NCBI RefSeq assembly: GCF_000158475.2
Contig: NZ_KI392030.1
Location: 62,001-126,000 of the forward strand
From: Oxalobacter paraformigenes
GTDB taxonomy: Bacteria; Pseudomonadota; Gammaproteobacteria; Burkholderiales; Burkholderiaceae_D
Length of the DNA stretch: 64,000 nt
Reading direction: 5' to 3'
Shown: one piece after another, positions 1-64,000 of the stretch
Layout: every line of letters begins with the position of its first letter
How positions within the stretch are numbered: the stretch's first letter is position 1
The notes under the pieces: model-generated
What the model saw: the letters and a program-made list of their open reading frames with translations, nothing else
The model's database searches: none
What the model was told of the DNA's origin: nothing
Program-made: the position numbers and the translations under genes

Positions 1-187
1 GACCTGTGAAAATGACGGCGCCTCCCATAACACTCAGAAGAAGAGGAGGAGTCTGGTCAGATGAACCGAAATCGCGGTTTAGGCGGGATGCCATTTCCAG
101 GATAGTTTGCTGGACTTGTTCAGGCGAGTATATCTGTTTGGAATTTCGCAGAATTTCCCGGGCTTTTTCATTGGTTGGTTCTGTCAT
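1..187 (-). CDS. hpt: Hypoxanthine-guanine phosphoribosyltransferase, N-terminal part (cut by window edge)
   Basis: The reverse strand reads an ATG at 187 followed by about 62 codons open to the window edge. The protein starts MTEPTNEKAREILRNSKQIY and reaches a conserved LLSVMGGAVIFTG segment, which is typical of the betaproteobacterial purine-salvage phosphoribosyltransferases. These convert hypoxanthine or guanine plus PRPP to IMP or GMP in the cytoplasm. The PRPP-binding motif lies outside the window, so the assignment rests on the N-terminal segment alone. It is transcribed away from the aminopeptidase gene across a 164 bp spacer. Confidence 0.75.
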   Translation of the reverse strand, partial: MTEPTNEKAREILRNSKQIYSPEQVQQTILEMASRLNRDFGSSDQTPPLLLSVMGGAVIFTG

Positions 188-351
188 GATTTATCCGATC
201 GATTGCCCTGCAAAGAGTAATGATAATACGGACTATAAGGCAGAAATCGCGATTTTGACAATTGGGAAGCGAAATTAGGAGAGAGTTTAAAAATGTCCGG
301 TTGCAAATTGGTTAGAATGAGATTTTTCTTCAATTTGTCAGGAAAAATACT

Positions 352-2172
352 ATGAACGACGGGATGCAGCAGAGTGATGAAATTCATCATCGTTTACAGG
401 CCTTGCGAAAGGCAATGCAAAACCTGTCAATTGATGTACTGATTATTCCTACTTCCGATCCACATCTGTCGGAATATCTGCCGGAGCACTGGCGCAGCCG
501 AGAATGGTTTTCCGGTTTCACGGGCTCTGCCGGGACGCTTGTTGTTGGAAAAAACCAGGCTTCGCTCTGGGTAGACAGCCGGTACTGGTCACAGGCTGCG
601 CAGCAGCTGACAGGAAGTGGCATTATCATGCGCAAAATTGGCGGAGGCAGCACTCTTCCTTATGTTGGCTGGATAGCGGAAAACTTTCCTGCAGGGAGTA
701 CAGTAGGGATCGACGGCAATCTGATCTCGCTGAATCAGGGGCGCCAGTTGAAGAAAGAACTGGAAAAAAAAGGGCTGGTTTTCAAAATGGATGTCGATCC
801 GGTTTCATCCGTGTGGAAAAACAGGCCCCGTATTCCGGATGAGGCTGTATTTGAACATCCTCCCCGGTTTGTTGCCCTGTCACGACAGGAAAAGTTGGGT
901 TTGATTCGCGCTGAAATGAAAAATGCAGGAGCCGACTGGTTCTTGGTAACGACGTTGGACGATATTGCCTGGTCTTTGAATTTGAGAGGATCGGATATTG
1001 AGTTCAATCCCGTGTTCATCTCGTATTTGCTGATTGGGCATGAGACGGTATTGTTGATGATCGATTCAGCGAAGCTGCCTGATCATTTGAGCAGGGTCTT
1101 GGCAGATGAAGGAATAGAGATAAAACCTTACGAAGCCGTATCGGGCATATTGCAGGGCCTGCCCCCTGAGACAGCGTTACTGCTTGATCCACGCAGAACG
1201 ACTTTTGCATTGAATGAAATGGTCGGTAAAGGGGTGGACAGAATTGAAGCGATCAACCCGACAGTACTGCTGAAATCGAAAAAGGCGCCCCGGGAAATCG
1301 AACATATCCGCCAGACCATGCGGCAGGATGGAGCCGCTTTTTGCGAGTTTCAGGCCTGGTTCGACAAGACCCTTGCTGAGGGAAACGATGTTCCGATTAC
1401 CGAGCTGACCGTAGTGGAGAAAATCGAGACGTTCCGGTCTTGCCGTCCTGACTATGTGTCGCCCAGCTTTGGAACTATTGCCGGATTCAATGCAAATGGC
1501 GCTCTGCCTCATTATCAGGCAACTGAAACGGAGTTTTCCATTATTCATGGGAATGGTTTGCTTCTGATTGATACAGGCGGGCAATATCTGGGAGGAACAA
1601 CCGACATGACCCGGGTCATTCCCGTCGGTTCTCCTGATCGGGAGCAGAAAAGGGATTTCACCGTTGTTCTGAAAGGATTGATTGCACTCTCGGAGACAAG
1701 TTTTCCGCGTTCTTTGCCAGCTCCGATGCTGGACTGCATTGCCCGGAAGCCTTTATGGGCTTGCGGATTCGATTACGGTCATGGAACCGGTCATGGGGTA
1801 GGCTATTTTCTGAATGTACATGAAGGCCCGCAGGGCATTTCCTGTCACGCAAAACCGGAGCCGCAAACGGTCATGGAAGAAGGTATGGTCACGTCTGTTG
1901 AACCCGGACTTTACCGGGTTGGAAAGTGGGGTGTCCGTCTGGAAAATCTGGTTGTCAATCAATTTGTACCGGATACGGAATTCGGGGAATTTCTTTGCTT
2001 TGAAACATTGACCCAATGTCCTATCGATACACGGTGCATTGACAGATCGTTGCTGACGGAAAATGAAATCTCCTGGTTAAATCGTTATCATGAGAAGGTC
2101 AGGTATTCTCTGATGCCTCTGGTAGCGGACGATGTCAAGGACTGGCTTATAAAGCGTACAGAGCCTGTCTGA
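352..2172 (+). CDS. Xaa-Pro aminopeptidase, M24B family (long form)
   Basis: A 606-residue cytosolic metallopeptidase expected to remove an N-terminal residue that precedes proline. The N-terminal half holds creatinase-like domains (SDPHLSEYLPEHW, then FTGSAGTLVV). The C-terminal half is the pita-bread catalytic domain. Its metal ligands are visible in order: the Asp of GGTTDMTR, the His of GHGTGHGVGYFLNVHEG, then the Glu residues of SVEPGLYR and RLENL. The length fits the eukaryote-like three-domain form rather than the about 440-residue E. coli PepP. Start 352 is the first ATG; an in-frame ATG at 364 is an alternative. It diverges from hpt. Confidence 0.93.
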   Translation: MNDGMQQSDEIHHRLQALRKAMQNLSIDVLIIPTSDPHLSEYLPEHWRSREWFSGFTGSAGTLVVGKNQASLWVDSRYWSQAAQQLTGSGIIMRKIGGGSTLPYVGWIAENFPAGSTVGIDGNLISLNQGRQLKKELEKKGLVFKMDVDPVSSVWKNRPRIPDEAVFEHPPRFVALSRQEKLGLIRAEMKNAGADWFLVTTLDDIAWSLNLRGSDIEFNPVFISYLLIGHETVLLMIDSAKLPDHLSRVLADEGIEIKPYEAVSGILQGLPPETALLLDPRRTTFALNEMVGKGVDRIEAINPTVLLKSKKAPREIEHIRQTMRQDGAAFCEFQAWFDKTLAEGNDVPITELTVVEKIETFRSCRPDYVSPSFGTIAGFNANGALPHYQATETEFSIIHGNGLLLIDTGGQYLGGTTDMTRVIPVGSPDREQKRDFTVVLKGLIALSETSFPRSLPAPMLDCIARKPLWACGFDYGHGTGHGVGYFLNVHEGPQGISCHAKPEPQTVMEEGMVTSVEPGLYRVGKWGVRLENLVVNQFVPDTEFGEFLCFETLTQCPIDTRCIDRSLLTENEISWLNRYHEKVRYSLMPLVADDVKDWLIKRTEPV

Positions 2173-2346
2173 ATGGCTTGTGAAGGGTTCCGGCATTTTG
2201 TTTAATGGCCCCAGCCGCTTGATTAATCGCATGTTGAGGAAAAAAGATAAGCGGAAATGAAACTAGTCAGATCTTTCTGCGTCTTACAAAAGTGAGTCAA
2301 TAATGGTGGGAAAATCTGAACAATCATCATTTATCGGGGTATCTTT

Positions 2347-2631
2347 ATGAAAAAAATACGTTTTGCCATGTTGATGGCAGCTTTGGGAGTGTCAGGAATA
2401 GCCTCGGCACAGGTTTATTCCATCGGTACGGCGGTCAATCCGCCTAACAATGTCACGGTAGTGAATTCTTCTTCATTGATTGTAGAGGAAGTACCGGCAA
2501 GCAAGATAACGGCAGAATTGACAGACCGGGATTGTCCGGCAGGAACGACATTGATTTTCGATATCAATGACATGAATCGGGCAAAATGTGTCTGGTCTTA
2601 CGAAGCCCAAAAAAGAATGAACAATTATTGA
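2347..2631 (+). CDS. Small exported protein of unknown function
   Basis: A 94-residue protein with a clear Sec signal peptide: MKK, then a hydrophobic core, then a SGIASAQ cleavage region. The mature part of about 72 residues has two cysteines (in DRDCPAG and AKCVWSY) that could form a disulfide in the periplasm. I do not recognise the family. It is a single-gene unit with its own strong terminator and follows the aminopeptidase gene by 174 bp. Confidence 0.7.
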   Translation: MKKIRFAMLMAALGVSGIASAQVYSIGTAVNPPNNVTVVNSSSLIVEEVPASKITAELTDRDCPAGTTLIFDINDMNRAKCVWSYEAQKRMNNY

Positions 2632-2643
2632 TTGTTGTGCCGG

Positions 2644-2677
2644 AAAAGGCGTATTTCTGTTAAATACGCCTTTTTTG
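2644..2677 (+). terminator. Rho-independent terminator after the small exported protein gene
   Basis: Perfect 13 bp arms (AAAAGGCGTATTT and its complement) enclose a 5 nt loop, and the distal arm runs into a T-tract. It sits 13 bp after the stop codon at 2631. Because the arms begin with an A-tract, it could also serve the convergent gene on the minus strand. Confidence 0.85.
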
Positions 2678-2688
2678 TTGAATTGTAT

Positions 2689-3135
2689 TTAGTGCCACAC
2701 GATTTTTTCTTTCAGAAATTCTTCCACTTCATCGGCAGACAGGTCTGACAATTCCTGAGCCCACTCATTTTGAATCAGACGATTCACTTCCTTTCCGAGC
2801 TTGTTTCTCAAGACGCCAAGAAAATGCGGCGATGAAATCAGGAACAAACGATGGTATTTGGCTTCTTTTCTGCCTTTTTCCAGGTAAAGAGCGATGGATT
2901 TTGCGAACAAATCGTTCTGGTGTGAAAGCGGGCTGACGGATGGATCGTTTGTGTGGCTGTGAAGAGTTCCGACATCGTGAAAACTTCCCCGGGTATGATG
3001 TTCAAGATCGTTCTGGTTTTCATGAGCCGCAGGATGGTACAGATCTTCAAATTCATGAAGAGGTTGATTGGCGCTTTTCTTTTCAAAAATTCGTGCGCGT
3101 GTACTGTCCGTTACAATAACCCAACTTGTTTGCAT
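2689..3135 (-). CDS. Host-attachment family protein
   Basis: A 148-residue soluble protein starting MQTSWVIVTDSTRARIFE. This opening and the central HLH-rich segment followed by the conserved C-terminal ELSDLSADEVEEFL match the family named 'protein required for attachment to host cells', known from rhizosphere Proteobacteria. The biochemical role of the family is unclear; the name comes from an attachment phenotype and should not be taken as a function here. No signal peptide or membrane segment is seen. Confidence 0.8.
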   Translation of the reverse strand: MQTSWVIVTDSTRARIFEKKSANQPLHEFEDLYHPAAHENQNDLEHHTRGSFHDVGTLHSHTNDPSVSPLSHQNDLFAKSIALYLEKGRKEAKYHRLFLISSPHFLGVLRNKLGKEVNRLIQNEWAQELSDLSADEVEEFLKEKIVWH

Positions 3136-3279
3136 GCTGAAATTTCCTTTAATGTTTACCTTTATTCCAAGGCGTGCGTCCGATAATGAAAACGTCTATT
3201 GAAATCCAAATTGCATCGTGCCGGCTTGACGGTTTTCAAGGAAGGCGGAACCCTGTATGAATCTTCGCCCATTGAATGT

Positions 3280-3516
3280 TCAATCCGGTAGCTCGGGCAA
3301 ATTGCTGATGGCGTAGCCTTTGGACCGGATTTGTTCGCCGGGATAAGCGATACGCAGAACGTTCAGGTTCTTTTCATCCGGATCGATATCGATTCCCCGC
3401 GCTTCCAGTGTCCAGTCGACGTTTGTCGCTTCGCCTGGAATGTTTTTTCCTTCGGGAACGAGAAGATAAGAAAATTCCCCAGCTTGTTCTTCTCTTTTGA
3501 ATATGTCTACTCGCAT
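3280..3516 (-). CDS. Small conserved protein, DUF6139-like
   Basis: A 78-residue protein starting MRVDIFKREEQAGEFSYLLV and ending with a conserved GYAISNLPEL tail. The pattern (MRVDI start, VPEGK...NVDW, KGYAI near the end) resembles a short conserved protein family of Burkholderiales that I recall as DUF6139. Function unknown. It is cytosolic by sequence. Its GC and codon use look like the neighbours, so it appears to be a genuine small gene. Confidence 0.7.
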   Translation of the reverse strand: MRVDIFKREEQAGEFSYLLVPEGKNIPGEATNVDWTLEARGIDIDPDEKNLNVLRIAYPGEQIRSKGYAISNLPELPD

Positions 3517-3618
3517 ATGCAGGTCTCCATGAGGTAGAGGGTGTTTAAACCGTTTTCTTTTTTGAAACTGTCAGCTGGTCGGTAAACGGAAACAGCTGAT
3601 TGATGAAAAACGTAGGAA

Positions 3619-4737
3619 TCATGGTTTTCGGCTTTCCACTGTTCTGGAACGCCACAGATGCATCAGATAGGCACTCGCGGTCAACGTGATTGGGCCGAGT
3701 ACGATACCCGCTGCACCGAAGACCAGTATGCCGCCGGCAAGCGAAATAAATGCGACAACGGTATGCAGCCTGAGTTTTTTGCTGATCAATATGGGATACA
3801 GCAGATTGTCTACCGTTCCTACTACAAACATGCCCCAGCCAGCCAGTATCAGGCCATACATCAGGTTGCCGTCAAGCGCGAGATATATTGAAGCGGGCAG
3901 CCAGATGATATAAGCGCCTAGCAAAGGGATGATCGACAAAATGGTCATGATGGCTCCCCATAACAGAGGGGCAGGCAGCCCAAGCATCCAGAACATGAAA
4001 CCTGCCAGAGAACCTTGTACTGCTGCGACAGCGATGGTACCGAATACCGTGGCGCGTATAGTGGTACTGATGACCTTGAAAAGTCCGTTCGTTTCACAAC
4101 CGCACAGGGGAGAAAAACGTCGTATGGTTCGCAAGATCTGATTGCGGTCCCGCAGAAAAAAGAACAACAGATAAAAGGTCAGAACGATAACAATGACCTG
4201 GATAAAAGACGATCTTAAAAAAGAAGTAACCTGCGCGGTCAGAAACGACGTCAGGTTATCGATTAGCGACGGAATATCAAGCTGGTTTTCCGCCCAGAGC
4301 AATACCTTTCCAACATAGGGCATTCTTTCAAGATTGCGCTGCCATTCGCCCGATTCGACCTTGCTCATGATAAGTGTCGAGCCGCGGCTGATTTCCAGTA
4401 CGACGCGAACGGTGATCAGCAAAACCGGTATAACGACAATAACAATCGCAATAGCGGATGTGAGAATGGCAGAAAAAGTCGGGCGCTTGATTTTTCTGCA
4501 AATCTTCCGATGCAGTGGCATAAACAACACGGCAAGAGCCAGGGCCCACGCGAGTGAAGCCAGAAAAGGCAAAGTCATCAGGTAGCACAGGAAAACGCTC
4601 CCGATTGTTAACGCCAACTGAAGAAGAAGCCTGATCCGGTTGCGGGATCTCCAATCCTCGTTTGTAGAAAGGTTTTTGCCGGACTCATTCAGATTCATGG
4701 GATTGTCGTAAAAAGAAACGTTGAAATGGTTTGACAT
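3619..4737 (-). CDS. AI-2E family transporter (PerM/YdiK-like permease)
   Basis: A 372-residue integral membrane protein of the AI-2E/TqsA/PerM superfamily. A soluble N-terminus of about 30 residues is followed by a pair of hydrophobic helices, a periplasmic or cytosolic middle region (about residues 110-170), then further hydrophobic segments. The family-typical motif GAIMTILSIIPLLGAYIIWLP lies in the last third. Substrate specificity cannot be inferred; family members export AI-2 or act as Na+/H+ antiporters. The first ATG is used; an in-frame ATG lies 13 codons later. It is a monocistronic gene downstream of the gyrB terminator. Confidence 0.88.
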   Translation of the reverse strand: MSNHFNVSFYDNPMNLNESGKNLSTNEDWRSRNRIRLLLQLALTIGSVFLCYLMTLPFLASLAWALALAVLFMPLHRKICRKIKRPTFSAILTSAIAIVIVVIPVLLITVRVVLEISRGSTLIMSKVESGEWQRNLERMPYVGKVLLWAENQLDIPSLIDNLTSFLTAQVTSFLRSSFIQVIVIVLTFYLLFFFLRDRNQILRTIRRFSPLCGCETNGLFKVISTTIRATVFGTIAVAAVQGSLAGFMFWMLGLPAPLLWGAIMTILSIIPLLGAYIIWLPASIYLALDGNLMYGLILAGWGMFVVGTVDNLLYPILISKKLRLHTVVAFISLAGGILVFGAAGIVLGPITLTASAYLMHLWRSRTVESRKP

Positions 4738-4845
4738 TCCCGCGTATCGAATTACGTCATTCTCCCGACCTCCTCCTGTGCGAAGTCAAAGTGTCGTGAC
4801 AAAGCGGATAGATTGGAGACCGGTTGGATCTCGTGTTTAGGCAGT

Positions 4846-4879
4846 GAAAAAAAGCTGTTTTACTGGAGTAAAACAGCTT
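4846..4879 (-). terminator. Terminator of the dnaA-dnaN-gyrB transcription unit
   Basis: On the minus strand AAGCTGTTTTAC pairs perfectly with its complement across a 4 nt loop (arms 4852-4863 and 4868-4879), followed by a run of T. It lies 24 bp after the gyrB stop codon. Confidence 0.88.
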
Positions 4880-4902
4880 CTGAAGGAAAATATGCAAGAC
4901 GA

Positions 4903-7476
<2,574 letters not shown>

Positions 7477-7501
7477 TTATCAGCAGCAAGTCACGGCGTC
7501 A

Positions 7502-8608
7502 TTAAATACGCATCGGCATGACGACATATTTGAAATCGGTATTGTCCGGGACAGACATAAGTGCCGATGAATTGGCGTCACCCAATTCAATACTGATTTC
7601 ATCGTTTTTCAGATTTCCCAGAACGTCCAGGAGGTAGGTGACGTTGAAACCGATATCGATGTTGTCACCGTCATAATCGAGCTCGATTTCTTCAATCGCT
7701 TCTTCCTGATCGGCATTGGTTGAACTGATCTTGAGACTTCCGGGAGCCAGAATGCAGCGAATTCCCTTGAATTTGTCACTGGTCATGATCGCTGCGCGTT
7801 GCAGCGCCCTTTGCAAAAGCTCACGGGAAATCGTGAATTTGTTTTTGTATCCTTTCGGGATAACGCGGGTGTAATCGGGGAATTTGCCTTCTACCAGTTT
7901 GGAAATCAGTTCGACATCACCGAATACAAAGCGGACCTGGGCGCCGGAAATATCGATTCTGACAGGTTCTTCCGATTCCTCGAGAAGACGTTGCAATTCC
8001 AGAATCGTTTTGCGGGGAATGATGACGTCGTTATTGGAAAATTCCTGCTCTGTTTCCATCTGGCAGAATGCGAGGCGGTGGCCATCCGTAGCCACAGCCT
8101 TTATGGTGTTTCCACCCGTTTGCAACAGCAAACCGTTCAGATAATAGCGGATATCCTGTTGCGCCATGGCGAAATAAACCATGCCCAGCAGATTTTTCAG
8201 GGATTTTTGGGAAAGCGTTACTGAAGTCTGGTATTCCAGTGGCTGGGAAACGGTCGGAAAGTCGGCTGCCGGCAATGTCTGCAATGAAAAACGTGATTTT
8301 CCCGCAGAAACGACAAGGCGCTTGTCGTTTAATGAAATCGCAATTTCGGCAGAATCAGGAAGCGCACGCAGGATATCCAGAAGTTTGCGAGCGGCAACGG
8401 TAGTTGTGGCGTCTTCTTCCGCGGTGCCGATTTCGGCATGGGTAACAATCTGGATTTCGGTATCGGTAGACAAAAAAGAAACGGCATTGCCTTCTTTACG
8501 TATGAGAATATTGGCCAGAATCGGCAACGTGTGTCTGCGTTCGACGATGCCGCTGACAATCTGCAATGGACGAAGAAGATTATCTCTGCCGGTTTTTACC
8601 AGTTGCAT
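7502..8608 (-). CDS. dnaN: DNA polymerase III beta subunit (sliding clamp)
   Basis: A 368-residue protein with three clamp domains and family segments MQLVKTGRDNLLRPLQIVSG at the start and YLLDVL...YVVMPMRI at the end. The dimeric ring tethers the polymerase to DNA. It lies 57 bp after dnaA and 106 bp before gyrB on the same strand, so cotranscription is likely. Confidence 0.97.
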   Translation of the reverse strand: MQLVKTGRDNLLRPLQIVSGIVERRHTLPILANILIRKEGNAVSFLSTDTEIQIVTHAEIGTAEEDATTTVAARKLLDILRALPDSAEIAISLNDKRLVVSAGKSRFSLQTLPAADFPTVSQPLEYQTSVTLSQKSLKNLLGMVYFAMAQQDIRYYLNGLLLQTGGNTIKAVATDGHRLAFCQMETEQEFSNNDVIIPRKTILELQRLLEESEEPVRIDISGAQVRFVFGDVELISKLVEGKFPDYTRVIPKGYKNKFTISRELLQRALQRAAIMTSDKFKGIRCILAPGSLKISSTNADQEEAIEEIELDYDGDNIDIGFNVTYLLDVLGNLKNDEISIELGDANSSALMSVPDNTDFKYVVMPMRI

Positions 8609-8665
8609 ATGCTTATCCTTGAAAAATGATTACTTTGATTCCGAGATGAATGGATTGTAATACTG

Positions 8666-10048
8666 TCAACCTTTCAAAGTTTGCTCCAGAACATGCAGTT
8701 CGTGATTGCATTCAGGGTTTTTCAACCGGTCCTGAGCGATTTTCCGGACTGCGTGCAATACGGTAGTATGGTCGCGTCCTCCAAACAATTCCCCTATCTC
8801 GGGCAGGCTTTTTTGAGTCAATTCTTTTGTCAGATACATCGCTATCTGGCGCGGCCTTGCAATGTTGGCCGGGCGCCTTTTGGAATACATGTCAGCTACT
8901 TTGATCCGGAAAAAATCGGCAACGGTTTTCTGGATGTTTTCAACGGAAATCTGCCGGTTCTGGACAGACAATAAATCCTTTAGGGCTTCTTTTGTCAGTT
9001 CAATCGTAATATCCCGTCCGTGGAAACGGGAAAAAGCCAGTATTTTTCTTAATGCGCCCTCGAGCTCACGAACATTGGAGCGCAAATGTTTTGCTACAAA
9101 AAAGGCGACATCGTCGGAAAGCTGAATGCCTTCCTGTCCAGCTTTCTTGATCAGGATGGCAACGCGCATTTCAAGTTCCGGCGGTTCGATAGCGACTGTA
9201 AGGCCTGAATCGAAACGCGAAGTCAGACGGTCGTCCATTCCCGATATTTCTTTCGGATAGGTATCGCTGGTAATAATGATTTGTTTTCTGGCGGCGATCA
9301 GCGCTTCAAACGCATAAAAGAACTCTTCCTGCGTACGGTTTTTACCTGAAAAAAACTGGATATCGTCAATCAGTAACATGTCCAGAGAATGGTAATAACG
9401 CTTGAAGTCGTCGAAACCCTTCCGCTGATAGGCCGTTACCACATCGCGGACATACTGTTCCGCATGTATATAGCGGATCCGGGCTGAAGGGATATCCTGA
9501 AGAACCTGATTGCCGATGGCATGGATCAGATGGGTTTTTCCGAGGCCAACACCACCAAAAAGATAAAGCGGATTATAGGAAACCCCGGGATTGTTGGCTA
9601 CCTGGATAGCGGCGGCCCGGGCAAGCTGATTGGCTTTGCCAGTCACAAAACTGTCAAAAGTCATTTCGGCATTGATACGGCTCTGTTCCCGGACGGGCGT
9701 TTCCATAACCGGCGCCTTGTGAGGAATGGCATCCGGATCGGCTTCCGCGGAGGGCAGCTCTGCCTTTGCCAGCGGCGAAACGGTTTTGACAGACGAGCTC
9801 GCGCGCGATTGCGGGTTCAATATAAATTGAACTTCAACCGACGCATCAAGAAACTGGGAAGCCAAGGCCGTAATTCGGTCGGCATACTGGGTTTTGACCC
9901 AATCCAGTTTGAAACGGTTAGGAGCGGCAATACGAAGAACGCGGTCATTGTAATCCAGTGGCACGAGCGGTTTTATCCATGCGCTGTACTGCTGGGGAGT
10001 CAGTTCCAGTTCCAGTTGCGACAAACAGTTTTGCCAGAAATTTTCCAT
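8666..10048 (-). CDS. dnaA: Chromosomal replication initiator protein DnaA
   Basis: A 460-residue initiator ATPase. Domain I begins [16 protein letters not shown]. Domain III carries Walker A ([16 protein letters not shown]) and Walker B (LLIDDIQFF) followed by the sensor region. Domain IV ends with the DNA-binding signature [15 protein letters not shown]. The variable linker (about residues 85-125) is Ala/Pro/Glu-rich. It reads away from the putative origin spacer that separates it from rpmH. Confidence 0.97.
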
Positions 10049-10207
10049 GATTCAACAATAAGACCTTGTCGCTCACCGATCGCAGGCGGAACGGGGAACA
10101 GTAGTTTTGTAAGCCAGAAATGAATGGATACAATATGATTTAAGAGAACAGTGAAAACGACCGATTACATAGTTTATAAATATCTATTTTACCTTGAATT
10201 AGAGAAG

Positions 10208-10216
10208 TTATCCACA
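10208..10216 (+). promoter_or_regulatory. DnaA box
   Basis: TTATCCACA, an exact match to the consensus DnaA-binding 9-mer, next to an AT-rich tract in the dnaA upstream region. It may act in initiation, in dnaA autoregulation, or both. Confidence 0.75.
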
Positions 10217-10265
10217 GGTAACGTCTGTTTTTTGACCGATTTCCACGCTGCAATACAGATTCATG

Positions 10266-10295
10266 TTGACAGAACAGGTGAAACTACGGTCTAAT
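10266..10295 (+). promoter_or_regulatory. Probable sigma-70 promoter of the rpmH operon
   Basis: TTGACA (10266-10271), an 18 bp spacer and TCTAAT (10290-10295) point towards rpmH, leaving a leader of about 120 nt. The two hexamers match the consensus at 6/6 and 5/6 positions. Confidence 0.6.
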
Positions 10296-10420
10296 CATTG
10301 GTTCTTTGCGCATAACTTGATGTTTTGTTATGGTTAATATATGCCGGTCGGGGCGATAAACGAGTTGATCATAACCAATACATCATATTCTGAATTTTTT
10401 TGCTGATTAGCGAGACCATC

Positions 10421-10555
10421 ATGAAACGTACTTATCAACCTTCAGTTGTGCGTCGTAAACGCACTCACGGTTTTCGTGCCCGCATGGCGACCAAAAACGG
10501 CCGGGCAGTCTTGAATGCACGGCGTGCCAAAGGCCGTAAACGACTGGCTGTATAA
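10421..10555 (+). CDS. rpmH: 50S ribosomal protein L34
   Basis: A 44-codon gene encoding the very basic protein [20 protein letters not shown] and ending [11 protein letters not shown], the standard L34 sequence and length. It is part of the large ribosomal subunit. It is first in the rpmH-rnpA-yidD-yidC cluster, with rnpA 25 bp downstream. Confidence 0.98.
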
Positions 10556-10580
10556 GCTGTTGCCATATTGAGCTGAGTGT

Positions 10581-10952
10581 GTGAACGGAAAATTTTCTTC
10601 CGATCGGCGTATCGTTAAAACGGATGATTTTTCATCCGTTTTTCGTATGCGGCCTTGTGCGCGTACCGAGCATTTCGTTTTATACGCCCGCTCCAACCAG
10701 CTTGCGCATGCACGGCTCGGCATTGTTGTGGCCAAGCGATTCGCTCCCCGAGCTGTCACACGCAATACTGTCAAACGGATATGCAGGGAAGTATTTCGTT
10801 GTATGCAAATGCCTGCATTAGACTGTATTATCCGTATGACTTCTCCCGTAAATACCCGGCGTGGCCCTGCAACCGGCACTTGTTTGAAGCGCGTTCTCCG
10901 TGAAGAGGTATGTCGTTTGATGGGCTCACGCAGGAAGACTCCGAAAAGCTGA
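10581..10952 (+). CDS. rnpA: Ribonuclease P protein component
   Basis: A 123-residue basic protein that assists the RNase P RNA in removing 5' leaders from pre-tRNA. The RNR signature appears as TRNTVKRICREVFR, preceded by LGIVVAKRFAPRAV. The start is a GTG at 10581, which places the conserved opening near the N-terminus; no upstream ATG fits. It is followed almost at once by yidD. Confidence 0.93.
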   Translation: MNGKFSSDRRIVKTDDFSSVFRMRPCARTEHFVLYARSNQLAHARLGIVVAKRFAPRAVTRNTVKRICREVFRCMQMPALDCIIRMTSPVNTRRGPATGTCLKRVLREEVCRLMGSRRKTPKS

Positions 10953-10954
10953 CC

Positions 10955-11236
10955 ATGATGAAATCTCCCTTAAAATGGCTGTTTATCGTTTTAATTCGGG
11001 GATATCAGTTGTGCATCAGCCCGTACCTGGGGCAAAATTGTCGTTTTTACCCGAGTTGTTCACAATATGCGCTGGAAGCGATTTCCGTGCACGGCTGTTT
11101 GAAGGGATGTTTCCTGACCTTGATAAGGTTATGTAAATGCCACCCTTTTCATCCGGGCGGACTTGACCCGGTGCCTGAAAAAAAATCCGGTTGTGGTTGT
11201 AGCGAGCCGTTAAAAAATGACGGCGAAAATATTTGA
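10955..11236 (+). CDS. yidD: Membrane protein insertion efficiency factor YidD
   Basis: A 93-residue small protein with the family's conserved core LIRGYQLCISPYLGQNCRFY, then PSCSQYALEAI and CHPFHPGGLDPVP, rich in cysteine. It aids YidC-dependent insertion at the inner membrane. Start 10955 lies 2 bp after the rnpA stop. An in-frame ATG at 10910 overlapping rnpA has a better ribosome site (GAAGAGG) and would add 15 polar residues that are not family-like, so the start is uncertain. Confidence 0.88.
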   Translation: MMKSPLKWLFIVLIRGYQLCISPYLGQNCRFYPSCSQYALEAISVHGCLKGCFLTLIRLCKCHPFHPGGLDPVPEKKSGCGCSEPLKNDGENI

Positions 11237-11246
11237 AAAGTGAATT

Positions 11247-12920
11247 ATGGACACCAAAAAACGTACTACGTTATTGCTGATTCTGGCAATATCGCTGTTT
11301 ATGCTTTGGGATAACTGGCAGGTATATCGTGGCGGAACGTCTCTGATTTTCCAGCATGAAGCGAAAAAAACGGATTCCAATGTGGCCTTGCCTGAAGTGC
11401 CGGTGGATACGGCAGTCGTGCCAGGGGAAGCAGGTACACCGGCTACGCCAGTTGCTGAGGTGATGAAAGAGGCGCCTAAAAAACAGGCGGAACTGGTTAC
11501 AGTAACAACGGATGTTCTCAAGGTACAGATCAATTCCGAAGGCGGCGTCTTCCAGAATCTGGAATTGCTGAAGTATCCCGACAATGTCGATCCTGAAAAA
11601 GACATGATTCTTTTCGAATCGGTACCGCCCCGGATCTATTTGGCGCAAACGGGACTGACGGGAGGGGTATATCCAAATCATGCCACCCGTTTCACTGTTC
11701 ATCCCGGCGAACGTTCGCTGGCAGATGGAAAGGATGAAGTCAAACTGGTCATGGATGCCGAGCGGGACGGCGTTCGTCTGACCAAGACTTATACATTCAA
11801 ACGGGGTAGTTACGTCGTCGATGTCGACCAGAAAGTGACGAATCTGACTAACGAACCAATTGACGCCTCACTCTATTTGCAGTTGTTGAGAGACAGCAGC
11901 AGGCCGGAAGGGCAGTCGCGTTTTATCAGTACGTTTACCGGACCTGCCGTTTATACGCAGGCGGACAAATTCCAGAAGTTGAAGTTTGACGATATTACCG
12001 AGACAAAAGGGGCCGATCATGCTACCAAGGCCGATAACGGCTGGATTGCGATAGTCCAGCATTATTTCGTTTCTGCTTTTATTCCAAAGGACAAGGTCGA
12101 GCGCGAAAACTATACCAAGAAAGTAGGCGAAGACCTTTATGCTATCGGTACGGTTATTCCACTGGGTACAATCGCTCCGAAAGCTTCTGCCAGTAACGAT
12201 TCAAGGCTTTATGCCGGTCCACAGGAATCCATTATTCTCGAGCAGACGGCGCCAGGTCTCGAATTGGTCAAGGATTACGGCTGGTTGACGATTATCGCCA
12301 AACCGATTTTCTGGCTGATGACTCACATCCATAAAGAAGTGGGGAATTGGGGATGGACGATTATTCTCCTGACCTGTCTTATCAAACTCGTTTTCTTGCC
12401 CCTGTCGGCCGCCAGTTACAAGAGTATGGCAAGAATGAAGCAGTTTACCCCAAGAATTCAGGAATTGCGGGACAGATACAAGGATGACAAGCAGCGCATG
12501 AATCAGGAGCTGATGGCGCTCTACAAGGCCGAAAAGATCAATCCTTTGGGAGGATGTTTGCCGGTTGTCGTTCAGATTCCTGTATTTATTTCCCTGTACT
12601 GGGTACTTCTGGCCAGTGTGGAAATCCGGAATGCTCCGTGGCTGGGATGGATCCAGAATCTGGCTGCGCCCGATCCGTTTTATATTCTTCCGATCATCAT
12701 GGCCGGTTCCATGTTCATCCAGCAAAAGATGAGCCCGCCTCCTCCAGATCCCCTGCAGGCAAAACTGATGATGTTTTTACCAATTGTTTTTTCGATCACA
12801 TTTTTCTTCTTCCCGTCCGGGTTGGTGCTGTACTGGGTCGTCAATAACTTGCTGTCGATAGCCCAGCAGTATTGGATCAACAAACGATATGGCAATCTGC
12901 CAGTCAAAAAAACGACTTGA
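11247..12920 (+). CDS. yidC: Membrane protein insertase YidC
   Basis: A 557-residue inner-membrane insertase that works with SecYEG or alone. TM1 is at the N-terminus (TTLLLILAISLFMLWDNW), followed by a low-complexity Pro/Val/Ala linker. The large periplasmic beta domain spans about residues 85-335. The C-terminal conserved core carries GNWGWTIILLTCLIKLVFLP, NPLGGCLPVVVQIPVF and a final TM pair. The length is normal for a Gram-negative. It closes the operon and is followed by a strong terminator. Confidence 0.96.
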   Translation: MDTKKRTTLLLILAISLFMLWDNWQVYRGGTSLIFQHEAKKTDSNVALPEVPVDTAVVPGEAGTPATPVAEVMKEAPKKQAELVTVTTDVLKVQINSEGGVFQNLELLKYPDNVDPEKDMILFESVPPRIYLAQTGLTGGVYPNHATRFTVHPGERSLADGKDEVKLVMDAERDGVRLTKTYTFKRGSYVVDVDQKVTNLTNEPIDASLYLQLLRDSSRPEGQSRFISTFTGPAVYTQADKFQKLKFDDITETKGADHATKADNGWIAIVQHYFVSAFIPKDKVERENYTKKVGEDLYAIGTVIPLGTIAPKASASNDSRLYAGPQESIILEQTAPGLELVKDYGWLTIIAKPIFWLMTHIHKEVGNWGWTIILLTCLIKLVFLPLSAASYKSMARMKQFTPRIQELRDRYKDDKQRMNQELMALYKAEKINPLGGCLPVVVQIPVFISLYWVLLASVEIRNAPWLGWIQNLAAPDPFYILPIIMAGSMFIQQKMSPPPPDPLQAKLMMFLPIVFSITFFFFPSGLVLYWVVNNLLSIAQQYWINKRYGNLPVKKTT

Positions 12921-12935
12921 AGAGTGGCGTTTTCC

Positions 12936-12966
12936 AAAAAAGCCCGTGCATGCATGGGCTTTTTTA
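12936..12966 (+). terminator. Terminator after yidC
   Basis: AAAAAAGCCCGTGCA pairs with TGCATGGGCTTTTTT, ending in a T-run, 16 bp after the yidC stop. Confidence 0.85.
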
Positions 12967-12989
12967 TGGGAAATTTTTGAAATAGACAA

Positions 12990-13706
12990 ATGATGATTTG
13001 GCTGTTTTATCTGGACAATACGCGTCATAATGCTTTGCTGGCTATATTTCTGAAAATCAGCGCGGATGTGACGGTTCATATTGCCAGCCCGCTGGACGAA
13101 CCGGCGTGTCTCCTTTCTGATGATGCAGCCAGTCAGCTGAGAATGGAATACTCGACACGTTTCGATGCGACTCTGCCGTGGATCAGCCAGATTTGCAACT
13201 GGAAAGCAAAAGATTTCGTGTATGCGGTACGCCGGTTTGACAGTCTGGCATCACTTGTCAATTCGGAAAAAGAATTGCCTGTCTTATTGCAAAGCTTGCC
13301 CGGCAGAAAAGTTCTTTTGACGAATTCAGTTTCCTGTTATTCGGAAGAGATAGTGAAGCTGCCGGGGTGGTATCGTTTTTTCGATGCCCATATTGTCATG
13401 GAGTCGATGCGGGTGTTCGGCAGGTTCGAGCCGAAACCATCCGGAAAATTTTCCCGAAACTGCCGGCCATGCTGAAGTCAAGGCCTGCGGATTGTATTTT
13501 GTGGAGACAATGTCCGTATTTTGAGAACAGCTAAAGCCATAGGTATGAAGACGGTACCGGTAACACAATATCTGAATGCGGATCATTATTCCGAATACGC
13601 TTATCCACGTCCTTTCCATAAGAAACAGGTCAGCAGACCTGCTCATGTGGATCTGAAAATTCCTTCCGTTCGTTGTCTCATACGACAGTTAGAACGTTTT
13701 CATTAA
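12990..13706 (+). pseudogene. Decayed pyrimidine 5'-nucleotidase-like HAD hydrolase
   Basis: Two reading frames add up to one broken HAD-family gene. The first (12990-13475) starts MMIWLFYLDNTRHNALLAIF, where intact relatives have a DLDNTLHNA-type motif. The nucleophilic Asp of motif I is Tyr here. The second (about 13490-13706) resumes with RILRTAKAIGMKT and ends HVDLKIPSVRCLIRQLERF, the usual C-terminus, after one or more frameshifts near 13430-13520. The loss of the catalytic residue and the frame breaks both argue for a pseudogene. slmA starts 23 bp downstream. Confidence 0.75.
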
Positions 13707-13729
13707 TTCTTTATGCATATCGTCAATTT

Positions 13730-14305
13730 ATGGGTACCATCAAATCCGGAGAAAGAAAACTGCAGATATTACAGGCACTGGCGCAGATGCTTGAGGAGCC
13801 GCATGGGGAAAAAATAACGACAGCGGCGCTCGCGCGGCGTCTTGCCATATCCGAAGCTGCCTTGTACCGGCATTTCGCCAGCAAGGCCCAGATGTTCGAA
13901 GGACTGATCGAATTTATTGAAACAAGCGTATTCGGCGTTATCAATCAGATTACTGAAAGGGAAGAAAGCGGGTTACTGCAGGCACAGTCTGTATCCATGT
14001 TGCTTTTGAATTTTGCCGAACGAAATCCTGGAATGACCCGGGTGATGATCGGAGATGCGCTGGTCAACGAAGACAGCCGTTTGCAGTTACGGATGAACCA
14101 GTTTTTCGACCGGATCGAATTGACTCTCAGGCAGTGCCTGCGTGTGGCGATTTCTCAGGGGCGCGCCCCGGAAGAAATGGCGACTGTGAGAAGCAATCTG
14201 ATAATGAGTTACCTTATTGGCAAGTTATTCCGTTTCGTAAAAACGCAATTTCGGGAAAAGCCGACGAATAACATGCCAGAACAAATCAGTTTCATGCTTT
14301 CCTGA
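13730..14305 (+). CDS. slmA: Nucleoid occlusion factor SlmA (TetR family)
   Basis: A 191-residue TetR-fold protein. The N-terminal helix-turn-helix reads ITTAALARRLAISEAALYRHFASKAQMFEGLIEF, and a ligand/FtsZ-interaction domain follows. SlmA binds chromosomal sites and blocks Z-ring assembly over the nucleoid. Start 13730 (MGTIKSGERKLQILQ) is chosen because upstream residues read from a TTG at 13673 overlap the pseudogene and do not look conserved. No good ribosome site is seen. No terminator is seen right after it. Confidence 0.82.
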   Translation: MGTIKSGERKLQILQALAQMLEEPHGEKITTAALARRLAISEAALYRHFASKAQMFEGLIEFIETSVFGVINQITEREESGLLQAQSVSMLLLNFAERNPGMTRVMIGDALVNEDSRLQLRMNQFFDRIELTLRQCLRVAISQGRAPEEMATVRSNLIMSYLIGKLFRFVKTQFREKPTNNMPEQISFMLS

Positions 14306-15240
14306 TTTTATGAAGCCGGGCATTGTTTCAAGTGAAGGTGCCATGCGCAGCATTTTTACCGGAAGCGTCGTTTTCCGTTCGGTCGAGGAAGAACACTTTA
14401 AAAGAGGCTTGGCGAGATTAGGCTGCGCCCCGCTATCGGGATGAGATTCGATACGGTATGTTTTCATTCCGGGGATTTGTTCCGGTTCTATCCTTTAAAA
14501 AACCGCTTTGCCCATCATTTTGAGCAGCCGATAAAGAAAATGGCAGAGAATGAGATTGCCAATTGAATAAGACGCCTGAATTTCAGTCTCGCTGTTGTCT
14601 GGCAAGCCTCTGTTATCCTGCATATTGCGAGTGTTCTGCTGCTATCGTCGGAAGACTGTGAGTTTTTCATCCGTTCCAGTTGTCGGGGCGCTGGCTTATT
14701 GTGGCTGTGATGGTTGGGCGAGTCTTCAGCATTCGTTATGAGAAGTACGGCCCATTGGGTATTTATGCCTGCTCCTGTTGATTCTTTTCGCTGTTGGGAT
14801 ACAAAACCTGTTATTTGTCCGCTTGTCTTGTTTTGTTTTTCCTTGAAACAGGGTTGCTCGCCGGTATGGAAGACTTGTATGTCTCGCTGACACGCGGAAC
14901 GACAGAAACAGCTGCGAGCCAATGTATTCGGGAGCCTGAATGCCATTGACCGGTCGTGCAGTAAAACAATGGGAGTCATGCGTTTGAAAACGATGGCTTG
15001 TCTTGAGATGAGTTTGGCCGGATCATCTTATTCTGTGTCGGCGTAGTAGCGTCTTCAATGGCAACAATGGTCGGGTGCATTAAAATGGCGTTTCCATATC
15101 AGAGGGTTTAAAAATTTTCCTTTTATTCGTGATCAGGTCTTTACCTGGCAATTGAGGTCGTGTCGTTTTTTTGCAGAGCCGATGGTAAATGCTGAGTCTG
15201 AATGATTTTTCTTAAATTTTTCATGAAAAATTCTCCTAAA
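14306..15240. other. Gene-poor stretch between slmA and coaE
   Basis: About 0.93 kb without a gene I can support. An open frame of 44 codons begins at 14310 and a 154-codon minus-strand frame covers 14515-14979. Neither has family-like motifs, a ribosome site or a typical composition. It may be a decayed locus; in many Burkholderiales type IV pilus genes (pilB-pilC-pilD) precede coaE, but I cannot identify remnants. Confidence 0.5.
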
Positions 15241-15861
15241 ATGAATTACACAGATTTTTCGATCGGTTTAACCGGAGGAATCGGAAGTGGTAAAACACTG
15301 GTTGCCAATATTTTTGCCGGTTTGGGTGCGTCTGTCGTTGACGCGGATGAAGTCGCCAGAAGCCTGACTGCGCCGGGTGGGGAAGGAATAGAACCCATCA
15401 GGGAGCGGTTTGGACCGGAGTTCATTGGGCAGGATGGCGCCATGAATCGCGCAATGATGAGAGAACATGTTTTTTCCAATGCGAACGAGCGCCTGAAACT
15501 GGAAGCGATACTTCATCCCTTGATCAGGGATGTTTCGTTTCGTCTGGCTGAAGAAGCGAAAGGTGACTATGTCATTTTCGTCAATCCGTTGCTGGTCGAA
15601 TTGCCGATATGGCGGGGTATGGGTACACGAGTACTAGTCGTTGATTGTCCTGAAGAATTGCAGGTTTCCCGTGTAATGAAACGGAGCAATATGACAGCGG
15701 AACAGGTCAGGGCCATTATGGCCACGCAGGCCACCCGCGAAAAACGGCTTGCCATGGCGGATGACGTAATCGAGAACAACAGAAGTATTGGAGATACAAG
15801 CCGGGAAGTTGAACATTTACACGCCATATATAAAAAAATGGCCCAAAATGCTTTTTTATGA
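15241..15861 (+). CDS. coaE: Dephospho-CoA kinase
   Basis: A 206-residue P-loop kinase that phosphorylates dephospho-CoA in the last step of CoA synthesis. Walker A is GLTGGIGSGKT near the N-terminus. VVDADEVAR, HPLIR, VNPLLVE and QATREKRLAMADDVI-N follow in family order. The start at 15241 (MNYTDFSIGLTGG) aligns with other CoaE proteins; in-frame upstream starts at 15202 and 15223 would add a non-conserved basic tail. It is followed by zapD and yacG, the standard neighbours. Confidence 0.94.
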   Translation: MNYTDFSIGLTGGIGSGKTLVANIFAGLGASVVDADEVARSLTAPGGEGIEPIRERFGPEFIGQDGAMNRAMMREHVFSNANERLKLEAILHPLIRDVSFRLAEEAKGDYVIFVNPLLVELPIWRGMGTRVLVVDCPEELQVSRVMKRSNMTAEQVRAIMATQATREKRLAMADDVIENNRSIGDTSREVEHLHAIYKKMAQNAFL

Positions 15862-15939
15862 GCTTGTCCGGTTTGTCTTTTTTTTACTGTTCGTTCAGAA
15901 TCTGTAATGATGGGAATATCGAATTGAAAGAGGCTTACA

Positions 15940-16689
15940 TTGATAATTTACGAATACCCTTTCAACGAACGTATCCGCACCTTGTTGCGGCTTGAAGATT
16001 TGCATGAAAGATATGCTTTCTTTCTGCAGCAGGGGCATGCCTTGCAGCATCATGTCGCCTTGACCACCATTTTCGAAATGCTGGAAGTGGCCAGCCGTTC
16101 GGATCTCAAATCGGATCTTTTGCAGGAACTGGAGCGTCAGAAACAGATTCTGGCGGGCTACCAATCACATCCAAACATCCAGAGAAATGTTCTCGACGAG
16201 GTATTGCGCGAGATCGACAAAGTCAGCTCGGCTTTGGTAAATACGCACGGGAAAACCGGCCAGAGTATTCGGGAAAACGAGTGGCTGATGAGCGTTCGCG
16301 GCAGAACCATCATTCCGGGAGGTGCCTGCGAATTCGATTTGCCTTCTTATTATGCCTGGCAGCATCGTTCTAGCGACGAACGCAGAAAAGACATCGCCGA
16401 ATGGTTTTCTCCCATGCAATCGCTGATCAATGCGGTCGGACTGCTGTTGCGGCTTCTTCGGGCTTCGGGCATGCAGTTTAAAATAATCGCGCATTCCGGC
16501 AGCTACCAGCAAATGCTGCAAGGTAAAGTGCACCAGATGCTTCGCTTGCGCATTGATTCGAGGTGTGGCGCCATTCCTGAGGCTTCGGCCAACAAGTACA
16601 TGCTCTGGATCCGATTTACCAAACAGGACGGCACCATAAAACCGATACCGTTTGAAGAAGACATACCTTGTGAATTGACTCTCTGTTGA
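15940..16689 (+). CDS. zapD: Cell division protein ZapD
   Basis: A 249-residue protein that crosslinks FtsZ filaments. The opening reads [20 protein letters not shown], the family signature, and the start codon is TTG with a GAAAGAGG ribosome site just upstream. The all-helical N-terminal half and the beta C-terminal half with conserved [17 protein letters not shown] are typical. It sits between coaE and yacG as in other Proteobacteria. Confidence 0.94.
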
Positions 16690-16691
16690 AA

Positions 16692-16880
16692 ATGGTAACG
16701 ATCGTAAAATGTCCGATGTGCGGCAAAGATGTGGAATGGAAAGAATCCAATCTGTATCGTCCGTTTTGTTCGGAACGGTGCAAACAAATCGACCTTGGCG
16801 CATGGGCGGAAGAAAAATACAAAGTGCCTGCCGCCAATGATGAAGAAAACGGAGATGACGATTCCGCTGAAAGGCAGTGA
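16692..16880 (+). CDS. yacG: DNA gyrase inhibitor YacG (zinc-binding)
   Basis: A 62-residue zinc protein with the four ligands in CPMCGK and FCSERCK, and a tail rich in acidic residues. YacG binds GyrB and inhibits gyrase. The ATG at 16692 is preferred over a TTG at 16686 that overlaps the zapD stop. Confidence 0.93.
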
Positions 16881-16900
16881 ATTTCATTCCAGGAATAAAT

Positions 16901-16917
16901 TTGACTTGATAAGTCAA
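16901..16917. promoter_or_regulatory. 17 bp palindrome in the trp promoter region
   Basis: TTGACTT-GAT-AAGTCAA is a perfect inverted repeat with 7 bp arms, 24 bp before the Trp leader peptide. Its left arm starts with TTGACT, a plausible -35 hexamer, with a weak -10 candidate TAAGCA 17 bp downstream. An operator covering the -35 box is an inference; the binding protein is unknown. Confidence 0.45.
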
Positions 16918-16941
16918 AATACTTAAGCAATAATCTGCACC

Positions 16942-17013
16942 ATGTGCAAAAGTAATCATTCAGCAGTTATTCTCCTCACCCTCCACTGGCGTTGGCGCAA
17001 GCCAAGAGCCTGA
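16942..17013 (+). CDS. trpL: trp operon leader peptide
   Basis: A 23-codon ORF starting ATG TGC AAA and ending HWRWRKPRA then TGA. Two Trp codons separated by one Arg codon lie in the second half, as in transcription-attenuation leaders of trp operons. It is placed between the putative promoter at 16901 and trpG at 17140. A stalled ribosome at the Trp codons would be expected to change downstream RNA pairing. This is a call from position and codon content, not from a database match. Confidence 0.72.
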   Translation: MCKSNHSAVILLTLHWRWRKPRA

Positions 17014-17088
17014 TATCCCCTTTATGCGCTTTCCGTGCGCGCGACGTTCCGTTACAACGGCCTCTGAAATGCTTTTTTGCCGTTATTG

Positions 17089-17114
17089 ACAAAAGCACGA
17101 ATGTTTTGTTTTTC
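17089..17114 (+). terminator. Possible attenuator hairpin upstream of trpG
   Basis: ACAAAA pairs with TTTTGT, with a further CA/TG pair past a bulged G and a CGAA loop, followed by five T. It is AT-rich and weak. An alternative pairing AACGGC (17056) with GCCGTT (17079) lies just upstream and could be part of the switch. Confidence 0.4.
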
Positions 17115-17139
17115 CCGAATAAACACAAGGGTGACTGCC

Positions 17140-17703
17140 ATGTTGCTGATGATTGACAATTACGATTCGTTTACTTACAACCTGGTCCAGTATTTTGGTG
17201 AACTGGGTACGGATGTCGAGACTTATCGTAACGATGAAATTTCTATTGATCGGATCGAAAAACTGAATCCGGATCAGATCTGTATCTCTCCCGGTCCCAG
17301 AACGCCTTATGAAGCAGGCATATCGCTGGAAGTGCTTAAACATTTTGCCGGTAAAAAACCGATTTTCGGCGTTTGTCTTGGACACCAGTCCATTGGCGCG
17401 GCGTTTGGCGGGAAAATTGTCCGGGCAAAACAGGTCATGCATGGCAAGACTTCGCCTGTTTTTCACACTGACAAAGGGGTTTTCCGGGGATTGCCCAATC
17501 CGTTTATTGTTACCCGCTATCATTCTCTGGCGATCGAAAGAGAAAGTCTGCCGGCTTGTCTCGAAATAACGGCATGGACGGAAGATGGAGAAATCATGGG
17601 GGTTCGTCACAAACAGTACGCCATTGAAGGCGTCCAGTTTCATCCTGAATCCATCCTTTCCGAAAGAGGCCATACTTTACTCAAAAATTTCATCGGAGAC
17701 TGA
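17140..17703 (+). CDS. trpG: Anthranilate synthase glutamine amidotransferase component
   Basis: A 187-residue class I glutamine amidotransferase that supplies ammonia to Trp[20 protein letters not shown] opens the protein. The catalytic Cys is in [10 protein letters not shown] and the His/Glu pair in QFHPES. The ATG at 17140 has an AAGGGTG ribosome site and begins the conserved domain directly; a longer frame from 17077 is not conserved. It heads trpGDC, and trpE is not adjacent. A shared role as PabA in folate synthesis is possible. Confidence 0.94.
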
Positions 17704-17705
17704 TC

Positions 17706-18740
17706 ATGACATCCATTTCGCCTCAGGAAGCGCTTTTAAGATGTATTGAACATCGCGAGATTTTTCATGATGAAATGCTGTCCCTGTTCCGGAGCATCAT
17801 GAGTGGAGAAATGTCGCCTTTGATGATCGCCGCGCTCACAATCGGCCTGCGTGTGAAAAAGGAAACGGTTGGGGAAATCGCGGCTGCCGCCGAAGTCATG
17901 CGGGAATTCTCCCTGAAGGTCAAAGTGCAGCATCCGGAGAATCTTCTCGATATTGTCGGAACGGGCGGAGACGGAGCCCATACTTTCAACATTTCGACCG
18001 CTTCCATGTTTGTGGCCGCAGCGTGTGGCGCACAGGTAGCCAAGCACGGAAGCCGCAGTGTTTCTTCTTCTTCGGGAAGCGCCGATTTGCTGGAAGCGCT
18101 GAACGTCAATATCAACCTGTCTCCTGAACAGATTGCCCGCTCCATTGAAGAAGTCGGTATCGGGTTCATGTATGCTCCCAATCACCATTCCGCCATGAAG
18201 CATGCCAAGGCCGTTCGCGAAGAACTGGGGGTGCGGACGGTTTTCAACATTCTTGGGCCACTGACAAATCCTGCCTATGCCGACAACATGATGATGGGGG
18301 TTTTTCATCCCGATCTTGTCGGTATTCAGGTTCGCGTGTTGCAGAAGATGGGGCTGAAAAGGGCATTGGTCGTCTGGGGCAGGGACAATCTGGATGAAGT
18401 GTCGCTGGGCGCCAGTACGCTGGTAGGCGAATTGTCTGACGGAAAAGTCCGCGAGTATGATATTCATCCTGAAGACTTCGGCATCAGGATGTATGCCAGC
18501 CGCAATTTTCAGGTTGCCAATGCGGAAGAATCCAGGAAAATCGTTCTGGATACCCTGAATAACAAACCGACACCGGCGGCCGATATCATTGCCTTGAATG
18601 CCGGTGCCGCATTGTATGCGGCGGGAAAGGCCCGATCGATTGCGGACGGTCTGGCACAGGCGAGGGCAGCCATCGAATCGGGAGCCGCCCGCATGAAGCT
18701 GGACCAGTTCGTCGGCTTTACGCAATCGGTCAACCAATAG
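17706..18740 (+). CDS. trpD: Anthranilate phosphoribosyltransferase
   Basis: A 344-residue enzyme transferring phosphoribose from PRPP to anthranilate. The Gly-rich PRPP site reads [19 protein letters not shown], followed by [21 protein letters not shown] and [11 protein letters not shown], all family hallmarks. It starts 2 bp after the trpG stop, so the two are translationally close. Confidence 0.96.
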
Positions 18741-18756
18741 TAAGGGCGAGATCATC

Positions 18757-19557
18757 ATGCACGACATCCTGAACAGAATCCTGTCTGTCAAAAAAAGCGA
18801 AGTCCGGGAAGCAAAACAAAAACTGCCTTTGGCAAGCCTGCAATATCAGGTGGAAAACGATGGCGATATCAAACGGAATCGGCGTCATTTCGAAGGTGCG
18901 CTTCGGGAAAAAATTGCCAAAGGTCGGGCAGGTGTTATTGCGGAAGTGAAAAAAGCATCCCCTTCCAAAGGCGTTATCCGTGAATGGTTTTATCCTGCCG
19001 AAATCGCAAAGAGCTATGAGAATGGCGGAGCAGCGTGTTTGTCAGTACTTACTGACAAACAATTTTTCAAGGGTTCCGCGGCATATCTGATAGAAGCGAG
19101 GCAAGCCTGCTCACTGCCGGTTTTAAGAAAGGATTTCATTATCGATCCCTATCAGGTTTATGAAGCTGCCGCCTGGGGAGCCGACTGCATCTTGCTGATT
19201 GTCGCCGCTCTGGAAGATGGCCAGATGGCGGAGCTCGAAGCATGCGCTTCCGGTCTGGGGATGAACGTTCTGGTTGAAGTCCATAATGAAAAAGAGCTGG
19301 AACGTGCTCTTCGGCTTCAGACGGCGCTTTTGGGCATCAATAACCGCGATTTGAGAACGTTTAAAACGTCCCTTCAAAATACGCTTGATCTGTTGCCCTG
19401 TGTGCCGGAAGGCAAGCTGGTCGTTACCGAGTCCGGAATCCGCCAAAGAAGCGATGTGATCCGGATGAGGAAAGCCGGGGTGAATGCTTTTCTGATCGGC
19501 GAAGCTTTCATGCGTGCAAAGGAACCCGGCGAAGAACTGGCCAAACTGTTTTCCTGA
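18757..19557 (+). CDS. trpC: Indole-3-glycerol-phosphate synthase
   Basis: A 266-residue TIM-barrel enzyme. The catalytic segments are visible in order: [51 protein letters not shown] and FLIGEAFM. It closes the decarboxylating ring of 1-(2-carboxyphenylamino)-deoxyribulose phosphate to indole-glycerol phosphate. It is the last gene of trpGDC; trpF, trpB and trpA are not in the window. Confidence 0.96.
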
Positions 19558-19613
19558 CGGTCTCTCTCTTGTAGCACTTTCGCCTCTCATGGAAGAAGAT
19601 GCAAGCTCCCGGT

Positions 19614-21452
19614 TTATGGTGACAGTTGCAGCCAGTGTTGCCGGGCTTCTTTCATGGAAGCCGTTTCTTCTTTGGATAAGGTCAGAATGTATTTGGGGAT
19701 GTGTTCGTCCTGTAGGACAGCATCGAATCTCATCAGTTCGTCCCGTCTGAAGACGTGAATTTCAACGGCTTCTCCAACGGAATAGCGTGCCAGCTGTTTT
19801 TCCAGACTGGCGGAAGGGTTGTCTGCCGAAACTCTCAAACCGTCGAGAGCCAGCAAAACATCCCCCGCCGATATACCGGCACGATGGGCGGTTCCCCCTT
19901 CGAATACATGGGTAACGATGCAATCGTTACCCGAACGTTTGACACGAATGTCAAGACCGGGCCTGGAAGAGACAGTCGTGTCATTCATGGCTATGCCGAA
20001 AGAAGCGAACAGATCCGCAAGCGGAAGCAGATCGGTGCCATAAATGTATTTTTCGAAGAAGCCCTGAAGATTCAGCCCGGTGACTTCTTCCATGATCGCT
20101 TTCGCTTCCGGATCGGTTATGCCGCGGTTGGCGCCTTTATAGAAGTCTCGGCCGTAACGTTGCCACAATACCCGCATGACATCATCAAGCGATTTGGCGT
20201 TTCCGGTCTCGAGCCGGATAGTGAGATCGAGTGCCAGCGCGACCAGCGAACCTTTGGTGTAATAGCTGACCAATGCGTTCGGCGAGTTCTCGTCTTGCCG
20301 ATAGTATTTGATCCAGGCATCGAAGCTGGCGTCGGCAACACTTTGCTTGAGATGCCCTCGTCCGCGCAGGACATTGTTGATGGTAGACGCAATTTGATGC
20401 AAGTAAGTGCTCACGTCAATTATGCCGCTTCGGACGATGGTCAGATCGTCGTAGTAGCTGGTAAAGCCTTCGAACAGCCACAGAAGCCGGGTATACGTTT
20501 CCTGTTGCAAATCATAGGGAGCGAAAACAGCCGGTTTGATTCGTTTGACATTCCAGGTATGGAAATATTCGTGACTGCAAAGCCCCAGAAACTGTAAATA
20601 ATCCTCGTCGATTTTTTGCGGCGACAACTGCTTGCGGTTAATGGAGGGCAAGGACGACCTTGAACAGAGCAGGGCGGTCGAGGCCCTGTGTTCCAGACCG
20701 CCATACCCGTTTTTGACCACCATAATCAGAAACACATAACGGGATACAGGAGCCTTTTTTATTTCCGGTTCAAAAAAGGCGATCTCGGTTTCGCAGATTT
20801 TTTTCAGATCGCTTTCGATTCTTTCCATATCCAGATTGGGGACACGACCGGTAATGACGATTTCATGCGGTATTCCATACGCCTGAAACTGGCCCAGAAT
20901 GAAATGGCCCATTTCAACCGGCGAATCGATCAGTTCGTCATAATCGGAAGCGATATAAGTGCCGAATCCATAACGTTGCGCTTCATATTCGGGCAGTGCC
21001 GTTGCAACCCGCCATGTGCCGGCCGCAGGATCAGCCGGTTTTCTGATATCGACAATATGCGGAAGTGCCTCGTACCCAACCACTTCCAGAAATACACTCG
21101 AACCGTTGAAAAAGGCATGGGTTTGATCGACATGAGCAGATCTGACCGACAAATCCCATGCATAGACCTCATAAACCAGATGGAGTCGACCGGAAAAAGC
21201 CTCTGCCTGCCAGGTATGTTTGTCGATTTTCGAGAGAGGAACTGGACGATCGTCACAGGTGGCATGAATTTGTACGATGTTTCGCGCAAATTCCCGGATC
21301 ATGTAACTGCCCGGTATCCAGGCAGGCAACCTGAATAATTGCCTGTTTTTGTCAGGATTATTGATTGTCAATGTCACCCGGAACAAATGGGCGTTCAGGT
21401 CGGAAGCTTCAATGGAATAATGAATAGCCTGCATCGTATCGTCAATTTGCAT
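19614..21452 (-). CDS. M61 family peptidase with C-terminal PDZ domain
   Basis: A 612-residue metallopeptidase related to glycyl aminopeptidase. The N-terminal beta domain carries RLPAWIPGSYMIREFARN. The catalytic zinc motif is HEYFH in LGLCSHEYFHTWNVKRIKP, with a downstream LWLFEGFTSYYDDL Glu. A PDZ domain occupies about residues 480-570 (GLDIRVKRSGNDCIVTHVF, AGISAGDVLLALDG). No signal peptide is apparent. The start may be the ATG six codons later (MQAIHYSIEA). Physiological substrates are unknown. Confidence 0.9.
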   Translation of the reverse strand: MQIDDTMQAIHYSIEASDLNAHLFRVTLTINNPDKNRQLFRLPAWIPGSYMIREFARNIVQIHATCDDRPVPLSKIDKHTWQAEAFSGRLHLVYEVYAWDLSVRSAHVDQTHAFFNGSSVFLEVVGYEALPHIVDIRKPADPAAGTWRVATALPEYEAQRYGFGTYIASDYDELIDSPVEMGHFILGQFQAYGIPHEIVITGRVPNLDMERIESDLKKICETEIAFFEPEIKKAPVSRYVFLIMVVKNGYGGLEHRASTALLCSRSSLPSINRKQLSPQKIDEDYLQFLGLCSHEYFHTWNVKRIKPAVFAPYDLQQETYTRLLWLFEGFTSYYDDLTIVRSGIIDVSTYLHQIASTINNVLRGRGHLKQSVADASFDAWIKYYRQDENSPNALVSYYTKGSLVALALDLTIRLETGNAKSLDDVMRVLWQRYGRDFYKGANRGITDPEAKAIMEEVTGLNLQGFFEKYIYGTDLLPLADLFASFGIAMNDTTVSSRPGLDIRVKRSGNDCIVTHVFEGGTAHRAGISAGDVLLALDGLRVSADNPSASLEKQLARYSVGEAVEIHVFRRDELMRFDAVLQDEHIPKYILTLSKEETASMKEARQHWLQLSP

Positions 21453-21473
21453 AGAATGATTTTTTACGTATCC

Positions 21474-24400
21474 CTACAGAACAGGGGCCAGCCATTGCGC
21501 GATCTTTTCTTCATTAACATGCCGCCGTTTCGCCATGTCCGCTACCTGATCTTTTCCGATTTTGCCGATCGTGAAATAACGGGCATCCGGATGGGCAAAA
21601 TAAAAACCGGTAATGGACGCGGTAGGCAACATGGCATACGATTCCGTCAGGCTCATGCCGATTTCCTCGCAGCGCAATATTCTGAACAGATCGCTTTTGA
21701 CGGTATGTTCGGGACAGGAAGGATAGCCGGGAGCCGGGCGGATACCGCTGTACAGTTCTTTCTGAAGCTGCTCGTTCGTAAAATGTTCGTTTGGCGCATA
21801 TCCCCAGAGATCTTTCCTGACCAGTTCGTGCAAATATTCTGCCAGCGCTTCTACCAGACGGTCGGCCAACGCCTTCAGCATGATACTGTCATAATCGTTC
21901 CGGGCTGCATCGAATTCCTCAAGCCGCCGTTCAATCCCTATACCGGTGGTTACACCGAACATGCCGATGTAATCCCTGATGCCTGAGGATTTTGGCGCAA
22001 TGAAATCGGCAAGACTTTGGTTGGGACGGGAAACACCGCCAACGACGGGTTTTTCCATTTGCTGCCTGACCCCATAGTAAGTGAACGCGACATTTGAACG
22101 CGTTTCGTCCGTGTAAATCTCAATATCGTCATCGTTGACGCTGTTGGCCGGCATCAGGGCAATGGTGGCGTTGGCGGTCAGCCATTTTCCCCTGATCAGT
22201 TTTTCCAGCATTTTCTGTCCGTCTTCAAAAACTTTTCTGGCTGTTTCACCGTGAGCGTTATCGTTCAGAATGTCCGGATAAGAACCCGGCAAATCCCAGA
22301 CCCTGAAAAAGGGCGACCAGTCGATATAGCTTGTCAGCACAGACAAGTCGATATTCCGGAGAAATCGCTGCCCCAGATAAATCGGTTTTTTGGGCGCATT
22401 TGTTTCTTTAAACGATAATTTCGCCTTGTTTGCGCGAGCTTCTTCAATAGACAGCAGCTTCTTCGGTTTCTTTTGCGCATGAAGTTCGCGGATGTGTTCG
22501 TAATCGTCCGTCAGTACCTTGATGTATTTTTCGCGCATGCTGTCAGAAAGCAGGGCCTGGATAACTGTCACGGTACGGGATGCATCCGGAACCTGTACGA
22601 CAGGACCCTCGTAATTCGGCGCGATCTTGATGGCCGTGTGCGTTTTGCTCGTGGTTGCCCCCCCAACGAAAAGCGGAATGCGGCGTGAGCGGAAATACTC
22701 GTCACGTTGCATTTCGCTGGCAACGTGCATCATTTCTTCCAGTGACGGGGTGATCAGACCGGAAAGACCGATAGCGTCGGCATTGACTTCCTTGGCTTTC
22801 GCCAGAATTTCCTCACATGGAACCATCACGCCCATATTGATGACTTCAAAGTTGTTGCATTGCAGGACAACCGCGACAATGTTCTTTCCAATATCGTGAA
22901 CGTCGCCTTTTACTGTCGCGATGACAATCTTTCCTTTCGGCTGTGTATTGCCGCTCAGCCGCTTCTGTTCCTCGATATAGGGAACCAGATAGGCGACAGC
23001 CTGTTTCATCACGCGCGCCGATTTGACGACTTGCGGAAGAAACATCTTGCCTTGCCCGAAGAGATCGCCCACCGCATTCATGCCGTCCATCAAAGGCCCT
23101 TCGATCACTTCAATCGGTTGACCGCCTTTTTTCAGGATTTCCTGCAGAGCTTCATCGGTATCTTCGGTAATGAAGTCAGTCAGTCCATGAACGAAAGCGT
23201 AAGTCAGCCGTTTGCCCACCGGTTCCGTTCGCCACTGAAGATTGTCGCTTTCTTTTTTCGCGCCCGCCTGAAATGCATTGGCGACTTCAACAAGGCGTTC
23301 CGTCGCATCCGGCCGCCGGTTCAGTACCACATCTTCAACCCGCTCGCGCAAGGCTTCGGGAATTTCGTCATAGACGCCGATCATTCCGGCATTGACAATC
23401 CCCATCGTCATTCCGGCCGAGATGGCATGGTAGAGGAAAACCGTATGTATCGCTTCACGGGCGGGATTGTTCCCGCGCAGGCTGAAACTGACGTTGGAAA
23501 CGCCGCCGCTTACTTTGGCATGAGGCAGATTGGCCTTTATCCAGCGGGTGGCCTCGATAAAATCGACGGCATAATTGTTGTGCTCGTCAATGCCGGTGGC
23601 GACAGCGAATATGTTGGGATCAAAAATAATGTCTTCTGCAGGAAAACCGATCGTATTGACCAGCAAGTCGTAAGCCCGCCGGCATATCGAAATTTTGCGT
23701 TCGTAGGTATCGGCTTGCCCCTGTTCATCGAAAGCCATGACAATCACGGCAGCACCGTAACGGCGGCACAGCTTTGCCTGACGCAGAAATTCGGCTTCCC
23801 CGGCTTTCAGCGAAATGGAGTTGACAATGGATTTGCCTTGCAGGCATTTCAGGCCGGTTTCGATAACTTCCCATTTCGAGGAATCGAGCATGACCGGAAC
23901 GCGGGCAATTTCCGGTTCGGAAGCGATGAGATTCAGGAAGCGCCTCATGGCACTGACCGAATCCAGCATGGCTTCATCCATGTTGATATCGATAATCTGC
24001 GCACCGTTTTCAACCTGTTGTCTGGCGACAGCCAGCGCCTTGTCGTATTCCTCATTCAGAATCATCCGTGCGAATGCTTTGGAACCGGTTACATTCGTAC
24101 GTTCGCCGACATTCACGAAAAGCGAATCCTCGTCGATTGTAAACGGTTCAAGACCGGACAGGCGCATGGCGGGCGGGATGGCGGGCAGTTTTCGCGGGGG
24201 CAATGGAGCCACCGCTTCGGCAATGGCGCGGATGTGATCGGGAGTCGTTCCGCAGCATCCGCCGACAACATTGATAAAACCGCTTTCGGCAAATTCTTTC
24301 AGAAATGCCGATGTGTCTTCCGGCAATTCATCGAATCCGGTTTCGCTCATCGGATTGGGCAATCCCGCATTGGGATAAATGCAGATATGCGTATCTGCAA

Positions 24401-25235
24401 TCCGGGACAGTTCTTCCACGTAGGGCCTCATCAGTGCCGCCCCCAACGCGCAGTTCAGGCCGACAGTCAGCGGTCGCGCATGCCGGATCGAATGCCAGAA
24501 GGCCGTTACGGTCTGCCCGGACAGAATGCGGCCTGAAGCATCGGTGACGGTTCCCGAAATCATGATCGGGAGTTTCTTTCCTGCTGTTTCGAAAAAGGAA
24601 TCGATCGCGAACAGGGCTGCCTTGCAATTCAGCGTATCGAATACCGTTTCAACCAGCAGCAGATCGACTCCGCCTTCAACCAGAGCGCGAACCTGTTCGG
24701 AATAAGCGGCTACGAGCTGGTCAAATGTAATATTGCGTGCGCCCGGATCATTGACGTCAGGTGAAATCGAGGCAGTGCGTGGTGTAGGGCCCATCGAGCC
24801 TGCGACAAAGCGGGGGCGGTCGGGAGTAGCGTATTTATCGCATATTTCCCGTGCGATTCTGGCCGATTGCACATTCATCTCATAAACGAGATGAGCCATG
24901 TGGTAGTCATCCTGGGCGATAGCGGTAGCGCCGAAAGTATTCGTCTCTATGACATCGGCTCCCGCTTTCAGATACGCTTCATGAATTGCAGAGATGATAT
25001 GGGGCTGGGTCAACGACAATAACTCGTTGTTGCCCTTGACGAATAATTCCCGGTCACCCGCTGAGGCTGGAGGAACAAAATCCGCAAACCGACCGTCCGG
25101 GCCTCCACGATAGTCTTCTTCGGTCAGGCCATAACGCTGAATCATTGTCCCCATTGCGCCGTCCAGAACGAGAATACGGCGGGACATGATTTCACGAAGA
25201 CGGTTTTCGGTTGAATTGATATCCATTTGAGTCAT
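21474..25235 (-). CDS. metH: Cobalamin-dependent methionine synthase
   Basis: A 1253-residue single-chain enzyme that methylates homocysteine from methyl-tetrahydrofolate through methylcobalamin. Domains in order: homocysteine-binding barrel ([14 protein letters not shown], zinc cysteines in LNCALGA and [10 protein letters not shown]), pterin-binding barrel ([14 protein letters not shown]), cobalamin domain with DVHDIGKN as the cobalt-ligand His motif, and the reactivation domain ([11 protein letters not shown]). The presence of this enzyme means the cell uses B12, which fits the riboswitch at 55.5 kb. It starts 21 bp upstream of the M61 gene on the same strand. No riboswitch was recognised upstream. 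Confidence 0.97.
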
Positions 25236-25836
25236 AGTGTAGGCAGGTGCAGTGTGTCGATCTTCGCCGGAATTCAGCTTTCGATTTAAAAAGGAACGAA
25301 CAAGTTGAAAATTATACTGGAATCAAATAAGCCCGACGAATCGCCAGCTTCAGTTCGATTGCCGCAAACTGAAAACGGGAAAGGCCAGCCGTCTTTAAAA
25401 CGCTTCCCGTTTTTCAATTGCAGGAGTAATACAACCGAGTTCGATTAAGGCGGCAAACCGCTAATCGGATTTGTGCTTCATCGTCGTGAATTTTTCTGTT
25501 TTTTATCGCTTGCCCGGGGCGCAATGCTTGAATAAAGCCTGTAGCGGTCTTTATGCCATATTTTTCCGACGATTTACGAAATGGCTCCGCTGTTTATCCA
25601 CCTCCAATCTCGCCTCGCATTCATTGCGACAGCAATGGTTTTAACGCCGCATTTGTTACGGTATCGCTGGCGATTTTCCCGGATTTTCTGAAAATCCTTT
25701 GGAGCAGAACTTTCAGACATTACAGTGCTGACTTTGGCGGACTTATCGATGAATCTTTTCAAAGTCCGGCCCGTCCCCTTAAAGATTTTGCGGACCAATT
25801 TCTGCAAGAAACCTTTCCAGGGGCGGACAAAACCGT
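25236..25836. other. Gene-free spacer between metH and dsbC
   Basis: About 600 bp with no supportable gene; a plus-strand frame here is largely antisense to dsbC. A long-range hairpin (AAAACGGGAA near 25373 with TTCCCGTTTT near 25402) may act as a terminator for dsbC or metH-side transcription. The metH promoter should lie here. I recognise no cobalamin or S-adenosylmethionine-type riboswitch. Confidence 0.5.
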
Positions 25837-26571
25837 TTACTTCAGAGATTGCAGTTTCCTGTTTATATCGTCGGCATCGGCTGCCCCCGGAACGCGTGTT
25901 CCGTCGCTAAAGAAAATGGCCGGCGTTCCCCGGATGTTCAATTTCTGTCCAAGTGCGCGTATTTTTTCGTCAGGAAAAACGCATTCGTCTTTTGCCTTTG
26001 CCGGCCTTTTGTCGTTAATCATCCAGTCTTTCCAGGCCTGTGCGGGATTTTCGGAACACCATATATTTCTGGAAAGCTCAACGGACTTTTCAGACAAAAT
26101 ATTGAATGGATACACGTAGACCGTCACATCGTCCACATTCTGAAGATTGTATTCAAGCTGCTTGCAATAACGGCAATTCGGATCGGAGAAAACCGCCATC
26201 ATTCCTTTGCCGTTTCCCTTGACGATCCGGATGGCCAGATCCTTGGGCAAGTCGGCAAAATCGACGATCGTGATTTGCCGGAGTTTTTCGTCGGTGTAAT
26301 CCTTTTTTGTCTGAAGATCCAGGATTTTTCCGAGAAAAAGGTACTGTGCCTGTTTGTCCGTATAAACGAGATTGTCTCCGATTTGAACTTCATACAGGCC
26401 TGCATAAGGCGTTTTGACAATCGCGTCTTTTTTGACATCGACACCGAGATATTCCCTGAAGCGCTGTTGAATGTTGGCTTCAGGCGATGGCGCAGCAAAC
26501 ACAGCATGGCTGAAAGACAAAAGCAGAACCGGTAAAATGGATCGCAGAAGACGTGTAAACAGACTGTTCAT
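25837..26571 (-). CDS. dsbC: Thiol:disulfide interchange protein DsbC family
   Basis: A 244-residue periplasmic disulfide isomerase. The Sec signal peptide (MNSLFTRLLRSILPVLLLSF, ending HAVFAA) is followed by an N-terminal dimerisation domain, a linker, and a thioredoxin fold with the CXXC site in DPNCRYCKQ. The cis-Pro loop is RGTPAIFF. A second Cys pair (NIWCSEN, KDECVFP) matches DsbC. The start at 26571 puts the signal peptide at the N-terminus; an in-frame start nine codons upstream is less likely. Confidence 0.9.
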   Translation of the reverse strand: MNSLFTRLLRSILPVLLLSFSHAVFAAPSPEANIQQRFREYLGVDVKKDAIVKTPYAGLYEVQIGDNLVYTDKQAQYLFLGKILDLQTKKDYTDEKLRQITIVDFADLPKDLAIRIVKGNGKGMMAVFSDPNCRYCKQLEYNLQNVDDVTVYVYPFNILSEKSVELSRNIWCSENPAQAWKDWMINDKRPAKAKDECVFPDEKIRALGQKLNIRGTPAIFFSDGTRVPGAADADDINRKLQSLK

Positions 26572-26724
26572 GTTTGTTCCTCGAAAGATTTTTACCAAGG
26601 ATAAGCGAACAGGAAAGCCTTGGCTATTGTTGCGGCAAGATACAGCTCACGAACTGAAGAAATCGCAATCTTATATAATGAAGAGCGAGAAGTTTGCCGT
26701 TTTTTTTGTTACAATGCACGCTTC

Positions 26725-26777
<53 letters not shown>

Positions 26778-26800
<23 letters not shown>

Positions 26801-26873
26801 AAAAATTATTTCAGGCCGTCCCAAGAAGTACATTAACCCACGTATTTTCAATGATTTACGTGGGTTTTTTTGT
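26778..26873 (+). repeat. Left copy of the island-flanking repeat (tRNA 3' end plus terminator)
   Basis: This segment, from the T loop of tRNA-Thr through the terminator, recurs imperfectly at 34196-34288. The shared parts include TTCAGGCCGTC, AGAAGTACATTAACCCACGT and TTTCAATGATTTACGTGG. It is the putative left attachment site. Confidence 0.8.
26835..26871 (+). terminator. Terminator of tRNA-Thr
   Basis: CCCACGTA (26837-26844) pairs with TACGTGGG (26857-26864) across a 12 nt loop and is followed by seven T. A second copy with one base missing from the distal arm (TACGTGG) lies at 34253-34286 in the right island repeat. Confidence 0.8.
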
Positions 26874-26919
26874 ATCTGTCGTCCGCGAAAGTCCGATTCC
26901 GTCCGTTGACATCCACTGT

Positions 26920-26980
26920 TTTTAGGGGCAACAACAGGGGCAGATTTATAACATATTGTTCAAACAACTTGCCCCTAAAA
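26920..26980. repeat. 12 bp inverted repeat ending at the integrase start
   Basis: TTTTAGGGGCAA (26920-26931) and its exact complement TTGCCCCTAAAA (26969-26980) are separated by 37 bp. The right arm ends on the A of the integrase ATG. It could be an integrase/excisionase binding site or an operator; this is an inference. Confidence 0.5.
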
Positions 26981-27348
26981 TGCCAAGAAGAACAAAGCCG
27001 CTTTCAGCCACTCAAATAAAAAATGCTAAGCCAGGAGAAAAGCCTTGTACGCTTTTTGATGGAGGGAGCTTGTTTTTAGAGGTTGTGTCAGTCGGTTTGG
27101 TGAATCTTATCAGCGCGCCCCGAAATGCCAAAGTTCAAAAATGTCCATTTTCAAAAAATCTGACGGAAGCAACTCACTTAAAAAGTGTATTGAAAAACGG
27201 CTGCGTCCTTGCATTGGTGAGCGTGAAATCTCTATTTTCGATGGGGCATTTGCAGAAAATCCTCATGAATGGACACAGCTTTCCAAATTGCGCGCGAGTT
27301 ATGGCAAAGATGATAGCGAAATGGATGGTACTGAATAAAAAGTCGTAG
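26980..27348 (+). pseudogene. Tyrosine integrase remnant (N-terminal DUF4102-like part only)
   Basis: The first about 35 codons read MPRRTKPLSATQIKNAKPGE then KPCTLFDGGSLFLEV, the N-terminal domain of P4-type tRNA-targeting integrases. After this the frame loses any family match and stops at 27348. An overlapping frame at 27141-27338 is also unrecognised. The catalytic domain (R-H-R-Y) is absent, so the integrase is dead. Position beside tRNA-Thr fits an integrase of an island. Confidence 0.75.
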
Positions 27349-27434
27349 CAAAATCAGATCTGGCAGGTATCGGCTTCATCTGGTAGCTTGCCGGTCAGCT
27401 ATCAAATACTTCAGATTAAAATCTGAACTACTTT

Positions 27435-28076
27435 CTATTCTTCCAAGGGGTAAGTTTCATCGTAAATTTCCCTTAAATTCTTTCCGTTAAAGGTCCAGTA
27501 ACCAGTCGGTTGGATACTATGATTGAGTCCGAGTAATTGTCGAGTCACTGCCGTTAAAGACTGCTCTTTGCCTTCAAAAAGTACCTTCTTTTCACCGGTG
27601 ACGGTCACTTCGATAGTCGGATCTTTTATGTATGTCAGTTTCATTCCCGATTCAATACCCATTTCCTTGTAATTGAGCGGCGGGCGACGGGATTGTTTTG
27701 CTTTTTCCTTGGCAGCCTTATCGTCGCTGGTCAGATCGTCATCAATTTCAAGAGTCACTTCATCAGTAATATCTTCACGATGAAAAAGTTCCAGAATAGC
27801 CATCGCCTGTTCCGGTTTGATCTGGAAAAACTCTCGATTGACATTGATGCGGTTCGGCGCGAATGCTGTATGCAGAGCTTTCTCAATCTTGGCACAGTCA
27901 GACGGCTTCACTTTGCAAGCATATTGGCATTCAAATGGAACAGGAACGCCAGTTCCATAAAGTTCCTTCATGCGAGCATCGATGTTTTCGCGCGTTGTCA
28001 TGCCGATCTTGACCAAGCCGGGCATAACCGAATTAGTCAGCACATAAACAATGCCATAATTAGGTTTTTTATTCAT
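27435..28076 (-). CDS. GIY-YIG nuclease domain protein (T5orf172/MUG113-like)
   Basis: A 213-residue protein. Its first about 90 residues form a GIY-YIG-type domain: GIVYVLTN, then LVKIGMTTR, and REFFQIKPEQA. The second half is a charged linker (DDKAAKEKAKQ) followed by a small beta domain (GMKLTYIKDPTIEVTVTGEK) resembling DUF4357-type modules. It lies between the integrase remnant and hsdM, on the opposite strand, in a defence island. The start at 28076 is chosen; a frame upstream adds 12 residues. Whether it cuts DNA is unknown. Confidence 0.78.
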   Translation of the reverse strand: MNKKPNYGIVYVLTNSVMPGLVKIGMTTRENIDARMKELYGTGVPVPFECQYACKVKPSDCAKIEKALHTAFAPNRINVNREFFQIKPEQAMAILELFHREDITDEVTLEIDDDLTSDDKAAKEKAKQSRRPPLNYKEMGIESGMKLTYIKDPTIEVTVTGEKKVLFEGKEQSLTAVTRQLLGLNHSIQPTGYWTFNGKNLREIYDETYPLEE

Positions 28077-28301
28077 GATCTTGTCTGGATTTGATGGCGC
28101 ACTTTGAAGCAATACGGGTCTTGAATGAAGCTGATCTTTCTATTGTAGTCGGAAAAAAACGTTTATTCATGGCATGAGCCTTTTTTCAGGATTTTCTTTC
28201 TCTTCACGCCACATATTTGAGATACTTGGTCAATCTCAACACATTTGGGTTAATGGCTGATTCCCGAGGGAAACGCAAATCACCAGCAAGATGGGAAAGT
28301 T

Positions 28302-29882
28302 ATGTCGGAAGAACAGAAAAGACTGCTGCAACAACAGTTATGGAACATTGCCAACACCTTGCGTGGCAAAATGAATGCCGATGAATTCAGGGACTATATC
28401 CTTGGATTCATATTCTACAAATACCTGTCCGAAAAAGTCGAAACCTATGCCAACAAGGCGCTGGAACCCGATAATAAAGTCTTTGCAGAACTCGACGAAA
28501 CAAAACCGGAAGACAAAGCATATATCGATGCCATCAGAGAAGAAGCCGTCGAAGATATCGGTTACTTTTTGAAACCTTCCGAACTGTTCCACGTCATTGC
28601 CCAAAAAGGAAACAAGAAAACCGACAACTATATTCTCGTTGACTTGATAGGCATTCTCAAAAACATCGAACAAAGTACGATGGGGCATGATAGTGCTGAC
28701 GATTTTATCAATCTTTTTGAAGATATCGATCTTACATCCAGCAAATTGGGCAGATCCAACACGGATAAGAATGCCTTGATTGCCAGAGTATTGGCACACC
28801 TTGATGCAATCGATTTCGACTTGTCCAATACCGAAACCGATGTACTGGGCGACGCTTATGAATACCTGATTGGAGAATTCGCCAGCGGAGCGGGTAAAAA
28901 GGCAGGTGAATTTTACACACCTCAACCTGTTTCCACCCTATTGGCAAAACTGGTGACCTGCCATCGCAAAAAACTGCGCAATGTATACGATCCAACCTGT
29001 GGCAGTGGCTCATTACTCTTGCGCGTTAAACGGGAAGCCGAGTCTGTTGGCCGGATATATGGACAGGAACTGAACCGAACCACTTATAACCTGGCACGTA
29101 TGAACATGATCCTGCATGATGTGCATTACAGCGACTTCGACATCCGGCAAGAAGATACCCTTGAACGTCCACAGCACCGCGATTTGCGATTTGATGCCAT
29201 CGTCGCCAATCCGCCTTTCTCTGCACAGTGGAGTGCCAACCCGTTATTCATGAATGACGAACGTTTCAGTGTGTACGGCAAACTGGCGCCAGCAAGCAAA
29301 GCCGACCTGGCATTCGTCGAACACATGATCTATCAGTTGTCGGAAGAAGGAACAATGGCCGTCGTTATGCCGCATGGTGTCCTCTTCAGAGGATCATCAG
29401 AAGCACATATCCGGCGGCATATCATCGAAAAAATGAACTATCTCGATGCCGTTATCGGATTGCCGTCTAATATTTTTTACGGAACCAGTATTCCTACTTG
29501 CATACTTGTTCTTAAAAAATGCCGAAAACATCCGGACAATATCCTGTTCATCGACGCCAGCCAGCATTTTGAAAAAGTCAAAACCCAGAATTTCCTGAGG
29601 AGTGAAGACATCGAGCGGATAGTCAATGCCTATGCAGAAAGGAAAAACATCGACAAATTCGCTCATGTCGCTACGCTAAAGGAAATCGAAGAAAACGACT
29701 ACAACCTGAATATACCCCGTTACGTTGATACCTTTGAAAAGGAAGAAGAAATCGACATTGCCGCTGTAGCCAAAGAACTGGCAGCACTGGAAACCGACAT
29801 GGCAAAAACGGATGCGACCATTGCCGGGTTCTGCAAAGAGCTGGGTATAGATGTTCCTTTCGCTATAGAGGGGGATAAATGA
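28302..29882 (+). CDS. hsdM: Type I restriction-modification methyltransferase subunit HsdM
   Basis: A 526-residue N6-adenine methyltransferase subunit. An N-terminal HsdM domain (QQLWNIANTLRGKMNADEFR) is followed by the catalytic domain with SAM motif I as DPTCGSGSLLL and the catalytic motif as NPPF in DAIVANPPFSAQW. It forms M2S1 with HsdS for methylation, and the HsdR-containing complex restricts unmodified DNA. The overall pattern resembles the EcoR124I (type IC) group. It overlaps hsdS by 4 bp, indicating translational coupling. Confidence 0.95.
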   Translation: MSEEQKRLLQQQLWNIANTLRGKMNADEFRDYILGFIFYKYLSEKVETYANKALEPDNKVFAELDETKPEDKAYIDAIREEAVEDIGYFLKPSELFHVIAQKGNKKTDNYILVDLIGILKNIEQSTMGHDSADDFINLFEDIDLTSSKLGRSNTDKNALIARVLAHLDAIDFDLSNTETDVLGDAYEYLIGEFASGAGKKAGEFYTPQPVSTLLAKLVTCHRKKLRNVYDPTCGSGSLLLRVKREAESVGRIYGQELNRTTYNLARMNMILHDVHYSDFDIRQEDTLERPQHRDLRFDAIVANPPFSAQWSANPLFMNDERFSVYGKLAPASKADLAFVEHMIYQLSEEGTMAVVMPHGVLFRGSSEAHIRRHIIEKMNYLDAVIGLPSNIFYGTSIPTCILVLKKCRKHPDNILFIDASQHFEKVKTQNFLRSEDIERIVNAYAERKNIDKFAHVATLKEIEENDYNLNIPRYVDTFEKEEEIDIAAVAKELAALETDMAKTDATIAGFCKELGIDVPFAIEGDK

Positions 29883-31021
29883 TGGCTGTGCCGAAGCTAC
29901 GGTTCAAGGATGAGCATGGGGAAGAGTTTCTGGGGTGGGAAGAAAAAAAACTAGGAGATGTGTGTGTTACTTTTTCTGGAGGTACACCTTCTGTAACAAA
30001 TTCTACCTACTACAATGGATGTATACCTTTCATAAAATCAGGAGAGATAAATAAAAGCTATACAGAAGCATTCTTAACTGAAAAGGGATTAAAAAATTCC
30101 TCTGCAAAGCTTGTAAAAAAGGGTGATCTTTTGTATGCACTATATGGTGCTACAAGTGGAGAATCAGGTATTTCCAAGATAAACGGAGCCATTAATCAAG
30201 CAATTTTATGTATTAAGTCTGATATTTTAGATTTAAAGTATCTCAAAAATTTATTATGTTTTAATAAAAATAGAATTACCGGAATGTATCTTCAGGGAGG
30301 ACAAGGAAATTTATCCGCAGAAATTATAAAATCTCTAAAATTTTATTTTCCATCTTCTCCCGAGCAAACCAAAATCGCCAATTTCCTCTCAGCGATTGAC
30401 GAAAAAATTTCGCATATCAATAAAAAACTGGATTTGCTGAAGCAGTACAAAAAAGGCATGATGCAGAAAATTTTCAATCAGGATATTCGATTCAAGGATG
30501 AGAATGGGGAAGAGTTTCCTGAGTGGGAGGAAAAAGAATTCAACAATGTATTCTCCACTATACCATCTAAAAAATATCAAATTTTTAGCACAGAGATTAA
30601 TGAAGTTGGGCAATTTCCTGTGCTTGACCAGTCTCAAGCATTAATTGCTGGATATAGTGATCAGCAGGATAAAGTATGTCATATTTCTCCTATTATAGTT
30701 TTTGGTGATCATACAACTGTTGTTAAGTATTTTGAAAAACCTTTCATTGTAGGTGCGGACGGTACAAAATTACTCTTCTGTCATAATGGAATAACTAAAT
30801 TTTTCTTGTATGTAATTGAGTTTGATCCCGTGATCCCGGAAGGATATAAAAGACATTTTTCTCTTTTAAGGGAAAAAAATTTCCCCTTCCCTTGTATTGA
30901 AGAACAAACCAAAATCGCCAACTTCCTCTCAGCCATCGACGAAAAAATCGCCCTTGTTGAAAAACAGCTTGCATCGACTAGAGAATACAAGAAAGGTTTG
31001 ATGCAACAACTTTTTATTTAA
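29879..31021 (+). CDS. hsdS: Type I restriction-modification specificity subunit HsdS
   Basis: A 380-residue subunit with two target recognition domains and two conserved helical spacers. The two halves repeat each other at both ends: RFKDEHGEEF and RFKDENGEEF precede each recognition domain, and EQTKIANFLSAIDEKI follows each. The recognition domains themselves differ and are markedly AT-rich, unlike hsdM. This layout determines a bipartite DNA target. The repeated DNA offers a route for recognition-domain exchange by recombination. Confidence 0.93.
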   Translation: MMAVPKLRFKDEHGEEFLGWEEKKLGDVCVTFSGGTPSVTNSTYYNGCIPFIKSGEINKSYTEAFLTEKGLKNSSAKLVKKGDLLYALYGATSGESGISKINGAINQAILCIKSDILDLKYLKNLLCFNKNRITGMYLQGGQGNLSAEIIKSLKFYFPSSPEQTKIANFLSAIDEKISHINKKLDLLKQYKKGMMQKIFNQDIRFKDENGEEFPEWEEKEFNNVFSTIPSKKYQIFSTEINEVGQFPVLDQSQALIAGYSDQQDKVCHISPIIVFGDHTTVVKYFEKPFIVGADGTKLLFCHNGITKFFLYVIEFDPVIPEGYKRHFSLLREKNFPFPCIEEQTKIANFLSAIDEKIALVEKQLASTREYKKGLMQQLFI

Positions 31022-31025
31022 TGCC

Positions 31026-34019
31026 ATGTCCATTCAATCAGAAGCCGCGCTCGAAAAATTATTGATCGAACAATTACAAGGCTTGGAATACGAGTTCGTT
31101 AAAATCGGCGATGAAGCTGATATGCTCGCCAACCTCAAGAAACAGCTGGAAATCCATAACGAGTTGACTGACGCTCCCTTGAGTGAAGATGAATTCACTC
31201 AGATCAAGCATTATCTCAATAACGGTGGCATATTCGAGCGTGCAGGACTCTTGAGAAATATTTGCAATCTGAAACGCGACGACGGTAGTACAAGGGAAAT
31301 TCGTTTTCTGAACCAGGAAGCATGGTGTAAAAATGAATTTCAGGTGGCGAATCAAATCACCATGGAAGGTGAATACGAAAACCGGTATGACGTGACTATC
31401 CTGATCAATGGATTACCCCTTGTCCAGATAGAACTGAAAAGAAAAGATACTGAATTAAAAGTCGCCTTCGATCAAATCAATCGTTACCGATATCACTCTT
31501 ATGACGCGGGTATCGGACTGTTTCAGTATGTTCAGATATTCATCATCAGCAATGGTAACGAAACCAAATACTTTGCCAACAATCCCGGGCAATCCTTTGA
31601 CTTCACCTTCTACTGGTCAGACGAAAATAACAAGCGCATTACCTCTCTTCAGGAATTTACCGATACTTTCCTGAGGCCGTGCCACATTGTCAAAATGATT
31701 GCGAAATACATTATCTTGGCGCAAGAGTATAAAGAAGAGTCAGAGGTAGGCCTGAAGAGGAAAAAAGGCAAAACAGCAGCCCAAGCCATCAAGAGAGAAG
31801 TCACTAAACGCTATCTTGTTATCCTCCGCCCATATCAGTATTACGCTGTTGAAGCTATTGTCAATAAAGTCAAAAACTGCAATGACAACGGTTATATCTG
31901 GCATACGACCGGTTCAGGAAAAACCCTGACCTCCTTTAAAGCCAGCCAGATTATCGATACGTTGGAAAACGTCGAAAAAGTTCTTTTTGTCGTGGACAGA
32001 AAAGATCTGGATAACCAGACAGCTGAAGCATTCAACCAGTATCAGGAAGGAAGTGTCGACGGTACAAGCAATACCAAAGCGTTGATAAAACAGTTGGCCG
32101 ACAGTGCTATAGACAAGAGCAGTACCAAGCTGATCGTCACTACCATACAAAAACTGAATAATGCGGTTATGCAACCGAAATTCAGCAAACAGATCGAGCA
32201 TTTGAAGAATAAAAAAGTCGTCTTCATTTTCGATGAATGTCATCGAAGCCAGTTTGGCGAAACCCATCAGAATATCAAAAAATTCTTCAACAAGGCCCAG
32301 ATGTTCGGATTTACAGGTACGCCTATTTTTGCCGACAATGCCTCATCAGGTATGGGAATCCAGAAGGCGCTTAAAGAAGGCACGCTCCTGACAGATGGAA
32401 CAGAGATAAAAAAGACAACCAAAGCCTTGTTCGGTGAATGCCTGCATCGCTACATCATTACCGATGCCATTCGAGACGGAAATGTTTTACCGTTTTCCGT
32501 GGAATATATCGGACAATACAAACAAAATGGGACTGGGACAACGCTCGATATCCAGGTGGAAGATATCGACACCGAAGAGTTATTTGAGAGTGAAGATCGG
32601 CTCAGAAAAATTACTCGATACATTCTGAGCAATCACGATGCTAAAACAAAGCAGAGACAATTCACAGCCATGTTCTGCGTAAGTGGAGTTAAAACACTCA
32701 TCAAATATTACGACCTGTTCAAGGAAGAGCAGGCAAAATTGGGAACAGACCTCACCATTGCCACGATCTTCAGTTATGCCCCCAATGAAGAAGACCCCAA
32801 TGCACATGGATTCGACATCGGAGCCATACCGGATGAAGAGCTGGAAGTCGATAGCAAAAAAATGTCCCCCTTCAGTCGCGACAGACTGGAAGAATTCATC
32901 GGTGACTATAATGCCCGGTTCGGTACCAGCTATACGACCAAGGATAGTGATAGTTTTTATAACTATTACAAGAACATCAGTGACCGTACCAGAAATGGGG
33001 AAATTGACATCCTTTTAGTCGTCAACATGTTTCTGACCGGATTCGACAGCAAAAGATTGAACACTCTCTATGTCGACAAAAATCTCAAATATCATGGATT
33101 GATACAGGCATATTCACGCACCAATAGAATCATCAATATCCATAAATCTCATGGACAGATTGTTTGTTTCAGAAATTTGAAAAAACAGACTGACGATGCC
33201 ATTGCTCTATTCGCCAGTAAAGATGCCAAAGAAGTCGTTTTATTGGAGCCATACGGTCACTATGTCAAGAAATTTAATGAGGGCGTGACCAGGTTGTTAG
33301 AGATCGTCCCGGATGTTAATGTCGTACTTGAAGACGAAAATGAGCAACTCGAATTCGTCAAACGCTTCCGCGAACTGCTGCGTCTTTACAATATCTTGAA
33401 GAGCTTTTGTGATTTTCAGGAAAACGATCTTTTGCTGACAGAGCAGCAAATGGCTGAGTACATGGGAAAAGTCAGAAATCTTCAATACAGCATTTCCAAG
33501 CAAACAGGAAAACAAAAAGTGTCCATATTGAAAGATGTGGATTTTTTCCTGGATGTGATGCACAGCGATGAAATCAATGTATCGTACATTCTGAGGAAGT
33601 GCTTTGAATTGAAGAAAACCCCAGAAGACAAGATTGATAAAAAGCGCAAGGAAATTCAAAATCTGCTGAATACGAGTCCCTCTCTACATTCCAAACGTGA
33701 ATTGATCGAAAAATTCATTGAGGAAAACCTTCCGAAAATATCCAGCGGCGACAGTATAGAAGCCTTGTTTGCCGACTTCAGGAATAAAGAAGCAGCAGCT
33801 GCCTTGCGAAAATTGTGCGAGGAAGAAAAACTGGCGCAGGAAAAACTGGAAAAAATAATTCAGGGATACGTTTTTGCGGGGCGTTTCCCAAAGAGTACAG
33901 ATATCAAAGATGCGTTTACCGTGAAGGTGAGTATTTTGAAGATGAAGACGGTAATGGACACAGTTACACAAAAGATTAAGAATTTTATTAGTACATATGT
34001 GGATGGGTTTGAGGGATGA
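31026..34019 (+). CDS. hsdR: Type I restriction-modification restriction subunit HsdR
   Basis: A 997-residue translocating endonuclease. The N-terminal PD-(D/E)XK nuclease contains VQIELKRKDTELK. The SF2 motor shows Walker A (HTTGSGKTLTSFK), a DECH box (FIFDECHRSQF), FTGTPIF, and later LVVNMFLTGFDSK and QAYSRTNRI. The C-terminal region is helical, as in EcoR124I-type HsdR. It starts 4 bp after the hsdS stop. All motifs look intact. Confidence 0.95.
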   Translation: MSIQSEAALEKLLIEQLQGLEYEFVKIGDEADMLANLKKQLEIHNELTDAPLSEDEFTQIKHYLNNGGIFERAGLLRNICNLKRDDGSTREIRFLNQEAWCKNEFQVANQITMEGEYENRYDVTILINGLPLVQIELKRKDTELKVAFDQINRYRYHSYDAGIGLFQYVQIFIISNGNETKYFANNPGQSFDFTFYWSDENNKRITSLQEFTDTFLRPCHIVKMIAKYIILAQEYKEESEVGLKRKKGKTAAQAIKREVTKRYLVILRPYQYYAVEAIVNKVKNCNDNGYIWHTTGSGKTLTSFKASQIIDTLENVEKVLFVVDRKDLDNQTAEAFNQYQEGSVDGTSNTKALIKQLADSAIDKSSTKLIVTTIQKLNNAVMQPKFSKQIEHLKNKKVVFIFDECHRSQFGETHQNIKKFFNKAQMFGFTGTPIFADNASSGMGIQKALKEGTLLTDGTEIKKTTKALFGECLHRYIITDAIRDGNVLPFSVEYIGQYKQNGTGTTLDIQVEDIDTEELFESEDRLRKITRYILSNHDAKTKQRQFTAMFCVSGVKTLIKYYDLFKEEQAKLGTDLTIATIFSYAPNEEDPNAHGFDIGAIPDEELEVDSKKMSPFSRDRLEEFIGDYNARFGTSYTTKDSDSFYNYYKNISDRTRNGEIDILLVVNMFLTGFDSKRLNTLYVDKNLKYHGLIQAYSRTNRIINIHKSHGQIVCFRNLKKQTDDAIALFASKDAKEVVLLEPYGHYVKKFNEGVTRLLEIVPDVNVVLEDENEQLEFVKRFRELLRLYNILKSFCDFQENDLLLTEQQMAEYMGKVRNLQYSISKQTGKQKVSILKDVDFFLDVMHSDEINVSYILRKCFELKKTPEDKIDKKRKEIQNLLNTSPSLHSKRELIEKFIEENLPKISSGDSIEALFADFRNKEAAAALRKLCEEEKLAQEKLEKIIQGYVFAGRFPKSTDIKDAFTVKVSILKMKTVMDTVTQKIKNFISTYVDGFEG

Positions 34020-34194
34020 ATATTTGCCGTAGAGTAGGTGTAAACCAACGAGGAAGAAGTAAATTTTGAAGGATGGTTGCAAGATAGACCGTGTTAATGT
34101 CCATTAAATCTATCTCGATAGAAGAGAAATAAAATTCTACCGGGGCAATTTTTTGGGCAGAATTTATATTGTATTTTATAACCTGTTGTTTCAT
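33988..34194 (-). CDS. Possible small protein at the island edge
   Basis: A 68-codon frame starting MKQQVIKYNINSAQKIAPVE, overlapping the 3' end of hsdR in the opposite direction by about 30 bp. No family match, no clear ribosome site. It may be a chance frame in AT-rich DNA next to the right island repeat. Confidence 0.25.
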   Translation of the reverse strand: MKQQVIKYNINSAQKIAPVEFYFSSIEIDLMDINTVYLATILQNLLLPRWFTPTLRQIFIPQTHPHMY

Positions 34195-34195
34195 G

Positions 34196-34288
34196 TATCG
34201 ACTTCTCCCCTCACCAAAGAATTAATTCAGGCCGTCTAAAGAAGTACATTAACCCACGTAATTTCAATGATTTACGTGGTTTTTTTGT
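34196..34288 (+). repeat. Right copy of the island-flanking repeat (tRNA-Thr 3' relic)
   Basis: TATCGACTTCTCCCCTCACCA resembles the tRNA-Thr T-arm/acceptor end with substitutions and a deletion, followed by the same TTCAGGCCGTC and terminator segment as at 26778-26873. It is best read as the right attachment site of the island. Confidence 0.75.
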
Positions 34289-34321
34289 GTTTGCCGTTCC
34301 AGGTTTCCCGGCAAAAAGACA

Positions 34322-34855
34322 TTAACCGCCAGCATTCAACTGTTTTTGTATCCAGGTCATGACTACGGCTACGACATACTCCTGTTGCTGTTGCGTCAAT
34401 GCTGCACCGGATTCAATATGGTGCCATTTCCGCAGGCAGTTGCGGCAACAGGTCCCGGTTGCATGCTGTGCAAGGAATACAGGGTGGCCTCGCATAGGCG
34501 TTTGCTTCCCGTCGTTTGGAATGAAAGCCGCTGAAAGACGGGTGCGGATGAAGTCTCGCGCATGTTGGGTTATTGTTTCCATCCCTTTGTCACGGATGTA
34601 CTGGCGTTCTTTGATACCGAGGCGGAAACTGTTCCGGAAACGGGAAGTGGAAAGCGCCATGAGGCGTTCCTGAACCGTCTCCCGTTCTTCCAGAGAGGAT
34701 ACCGGACAAGCCTGTATTCCGGCGGCGGCTTGCTGGTCAGACAGCCTGGAAGAGGACGGGACGCAAGGGGCAGCGCGCGAAGAACCGGGCTGTTCTTCCT
34801 TTTCCCAGAAATCCAGTTGTTTGCATTCCCTACGGTTTTTGCGTGGAGGAGCCAT
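34322..34855 (-). CDS. DUF4186 family protein
   Basis: A 177-residue protein whose C-terminal two thirds hold the conserved block FRLGIKERQYIRDKGMETI, HARDFIRTRL, NDGKQTPMRGHPVFLAQHAT and CCRNCLRKWHHI, which I recall as DUF4186. The CC..C and His residues suggest metal binding. Function unknown. The start is uncertain; ATG 34855 (MAPPRKNRRECKQLDF) is chosen over 34966, which would add 37 non-conserved residues. It lies just outside the right island repeat. Confidence 0.72.
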   Translation of the reverse strand: MAPPRKNRRECKQLDFWEKEEQPGSSRAAPCVPSSSRLSDQQAAAGIQACPVSSLEERETVQERLMALSTSRFRNSFRLGIKERQYIRDKGMETITQHARDFIRTRLSAAFIPNDGKQTPMRGHPVFLAQHATGTCCRNCLRKWHHIESGAALTQQQQEYVVAVVMTWIQKQLNAGG

Positions 34856-35024
34856 GGACTTTATGGCAACGGTACGTTTTGTAAGCGGTTTTTCAGTTTT
34901 GATTTGCAAATGAAGATACAGGTTTCCAAGTATAATTCCAAATTTGGCCGATAGCGCATCCTGCATTTTTCAATCCGTTTGCAGGGATTACCCTGTCGGT
35001 TTCAACCGTTTTTTCGAGTGTGGT

Positions 35025-35525
35025 ATGGCTAAACAGGCGCAGGAAAGAGTTTGTCTGGATTGTGGGGAGTCTTTCAAAGGCAATCCGCGAGCCCGGTATT
35101 GTCCGAAATGCCGGGAATTCCGCAGAGAAGGAATCCGTTATCAGGAAGCGAAAACGAGAGGGCCGGGGCCGATCAAGCGTCTGGTTGCACGGATAGAACC
35201 GATCAAGAAGTATCTTTCTTTCTGGCGTCTGGTTATTCTGAATGTCGTGTTTTTGCTGATTGGCTTTTCATGCGTCTGGTATTTGCATAGCCTGCCTTTC
35301 AGTATCGAAACGCAGCAAAAGATCGAGGCTTTTGCGCCTTCCAACCTGGCGTTGACGGTTCTGCTTGTCTGGGGAAGCGCCATGCGGCTTTTCTACTGGT
35401 ATAAGGAAAACAGGTCGGCGGATAATCCGACATACTGGCGGGACAATTACTGGAAACAACTCGCAGCATGGCTTGCCGGAATAGTATTTACCGAATTCTG
35501 GGCCATGATCTTTCTAGTGCTCTGA
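35025..35525 (+). CDS. Membrane protein with N-terminal zinc ribbon
   Basis: A 166-residue protein. Residues about 8-35 form a CXXC...CXXC zinc ribbon (VCLDCGESFKGNPRARYCPKC... pattern). A basic linker is followed by three hydrophobic segments (LNVVFLLIGFSCVWYLH, LALTVLLVWGSAMRLFYW, LAAWLAGIVFTEFWAMIFL). Unknown family. The ATG at 35025 is preferred to the longer frame from 34944. It has its own terminator. Confidence 0.7.
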   Translation: MAKQAQERVCLDCGESFKGNPRARYCPKCREFRREGIRYQEAKTRGPGPIKRLVARIEPIKKYLSFWRLVILNVVFLLIGFSCVWYLHSLPFSIETQQKIEAFAPSNLALTVLLVWGSAMRLFYWYKENRSADNPTYWRDNYWKQLAAWLAGIVFTEFWAMIFLVL

Positions 35526-35544
35526 TTTTCCCGTTTTCAATCGG

Positions 35545-35576
35545 ACGGCTGATGGTATGCCATCAGCCGTTTTTTT
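35545..35576 (+). terminator. Terminator before the ptx operon
   Basis: ACGGCTGATGG and its complement CCATCAGCCGT enclose a TATG loop and are followed by a run of seven T. Confidence 0.88.
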
Positions 35577-35581
35577 ATGGT

Positions 35582-35615
35582 CTGTCACGGAACCGTCATA
35601 TCGCATTCCTAACAT
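35582..35615 (+). promoter_or_regulatory. Pho-box promoter of the phosphite operon
   Basis: Two 7 bp direct repeats CTGTCAC (35582-35588) and CCGTCAT (35593-35599) separated by 4 bp fit the PhoB half-site pattern CTGTCAT-N4-CTGTCAT. TAACAT (35610-35615) lies 10 bp downstream as a -10 box. This is the normal geometry of PhoB-activated promoters, where the Pho box replaces the -35. The start codon of ptxA is about 55 bp further on. Confidence 0.68.
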
Positions 35616-35669
35616 GGCTTCGTTTACCGGTTCGTTCATCCGAACGGATTCAAGGAAGGAGCGCAAGCC

Positions 35670-36461
35670 ATGATTCAACTGGAAAATGTTTCTGTCAAAT
35701 ATGGGGATGCTATTGCATTGCATCCCTTGTCTCTGAAAATCAATGAAGGTCAATTTACTGTTCTGCTGGGTTCGTCCGGTGCCGGAAAGTCGACTTTTTT
35801 GAGATGCCTCAATCTGATGAACAATCTGGATAGCGGGCATGTCCGGGTTTCAGGCTTTAATGGAAACTGGAACAGGCAAAAGCTGCAAAGGCTTCGTCGC
35901 GAGACCGGAATGATCTTTCAACAGCATCAGCTGATAGTCAGGCAGACCGCTCTTCAAAACGTTTTGATGGGCCGGCTCGGCTATCACTCTGTGCTCCGGT
36001 CGCTTTTCCCGTTATCGAAAACCGAACAGGAACTGGGTTTGCAGAGCCTGAAACGTGTCGGACTGCTTGACAAGGCCTTGTGCCGGGTAGACCGGTTGAG
36101 CGGTGGCCAACAACAGCGCGTGGGTATTGCGCGTGTGCTGGTTCAGCAACCCAAAACGATTCTGGCCGATGAACCGGTTGCCAGTCTTGATCCGGCAACG
36201 GCAGACGAAGTGCTGAGCCTGATTCATTCGATCTCGCAGGAAGGCGGCATTTCCGCCGTGGTCAGCCTGCATCAGGTCGATCTGGCCCGGAAATATGCCG
36301 ACCGGATTATCGGTCTGGCAGGCGGGCGCATTGTTTTCGATGGCCGCCCGGAAGAATTGACCGAGGCGAAAGTGGATGAGCTCTATCGGAACAGGCGTTC
36401 CGAACCGAAAACGGAAGTGTCCGGCCGCTTATTGAATTTACCTGTCCCATTGGCAAGTTAA
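35670..36461 (+). CDS. ptxA: Phosphite/phosphonate ABC transporter ATP-binding protein
   Basis: A 263-residue ABC ATPase of the PhnC/PtxA type. Walker A is GSSGAGKST, the Q-loop is in FQQHQLIVRQT, the signature is LSGGQQQRVGIAR, Walker B is ILADEPVASLD and the switch His is in VVSLHQVD. It energises uptake through ptxC. I use the ptx name because the operon ends in a phosphite dehydrogenase; by sequence alone PhnC would be equally valid. Confidence 0.88.
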   Translation: MIQLENVSVKYGDAIALHPLSLKINEGQFTVLLGSSGAGKSTFLRCLNLMNNLDSGHVRVSGFNGNWNRQKLQRLRRETGMIFQQHQLIVRQTALQNVLMGRLGYHSVLRSLFPLSKTEQELGLQSLKRVGLLDKALCRVDRLSGGQQQRVGIARVLVQQPKTILADEPVASLDPATADEVLSLIHSISQEGGISAVVSLHQVDLARKYADRIIGLAGGRIVFDGRPEELTEAKVDELYRNRRSEPKTEVSGRLLNLPVPLAS

Positions 36462-37328
<867 letters not shown>

Positions 37329-37343
37329 TCAGTGAGAATACAT

Positions 37344-38147
37344 ATGTCTTCGTCCATCGAATTTGCCCCTTTCCTGAGAGCGAGACGTCGTGCCTGGAAC
37401 ACGTCTCTGGCAACAGTTGCGATACTGGCAATCGTGATCGCCGGATGTTGCTACTATGCCGGTCTGTTTGACATGGAACGCCTTGTCGAGGGCGTTCCCA
37501 GTCTGGCCAGTCTGGTGTCAGAAATGTTTCCGCCGGATTTTTCACAGTTGAACAACTGGATCAAGCCTGTTTCTGATACCTTGGCCATGAGTGTCGCCGG
37601 AACGGCAATCGCGGTCATCCTGTCGGTTCCACTGGCTGTGCTGGCAGCCCGAAACACCAGTCCGCATCCTCTGGTTTTTCACTTTTTCCGGGGGGTGCTA
37701 AATGGGCTGCGTTCGATTCCCGAACTCATCATGGGCATCGTATTTGTGGCGGCTGTCGGATTCGGCGCTTTGCCGGGGGTGCTCGCGCTGGCTTTCCATT
37801 CTGTTGGGATGGTCGCCAAGTTTTTTGCGGAATCCATTGAACATGTCGATCCCGCTCCGGTAGAAGCGGCCAGAGCGGCCGGATGTTCCCCGTTACAGGT
37901 CATTCTTCACGGAATTTTCCCGCAAGTATTTTCGCAAATGGCCGATACAGCCATTTATCGCTGGGAATACAATTTCCGGGCTTCGACTGTCATGGGCATG
38001 GTCGGCGCCGGCGGAATCGGTTTCGAACTGATCGGTTCCTTGCGGATCATGCAATATCAGGAAGTATCGGCCATTCTTGTCGTCATTTTGCTGATGGTGA
38101 CCGCTGTCGATGCGCTCGGTTCGTGGCTTCGTAAAAAAACCCAATAA
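37344..38147 (+). CDS. ptxC: Phosphite/phosphonate ABC transporter permease
   Basis: A 267-residue inner-membrane permease of the PhnE type with about six hydrophobic segments. The cytoplasmic EAA loop is VEAARAAGCSPLQVILHGIFPQ. A GTG at 37332 gives a slightly longer reading; the ATG at 37344 is chosen because the extra residues are not conserved. The operon has close spacing with ptxB and ptxD. Confidence 0.88.
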   Translation: MSSSIEFAPFLRARRRAWNTSLATVAILAIVIAGCCYYAGLFDMERLVEGVPSLASLVSEMFPPDFSQLNNWIKPVSDTLAMSVAGTAIAVILSVPLAVLAARNTSPHPLVFHFFRGVLNGLRSIPELIMGIVFVAAVGFGALPGVLALAFHSVGMVAKFFAESIEHVDPAPVEAARAAGCSPLQVILHGIFPQVFSQMADTAIYRWEYNFRASTVMGMVGAGGIGFELIGSLRIMQYQEVSAILVVILLMVTAVDALGSWLRKKTQ

Positions 38148-38164
38148 GAAATTCAGGATGAAAT

Positions 38165-39160
38165 ATGAACAGGCCAAAAGTTGTTTTGACTCACTGGGTT
38201 CATCCCGAGATCGTTGAACTTCTTCGGGAAAAAGCCGATGTTGTCGTTAATCCGGACAGGAAAACGCTTCCACGGGAAGTGTTGCTGAAAAGGGCGAAAG
38301 AGGCCGATGCATTGATGGCGTTCATGCCGGATTGTATTGATGAAGCGTTCCTGAAAGCCTGCCCGAAACTGAAAGTCATCGGCGCTGCCTTGAAGGGGTA
38401 CGATAATTTCGATGTGAATGCCTGTACCCGGCAGGGGGTATGGCTGACGATCGCTCCCGATTTGCTGACGATTCCGACTGCGGAATTGACGGTGGGACTG
38501 GTTCTGGCGGTGACGCGGAATATGCTGGCAGGCGATAATCACGTTCGTAGCGGGCAATTCAGGGGATGGCGACCGGAGCTTTACGGGCTGGGACTTTACC
38601 GGCGTACAGCCGGTATTGTCGGTATGGGAGCCGTTGGTAAAGCGGTGGCGGAACGTTTGAGGGCTTTTGGCATGAACCTGCTTTATGCCGATCAGGCCTT
38701 TTTGCCAGTTGAGGAGGAAGAAAGGCTGGGCCTGACAAGAACCACTTTCAGCCAGTTGCTGAATTCAAGCGATATCGTCATTCCATTGTTGCCGCTGACG
38801 GATCAGACATATCACTTGTTTGACAGGAAGACGCTGGCTGAAATGAAACGGGGAAGCTATCTGGTCAATGCCTGCCGGGGTTCGGTAGTGGACGAACTCG
38901 CCGTTGTCGACGCGCTGGAGAAAGGCCATCTTGCCGGCTACGGCGCCGATGTTTTTGAAATGGAAGACTGGATTCGTCCCGATCGTCCACGTTCGATTCC
39001 GACAGCATTGCTAAATAACACGGCGCAGACTTTTTTCACCCCTCATCTCGGCTCGGCCGTGGACGATATCAGAACGGAAATCGAACGCTATTGCGCGATG
39101 AGTATTCTTCAGGCGCTGGCTGGCGAAATACCGGACGGAAAGGTAAACGATATCCGTTGA
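38165..39160 (+). CDS. ptxD: Phosphite dehydrogenase
   Basis: A 331-residue D-2-hydroxyacid dehydrogenase-type enzyme that oxidises phosphite to phosphate with NAD+. Close family segments: [30 protein letters not shown], a Rossmann [35 protein letters not shown] and [10 protein letters not shown]. The ADVFEMEDW and [10 protein letters not shown] stretches match PtxD of Pseudomonas stutzeri rather than glyoxylate or glycerate reductases. The likely catalytic Lys-Arg-Glu-His set is in ALKG, CRGS, the FEMED region and PHLGS. Confidence 0.92.
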
Positions 39161-39179
39161 ATGCGCTTCTTTTCCACTG

Positions 39180-39206
39180 AAAAGGACAGTATCCACTGTC
39201 CTTTTT
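39180..39206 (+). terminator. Terminator after ptxD
   Basis: AAAAGGACAGT and ACTGTCCTTTT arms around ATCC, with a T-run. It lies 20 bp after the ptxD stop and just before the convergent YecA-like gene, so it may serve both strands. Confidence 0.85.
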
Positions 39207-39211
39207 GCCGG

Positions 39212-39877
39212 TCAGTGCAAAGGTGAGGAATTCCGGTTTTTTTCCCGTTCTTCTTCAAAGTGCGCGTAAATCAAGGGGAGATTGGAAATCATTTTGGTAA
39301 CCAGTTCTTCTCTTTCCTCCGCAGGGATTGGCTGGCAACCGGACACTTCGGGAATGTATTCGGAATAAAGCGTCAGTATCGGGGTCAGCGGGCCTTCCTG
39401 TTTGCTGGCCTCGACCATTTCCTTCCAGCTGTCGCGGCGCATATCCATGCCCAAAATGAAGCCATACGCCCACTCATTGGCTCCGCATTTTCCGTCGGGA
39501 TCGGCATAGAGGAAGGGATAATATTCGTCGCCGCGTTTCAGAACGGAATCGATATGTTCCCAGTGCTGGGCAAGCGCGCCCATGACCATATCGGATTCTT
39601 GCTGGCTCTTGAATTCCGGCATTTTCCCGCCGAAAATGCGGGGGAGATATTCTTCCGGACTGACAGGAACAGGGCTGGTAATCAAGGCGCATAAAAAACC
39701 GTCCAGCACTTCCATGTGCATGGCGTTCTGGGCAGCGTGGGAATCGAGATAATATTCCAGCGCGTCAAGTTGCTGGTTGGACAGCTTGGGCGACGTTTCC
39801 TTGTGATTCAGAAAATCGTCAAGTGCGCTGAGCATGGAAGCATTTTCTTTTTCTTTGTCGGGATTTTGATTGGACAT
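39212..39877 (-). CDS. YecA/YgfB family (UPF0149) protein
   Basis: A 221-residue soluble protein. The family segments are MHMEVLDGFLCALITSP, YLPRIFGG, GKCGANEWAYGFILGMDMRR and LPLIYAHFEE. It lacks the C-terminal SEC-C zinc motif that longer YecA proteins carry. Function is not known. The start MSNQNPDKEKENA at 39877 is preferred to one four codons upstream. Confidence 0.8.
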   Translation of the reverse strand: MSNQNPDKEKENASMLSALDDFLNHKETSPKLSNQQLDALEYYLDSHAAQNAMHMEVLDGFLCALITSPVPVSPEEYLPRIFGGKMPEFKSQQESDMVMGALAQHWEHIDSVLKRGDEYYPFLYADPDGKCGANEWAYGFILGMDMRRDSWKEMVEASKQEGPLTPILTLYSEYIPEVSGCQPIPAEEREELVTKMISNLPLIYAHFEEEREKNRNSSPLH

Positions 39878-40099
39878 AAGCGGACGCAAAGGTGAAGTTA
39901 AAAGAAGGCACGACGTTTACAGCTAGTATAACAATAGTTTTTCGACCCTTGTGCAAATGGCGCGACTTTATTGAATTAAATAAACGCTCTCTGCTGAAGA
40001 TCAAGCGAGATTCGGCCGTTGCTTTTATGATTCCTGAATGAAACGCTGTTTGTTTGAAGGATATTTTGAATCGACTTGCTTGGAAATCAGGGAGGAAAT

Positions 40100-40528
40100 A
40101 TGAATCGTACAGGAATGGCTGTCTGGTCGGGGGGATTGAAAGACGGAAAAGGCTGGCTTTCTACAGAAAGCAAAACCTTGTCCGAAACGCCCTATTCGTT
40201 TTCGGCACGTTTCAAGGATGGCAGTGGAACCAACCCGGAAGAATTGATTGCGGCTGCACATGCCGGCTGTTTCACCATGGACTTGTCTGGACGGCTGGGC
40301 GCCGTGGGCATGAAGCCGGAAGAAATCCGGACGACATCGACGTTGACAATGGAAAAAACCGATAAAGGGTTTTCAATCACCAAAATTCATCTTGATGTCC
40401 TTGCCCGGATACAGGGAGGCGATGCCGATGCCTTTCAGACAGCCGTAAAACAGGCAAAAGAAGGCTGCCCCGTTTCCAGACTGCTCAATGCGGAAATCTC
40501 GGTGACAGCCCAACTGAATGAAAAGTGA
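40100..40528 (+). CDS. OsmC family peroxiredoxin
   Basis: A 142-residue thiol peroxidase of the OsmC/Ohr fold that reduces organic peroxides. The two catalytic cysteines are in AHAGCFTMDL and KEGCPVSRLL, and an Arg is in FSARFKDG. The ATG at 40100 has a GGGAGGAA ribosome site; a longer frame from 40076 is not conserved. The pattern fits OsmC more than OhrA. Confidence 0.88.
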   Translation: MNRTGMAVWSGGLKDGKGWLSTESKTLSETPYSFSARFKDGSGTNPEELIAAAHAGCFTMDLSGRLGAVGMKPEEIRTTSTLTMEKTDKGFSITKIHLDVLARIQGGDADAFQTAVKQAKEGCPVSRLLNAEISVTAQLNEK

Positions 40529-40572
40529 CGGCAAGAAACGGACGGTCTGGCGACAGCCGTCCGTCTGGCCGC

Positions 40573-41106
40573 TCATTTGCCGGGGACAACATAACGGGAA
40601 GGCGGCGGTGTCGTTACGTTGGGCGGCGGTCCGTAAGGGTTTGTTTGAGATGTGTTTCCGGTGTTTTCCCCCTGGGAATAACTGGTCGTAACCGGAATGA
40701 GGTTGCCTTTGGCATACATGCATTGCTGATAGGCGTTGTCATAGCGGACTTGTGCTTCGTAGCCGCTTGTGTTGCCGGAGCCTGCGCCCGTCAATCCGCC
40801 AAATAGCAGGCCGATCCCGGCGCCGACAGCCGCACCGTGGCCTCCGTCTATCAGAGCGCCCGATGCGGCGCCCAGCGCGGTTCCCAAAGCGGCGGTTTTA
40901 ACGCCGCTGCTGGTGGCCACTTCACTGGAATTGGTGCCTGTTTGCGAAGAAGCGTATTGGCGGCAGAAAAACTCGTCTGCCTGGAATTGTTCCATTGTTT
41001 TTCCTTTTCCCGGCAGAACCATCACATTGGGCCCTGACGGCATGGACGAACAGGCAACCAGCGCAAGAGGCATCAAAAGCAGGAAATATTTGGAATTGAA
41101 AGACAT
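40573..41106 (-). CDS. Glycine-zipper lipoprotein
   Basis: A 177-residue predicted outer-membrane lipoprotein. The signal peptide ends in the lipobox LVAC followed by SSMPSGPN. A glycine-zipper hairpin (ALGTALGAASGALIDGGHGA then AVGAGIGLLFGG) lies in the middle, and the C-terminus is proline-rich. Proteins of this form are anchored by lipid and may insert a hairpin in the envelope. The start is taken at MSFNSKYFL. The neighbour upstream is another small envelope protein. Confidence 0.75.
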   Translation of the reverse strand: MSFNSKYFLLLMPLALVACSSMPSGPNVMVLPGKGKTMEQFQADEFFCRQYASSQTGTNSSEVATSSGVKTAALGTALGAASGALIDGGHGAAVGAGIGLLFGGLTGAGSGNTSGYEAQVRYDNAYQQCMYAKGNLIPVTTSYSQGENTGNTSQTNPYGPPPNVTTPPPSRYVVPGK

Positions 41107-41144
41107 GTTTTGCTCCATTCAGGTTGCTGAAACGATATGGACGG

Positions 41145-41549
41145 CTACTGTTGGGTTCCTTGAGGGAAAGGGATCACCTTTTGCCAGCTTGCGTTACATT
41201 TCAGCACGTAGGGGTAATATCCTTTCGGATCGGAACAGTAATACCAGTAACGTTTTGCATCATCGCCATCGTTCTTTTCAATGTAACGGGCAGGAGTAGA
41301 AGGCTGGATGACGATGGTTTGGGAAGGATAAGGGTAATAAGGCGCGTACGGGTAAAAAGGATAATAGGGCGAATAAAAAGAAGACCCCCAAAAAGGCGAA
41401 CCCCAAAAAGGTGAGCCTCCCAGAGGAGCGCCGAACATGATCCCGACAGATGTGCGCGAATGCCGGTGATGATGCCTGTCCGCAAAAGCGCTTTCGCTGA
41501 TGAGAGAGGAGAAACAGGCGAAAAGCAAGAGTATTATGGGACGTTTCAT
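41145..41549 (-). CDS. Exported Tyr/Pro-rich protein
   Basis: A 134-residue protein with a Sec signal peptide (ending SESAFAD). A His-rich start (RHHHRHS) is followed by a Gly/Phe/Trp repeat and a segment of about 25 residues made almost only of Tyr and Pro. The C-terminal motif YWYYCSDPKGYYPYVLKC with a following W resembles a motif seen in other Burkholderiales exported proteins; its two cysteines may pair. Function unknown. It is 39 bp from the lipoprotein gene on the same strand. Confidence 0.72.
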   Translation of the reverse strand: MKRPIILLLFACFSSLISESAFADRHHHRHSRTSVGIMFGAPLGGSPFWGSPFWGSSFYSPYYPFYPYAPYYPYPSQTIVIQPSTPARYIEKNDGDDAKRYWYYCSDPKGYYPYVLKCNASWQKVIPFPQGTQQ

Positions 41550-43126
41550 GATAAAGCCTCTAGTCCATATACAAGAAAGACCCGGTCATCCGCTAAAAGG
41601 GAACCGATTCGATTTGATTATCCACTTTTTGCCAGTCGGGCAAGTGACTTGAAAGACTTTGTAACAAAATGAGAAAAGAACTTTGAGCTCCATTAATGAT
41701 CGACCGATTCTTTTATCTCTCTTCCCGGTTCATTGAAGTACCGCTAGTGGAAAAAGTTCTGCCGGGTAACCCATGCCGGTTTATCCTGAAGGCAGCCGTC
41801 CTTTTGCCGTCGGTTCTCCTTAGGCGGTATTCCGTCGTTTGCGTGCGTGCCGGTTATTCTTTGCCGTGCCAGGGACTTGCCTGCGGGATCGACCAATCCG
41901 GATCGCTTTCATTTTTGTCCGCCGGGCCAATCAGAATGGCTAAGAGCGTGATGAAAGCGGCCTGTCCACTTTTTTCATTTGTCCGGCCGCCAAAAGGCCT
42001 GTAGCTGTGGGGTATTGGTGCGGTTTATCTCCGTTTTTGAATAACGGATTTAACGGCCCAGTGTCGGTTGGATGGTGTTGCCTGCCGGTTTCTTCCTGTA
42101 TTTTTCCTGAGAGTGCCTGTGCTTCGCTGTCCTTGTCGCGCCGGCCGGTCTGTGTCGCTGACCGAAGCATACAATACGCACCCCGGTGATGCTGGCAAGT
42201 GGTGTTTTATCCTGATCCATGAATCGGAAGAAACGATACGAGAGTTTTTTCTTTGGCCGTGCCGGGAATGGTAAATGGTACGGATTGCGCAAGACCGGTT
42301 TCCCGGGAAAGTGGGAACGGTTTTCAGAAGTGGGCTGCACAACGGGCGGAAAGATCGTCACTAATTGCGTTGCCGGTTACAGGCTCGGATGGCTGGCCGG
42401 CAGGGATACAAAACTATCGTCAGGAGTTTACGGGCCATCTTCCCGAATCCGGTACGATGAGTGTCACACGGGATGTTTCCGGAATAAACCGTGCGCCGGG
42501 ATTGCCGGTTTTTTTGCCACGGTCTCACACTTGCCAATTGCCGGGCAGTTTGGTCACGGGCGAGGAACGTCAGGAAACCGGGATGAAAAAAAGTCTGCTT
42601 GCCAAAAATGGGCGCTTTTCGGAAATTCAGGTTCTCCGGTTTTTGCGAAACATCCGGAATTTTTCCCAGGCTGATGCTGATTCTGCCGGTAGAAAAACGT
42701 CGTTTGCCAATTCGTGGGGTTGGCGGCCTGAAGGACCGGTATTTTTCCTTATCTGCCGCCCGGCTTCCGGACATCTGCCGCCCGACTTCCGGACGTTTGT
42801 GCCGGTTTATTCGCGATCGGAAAGCTGAAACGGGTAAAAGGATGTTATGCCGGGTTCCGCAGGCGGGGCGGGAGTCGCCTTATTGCCTTGCACGCCTTTT
42901 AAAGCTTGCCGAAGCCGCTTGCGCTGGAGCGGATTCGGCTCATGTGGATTGCCGTGACTTTTCCCGCTTTTCTGCAGGTAGCGCAGTAAAATCGCGGTTT
43001 CGTGGGTTCCCGAAAACCCACTTCCTGATCTTGCGGGAAAGTCTCGCAAGGAAACCGCTGACGGTTTACAGCTCTTGGGACGGTCATCAACCCTCTGCGG
43101 ACAGAATTGACCTTTTCCGGTACGGT
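41550..43126. other. Long gene-free region rich in CCGG
   Basis: About 1.6 kb with several long but mutually overlapping frames on both strands (for example 42253-42828 and 42361-42774). None shows a family motif, a ribosome site or consistent codon use. By eye CCGG occurs about 30 times here, higher than in neighbouring coding DNA. I cannot tell whether it is decayed coding DNA, a regulatory RNA locus or simple spacer. Confidence 0.5.
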
Positions 43127-43309
43127 TCAGTCGCTCCACAGTTTGCCTGCCGTGGCCCAGTTTTCTTTTTTGACGTCATGTATGATGATATCGACAGCGC
43201 CCGGGTCGCATTTCAGGGTCTTGCATGTCGCTTCGGTAACGGCTTTGGCCAGTTCGCGTTTTTGTTCGACCGTACGGCCTTCGAAAATCTGGATATTGAT
43301 TGTTGGCAT
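43127..43309 (-). CDS. 4-oxalocrotonate tautomerase family protein
   Basis: A 60-residue protein, MPTINIQIFEGRTVEQKREL, the usual length. Pro1 (after Met removal) is the general base, and Arg residues in the first helix are present. Such proteins tautomerise 2-oxo acids; this one may act on an unknown substrate. It is a monocistronic minus-strand gene next to the spacer. Confidence 0.88.
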   Translation of the reverse strand: MPTINIQIFEGRTVEQKRELAKAVTEATCKTLKCDPGAVDIIIHDVKKENWATAGKLWSD

Positions 43310-43613
43310 GATGTTTCCTTGCGGGTTAAATGAATAATCGGAAATGGTTTCGCCAGATTATACGATGGCGCTTTGAAGTAAGCCACTTTTGGAGGGATAT
43401 GAAAATCAAGGAGTTAAGGAAACCGTTATATTTGCTTGCCTTGCCGAAACACGACGGTTCTTGTAAAATCCTTTGCTATTTTTACCGTGTTTGTTAACAA
43501 TGCCTTTCCGTATTTTTCGTTACGGAACAGGCGCGTCGCATGGATCGCCGATATTTTCAGAACCATTTTCCCGATATTGCAGAGAAGTGCACTTTCTATT
43601 ACTGGAGTAGGAC
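43310..43613. other. Spacer between tautomerase gene and glyA
   Basis: About 300 bp, with divergent promoters expected. I looked for tandem glycine-riboswitch signatures before glyA and did not recognise them. Confidence 0.5.
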
Positions 43614-44861
43614 ATGTTTGCTAAAGACCATACCCTCGCTCAGGTCGATCCGGAGTTGTGGGACGCTATTTTGCGTGAGAACACCCGTCAGGAAGACCAC
43701 ATTGAGCTGATCGCTTCCGAAAACTATTGCTCGCCGGCGGTCATGCAGGCGCAGGGTTCTCAACTGACGAACAAATATGCGGAAGGTTATCCCGGCAGAC
43801 GTTACTACGGCGGTTGCGAATATGTCGATATCGCGGAACAGCTGGCGCTGGATCGTGTCAAACAGCTGTTCGGCGCGGAAGCCGCCAATGTGCAGCCGAA
43901 TTCGGGTTCGCAGGCCAATCAGGCCATTTTCCTTGCCATGCTGCAACCCGGCGATACGATCATGGGCATGTCTCTGGCGGAAGGAGGCCATCTGACGCAC
44001 GGCATGGCCTTGAACATGTCGGGCAAGTGGTTTAACGTCGTTTCGTACGGCCTGAACGAAAAAGAGGAAATTGATTATGACGCCATGGAGCGGCTTGCGC
44101 ACGAACACAAGCCAAAGCTGATCATCGCTGGCGCTTCAGCCTATTCCCTGCGCATTGATTTCGAACGTTTCGCAAAGGTTGCCAAAGATGTGGGCGCTTA
44201 CTTCATGGTGGATATGGCGCATTATGCCGGCCTGATCGCCGCCGGGGTTTATCCGAATCCGGTTCCCCATGCCGATTTCGTCACGTCCACTACGCACAAA
44301 TCCTTGCGCGGCCCGAGAGGCGGGTTCATTTTGATGAAACAGGAATTCGAACGCAAGATCAATTCCGCCGTTTTCCCCGGCTTGCAGGGCGGTCCGCTGA
44401 TGCATGTGATTGCCGCGAAAGCGGTCGCCTTCAGGGAAGCGCTTCAACCTGAATTCAAAACGTATCAGGAGCAGGTCGTCAAAAACGCCAGTGTCCTGTC
44501 CAAAACGCTTATCGAACGCGGTTTCCGGATCATTTCCGGCCGTACCGAATCCCACGTGATGCTGGTCGATCTGCAAAGCAAGAATATTACCGGCCGTCAG
44601 GCAGAAACGATCCTGAACAGCGGCCATATCACCTGCAACAAGAATGCCATTCCCAATGATCCGCAGACGCCGTTCGTCACTTCCGGTATCCGTCTTGGCA
44701 GTCCCGCCATGACGACGCGCGGTTTCAAGGACGCGGAATCCGCGCTGGTTGGCAATTTGCTGGCCGATGTGGTGGAAAATCCGGAAGATCCGGCAACCCT
44801 TGACAGGGTTCGTGCGGAAGTCCGGAAGCTGACTGCCGCTTTCCCGGTTTATCAGCGCTAG
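43614..44861 (+). CDS. glyA: Serine hydroxymethyltransferase
   Basis: A 415-residue PLP enzyme that interconverts serine plus tetrahydrofolate with glycine plus methylene-tetrahydrofolate. Conserved parts: [27 protein letters not shown], the PLP Lys in [13 protein letters not shown] and the C-terminal substrate Arg in [13 protein letters not shown]. It has its own terminator, so it is not clearly cotranscribed with ribD. Upstream is a tautomerase on the other strand. Confidence 0.97.
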
Positions 44862-44878
44862 GCTGTTTTTCATTCATT

Positions 44879-44907
44879 GAAGCCACCTGTTTACAGGTGG
44901 CTTTTTT
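44879..44907 (+). terminator. Terminator after glyA
   Basis: AGCCACCTGT pairs with ACAGGTGGCT across a short loop and is followed by a T-run, 18 bp after the stop. Confidence 0.88.
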
Positions 44908-44936
44908 AATCGGGTAAAATGCGGTTTTCGGTTTGA

Positions 44937-46088
44937 ATGGATGCGGCTTTGCCGACAACAGGCATGAATGAATTAAAGGGTTCTCCGGATCGGGCTTCTT
45001 TGACAGAGCATGAATTTTTCATGAAACGCGCATTGGAACTGGCAAGGAACTGTTCCGTTCTTGTCTCGCCCAATCCGAAAGTCGGGTGCGTGATCGTCAG
45101 AAATGGCCATATCCTTGGCGAAGGCTATACCCGGCCGGCAGGAAAAAACCACGCTGAAATAGAAGCCTTGAACGAGGCGGTTTCCCGTGGTGAGGACTGC
45201 CGGGGAGCGACGGTGTATGTTACGCTGGAACCCTGTGCCCATTTCGGGCGGACGCCGCCCTGTGCCGATGCGCTTGTCAGGGCCGGCGTTTCCCGGGTCA
45301 TTGCCGCGATGGAAGATCCCAACCCTCTGGTTGCCGGAAAAGGACTGGAAAAACTGAAAGCGGCCGGAATCCATGTCATCTGCGGCATTCTCGCCGATGA
45401 AGCCAGAGAGATGAATCGCGGTTTTCTGTCGCGTGTCGAGCGGGGGCGTCCATGGGTGAGGATGAAGGTGGCGGCCAGTCTGGATGGCAAAACAGCCCTT
45501 TCCAATGGCGAAAGCCAGTGGATCACATCGGAAAAAGCGCGTGAAGACGGACATCGCTGGCGGATGCGGGCGGATGCGATCATGACGGGTATCGGAACGG
45601 TGATCCAGGACAATCCGCGGCTGAATGTCCGTTTGCCCGATGCCGTCAGGCAGCCGGTGCGTATTGTCGTGGACAGCCAGCTCAAAACGCCTCTGGACGC
45701 GCGGGTTCTGGAAGAGGGAAAAACATGGATTTTTTCTGCCAATGCCTCACCTTACAAAATCGGAGCCATGCAGGAAAAAGGCGTTCGGGTCTTTTCCACG
45801 ATCAACAATACAGGACGCGTCGATCTGGCGGAAATGATGGAAACGCTGGCAAAACAGGAGATCAATGAAATTCATGTCGAGGCGGGAGCCACCTTGAACG
45901 GCGCCCTGATGCAGGAAAGTCTTGTGGACGAAATGCTGATTTATCTGGCGCCCTGTTTTCTGGGAAGCGGCAAGAACATGCTCAGCTTAAACCACATTGA
46001 CCGGCTTGCAGATAAAATCGCTCTCGACTTCCATGAAATCGTACCAATCGGTGACGATATAAGAATAGTGGCCAGATTAACGGACTGA
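44937..46088 (+). CDS. ribD: Riboflavin biosynthesis bifunctional deaminase/reductase
   Basis: A 383-residue protein that deaminates and then reduces the pyrimidine intermediate of riboflavin synthesis. The deaminase zinc motif appears as NHAEIEAL and TLEPCAHFGRTPPC. The reductase part has KVAASLDGKTA, ESQWITSEKAR and HVEAGATLNGAL. The start is uncertain; an in-frame ATG at 44964 (MNELKG) is possible. ribE follows 12 bp later. In related genomes nrdR often sits between glyA and ribD but is absent here. Confidence 0.95.
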   Translation: MDAALPTTGMNELKGSPDRASLTEHEFFMKRALELARNCSVLVSPNPKVGCVIVRNGHILGEGYTRPAGKNHAEIEALNEAVSRGEDCRGATVYVTLEPCAHFGRTPPCADALVRAGVSRVIAAMEDPNPLVAGKGLEKLKAAGIHVICGILADEAREMNRGFLSRVERGRPWVRMKVAASLDGKTALSNGESQWITSEKAREDGHRWRMRADAIMTGIGTVIQDNPRLNVRLPDAVRQPVRIVVDSQLKTPLDARVLEEGKTWIFSANASPYKIGAMQEKGVRVFSTINNTGRVDLAEMMETLAKQEINEIHVEAGATLNGALMQESLVDEMLIYLAPCFLGSGKNMLSLNHIDRLADKIALDFHEIVPIGDDIRIVARLTD

Positions 46089-46100
46089 AGTGGGGAAAAG

Positions 46101-46724
46101 ATGTTTACAGGAATTGTCGAAGCGGTAGGAAAAATCATGTCTGTTACGCCTCAGGGCGCGGATGAAAATGCGGGCGTCCGTCTGGAAATTGATGCCGGTT
46201 CCCTTGCGATGGATAAAGTCGGAATCGGAGATTCGATTGCCATAAACGGGGCGTGCATGACGGTAGTTGAAAAAACGGACAGGAGTTTCAAAGTCGATGT
46301 ATCGCGGGAAAGCCTGAACAAAACCGCCGGTCTGGACAGAACGGGAGAAGTCAACCTTGAAAAGGCGCTGGCTTTCGGTGATGCCCTGGGGGGGCACCTT
46401 GTCTCGGGCCATGTGGATGGTATCGGTACAGTGCGTGAATTCACTCCGGTTGCCGAATCCCGGAAACTTGTGGTGGAAGCGCCGGCAGAACTGGGCAAAT
46501 TCCTCGCTTACAAGGGTTCCGTTGCAGTCGATGGCGTATCCCTGACTGTCAACAAGGTGAATGATGTCGGGACCGGATGCCTTTTTTCGGTCAATCTGAT
46601 TCCCCATACAGTCGATGTTACGGCGCTGAAAAATCTGTCCGTCGGGTCGAAAGTGAATCTGGAAATCGATCTGATTGCCCGTTATGTCGAACGCATGTTG
46701 TCAGATGGAAGACAGAACGCCTGA
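46101..46724 (+). CDS. ribE: Riboflavin synthase alpha chain
   Basis: A 207-residue two-barrel enzyme that dismutates two lumazines to riboflavin. MFTGIVEAVGKI opens the first barrel. GACMTVVEK and LGGHLVSGHVDGIG, then a second barrel with YKGSVAVDGVSLTVN and LIPHT, are family landmarks. It follows ribD closely and is likely cotranscribed. Confidence 0.96.
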   Translation: MFTGIVEAVGKIMSVTPQGADENAGVRLEIDAGSLAMDKVGIGDSIAINGACMTVVEKTDRSFKVDVSRESLNKTAGLDRTGEVNLEKALAFGDALGGHLVSGHVDGIGTVREFTPVAESRKLVVEAPAELGKFLAYKGSVAVDGVSLTVNKVNDVGTGCLFSVNLIPHTVDVTALKNLSVGSKVNLEIDLIARYVERMLSDGRQNA

Positions 46725-46746
46725 CCTTAAAAGAGGAAAACGGTTT

Positions 46747-48288
46747 TTACTGGAAAGAAAGCGCCTGCGGCGCGGTGTCGTCTTCCGGCGGTTCCTGCGT
46801 GACCGGCGGAAGTAGTGTTTTCAGGCGATATTGACGCTGTCTGTAGTTTCCTTCCGGCCCCTTGAGGCCGCAATCCACTTTTTCAAAAAGACGGCCGATT
46901 CGGGAAACAGTCTGCCGTTCCTTTCCTGTCTGGATGAGAATCAGCCTTCTTTTGCTGCGCCGGTAAAATTCACGGATATCTACCAGCAGGCAGTGTCCCT
47001 TGTCCGCTGAATGGATATCCAGCAAAAGCGCTTCAGGTCGCGATAAACCGAAAACCGCCGCCAGTTCGAGGCGTGCGGCCAGAAAAGGATGACTGCTGAC
47101 GGTTTCCCGCGTCAGGTGTTGCAGGGCTTTTACTGCCCACAAGGCCGGTTGGGCTTTGACAGCGATTCTGTCCAGTAGTGTGGCCGCTTCGGTTTGGCCA
47201 TTTCCTGTCGCTTTCTGCAGCCAGTATACAGCCTGAACATCGTTGGATTCATTGTCCCGCCGGTTTCGCCAGGCATGAAGGCCGCGCTCGTATTGCGCTC
47301 TCGGATGTCCCAGATTGGCAGCCGTTTCCAGATACCGTTGGGCGGCGGAAAGGTTCCGCTGGGAGAATTCCGCTTTCTGGTAAATCAGCGACAACGCATA
47401 CCATGCTTTCGGCAGTCCCTGTCCACCAGCCTGAGTCAGCCAGTGAATGGCTTTTTTAAAACTGGTCGGACCTGCCCCGAAAAGAGTCCTTTTTCCGTTT
47501 TCATCCATTCTGGCATGCCATAAACCCAGCAGAAATGCCGCTTCCGCATTTTTGTAACGCGCAGCCATTTCCCACATGCTCTGGATTTCTTCGGCAGCAG
47601 AATCGCCTTGTTCTTTAAAGAGCAATTGACCGCAACGCAACAAAAGACGGGCGGAATGCCCATCGGTATCGGCTGCTTCCGGTTGTGCGCCGGATTGGAG
47701 AAGGGAGCGGGCAATGGGCAACGCGTGTTGGAGAAAAGTCTCGTAATCGGCATTTTTCCAGGCGTGTTCGATCAGTGCAATTTGGGCATCCACAATGCCG
47801 GCATTGGCGGCGCATGCCGTCCATTTGAGAGCGCTTCCTTTCAGGGGAGAATACCGGTTCGAGTTTTTGACCAGTTCAGCCAGCAGCCATTGCGCTTCCG
47901 GAATGTCGTGATCGACTATCTTTTCCAGTATGGCTATGGCTTCAGACCGTTTTTTGGAGTCGGTTGCCGTTCCGGAAGAGAGGAGCAGTTTTGCCAGAAC
48001 AAGGCCGGCACGATAACAACCTTCATCCAGCGCGTCCCGATACCATCTTTCAAGCAATTGCCTGTCGGGATGCAAATTGGCCACTTCATACGGTATATGA
48101 TTTCCGATCAACCGCTTTGCCGCCGCGTCTCCCTGCCGGGCTGCGCGGCCCAGCCAGTGCAAGGCGGTGGTCAAACTTTGCGGCAAGCTTTTGCTGCCGA
48201 ACAGATACAGCTCTCCCAGCGCGAACTGGGATGCTGTATCCCCTGTCCGCGCTTTGCGCAATAACTGTAATTCCTCACGACTGGCCAT
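46747..48288 (-). CDS. Sel1-repeat protein
   Basis: A 513-residue protein mostly of Sel1-like TPR repeats. Clear units are ASQFALGELYLFG, ALHWLGRAARQGDAAAKRL, AIHWLTQAGGQGLPKAWYAL, AQRYLETAANLGHPRAQYE and AVYWLQKATGNGQTEAATLL. Such repeats form helical scaffolds for protein binding. The last about 140 residues are not Sel1-like and include a charged segment (FYRRSKRRLILIQTGKERQT). No signal peptide is found from the chosen start (MASREELQLLRKAR). Confidence 0.82.
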   Translation of the reverse strand: MASREELQLLRKARTGDTASQFALGELYLFGSKSLPQSLTTALHWLGRAARQGDAAAKRLIGNHIPYEVANLHPDRQLLERWYRDALDEGCYRAGLVLAKLLLSSGTATDSKKRSEAIAILEKIVDHDIPEAQWLLAELVKNSNRYSPLKGSALKWTACAANAGIVDAQIALIEHAWKNADYETFLQHALPIARSLLQSGAQPEAADTDGHSARLLLRCGQLLFKEQGDSAAEEIQSMWEMAARYKNAEAAFLLGLWHARMDENGKRTLFGAGPTSFKKAIHWLTQAGGQGLPKAWYALSLIYQKAEFSQRNLSAAQRYLETAANLGHPRAQYERGLHAWRNRRDNESNDVQAVYWLQKATGNGQTEAATLLDRIAVKAQPALWAVKALQHLTRETVSSHPFLAARLELAAVFGLSRPEALLLDIHSADKGHCLLVDIREFYRRSKRRLILIQTGKERQTVSRIGRLFEKVDCGLKGPEGNYRQRQYRLKTLLPPVTQEPPEDDTAPQALSFQ

Positions 48289-48650
48289 TTTAAAGTGGTT
48301 TCGGGCAAACGAAAAAGTAAATCCCGGTTTCCGTAAAACCGCAGCGGCAGATTCCACTGTCCGGTTACCCGGGCGGCTGCTTGCTCTGTTATGACAGGGA
48401 ATGAATACAGAATCCGACAATATTGTGCGTATTGAAAGCGTCTTGTAATGATTTTTTGATATAAGGAAACTTTTTTGTAACTTAAATACAACAGATTAAG
48501 CGTTTTCCTGACAAAAACCGGATGAAAGTGCACGGAACACGATTTTTGTAAAAAGTCACCTGTCGGGAGTTATTTATTTTGTGCTTATCCGGATGTCCGA
48601 GTGAAAGACTTCGACGGATTTTTAACCTGTCTCTTTAAAGGGAAAGCGAA
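48289..48650. other. Divergent spacer between Sel1 gene and first porin
   Basis: About 360 bp containing the divergent promoters. The part nearest the porin has a long leader with the ribosome site AAAGGGAAAGCG before the ATG. No FNR-type site was seen here, unlike upstream of the second porin. Confidence 0.45.
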
Positions 48651-49781
48651 ATGAAAAAAACTCTCATCGCATTAGCCATTATGGGCGCTGCAGCCGGCGT
48701 GGCAAATGCCCAATCCAATGTCGTTATTTACGGGGTAGTCGATACCGGCTACATCAAGGAAAACGGTTCCGATGTCCGCATGGGGTCGAACATCGACAAC
48801 CGTATCGGTTTCCGTGGCACGGAAGATCTGGGTTCCGGCCAGAAAGCCACCTTCGAACTGGAAAGACGCTTCAATCTGAATGACGGGACGCTGGCGCGGC
48901 CTGACAAGGACTGGGATGGCGCAGCCAATGTCGGACTGAGAGGCGATAACTGGGGCGCCGTCCGTTTGGGCCGTATTAACGAACTGAGCACGGAAACGTT
49001 GCGTACCCTCGATCCCTTCTATCAGTACGGCGTGGGTTCCATGCTGCTGAGCAGCCAGCGTTCGGCCCGTATCGACAATACGATCCGTTATGACAGCCCG
49101 AGCTGGACGGGGTTCAAGTTCGGCGCCAGTTATTCACTGGGCGAAAACATGAAAAATCTGACGGGTGTGCCCGCCAGTATTACGAACCCGGATACGGCTG
49201 ATCCGAACCTGCGGCTCGAGGCGACACCGGCCAACGTAAAATATTATGGCGCCGATAATGACGGTTATGCCGTCATGCTGGGTTACGACAATGGCCCGCT
49301 GACTTTGCTGGCCAACTGGAGCCGACTGGCGGATTCCAAGAAGTCGTATGTCTGGAACGCGGGCGGTGCGTATGCCTTCGGCCCGGCAAGAATATCGCTG
49401 GCTTATGAACAGACTCACGACAAGGGATGGCGGGAAGGCGAGTTCTCGGTCAAGTCCAAGCAGCACAACTGGCTGCTCGGTCTGGAATGGCTCCTGGGTC
49501 CGGGTCGCCTGAACGCCTCGTTCAACTACGGCAAGGTCAAGGATGTCGCCTGGTCCGATACCGATCATGGTGACAAGGACGTGAAAAAATATGCGCTGGG
49601 TTATACCTATGATCTTTCCAAGCGGACATCCATTTACGGCATCGTGGCTTATTCCGACTATGAAGACGATCAGGTTGCCGGATTCTACCGGAATGAAGGC
49701 CTGAACAATCAGGGCGATCCGGCCAGCTATGACCGGGATAGCGTGACCGGCGTCCAGATCGGTATCACGCACCGGTTCTGA
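48651..49781 (+). CDS. Gram-negative porin (first of a tandem pair)
   Basis: A 376-residue trimeric outer-membrane beta-barrel of the betaproteobacterial general porin type. The signal peptide is MKKTLIALAIMGAAAGVANA with cleavage before QSN. The mature protein starts QSNVVIYGVVDTGYI and ends with the BAM-recognition aromatic residue (GITHRF). Internal conserved parts are IGFRGTEDLGSGQKATFELE and GDNWGAVRLGR. It is similar to the second porin along its full length and probably arose by duplication. Confidence 0.94.
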   Translation: MKKTLIALAIMGAAAGVANAQSNVVIYGVVDTGYIKENGSDVRMGSNIDNRIGFRGTEDLGSGQKATFELERRFNLNDGTLARPDKDWDGAANVGLRGDNWGAVRLGRINELSTETLRTLDPFYQYGVGSMLLSSQRSARIDNTIRYDSPSWTGFKFGASYSLGENMKNLTGVPASITNPDTADPNLRLEATPANVKYYGADNDGYAVMLGYDNGPLTLLANWSRLADSKKSYVWNAGGAYAFGPARISLAYEQTHDKGWREGEFSVKSKQHNWLLGLEWLLGPGRLNASFNYGKVKDVAWSDTDHGDKDVKKYALGYTYDLSKRTSIYGIVAYSDYEDDQVAGFYRNEGLNNQGDPASYDRDSVTGVQIGITHRF

Positions 49782-49811
49782 TTTTCGTTTCACGCTGAAC
49801 GGTTCCGCGAA

Positions 49812-49842
49812 AAAGAGGCCTCCATCGGAGGCCTCTTTTTTT
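49812..49842 (+). terminator. Terminator after the first porin
   Basis: AAGAGGCCTCC and GGAGGCCTCTT arms with a short ATC loop, then a T-run. Confidence 0.88.
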
Positions 49843-50056
49843 GCGCTTGTGCGCGATATGGCTGTTTTTGCCTTGCCGCTTTTAAATGCCGGCACGAAAA
49901 GAGTTTGAACACAGGGACTTGTACGCCATTCCTCATTTTCTGCATGGAAATGCCGGCAGCGATACGAGAGATTTTCTGTGATGCAAATACAACATTTTTT
50001 GCTTTTTTGCGACACTTTTTGACGATTTTTTCAAAATAAATGACAAATCAATGACA

Positions 50057-50070
50057 TTGATCTCGATCAA
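50057..50070. promoter_or_regulatory. FNR/CRP-type site upstream of the second porin
   Basis: TTGATCTCGATCAA matches the FNR consensus TTGAT-N4-ATCAA at every fixed base. It lies about 100 bp before the porin ATG at 50169. A centre about 40 bp before a start site near 50105 would be a class II activation position. An FNR/ANR-like regulator is inferred. Confidence 0.65.
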
Positions 50071-50168
50071 AAGGTATCTTTCACTCATCCGAGTAGCTTG
50101 ATTAACTTGGTTTGAATTTAGAACAGCTGTTCCGGATTTTAAAAGACCTATTTAAAAGGGAAGGCAAA

Positions 50169-51353
50169 ATGAAAAAAACTCTTATCGCATTGGCTGTGCT
50201 CGGCGCTGCTGCTGGTGTAGCGCATGCACAATCCAACGTTACCATTTACGGTATCGTTGACACCGGTTTCATCAAGAAATCCGGCCACGACGTTGAAATG
50301 GGCGAAAACGTCAACAACCGTCTGGGCTTCCGTGGTGTAGAAGACCTGGGTTCCGGCCAGAAAGCTACCTTCGAACTGGAAAGACGTTTTGACCTGAACA
50401 ACGGTACCGAAAAAGGTGACGCTAATCCAGGTTTTGACGGTGCATCCAACGTCGGTCTGAAGGGTGACAACTGGGGCGCTGTCCGTCTGGGCCGTGTCAA
50501 TGAACTGACCACAGAAACCATCCGTAAATTCGATCCGTTCTATCAATACGGCGTTGGCGGCATGATTGACAGCACCCAGCGTTCGGCACGTATCAGCGAC
50601 ACCATCCGTTACGACAGCCTGAACTGGAATGGCTTCAAGTTCGGTGCAAGCTACTCCCTGGGCGGCAACACCAATAACAAGTCCATCAGTGGCTCTCAAG
50701 CTGGTTTTGTTGGTGCTCCGGTTGTTGACGCTGGTGGTAACCTGATTGGCGCAGCTGTCCTTCCTGTTGATGCAACTGGAATGGTTGGCGTCAAGGAAGC
50801 TGGAGCTGACAACGACGGTTACGGCATCATGCTCGGTTACGACAATGGTCCTCTGGCTTTGGTCGGTAACTGGAGCCGTCTGGCCGATTCCAAGAAATCT
50901 TCCGTCTGGAACTTGGGCGCCGCTTACCGCTTCGGTCCTGCCAAGATCGAACTGGTTTATCAGCAGACCAAGGACAAAGGCTGGAGAAACGGTGAAGTAT
51001 CTAGCTGGGTTGATGCCTATAGCGATTTCTCTGCCGCTGATCGGGCGAAGTATGCCGGTACGAACGAACTCAAAGAAAAACAATGGTTGCTGGGTCTGGA
51101 ATGGAAACTCGGCCCTGGCCGTCTGAACGCTTCGGCACAGTACATGGAAGTTGAAGCTGTTGGTGCTGCAGATGCCAAGGACAAAGACATCTACAAGTAT
51201 GCTCTGGGTTACACCTATGACCTGTCCAAACGGACTTCCCTGTACGGTATCGTTGCTTACACCGACTATGACGATGAAGCAGTTGCTCGTGTCTTCGGTG
51301 ACGTAGAAGACAGCACCACCGGTGTTCAGGTTGGTATTACCCACCGCTTCTAA
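50169..51353 (+). CDS. Gram-negative porin (second of a tandem pair)
   Basis: A 394-residue outer-membrane porin with signal MKKTLIALAVLGAAAGVAHA and mature start QSNVTIYGIVDTGFI, ending GITHRF. Compared with the first porin it has insertions in the loop near residue 190 and again near residue 290. Its codon choices are strongly biased (many CTG, GGT, AAC), typical of a very highly expressed gene. The ATG at 50169 gives a canonical signal; a longer frame from 50112 does not. An FNR-type site precedes it. Confidence 0.94.
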   Translation: MKKTLIALAVLGAAAGVAHAQSNVTIYGIVDTGFIKKSGHDVEMGENVNNRLGFRGVEDLGSGQKATFELERRFDLNNGTEKGDANPGFDGASNVGLKGDNWGAVRLGRVNELTTETIRKFDPFYQYGVGGMIDSTQRSARISDTIRYDSLNWNGFKFGASYSLGGNTNNKSISGSQAGFVGAPVVDAGGNLIGAAVLPVDATGMVGVKEAGADNDGYGIMLGYDNGPLALVGNWSRLADSKKSSVWNLGAAYRFGPAKIELVYQQTKDKGWRNGEVSSWVDAYSDFSAADRAKYAGTNELKEKQWLLGLEWKLGPGRLNASAQYMEVEAVGAADAKDKDIYKYALGYTYDLSKRTSLYGIVAYTDYDDEAVARVFGDVEDSTTGVQVGITHRF

Positions 51354-51407
51354 TGGCTGAAACGCAAGGCTGGCTTTGGCCAGTCTTGTGCCGATGCAAA
51401 AGGATCG

Positions 51408-51438
51408 AAAGCGCTCCTGTTTACAGGGGCGCTTTTTT
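51408..51438 (+). terminator. Terminator after the second porin
   Basis: AAAGCGC-TCCTGT pairs with ACAGG-GGCGCTTT across a short TT loop (one G-T pair), followed by T. Confidence 0.83.
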
Positions 51439-51614
51439 TACGTGGTTTCCCGAGGTTTTTGAGTTAACAATTTTTTACATTCAATGTCGAGCTGATACGG
51501 TTTTCTTGTGATAGGCTACACGTCTGACAGGCTATTTTCACAGCCTGGTTTGCCATTTCGCTCTTGTAAAAGGGCACGGGTGGAGTTTGCTGTTTTTGTC
51601 TGATCGGGGTTCAT

Positions 51615-53432
51615 ATGTGCGGTATTGTCGGGGCAGTAGCAAAGCGGAATGTCGTTCCAGTTATGCTGGAAGGCTTGAAAAGGCTGGAGTATCGGGGGTA
51701 CGATTCCTGCGGGATCGCCCTGTGTGCAGAAGGGCAGCTTGAGCGCTCCCGCAGTACGTCACGGGTGGCCGAGCTGGAAAAGCAGGTCAGCAATCGCCAT
51801 CTGTCGGGTTTTCTGGGCATCGCCCACACCCGCTGGGCGACGCATGGGGCGCCGACGACGGACAATGCCCATCCGCATTTTTCCGGCAAGCGCATCGCGC
51901 TGGTGCATAACGGCATTATCGAAAACCATGCCGAATTGCGCGAGGAACTGAAAGCGCAGGGATACGTTTTTTCCAGCCAGACCGATACGGAAGTGATCGC
52001 CCATTTGATCGACCGTTTTTATCGGGGCGATCTTTTGAAGGCGGTGCAGGCCGCCGTTGTCCGGTTGCGGGGCGCTTTCGCCATTGCCGTGATCTGCGGA
52101 AATGAACCGCAACGCATGGTCGGGGCGCGGCAAGGCTCTCCTTTGGTGGTCGGGATTGGCGAACACGAGAATTTTCTGGCGTCCGATGCGCTGGCGCTCG
52201 CCGGGACGACGAACCGGATCGTTTATCTGGAAGAGGGTGATGTCGTCGATATTCATTTGAACGATTGCCATATTTACGATGCCGGAGGAAAACCGGCTTT
52301 GCGCGAAGTCCGTATGGTCAGTGTGTATGCTGGCGTCTCTGAACTGGGTCCGTACCGGCATTTCATGCAAAAAGAAATTTTCGAACAGCCGCGTGCGATT
52401 GCGGATACTCTGCAGGGGCTGGAAGGGATCGCGCCTGATTTGTTCGGTGCCGATGCATTGCCGGTTCTCCGGAAAGCGGATTCCGTGCTGATTCTGGCTT
52501 GCGGGACGAGTTATTATGCCGGGTTGACAGCCAAATACTGGCTGGAATCGGTTGCCCGCATTCCCGTTGAAGTGGAAATTGCCAGCGAATACCGTTACCG
52601 GGACAGTGTCCCGCATGAAAACCGGCTGGTGGTCACGATCAGCCAGAGCGGGGAAACAGCGGATACGCTGGCGGCGTTGCGGCATGCCCGGGAACTGGGA
52701 ATGGATGGTTCCCTGACGATTTGCAATGTCGCGACCAGTGCGATGGTGCGTGAATGTGCGCTTGCCTATATTACCCGGGCCGGTGTGGAAATCGGTGTGG
52801 CTTCCACCAAGGCATTCACAACGCAATTGACGGCGCTGTTTTTGCTGTCGCTCACGATAGCCCAAATCCGCGGACGCCTGACGCCGGAACAGGAAGCGGA
52901 ATATATCAGGATGCTCCGGCATTTGCCCGCGGCCGTTTCTGCCGTGTTGGCGCTGGAACCGCAGATCATCGCCTGGGCCGAAGAATTTTCCCGTCACAAC
53001 GATGCCCTTTTTCTCGGCCGTGGCATTCATTATCCGATCGCTCTGGAAGGCGCGCTCAAATTGAAAGAAATTTCTTACATCCACGCCGAAGCCTATCCGG
53101 CGGGCGAACTGAAGCACGGCCCCCTGGCGCTTGTGACCGAGAAAATGCCGGTGGTGACTATTGCGCCGAATGATGATCTGCTGGAAAAGCTGAAGTCGAA
53201 CATGCAGGAAGTCCGTGCGCGTGGCGGACAGCTTTACGTTTTTGCCGATTCGGATACGAAAATCGTTTCGGAGGAGGGGATTCATGTCATCCGGATGCCC
53301 GAAAACTATGGTTTGCTCTCGCCCATACTGCATGTCATACCGCTGCAATTGCTGGCCTACCATACGGCGCTGGTCAGGGGAACGGACGTTGACAAACCGC
53401 GCAATCTGGCCAAATCGGTTACCGTAGAATAA
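51615..53432 (+). CDS. glmS: Glucosamine-6-phosphate synthase (isomerizing)
   Basis: A 605-residue cytosolic enzyme that makes glucosamine-6-phosphate from fructose-6-phosphate and glutamine, feeding peptidoglycan and LPS. Cys1 (after Met) starts the glutaminase domain ([27 protein letters not shown]). The two SIS isomerase domains include [18 protein letters not shown] and [11 protein letters not shown]. The C-terminus ends LAKSVTVE. The start has TATG in a typical position; no glmS ribozyme was recognised, as expected in Proteobacteria. Confidence 0.97.
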
Positions 53433-53512
53433 AACGGATAGGATATTTGTCTGGACTGGCGCTACAATACCGTTATTGCCGCGTCCGGTTGTCAAGAATA
53501 GGAGGGGGTGTG

Positions 53513-53779
53513 ATGGAGGCCTTCTGGCAATTCGTCAATAAAAGAAGTGTCCGTCTTGCGCTGGCCGTTTTCTGTCTTTTGCTGGCGATTCAGGGAATTT
53601 ACCGGATTTATCTTGCGCAGACGAATGTGGAGATGTTCCGCGGAGCAGGGGAACTGGTGTTGTGGTTTGCATGGTCGCTTGTCAATTATTTGCGTGCGAA
53701 CGGAAAAGTGGCGCCCAAACTGAATATTGCGGTCAATGTCGGGATTGCCATGATCGTGGTCAGCTGGTTTATGGGATAG
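53513..53779 (+). CDS. Small membrane protein of unknown function
   Basis: An 88-residue protein with two hydrophobic helices (SVRLALAVFCLLLAIQGIYR and LNIAVNVGIAMIVVSWFM) and a short central loop. It has a strong AGGAGGG ribosome site. The frame could begin upstream at 53447, but that extension is not hydrophobic or conserved. No function can be given. It lies 21 bp before the radical SAM gene. Confidence 0.65.
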   Translation: MEAFWQFVNKRSVRLALAVFCLLLAIQGIYRIYLAQTNVEMFRGAGELVLWFAWSLVNYLRANGKVAPKLNIAVNVGIAMIVVSWFMG

Positions 53780-53800
53780 GGAAAAGCGGAAGGCGGAGTT

Positions 53801-54421
53801 ATGTCGGGTACGGAAAATTGTGAAGATACGGTCGGCTATACCTTGCATGGCAGCCGGTATTTGAATCTTACCAACCGGTGCGGGATTTTGCGGTGCGCTT
53901 TCTGTCCCAAATTCAATGGAGCCTGGTCGGTCAAGGAATACGATATGCGTTTGCATCACTATCCCTCTGCCGACGAGCTGGTTGAAGCGGCAGGGAACCC
54001 GGCGGACTATAAGGAGATTGTCTTTTGCGGAATGGGCGAATCGACCATGCGTCTGGAGGTCATGCTCGAAGTCGCCCGGCGTTTGCGCGAAAAGGGGGCG
54101 CGGCTCCGCTTGAATACCAACGGTCTCGGGAATCTGATCAACGGCAGGGATGTCGCTCCCGAGATTGCGGCGCTGATTCCGACTATTTCCGTTTCGCTTA
54201 ATGCCCAGGATGAGGAAACCTACAATCGCCATTGCCGGCCCAAGGATCCGCGCGCTTATGCTTCAGTTCTGGAATTTGTCGAAAGTGCCAGAAAGGCAGG
54301 CGCGGACGTCACGGTAACGGCTATTGACGGATTGCCGGGCGTGAACATCGCTGCGTGCCAGGCTGTTGCTGACAGGCTGGGCGTCAGGTTCCGGCGTCGT
54401 GTTCTGGACGATCTGGTCTGA
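53801..54421 (+). CDS. Radical SAM protein, TatD-associated type
   Basis: A 206-residue radical SAM enzyme. The cluster Cys motif reads NLTNRCGILRCAFCPKFN, that is C-X4-C-X2-C, one residue longer than the usual C-X3-C-X2-C. Downstream are FCGMGESTMRLEVMLEVA and RLNTNGLGNLINGRD, which match the family commonly found beside TatD nucleases. The substrate is not known. It lies just after the small membrane protein gene and could share its transcript. TatD is not in this window. Confidence 0.8.
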   Translation: MSGTENCEDTVGYTLHGSRYLNLTNRCGILRCAFCPKFNGAWSVKEYDMRLHHYPSADELVEAAGNPADYKEIVFCGMGESTMRLEVMLEVARRLREKGARLRLNTNGLGNLINGRDVAPEIAALIPTISVSLNAQDEETYNRHCRPKDPRAYASVLEFVESARKAGADVTVTAIDGLPGVNIAACQAVADRLGVRFRRRVLDDLV

Positions 54422-54450
54422 ACGCGCGGTTTTTCAGGGGATTTGGGTCG

Positions 54451-55269
54451 CTAGGGTTGCTGGACGATCCCGAAGTCTGTATAGCGGCTGTGTGTCAGAA
54501 TGGTCTGGTTCCGGATTTCGCGTGTCGCCTCTGTGACAAGGCTGTCATCAAAACCGAATTCGTGCGAAAGATGGACGCAGACGGCGGAATAACGTATGCG
54601 CCGCGCTTTCACCCCTGCATGTTTCAGACGGTCGCCCATTTCAAGGTCTTCCCCACCGTCTAAAATCCTCTCGTCGAAACCGTTAACGCTGACGATGTCG
54701 CTTTTCCATCCGGAGGCATTATGGCCGTTCCACCTGTTTTCGGTCGGAATGAGATTCAGCAGTTTGTTAAAAGGCCAGCGCGCAATCAGACGGAGTTTTT
54801 TTGCATAGGTCGGATACCCGTGGGATTGCAGCCACATGATGTTGAAAGCGTCGTTGGAAAGGATTTCGTCCTCACCGATTTGCAGACTGCAGCACATGGG
54901 CAATTTGCTGTGGCCGCCGGAAAGAAAGTGATTCGGTTTGGCTGAGCGTACATGAGTCTTGACGAAGTCAAACCGGGGTATGCAATTGTCTTCCGAGAAA
55001 ATCAGATAGTCTCCGCTGGCGTACATGACCGCGCGGTTTAACATGTGGCTTTTCTGGCAACCGTTTCTTTCATGCCAGAGATGGATGATATCCATGCCGG
55101 ACGTTTTTTTGTAATCCTCGATCATTTCACGGGTTCGTTCATCGGAACCATCGTCTGCAATCAGCAGCTGGAAGCGTTTGTAATTCTGGTTCTCATAACC
55201 CCACAGAACTTTCTGGAGCCATTCATGGGAATTATGCGTGCTGACAATGATAGAGGTGGAAAAAGTCAT
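54451..55269 (-). CDS. Glycosyltransferase family 2 protein
   Basis: A 272-residue GT-A fold enzyme. The opening SIIVSTHNSHEWLQKVLWGY, the nucleotide-binding LIADDGSDERT and the later SEDNC and GGEDLEMGDRLKHAG motifs are typical. It likely transfers a sugar in lipooligosaccharide or other envelope glycan synthesis, but the substrate cannot be deduced. No membrane segment is seen. It is convergent with the radical SAM gene. Its ribosome site (GAGGAAATC) is good. Confidence 0.85.
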   Translation of the reverse strand: MTFSTSIIVSTHNSHEWLQKVLWGYENQNYKRFQLLIADDGSDERTREMIEDYKKTSGMDIIHLWHERNGCQKSHMLNRAVMYASGDYLIFSEDNCIPRFDFVKTHVRSAKPNHFLSGGHSKLPMCCSLQIGEDEILSNDAFNIMWLQSHGYPTYAKKLRLIARWPFNKLLNLIPTENRWNGHNASGWKSDIVSVNGFDERILDGGEDLEMGDRLKHAGVKARRIRYSAVCVHLSHEFGFDDSLVTEATREIRNQTILTHSRYTDFGIVQQP

Positions 55270-55514
55270 GATTTCCTCTGGAATTCCGGCAGAATTAATC
55301 AGGCGGGCGGAGATCCGATCCTTATGATTCCATATTACCCGATAATAAGAAGGAATGCAGGAAATTTCTGATTTTATTTTGTTTTTTCCGAAAAGCCGGT
55401 GAAGATTCCACTCTTTGATATCGGTCTGGTCTGCCTGCCGGAGAGAAGATTAAAATGAAAAGAGTCGGATAACTTTCTTCCGGTTGCGGCATGTCGGGTT
55501 ACTCGTAAAACGGA

Positions 55515-55543
55515 CTGCACGATCTTTGGAGTTAAGTTATACT
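55515..55543 (+). promoter_or_regulatory. Probable promoter of the riboswitch-nrdD transcript
   Basis: TATACT (55538-55543) is a good -10 box with a weak -35 CTGCAC 17 bp upstream. A start near 55550 would place the riboswitch at the very 5' end of the RNA. The spacer between it and the glycosyltransferase gene (55270-55514) shows nothing else. Confidence 0.5.
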
Positions 55544-55551
55544 GATCAGGT

Positions 55552-55712
55552 AATGGTTCCCTGATCGGGGATAAAAAGGGAATTCGGTGATGTTTTTTGA
55601 CGATGCCGAAGCTGCCCCCGCAACTGTGTGCGGTAGTGACCATCTGTTAGCCACTGGGAAACCGGGAAGGAAGATGTTTCGCGAGAATCCGCAAGCCAGG
55701 AGACCTGCCATT
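55552..55712 (+). promoter_or_regulatory. Cobalamin riboswitch
   Basis: A full adenosylcobalamin-type aptamer by motif order: outer stem AATGG.../...CCATT, AGGGAATTCGGTG, the core CCGAAGCTGCCCCCGCAACTG then TGCGGT, the GCCACTGGGAAACCGGGAAGG segment, and the terminal GCAAGCCAGGAGACCTGCC. It precedes nrdD by 145 nt. The expression platform is not obvious; no strong terminator hairpin is seen before 55858, so it may act on translation. Confidence 0.9.
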
Positions 55713-55857
55713 ACATCAATTTCCCCAAAACAGGGCGGGGTGTCCTGAAGGAAAACAAGTCTGATGGAACAGTGATTCCGCCTTTTCCGGTCTGTGACCG
55801 CCGAGGTTTTCGCCGATTCGTTTTCTTTCTGTCCCTGCCGAAAGACAAAGGTAATGA

Positions 55858-57921
55858 ATGAAAGCGGAAGAAAGTGTCCTTATTGATCGGGAGGCCAGCC
55901 AGCCAGCGCCTTCCGTGTTGCCTCCATTGCCGCAGCGGATTATCAAACGCGATGGGGCCGAGGTTCCGTTTGACGCCAGACGAATCACGGTTGCGCTGAC
56001 CAAGGCTGGACGGGCCACTGGTGATTTCGGCGAAGACGAAGCCCAGTTGCTGACCCAGAGAACGCTGAAAGTGTTGCGTCACCGTTTCGTCGGGGCGCCT
56101 CCGACGGTGGAACAGGTTCAGGATGTAGTCGAGCAGATGCTGGTCGATGCGAATCACACGAAGACGTTTCGTGCCTACGCTACTTACCGTGACCAGCGCC
56201 ATCGCCTGAGACAGGACAGGAGAACGCTGGTCGATGTGGCGTCTTCGGTCGAGGAGTATGTCGATCGTGCGGATTGGCGGGTACAGGCCAATGCCAATCA
56301 GGGGTATTCGCTGGGCGGCCTGATTCTGAACGTTTCCGGGAAAGTGACGGCCAATTACTGGTTGAGCCACGTTTATTCTCCCGAGATCGGGCAGGCTCAT
56401 CGGGATGCCGATTATCATATTCATGATCTGGACATGTTGTGCGGGTATTGCGCCGGCTGGTCTTTGAGACAGTTGCTTTATGAAGGCTTCAATGGCGTTC
56501 CGGGCAAACCGGAAGCCGATCCGCCCAAACATTTTTCGACGGCGCTGGGGCAAATGGTCAATTTTCTGGGTACCTTGCAAAACGAATGGGCCGGTGCGCA
56601 GGCGTTCAGTTCGTTCGATACCTATCTCGCGCCGTTTGTCCGCAATGACGGTCTGTCTTACGAAGATGTCCGGCAGCATATGCAGGAATTCATTTACAAC
56701 CTGAATGTGCCATCCCGCTGGGGAACCCAGACACCGTTTACCAACCTGACTTTCGACTGGGTTTGTCCCGAGGACTTGCGGGAACAGGTTCCTGTTATCG
56801 GCGGCAAGGAAATGCCGTTCAAATATGGCGAGTTGCAGGAAGAAATGGATATGCTGAACCGCGCCTATATCGAGGTAATGACGGCGGGCGACCGGCGCGG
56901 GAGAGTCTTCACTTTCCCGATTCCGACCTATAACATCACGTCTGATTTTCCCTGGGAATCGGAAAATGCGGAACGGTTGTTTGCCATGACGGCGAAATAC
57001 GGTTTGCCTTATTTCCAGAATTTCCTGAATTCCGATCTTTCGCCGAATATGGTGCGTTCCATGTGTTGCCGTTTGCAACTGGACTTGCGCGAGCTGTTAA
57101 AGCGCGGCAACGGCCTCTTCGGGTCGGCGGAACAGACGGGTTCCATTGGCGTCGTTACCATCAATTGCGCCCGCCTCGGCTATCTGTTCAAGGGAGATGA
57201 AAAGGGGCTGTTTGCCCGTCTGGACTATCTGGCCGACATGGCGAAAGACAGTCTCGAGATCAAGCGCAAGGTCGTCCAGCGCCTGATGGATGACGGCTTG
57301 TTCCCGTATACGCGGCGTTATCTCGGCAAGCTTCGCAATCATTTTTCAACGATCGGGGTGAACGGCATTAATGAAATGATCCGTAATTTCACTGATGACA
57401 AGGACGATATCACGACGGAGTTCGGGCACGGGTTTGCGCTTCGTGTGCTGGATCATTTGCGCGAGCGGATGAAGAATTATCAGGAAGAGACAGGCAGTCT
57501 TTACAATCTTGAGGCGACGCCTGCCGAAGGAACGACGTATCGTTTCGCGCGGGAAGACAGGAAACGTTATCCGGATATCATTCAGGCCGGTACGCCGGAG
57601 CACCCTTATTACACGAATTCGTCCCAGCTGCCGGTCGGTTATACGGATGATCCCTTCGAGGCCTTGCGTTGCCAGGATGATTTGCAGATCCGTTATACCG
57701 GGGGAACGGTATTGCATCTTTACATGCAGGAGCAGATTTCCTCTCCGGAAGCCTGCCGGAAACTGGTCAAAACGGCTCTGACGAATTTCAAGTTGCCTTA
57801 TCTGACGATAACGCCGACTTTTTCCATTTGCCCGAAGCATGGCTATCTGTCCGGTGAACACGAGTTCTGTCCGGTTTGCGATGAGGAACTGATGGCGAAA
57901 ATGGAAAAGCAGACACATTGA
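55858..57921 (+). CDS. nrdD: Anaerobic ribonucleoside-triphosphate reductase, catalytic part without the glycyl radical segment
   Basis: A 687-residue class III ribonucleotide reductase that makes dNTPs without oxygen. An ATP-cone lies at about residues 25-115 (RIIKRDGAEVPFDARRITVA). The catalytic barrel follows, with GWSLRQLLYEGF, SRWGTQTPFTNLTFDW and the cysteine motif SMCCRLQ near residue 402. The C-terminal zinc motif CPKHGYLSGEHEFCPVC is present. The chain then ends EELMAKMEKQTH; the glycyl radical sequence (RVxGY) is not in this protein but in the next gene. Expression is probably under the upstream cobalamin riboswitch. Confidence 0.93.
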   Translation: MKAEESVLIDREASQPAPSVLPPLPQRIIKRDGAEVPFDARRITVALTKAGRATGDFGEDEAQLLTQRTLKVLRHRFVGAPPTVEQVQDVVEQMLVDANHTKTFRAYATYRDQRHRLRQDRRTLVDVASSVEEYVDRADWRVQANANQGYSLGGLILNVSGKVTANYWLSHVYSPEIGQAHRDADYHIHDLDMLCGYCAGWSLRQLLYEGFNGVPGKPEADPPKHFSTALGQMVNFLGTLQNEWAGAQAFSSFDTYLAPFVRNDGLSYEDVRQHMQEFIYNLNVPSRWGTQTPFTNLTFDWVCPEDLREQVPVIGGKEMPFKYGELQEEMDMLNRAYIEVMTAGDRRGRVFTFPIPTYNITSDFPWESENAERLFAMTAKYGLPYFQNFLNSDLSPNMVRSMCCRLQLDLRELLKRGNGLFGSAEQTGSIGVVTINCARLGYLFKGDEKGLFARLDYLADMAKDSLEIKRKVVQRLMDDGLFPYTRRYLGKLRNHFSTIGVNGINEMIRNFTDDKDDITTEFGHGFALRVLDHLRERMKNYQEETGSLYNLEATPAEGTTYRFAREDRKRYPDIIQAGTPEHPYYTNSSQLPVGYTDDPFEALRCQDDLQIRYTGGTVLHLYMQEQISSPEACRKLVKTALTNFKLPYLTITPTFSICPKHGYLSGEHEFCPVCDEELMAKMEKQTH

Positions 57922-57943
57922 TTGTTTATTGAAAGGATGAAAA

Positions 57944-58126
57944 ATGGATAAATCACAATTGCCGCAGGAAAAAAGACAGCGCTGCGAGGTCTGGACCCGT
58001 GTGATGGGATATCACAGGCCGGTTTCGGAATTTAATCCCGGAAAACAGAGCGAACATCGCGATCGCGTGCATTTTGTCGAAACGGCCCTTCCCGATCCGG
58101 ATGCAGCCTGTGATTGCGGTAAATGA
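57944..58126 (+). CDS. Detached glycyl-radical segment of NrdD
   Basis: A 60-residue protein with the sequence WTRVMGYHRPVSEFNPGKQS around the predicted radical Gly22, corresponding to the C-terminal tail of ordinary NrdD. It has its own ribosome site (GAAAGGATG) and ATG 23 nt after the nrdD stop, and lies in a different frame from nrdD, so readthrough or a single base error in nrdD would not simply join them. Cys residues occur at 14 and near the end (CDCGK). It should associate with NrdD and be activated by NrdG. Confidence 0.85.
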   Translation: MDKSQLPQEKRQRCEVWTRVMGYHRPVSEFNPGKQSEHRDRVHFVETALPDPDAACDCGK

Positions 58127-58793
58127 TGTGACGGTCAATGTCGGGGGAATCACGCCGTTTACGACAATCGATTTTCCCGGCCGGTTGGCCGCCGTTGTTT
58201 TTTGCCAGGGATGTCCCTGGCGATGTCGTTATTGCCATAACCGGCATCTGCTGCCCACTGGCGAAGGCGGCCGGTATTTGTGGCAGGATGTGCTGGCCTG
58301 GCTGAAGACACGGCAAGGTTTGCTGGAAGGTGTCGTCTTCAGCGGTGGAGAACCTTTGTTGCAGAAACAGTTGCCGGAGGCGGCCGATCAGCTTCATCGG
58401 CAAGGTTTTGAGGTCGCCTTGCATACTTCGGGTGTTTATCCGGAAAGGCTTGCCAAAGTTTTGCCCTTGATCGAATGGGTAGGGCTCGACATCAAGGCGC
58501 CGTTCGACGAGTACCGAGAGATTACGGGGGGTGGAAACGGTAAGCGTGCCTGTGAATCGTTAAGGCTGATTCTGGAATCCGGAAAGCCTCATGAATTGCG
58601 GTGTACACTCGATCCCCGCTTTTTTACTGTTGACCGGGCGGAAAAAATGGCAAAACAGCTCGCGGAACTCGGCGCCAGCCATCTGGTTATTCAGGTTTGC
58701 CGCGATGAGGCGAGTCGCCGCAATCAGCTTGTCTCAAAAGAAATTGCGGCTTGCTTGGAAAATATTTTGCCTGCTGTAACGTATCGTTCCTGA
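58101..58793 (+). CDS. nrdG: Anaerobic ribonucleotide reductase activating enzyme
   Basis: A 230-residue radical SAM activase that generates the glycyl radical. The 4Fe-4S site is FCQGCPWRCRYCHN, close to the N-terminus, followed by VFSGGEPLLQ and GLDIKAPFDEY. The ATG at 58101 overlaps the small glycyl-domain gene by 26 bp, indicating coupling; a GTG a little downstream is an alternative start, and a TTG at 58074 gives a longer reading. It forms the third gene of the riboswitch-controlled unit. Confidence 0.92.
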   Translation: MQPVIAVNDVTVNVGGITPFTTIDFPGRLAAVVFCQGCPWRCRYCHNRHLLPTGEGGRYLWQDVLAWLKTRQGLLEGVVFSGGEPLLQKQLPEAADQLHRQGFEVALHTSGVYPERLAKVLPLIEWVGLDIKAPFDEYREITGGGNGKRACESLRLILESGKPHELRCTLDPRFFTVDRAEKMAKQLAELGASHLVIQVCRDEASRRNQLVSKEIAACLENILPAVTYRS

Positions 58794-58900
58794 ATTTTTT
58801 CCCCGTTTTTTAAGGTATCTCAAACCGGGCGGATTGCCCGATTTTTTATGCACGACATTTCCGTTACCATAGGCTTTGTTGACGATAACAGGGCGCGTGT

Positions 58901-60238
58901 ATGGATGCATTGCTGACGGATCTGTTACTCCTGGTTTTGCTCACTTTGTTAAACGGGGTTTTTGCCATGGCCGAAATCGCGCTGGTTTCCGCACGCAAGG
59001 TTCGCCTGCAGAGTCTGGCCGAGAAAGGCAGTGCGGGTGCGAAAAGGGCTCTTGAGCTGGCCCAGTCTCCTTCCCGTTTTTTATCGACCATTCAGGTTGG
59101 TATTACTTCCATCGGTATTTTGAGCGGGGCTATCGGGGAAAACGCGATTTCCGCTCCTTTTGCGAGATGGCTTGGCGAAGTTCCTTATCTGGAACCTTAT
59201 TCAAGAGCTATCGCTTTGACGGTAACCGTTATTGCTCTGACTTATTTTTCCGTTGTTATCGGAGAACTGGTTCCGAAAAATCTGGCCCTGCGGGCTCCCG
59301 AGCGGATGGCTTCCGCTATAGCCCGCCCCCTGAGTACGGTCGCTCTGGCGGCTCGTCCGCTGGTGTGGTTGCTGGCGAAATCGAGTGAAGGCTTGATGAG
59401 TTTGCTGGGCATTAAAAAAAGCAGCGAGCCGCCTATCAGCGACAATGAAATCAATGCCTTGATGGGACAAGGCACACAGGCAGGCGTTTTTCATGCAAGC
59501 GAACAGGAATTCGTTTCAAATGTGTTGAAACTGGATCAGCAACCTGTCGTCGAGATCATGACGCCCAGACATGATCTGGCCTTTATTGATCTGCAATATC
59601 CTGTCGAAACGCTGCGGAGCCAGATCGTCGCTTTCGAACATACCAGGCTGATCGTTTGCCGGGACGGGTTGTCGCATATTCTGGGCATTTTGAGCAAGGG
59701 TGATTTGTTGAAAAAGACAGTGGACGGAACGCCCGTTACGCTTGACGATATCGAAGCTGTTTTACAGAAACCCTTATTCATCCCTGAAACAGTCAGTACC
59801 ATTCAGTTGATGGAAAATTTCCGTCACACAAGGAACGGCTTTTCCCTGATTGTCGATGAATACGGTGAAGTGCAGGGAATTGTAACGTTAAACGATGTGC
59901 TGGCCGCCATTATCGGCGATTACTCTGTTCCGGAAATGACGGAAGAAAACGGTTTGATCCGGCGTGAGGACGGTTCCTGGCTGGTGAACGGAGAGGTCGG
60001 TATGGAACGGCTGGCGTCGGAACTGGGGATGAAAAAGGCGTTGCCGGGGGAGGAAACGAACCGGTTTCATACAGTCGGCGGTTTTGTCATGTATATGCTG
60101 GGAAAAATTCCTTCGCCTGCCGATCATTTCGATTCGGACGGCTGGCGATTCGAGGTAATGAATATGGATAAAAACAGGGTGGACAAGGTGCTTGTCACGC
60201 CGCTCGGTTCTTCCACGGAAAAAAAGAGTTCTGCGTAA
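58901..60238 (+). CDS. CNNM/CBS-domain protein (HlyC/CorC family)
   Basis: A 445-residue inner-membrane protein. The CNNM domain holds four hydrophobic segments (LLLLVLLTLLNGVFAMAEIA, STIQVGITSIGILSGAIGE, IALTVTVIALTYFSVVIGE and LSTVALAARPLVWLL). Two CBS domains follow (VEIMTPRHDL..., and FIPETVSTIQLMENFRHT), and a C-terminal CorC/HlyC domain ends it. Family members are linked to magnesium or cobalt export or tolerance; 'hemolysin' in older names is misleading. No operon partner is evident. Confidence 0.9.
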   Translation: MDALLTDLLLLVLLTLLNGVFAMAEIALVSARKVRLQSLAEKGSAGAKRALELAQSPSRFLSTIQVGITSIGILSGAIGENAISAPFARWLGEVPYLEPYSRAIALTVTVIALTYFSVVIGELVPKNLALRAPERMASAIARPLSTVALAARPLVWLLAKSSEGLMSLLGIKKSSEPPISDNEINALMGQGTQAGVFHASEQEFVSNVLKLDQQPVVEIMTPRHDLAFIDLQYPVETLRSQIVAFEHTRLIVCRDGLSHILGILSKGDLLKKTVDGTPVTLDDIEAVLQKPLFIPETVSTIQLMENFRHTRNGFSLIVDEYGEVQGIVTLNDVLAAIIGDYSVPEMTEENGLIRREDGSWLVNGEVGMERLASELGMKKALPGEETNRFHTVGGFVMYMLGKIPSPADHFDSDGWRFEVMNMDKNRVDKVLVTPLGSSTEKKSSA

Positions 60239-60274
60239 GCCAAAACGTTTCTTTTCCTTTACATGAGTCAGATA

Positions 60275-60304
60275 TTCGCCTGAATGGCGCTCTCATCGTA
60301 TAAT
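60275..60304 (+). promoter_or_regulatory. Promoter upstream of ispB
   Basis: A perfect -10 TATAAT (60299-60304) with a weak -35 TTCGCC 18 bp upstream. Its position means a transcript starting near 60311 cannot include the ATG at 60284, supporting the TTG start used for ispB. Confidence 0.6.
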
Positions 60305-60346
60305 CGCTGCCATTCAGCTGAAATAATAAAACAGAACGGATTCACA

Positions 60347-61336
60347 TTGAACGAGTACAAGAACAACGATTCCGGGAACTCTTTTCTATCGCCGGTTTTG
60401 CCGGATCTGGAAGCGGTCGATCGCATTATCCGTCAACAGATGCATTCGGATATCGCTCTTGTCGGCCGTATTGCAGAATACCTTATCAATGCCGGGGGAA
60501 AGCGGATTCGTCCTGTTCTGGTTCTGTTAATGGCAAAAGCGCTCGGTTATCAGGGAAAGCAGCATCAGACGCTTGCCGCGACGATCGAATTCATCCATAC
60601 CGCTACCTTGCTTCATGACGATGTCGTTGACGAATCCGAACTGAGACGCGGTATTCCCAGCGCCAATGCGCTCTTCGGCAATGCCTCGTCGGTTCTTGTC
60701 GGCGATTTTCTTTATACCCGCGCTTTCCAGATGATGGTTTCCGTCGGGAACATGCGGATTCTTGAGGTGCTCGCAGAGGCCACCAATCTTATTGCGGAAG
60801 GCGAGGTGATGCAGCTGATGAATGCACGAAATGCCGCCATTGATGAAGACGGGTATATGAAAGTCATTTATGCCAAAACGGCGAAACTGTTCGAGGCTTC
60901 TTCTGTGCTGGGCGCGCTGGTAGCGCATGTGTCTGAAGAAAAGATCGGAGCCGCCGCACGGTTCGGCCGGGCTGTGGGTATGGCTTTCCAGTTGATTGAC
61001 GATATGCTCGATTATGCCGGCGATACCGGAGTAACGGGGAAAAATGTCGGGAACGATTTAAAAGAGGGCAAGATGACGCTGCCGCTTATTTACCTGATGA
61101 AAAACGGTTCCGAGAAACAGAAAGCGTCGGTTCGCAAAAGTGTGGAAGAAAACGATGAAAGCTGTTTCCCGGCGGTTTTAAACGCGGTCAGATCGAGCGG
61201 GGCTATGGACTATACTTATCAGAAGGCGAGACAGGCTGTTGCGGAAGCGGTACAGGCTTTATCCGCTTTGGACAGTGGTCAATACAAAAAATCTCTGCTA
61301 AAATTGTCCTCCTTCTCGGTGGAAAGGAATTATTAA
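60347..61336 (+). CDS. ispB: Octaprenyl-type polyprenyl diphosphate synthase
   Basis: A 329-residue trans-prenyltransferase that makes the side chain for ubiquinone or menaquinone. The first Asp-rich motif is HDDVVDESELRRG and the second is LIDDMLDYAGD. GGKRIRPVLVLLMAKA lies near the N-terminus. I choose the TTG start at 60347 because a promoter -10 box at 60299 lies downstream of the first ATG (60284). A gene start further up is therefore unlikely. The tRNA-Pro gene follows 18 bp after the stop. Confidence 0.88.
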   Translation: MNEYKNNDSGNSFLSPVLPDLEAVDRIIRQQMHSDIALVGRIAEYLINAGGKRIRPVLVLLMAKALGYQGKQHQTLAATIEFIHTATLLHDDVVDESELRRGIPSANALFGNASSVLVGDFLYTRAFQMMVSVGNMRILEVLAEATNLIAEGEVMQLMNARNAAIDEDGYMKVIYAKTAKLFEASSVLGALVAHVSEEKIGAAARFGRAVGMAFQLIDDMLDYAGDTGVTGKNVGNDLKEGKMTLPLIYLMKNGSEKQKASVRKSVEENDESCFPAVLNAVRSSGAMDYTYQKARQAVAEAVQALSALDSGQYKKSLLKLSSFSVERNY

Positions 61337-61354
61337 CCTTTCCCCTTTTCAATT

Positions 61355-61431
61355 CGGGGTGTAGCTTAGCCTGGTAGAGCGCTACGTTCGGGACGTAGAG
61401 GCCGGAGGTTCGAATCCTCTCACCCCGACCA
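61355..61431 (+). tRNA. tRNA-Pro (anticodon CGG)
   Basis: A 77 nt cloverleaf. Acceptor stem CGGGGTG/CACCCCG, D arm TAGCTTAGCCTGGTAGAGC, anticodon stem CTACG/CGTAG around TTCGGGA, T arm GGTTCGAATCC, and encoded ACCA. The anticodon CGG reads CCG. Confidence 0.95.
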
Positions 61432-61449
61432 TTTTCTTTTTTCTTCCGT

Positions 61450-62733
61450 TTAATGGTTTGTTGCCGGCAGGGGTATTTTCTCTGAAACGTTTTCCCTCGC
61501 CGTTTCGTTTCCTGAATTCGCTGCCATATCCGCTTTCAGGTCTTCAATGAATTCGTTTATGGCGGGTTTAAAGGCATGTTGCATGATAACGACGTGAGCC
61601 AGTTCCCCGCCGAAACGGTCGTCGTAGTCGGGCGCAAGATGCCATTTCTCGATGATCCATTGGCTGGGGCGTTTGAAGAAAACCGTATTCGAATAGTCGT
61701 TTATCCAGTGCGGATAATGGAGGGCATAAAGCCTTTCCTGTAAATAACGGGTCGATTCCATAATTCTGGCTGCCTGTTCAGTAAAACCTGCCTTGCCGTT
61801 TTTCTGGATGATCCACCAAAGCTTGAGCGGAGCGAGACCGGAACGCGAGCAATTGATCATGGGCATGTCATCGTTCAAATAGGCGATATGAAAGGGATTC
61901 TGGTTTTTCAGGATGGTGTGGGTGGTAAGAAAAATGCCTGCCGGTTCGTCCATACCGAAGAATTTGTGGCCGCTGACCGATATGGAATCGAAGTGGAACT
62001 TCGTGCGATTGACGAGATCCCGGTGCCGGGTATAGGGAAGGAATCCTCCGAAAAGCGCGGCGTCCAGATGCCGGTAAACCGCAACGGGTTTTTTGCGTTT
62101 CAGCACGTCGTCTATGGCTTTCTGGTCATCGATCGCGCCTTTGAAAGTCGTTCCCATGGCGATAACGATCAGTGCCGGTTTCGAAGGATCCAGCGCTTTT
62201 TCAAATTCACTGATTTTCATGCGACCCATCGGATCCGCCGGGATCAGACGCAGTTCAAGGTTTTGCAGATCGGCCAGCCGCTTAATGGAATAATGCGCTT
62301 CTTCGGAGACATACAGGATGGGTGCTTTGCCGGTTTTTGCACGCAACTCTTTTGCACCGAAATACATACCGTGATTGTTGCCGTCGGTTCCGCTGAAAGT
62401 GACGATTCCCCAGAGATCGTTTTTATCGAAACCGTACAAAGGAGCGAAAAATTCGATCACTTCTTTTTCGAAAGCGTGAGAATTGATGCCTCCGTGACTG
62501 TTTAGGGGATTTCCGGCATTGTTCATTAAGCTGTTTGACAATCCGGTATCGAGATACCATTGGTAAAAATCGTTCAATTGCACATTCTGGTTTACCGGAT
62601 ATCCCAGATCCCGTTTTTTTGCCTGAATGATCTTTTCCGCAAAGCGATTCAACTGTTCGTTAGGCACGCCATCGGCAAAAGTATTGCCGATGGTGGAGAC
62701 GGCGATAAGGATGATCCATAGAAGACGAGCCAT
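61450..62733 (-). CDS. PLP-dependent decarboxylase (histidine decarboxylase-like) with signal peptide
   Basis: A 427-residue group II PLP decarboxylase. SGTDGNNHGMYFGAKELR, YVSEEAHYSIKRLADL, IVIAMGTTFKGAIDDQKAID, HLDAALFGGFLP and the cofactor Lys in SISVSGHKFFG align with bacterial histidine decarboxylases (such as Morganella HDC). Unusually the N-terminus reads MARLLWIILIAVSTIGNTFA, a hydrophobic signal peptide or anchor, before the enzyme body. A periplasmic or membrane-anchored decarboxylase would be odd. It diverges from the tyrosine phenol-lyase-like gene at the right edge, across 450 bp. Confidence 0.8.
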   Translation of the reverse strand: MARLLWIILIAVSTIGNTFADGVPNEQLNRFAEKIIQAKKRDLGYPVNQNVQLNDFYQWYLDTGLSNSLMNNAGNPLNSHGGINSHAFEKEVIEFFAPLYGFDKNDLWGIVTFSGTDGNNHGMYFGAKELRAKTGKAPILYVSEEAHYSIKRLADLQNLELRLIPADPMGRMKISEFEKALDPSKPALIVIAMGTTFKGAIDDQKAIDDVLKRKKPVAVYRHLDAALFGGFLPYTRHRDLVNRTKFHFDSISVSGHKFFGMDEPAGIFLTTHTILKNQNPFHIAYLNDDMPMINCSRSGLAPLKLWWIIQKNGKAGFTEQAARIMESTRYLQERLYALHYPHWINDYSNTVFFKRPSQWIIEKWHLAPDYDDRFGGELAHVVIMQHAFKPAINEFIEDLKADMAANSGNETARENVSEKIPLPATNH

Positions 62734-63186
62734 TGTTTTCCTCCGGTTTTTTGTGTCTGAAAAAGACGAAACAATTTACAGCGTAATGGAAATGTGCTGT
62801 CAGGAAAACAAAAAATTGATGAAAGGAAGGTATTGGCGGGAGATAGGGAAAGTATGTTGTCAAGCTTGTTGCCGGATACTTGCCGGAAGAACGGAAACCT
62901 CTTTGAGGGAAATGTCTCTTGTACAGGTGTGAAAGCAACGTGATGAAAAAAGGAGCTGTTTGGTTTTTTTTGCGGATTCATGCATAAAGAAGTCGTCTTT
63001 TCGTGAAAAGGGACGGTTTTTTATTTTGATGAATTGCAATTTCAGAACAAAAATGGAATAAAATCCTCATGTTCGGTTTTTTCCAGGGCTTTGTATCAGG
63101 CCAGATTTAAAGAAAGTTGGCTTCCTGCTTCATTTTCTGAGGACAGGGAGTTTTTATTTTGTGAAACCTTTTTGACAGAGATTTCT
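62734..63186. other. Divergent spacer between two PLP enzyme genes
   Basis: About 450 bp with no supportable gene. It must hold the promoters of both genes. I see no perfect FNR or Pho site here. Confidence 0.45.
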
Positions 63187-64000
63187 ATGTCCAACGAAAC
63201 AATCAAGATGACCAGCGGGGAGTATGTCCCTATTGAAATGCATAAAGTGAGAGTGGTGCAGAAGCTCAATCTTTTGCCGATCGAAAAGCGTCTGAAAGCG
63301 ATTGAAGACGCCGGTTACAATACTTTTCTGTTGCAAAATCGCGATGTCTTCATGGACATGTTGACGGACAGCGGGACCAATGCCATGTCCGATCAGCAGA
63401 TCGCTGCGATGATGGTTGCCGACGATGCTTATGCCGGTTCTGAATCATTCAATCGTTTGCAGGAAGCTGTTGAAGAAATACTGGGAACCCAATATTTCCT
63501 TCCGGCTCATCAGGGACGTGCAGCGGAACATATCATTTCCCAGGCGTTCATCAAAAAAGGCGATATTGTTCCCATGAATTTCCATTTCACCACGACCAAG
63601 GCGCATGTCGAACTGGCTGGCGGAAAAGTGGTGGAACTTTTTACAAACGATGCGCTTGAGATCAAATCCGACAAGCCTTTCAAAGGCAATATGGACATTG
63701 ACAAGCTGAAAGATCTGGTCAAAACGGCAGGCAAGGATAAAATCCCCTACATTCGTATGGAAGCGGGTACCAATCTGATTGGCGGACAGCCGTTCTCGGT
63801 TGAAAACATGCGTGCCGTTCGCAAGGTTGCCGATGAAAATGGCATTCTGATTGTTCTGGATATCAGTCTGGTTTGCGAAAACATGTATTTCATCAAGATG
63901 CGTGAACCGGAATTTATGGACAAGAGTCCTGCCGAGATTTTGCGCACGCTTTGCGATCTGGCCGACATTATCTATTTCTCCGCACGCAAGATCAGTTGTT
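63187..64000 (+). CDS. Tyrosine phenol-lyase/tryptophanase family enzyme, divergent (cut by window edge)
   Basis: An open frame from ATG 63187 to the window edge, about 271 codons. AGYNTFLLQNRDVFMDMLTD, DSGTNAMSDQQIAAMMVADD, AYAGSESFNRLQEAV, HQGRAAEHI, GGQPFSVENMRAV and SARKI match the beta-eliminating lyase family and are closer to tyrosine phenol-lyase than to tryptophanase. The PLP Lys is K268 (K257 in Citrobacter numbering as I recall). Tyr82 is conserved. In place of the family's DATR the protein has DISL, so the conserved Arg (217 in Citrobacter numbering) is Leu228. The substrate may therefore differ. Confidence 0.8.
   Translation, partial: MSNETIKMTSGEYVPIEMHKVRVVQKLNLLPIEKRLKAIEDAGYNTFLLQNRDVFMDMLTDSGTNAMSDQQIAAMMVADDAYAGSESFNRLQEAVEEILGTQYFLPAHQGRAAEHIISQAFIKKGDIVPMNFHFTTTKAHVELAGGKVVELFTNDALEIKSDKPFKGNMDIDKLKDLVKTAGKDKIPYIRMEAGTNLIGGQPFSVENMRAVRKVADENGILIVLDISLVCENMYFIKMREPEFMDKSPAEILRTLCDLADIIYFSARKISC

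Follow-up and report, generated by a model that had tools for sequence, protein, structure and literature searches.

The window, a 64,000-nucleotide stretch of the Oxalobacter paraformigenes genome, contains a class III ribonucleotide reductase (RNR) locus in which nrdD, a small gene, and nrdG follow one another on the forward strand. nrdD (positions 55858 to 57921) encodes a 687-residue protein that matches PF03477, PF13597, and NF006126 (1143.6 bits) and comprises an ATP-cone (residues 27 to 115) and a catalytic barrel with an SMCCR finger loop. Its zinc motif CPKHGYLSGEHEFCPVC (57829 to 57879), which aligned with the cysteines of the T. maritima NrdD C terminus, is at the C-terminal end of the protein; only 13 residues separate the last cysteine of this motif from the end of NrdD, which reads CPKHGYLSGEHEFCPVCDEELMAKMEKQTH followed by a stop codon, and the RVxGY glycine is absent from this chain. 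The ATG of the small gene (57944 to 58126) is 22 nt downstream of the nrdD stop codon in relative frame +1, and AAGGA (57933 to 57937), a 5-base match when scored and the likely ribosome-binding site, is located 6 nt 5' of it. The small gene encodes 60 residues (beginning MDKSQLPQEKRQRCEVWTRVMGYHRPVSEFNPGKQSEHRDRVHFVET) that include TRVMGYHRP, and the codon of the predicted radical glycine, Gly22 in RVMGY, is at 58007 to 58009. Based on its sequence, Pfam match, conservation, and selection, we predict that the small protein is a detached glycyl-radical subunit of NrdD. nrdG (58128 to 58793) encodes a radical SAM activase of the NrdG2 type (TIGR02495, 187.4 bits; cut-off 131.15); we chose the GTG immediately 3' of the small-gene stop codon as its start, while the ORF list has an upstream TTG at 58074. 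The NRDD family model (PF13597) matched NrdD over profile positions 2 to 532 (596.1 bits) and the small ORF over positions 531 to 562 (37.3 bits; curated cut-off 26.2); thus, the model is shared out between the two ORFs almost without loss. The ORFs and this division confirm the reading in the earlier note that NrdD ends after its zinc motif with RVMGY on a separate 60-codon ORF, and that this ORF is in another frame, has its own ribosome site, and precedes nrdG. We also observed a radical-SAM-like ORF (TNRCGILRCAFC) upstream of nrdD at 53801 to 54421.

By whole-genome profile search, the 2.49-Mb genome (2 contigs, 100% complete) contains a single NrdD core and a single radical segment, and the two ORFs in the window are its only NRDD matches. 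The small ORF fragment alone was detected with an E value of 1.5e-8 in a whole-genome search, so that this match is far beyond chance. The supposition that the small protein is the sole copy was thereby borne out, and a full-length nrdD with its own RVxGY motif, which the earlier note had named as evidence against the split, was sought in this complete genome and not found. Because the genome also encodes one class I/II-type alpha chain, NrdD is not its sole RNR. With regard to class membership, the NRDD family barrel, the finger-loop cysteine (SMCCR in the window and invariant across 55 aligned rows), and a dedicated radical-SAM activase (NrdG, encoded by the next gene) are all those of a class III NrdD, while the radical RVxGY glycine is not on the same chain, the NrdD match stopping at profile position 532.

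The split was found in Beta-, Gamma-, and Alphaproteobacteria, comprising the window bacterium and about two hundred relatives. In the family sample, 37 of 145 genomes had an NRDD match; by our reading of the match table and the fetched loci, 30 of these have the split pair, 5 have a one-chain enzyme only, 1 (G108) has a core without the small gene, and 1 (G137) has a split of another subfamily. With a profile made from 27 small-protein sequences, 30 of these 145 genomes were positive for the small gene, and they are the same 30 that have a split NrdD (Fisher P = 3e-30 for co-occurrence of the split-type core and the small gene, in genomes that are related and not independent). In the order sample, 126 of 399 genomes matched, and the 29 new highest-scoring loci comprised 16 split and 12 one-chain loci as well as 1 core without a nearby small ORF. 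Of another 82 strong core matches, two were already among the family loci, and NrdD ends were taken from the remaining 80; a script detected a separate small ORF after NrdD in 75 of these 80. Among the five loci without an adjacent small ORF by script, two are at contig ends and one has masked bases although the ORF is present; at L288 and L293 of the order sample, the small ORF was absent from the stretch fetched. Similarly, no small ORF was found nearby at L050, L374, L379, and L385 or in G108. Eighteen weaker order matches (315 to 377 bits) appear to be one-chain by match range.

Among the 38 of 369 genomes that matched in the class sample, 29 new loci included 23 split and 5 one-chain loci and one (L086) that is one-chain by match range. 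The phylum sample (34 of 299 genomes with a match) gave 23 new loci, of which 19 are one-chain, all of the E. coli-like type, and 2 are split (L112 and L113); at L111, two in-frame stops precede the radical motif, and L107 has a radical domain of a second type. For the class of genome G1155, presumably Alphaproteobacteria, 34 of 289 genomes matched, and 27 loci comprised 17 split and 7 one-chain loci and 3 without a small ORF by script. The suggestion in the earlier note that the split is lineage-wide is supported by the 30 of 37 NrdD-bearing family genomes and the 75 of 80 order NrdD ends. A scan of named genomes, which yielded at least 561 relatives, extends it to Gammaproteobacteria beyond the beta- and alphaproteobacteria named there. 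Among the best 80 of these, 77 have NrdD beside the small motif (L173, L180, and L186 do not), 3 of the 77 being one-chain (L166, L178, and L188), and the taxa include Pseudomonas, Stutzerimonas, Halomonadaceae, Rhodocyclaceae, Thiobacillus, Acidithiobacillus, Chromatiaceae, and Holosporaceae. The best named relative is an Oxalobacter metagenome-assembled genome (MAG) (L114; NrdD identity 85%), and the few MAGs labelled as other phyla may be binning errors. L166 and L176 have two RVMGY motifs each, and L166 is a one-chain NrdD with a second radical-segment copy. Plasmid matches were obtained in 29 records, including Cupriavidus, Azospira, Thiothrix, Bradyrhizobium, Paracoccus, and Sulfuricurvum; in some of the eight that we inspected, the NCBI annotation has both genes under RNR names, and the enzyme is never termed split.

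The small ORFs have the features of genuine genes. In 75 order loci, they start with ATG (73) or GTG (2) and have a median length of 61 residues; a Shine-Dalgarno string of at least 4 bases was present in 74 of 75, a generous figure given that the start codon at each locus is the best-scoring one by script. The 39-residue core of the small protein is under purifying selection between the window and the same-genus relative L009 (pS 0.75, pN 0.02), and so are the phage copies among each other (pN at most 0.16 where pS is 0.19 to 1.0). R11, C14, E15, TRVMGY, RP, N31, GK, E37, R41, and F44 are identical in 27 of 27 aligned small proteins, including Gly22; because these sequences were selected by the RVMGY motif, conservation of the glycine is partly by construction.

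Based on these sequence data, NrdD and the small protein very probably form an obligate two-chain class III RNR, in which a detached radical subunit is predicted to dock on NrdD and to make it active. NrdD would supply the ATP-cone, the catalytic barrel in which the radical cysteine resides, and that half of the C-terminal domain which holds the zinc motif; the radical loop with Gly22 and the C-terminal tail would come from the 60-residue protein. NrdG would abstract hydrogen from Gly22 by radical-SAM chemistry, and the small protein would dock on NrdD for catalysis. Because the small protein is untethered, a copy cut by oxygen could be exchanged for a new one, with no need to synthesize the 687-residue chain again.

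The operon on pHG1 of Cupriavidus necator H16 is split likewise (NrdD of 676 residues, a 66-residue ORF, and nrdG), and passages of one paper, which cites Siedow 1999, report that C. necator NrdDG is essential for complete denitrification (PMC2864759). In the pHG1 NrdD, which has a calculated mass of 76,191, position 650 falls on the CPTHGY glycine, within the zinc motif (ICPTHGYLAGEHPFCPRC), while the RVMGY glycine is on the 66-residue ORF. In work by Siedow from 1999, Gly650 of the 76.2-kDa C. necator NrdD was reportedly named as the radical site, and the G650A phenotype is said to be that of the deletion. If the study did name Gly650, the published assignment of the radical glycine in C. 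necator needs rechecking. That phenotype, together with the position of Gly650 within ICPTHGYLAGEHPFCPRC, would fit a scenario in which the small protein is merely a GrcA-like backup and NrdD uses another glycine, e.g., that of CPxHGY. We consider this unlikely: the zinc-motif glycine also occurs in one-chain relatives whose RVMGY, farther along the chain, is normal, altering Gly650 may simply wreck the zinc site, and the window genome has no other radical segment.

Recoding, i.e., stop readthrough or programmed frameshifting that would generate a fused NrdD, would be compatible with the 44 of 148 loci at which NrdD and the small ORF share a frame, in many cases separated by a single stop. However, relative frames 0, 1, and 2 of NrdD and the small ORF were used 44, 55, and 49 times at these 148 loci (in which the locus of the window was entered up to three times) and 24, 26, and 25 times at 75 others, i.e., evenly (chi-square P = 0.54; pooled, 0.57). 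Because the frames are evenly spread, in-frame fusion of nrdD and the small gene, the observation that the earlier note had listed as speaking against two chains, is excluded as a rule. Moreover, all three stop codons occur between the ORFs, at some loci more than one, the spacings reach 376 nt (to the script-chosen start), and the small gene has its own start and ribosome site. On these grounds, we rejected recoding as highly improbable. A frameshift would likewise be expected to leave two neighboring ORFs that match a single Pfam family and differ in frame, in which case a frameshift, an assembly error, or a decaying gene would hide an enzyme that is really one chain or dead. We rejected this explanation, which we regard as scarcely credible, on the grounds that the split recurs across many families, in draft as well as complete genomes, at variable spacing and in all three frames, that the small gene is under strong purifying selection, and that both parts exceed the short join of one-chain relatives by extra sequence. 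It is just as implausible that the small protein is an accessory docking factor of NrdG that is dispensable for radical transfer, as the adjoining position of the two genes, which overlap in some annotated records, might suggest, since the small protein holds the only RVMGY loop of the genome, and this loop is conserved in relatives (partly by construction).

Comparison with known structures agrees with the two-chain reading. T. maritima NrdD aligned with the window NrdD over residues 105 to 610 and, weakly (E value 0.13), with the small-protein profile over residues 616 to 645; thus, the small protein begins where NrdD ends. For structure prediction, we used the relative L172 (NrdD identity 82%), in which both ORFs are in one frame, and read the stop codon as glycine, giving an artificial tether. 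The resulting model, based on 55 alignment rows, had a mean pLDDT of 74.9 and a pTM of 0.69. It aligned with T4 NrdD (1h7b; model residues 147 to 722 on chain residues 30 to 587, rmsd 2.6) and with pyruvate formate-lyase (1cm5; model residues 133 to 732 on 74 to 754), while several NrdD structures aligned with it only to about residue 648. The loop glycine is model residue 716 by our count; the mean pLDDT of the radical loop (residues 711 to 720) was about 44, and the finger loop was also weak. In the model, the loop of the small protein is positioned where covalent loops lie. Because the radical and finger loops are poorly modelled and the tether is artificial, we take the model as consistent with docking and no more.

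In trees of the NrdD core from which the C-terminal part had been removed, split and fused rows are clustered: the label required at least 5 changes in 122 rows (shuffled mean, 12.5) and 7 in 86 rows (shuffled mean, 16.6), and 2 of the 7 changes are forced by starred branches. The 86-row tree comprised a third of the old split rows, chosen rows, and 26 new loci; nine long or odd rows were omitted, two of which were returned as the outgroup, and L394 was skipped as too distant. A fused clade of six from one Burkholderiales family was placed among split rows (branch support 81 to 93, unstarred), and the one-chain enzymes L371 and L397 from the class of G1155, whose long linkers retain the N-terminal motif of the small protein, are sister to split enzymes (support 96, starred). 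The split row L385 forms a long branch near the outgroup. These data suggest repeated re-joining of the two parts, which points to a functional link between NrdD and the small protein. A single origin of the split, with all split rows held together, gave an AU P value of 0.127 in 74 rows (about half of the split rows and chosen ones, seven long or odd rows being omitted); one origin is thus neither shown nor rejected.

Detachment also occurred in a second NrdD subfamily. In G137, a genome from the same genus as the window (loci L010 and L366), a PRK07111-type NrdD ends after the cysteine motif, and RITGYLVG is encoded by a separate ORF downstream; the same holds for the NrdD of G1155 (L107). 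On viral contigs, we identified 311 relatives of the RITGY-type radical domain. Among the fetched loci of the best 80 of these (L398 to L477), 71 were without an NrdD core, 8 had a core, and 1 was without the motif by script. When 50 of the 71 virus records, none of which is listed as 90% complete, were searched whole, 49 had the radical part only (profile positions 507 to 562), and 1 (G1481) had the radical part and pieces of the NrdD core ending at position 531. Thirteen records of cultured phages carry the second type; nrdD and nrdG are annotated in two of them, and 11 have no annotation. Together, the second subfamily and the viral copies indicate that detachment is not limited to one lineage.

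A scan of IMG/VR viral contigs with the small-protein profile identified 170 relatives. At the best 80 of these (L194 to L273), no NrdD or NrdG was detected in flanks of up to 4 kb, which were often shortened by the contig end. When searched whole, 49 of 49 virus records were without an NrdD core; none of them is listed as 90% complete, and most are probably fragments. The 49 records and plasmid pALVIN01 gave one NRDD match each, within profile positions 513 to 562, with 2 of the 50 below the family cut-off. We note that the viral scans use motif patterns, so that conservation of the glycine in these hits is partly by construction, and that the hits were sorted by homology near the gene and not by proven host. 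Among cultured phages, the window small protein as a query gave one weak record; given these results and those for the second type, the lone viral copies rest on IMG/VR contigs. The neighbors of these copies include tape measure, endolysin, reverse transcriptase, and integrase genes in one set and tape measure, terminase, helicase, and polymerase genes in another, in which 3 of 10 proteins matched nothing. In L253, a phage-type reverse transcriptase (671 to 1816) shares a prophage-like region with a lone radical subunit and an integrase. Some phage copies are near-identical over the core to the small proteins of particular cells, e.g., those of a SUP05 scaffold and of genome G1454, and some (L202, L203, L208, L224, L237, and L238) have a cysteine-rich extension N-terminal to the radical domain. 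The small proteins match positions 113 to 162 of the 179 positions of the phage family phrog_4132, annotated as of "unknown function," suggesting a radical-subunit function for its C-terminal part.

Cellular genomes carry lone extra copies as well. One (L367) is on a PFGI-1/SPI-7-type conjugative island, one (L370) is in a region with a lambda-type exonuclease and an NrdJ-like chain, one (L364) adjoins a malonate decarboxylase gene, and one (L363) is beside ORFs that we judged by eye to be tail-fibre-like, one of which was tested and had no family match; L362 and L365 are further cases. On pALVIN01 of Allochromatium vinosum, a plasmid without an NrdD core, a lone radical-subunit gene (L280; 3001 to 3210) adjoins a gene with a CHAP domain. 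NrdD could also make use of copies that come from phages or islands, and such an exchange may be of benefit. We tend to favor, with moderate confidence, the idea that the radical domain is mobile and exchangeable: phages and integrative elements would plug a lone copy into the NrdD of the host, replacing oxygen-cut or limiting subunits, and this would have arisen at least twice. For the phages, the purpose would plausibly be to secure dNTPs without oxygen. On the same footing, the two cases would be the split enzymes of proteobacteria and the RITGYLVGT-type phages, and the hosts of the latter may well have an ordinary one-chain NrdD.

With the canonical class III RNRs of E. coli, phage T4, T. 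maritima, and P. copri, the enzyme described here has in common the ATP-cone and catalytic barrel, the cysteine of the finger loop, the zinc motif, the sequence of the radical loop, and NrdG; it differs in that the loop and tail reside on a protein of their own. The class II RNR of Pseudomonas aeruginosa, reported to be split, is similarly a two-chain reductase of a normally one-chain class; it belongs to another class and has another cut. GrcA/YfiD and Y06I, the latter presumably a phage T4 protein, are spare parts of pyruvate formate-lyase and, like the protein studied here, are small free-standing radical-domain proteins; the action in trans would also be shared. The 60-residue ORF has its own start and ribosome site, as expected of a GrcA/YfiD-type protein. 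In contrast to GrcA/YfiD, the small protein belongs to the NrdD family, NRDD rather than a pyruvate formate-lyase-type radical-domain family being its sole Pfam match (E values up to 1), and the window genome has no full-length NrdD for it to back up; since it is the only NrdD radical domain in that genome, we regard it as a subunit and not a backup. Thus, the likeness to GrcA drawn in the earlier note holds for the mode of working and fails for ancestry: the two-chain enzyme would work like GrcA without belonging to the GrcA family.

According to the relevant part of one paper, only GrcA/YfiD and Y06I are validated, and spare parts for other radical enzymes are possible (PMC8683613). In P. 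copri NrdD, the glycyl radical domain is described as comprising, in this order, a zinc site, the radical loop, and the tail (PMC11226230, in part); compared with that description, the cut here is within this domain, between the zinc site and the loop. For the vs.6 ORF of T4-like phages, a section of a 2006 paper reports a radical-domain match and a guess of a role in nucleotide metabolism, made from the presence of such a domain in nrdD (PMC1524935); vs.6, as described there, matches the Gly_radical Pfam family, while the window small protein matches NRDD. Split RNR genes of phages (nrdD, nrdA, and others) give one chain from two genes, with six nrdD cases, and in the sections concerned, apart from an unexplained nrdD case, are largely tied to introns, inteins, or homing endonucleases (PMC3653736). 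Compared with these, the cut here is at a domain border, it is found in cellular genomes, and no element lies between the halves, which in the window are 22 nt apart. Our literature search of open PMC papers found no description of a detached NrdD radical subunit. The findings that go beyond the earlier note are the lone radical subunits on a conjugative island and on virus contigs, the detachment in a second subfamily, and the re-fused relatives.

In the literature surveyed, class III RNRs are one chain with a C-terminal radical domain, and many bacteria seem to have a two-chain form instead. If the Siedow study did name Gly650, annotated NrdD that is produced from such bacteria in the absence of the small ORF should miss the radical glycine. 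With its small, exchangeable part, the two-chain form offers a ready system for studying how the radical is installed, how the parts dock, and how they are repaired. The detached subunits are candidates for spare parts of a radical enzyme beyond pyruvate formate-lyase, a possibility raised in part of PMC8683613, and if the radical domain is indeed mobile, the RITGYLVGT-type phage protein would be such a spare part as speculated upon there.
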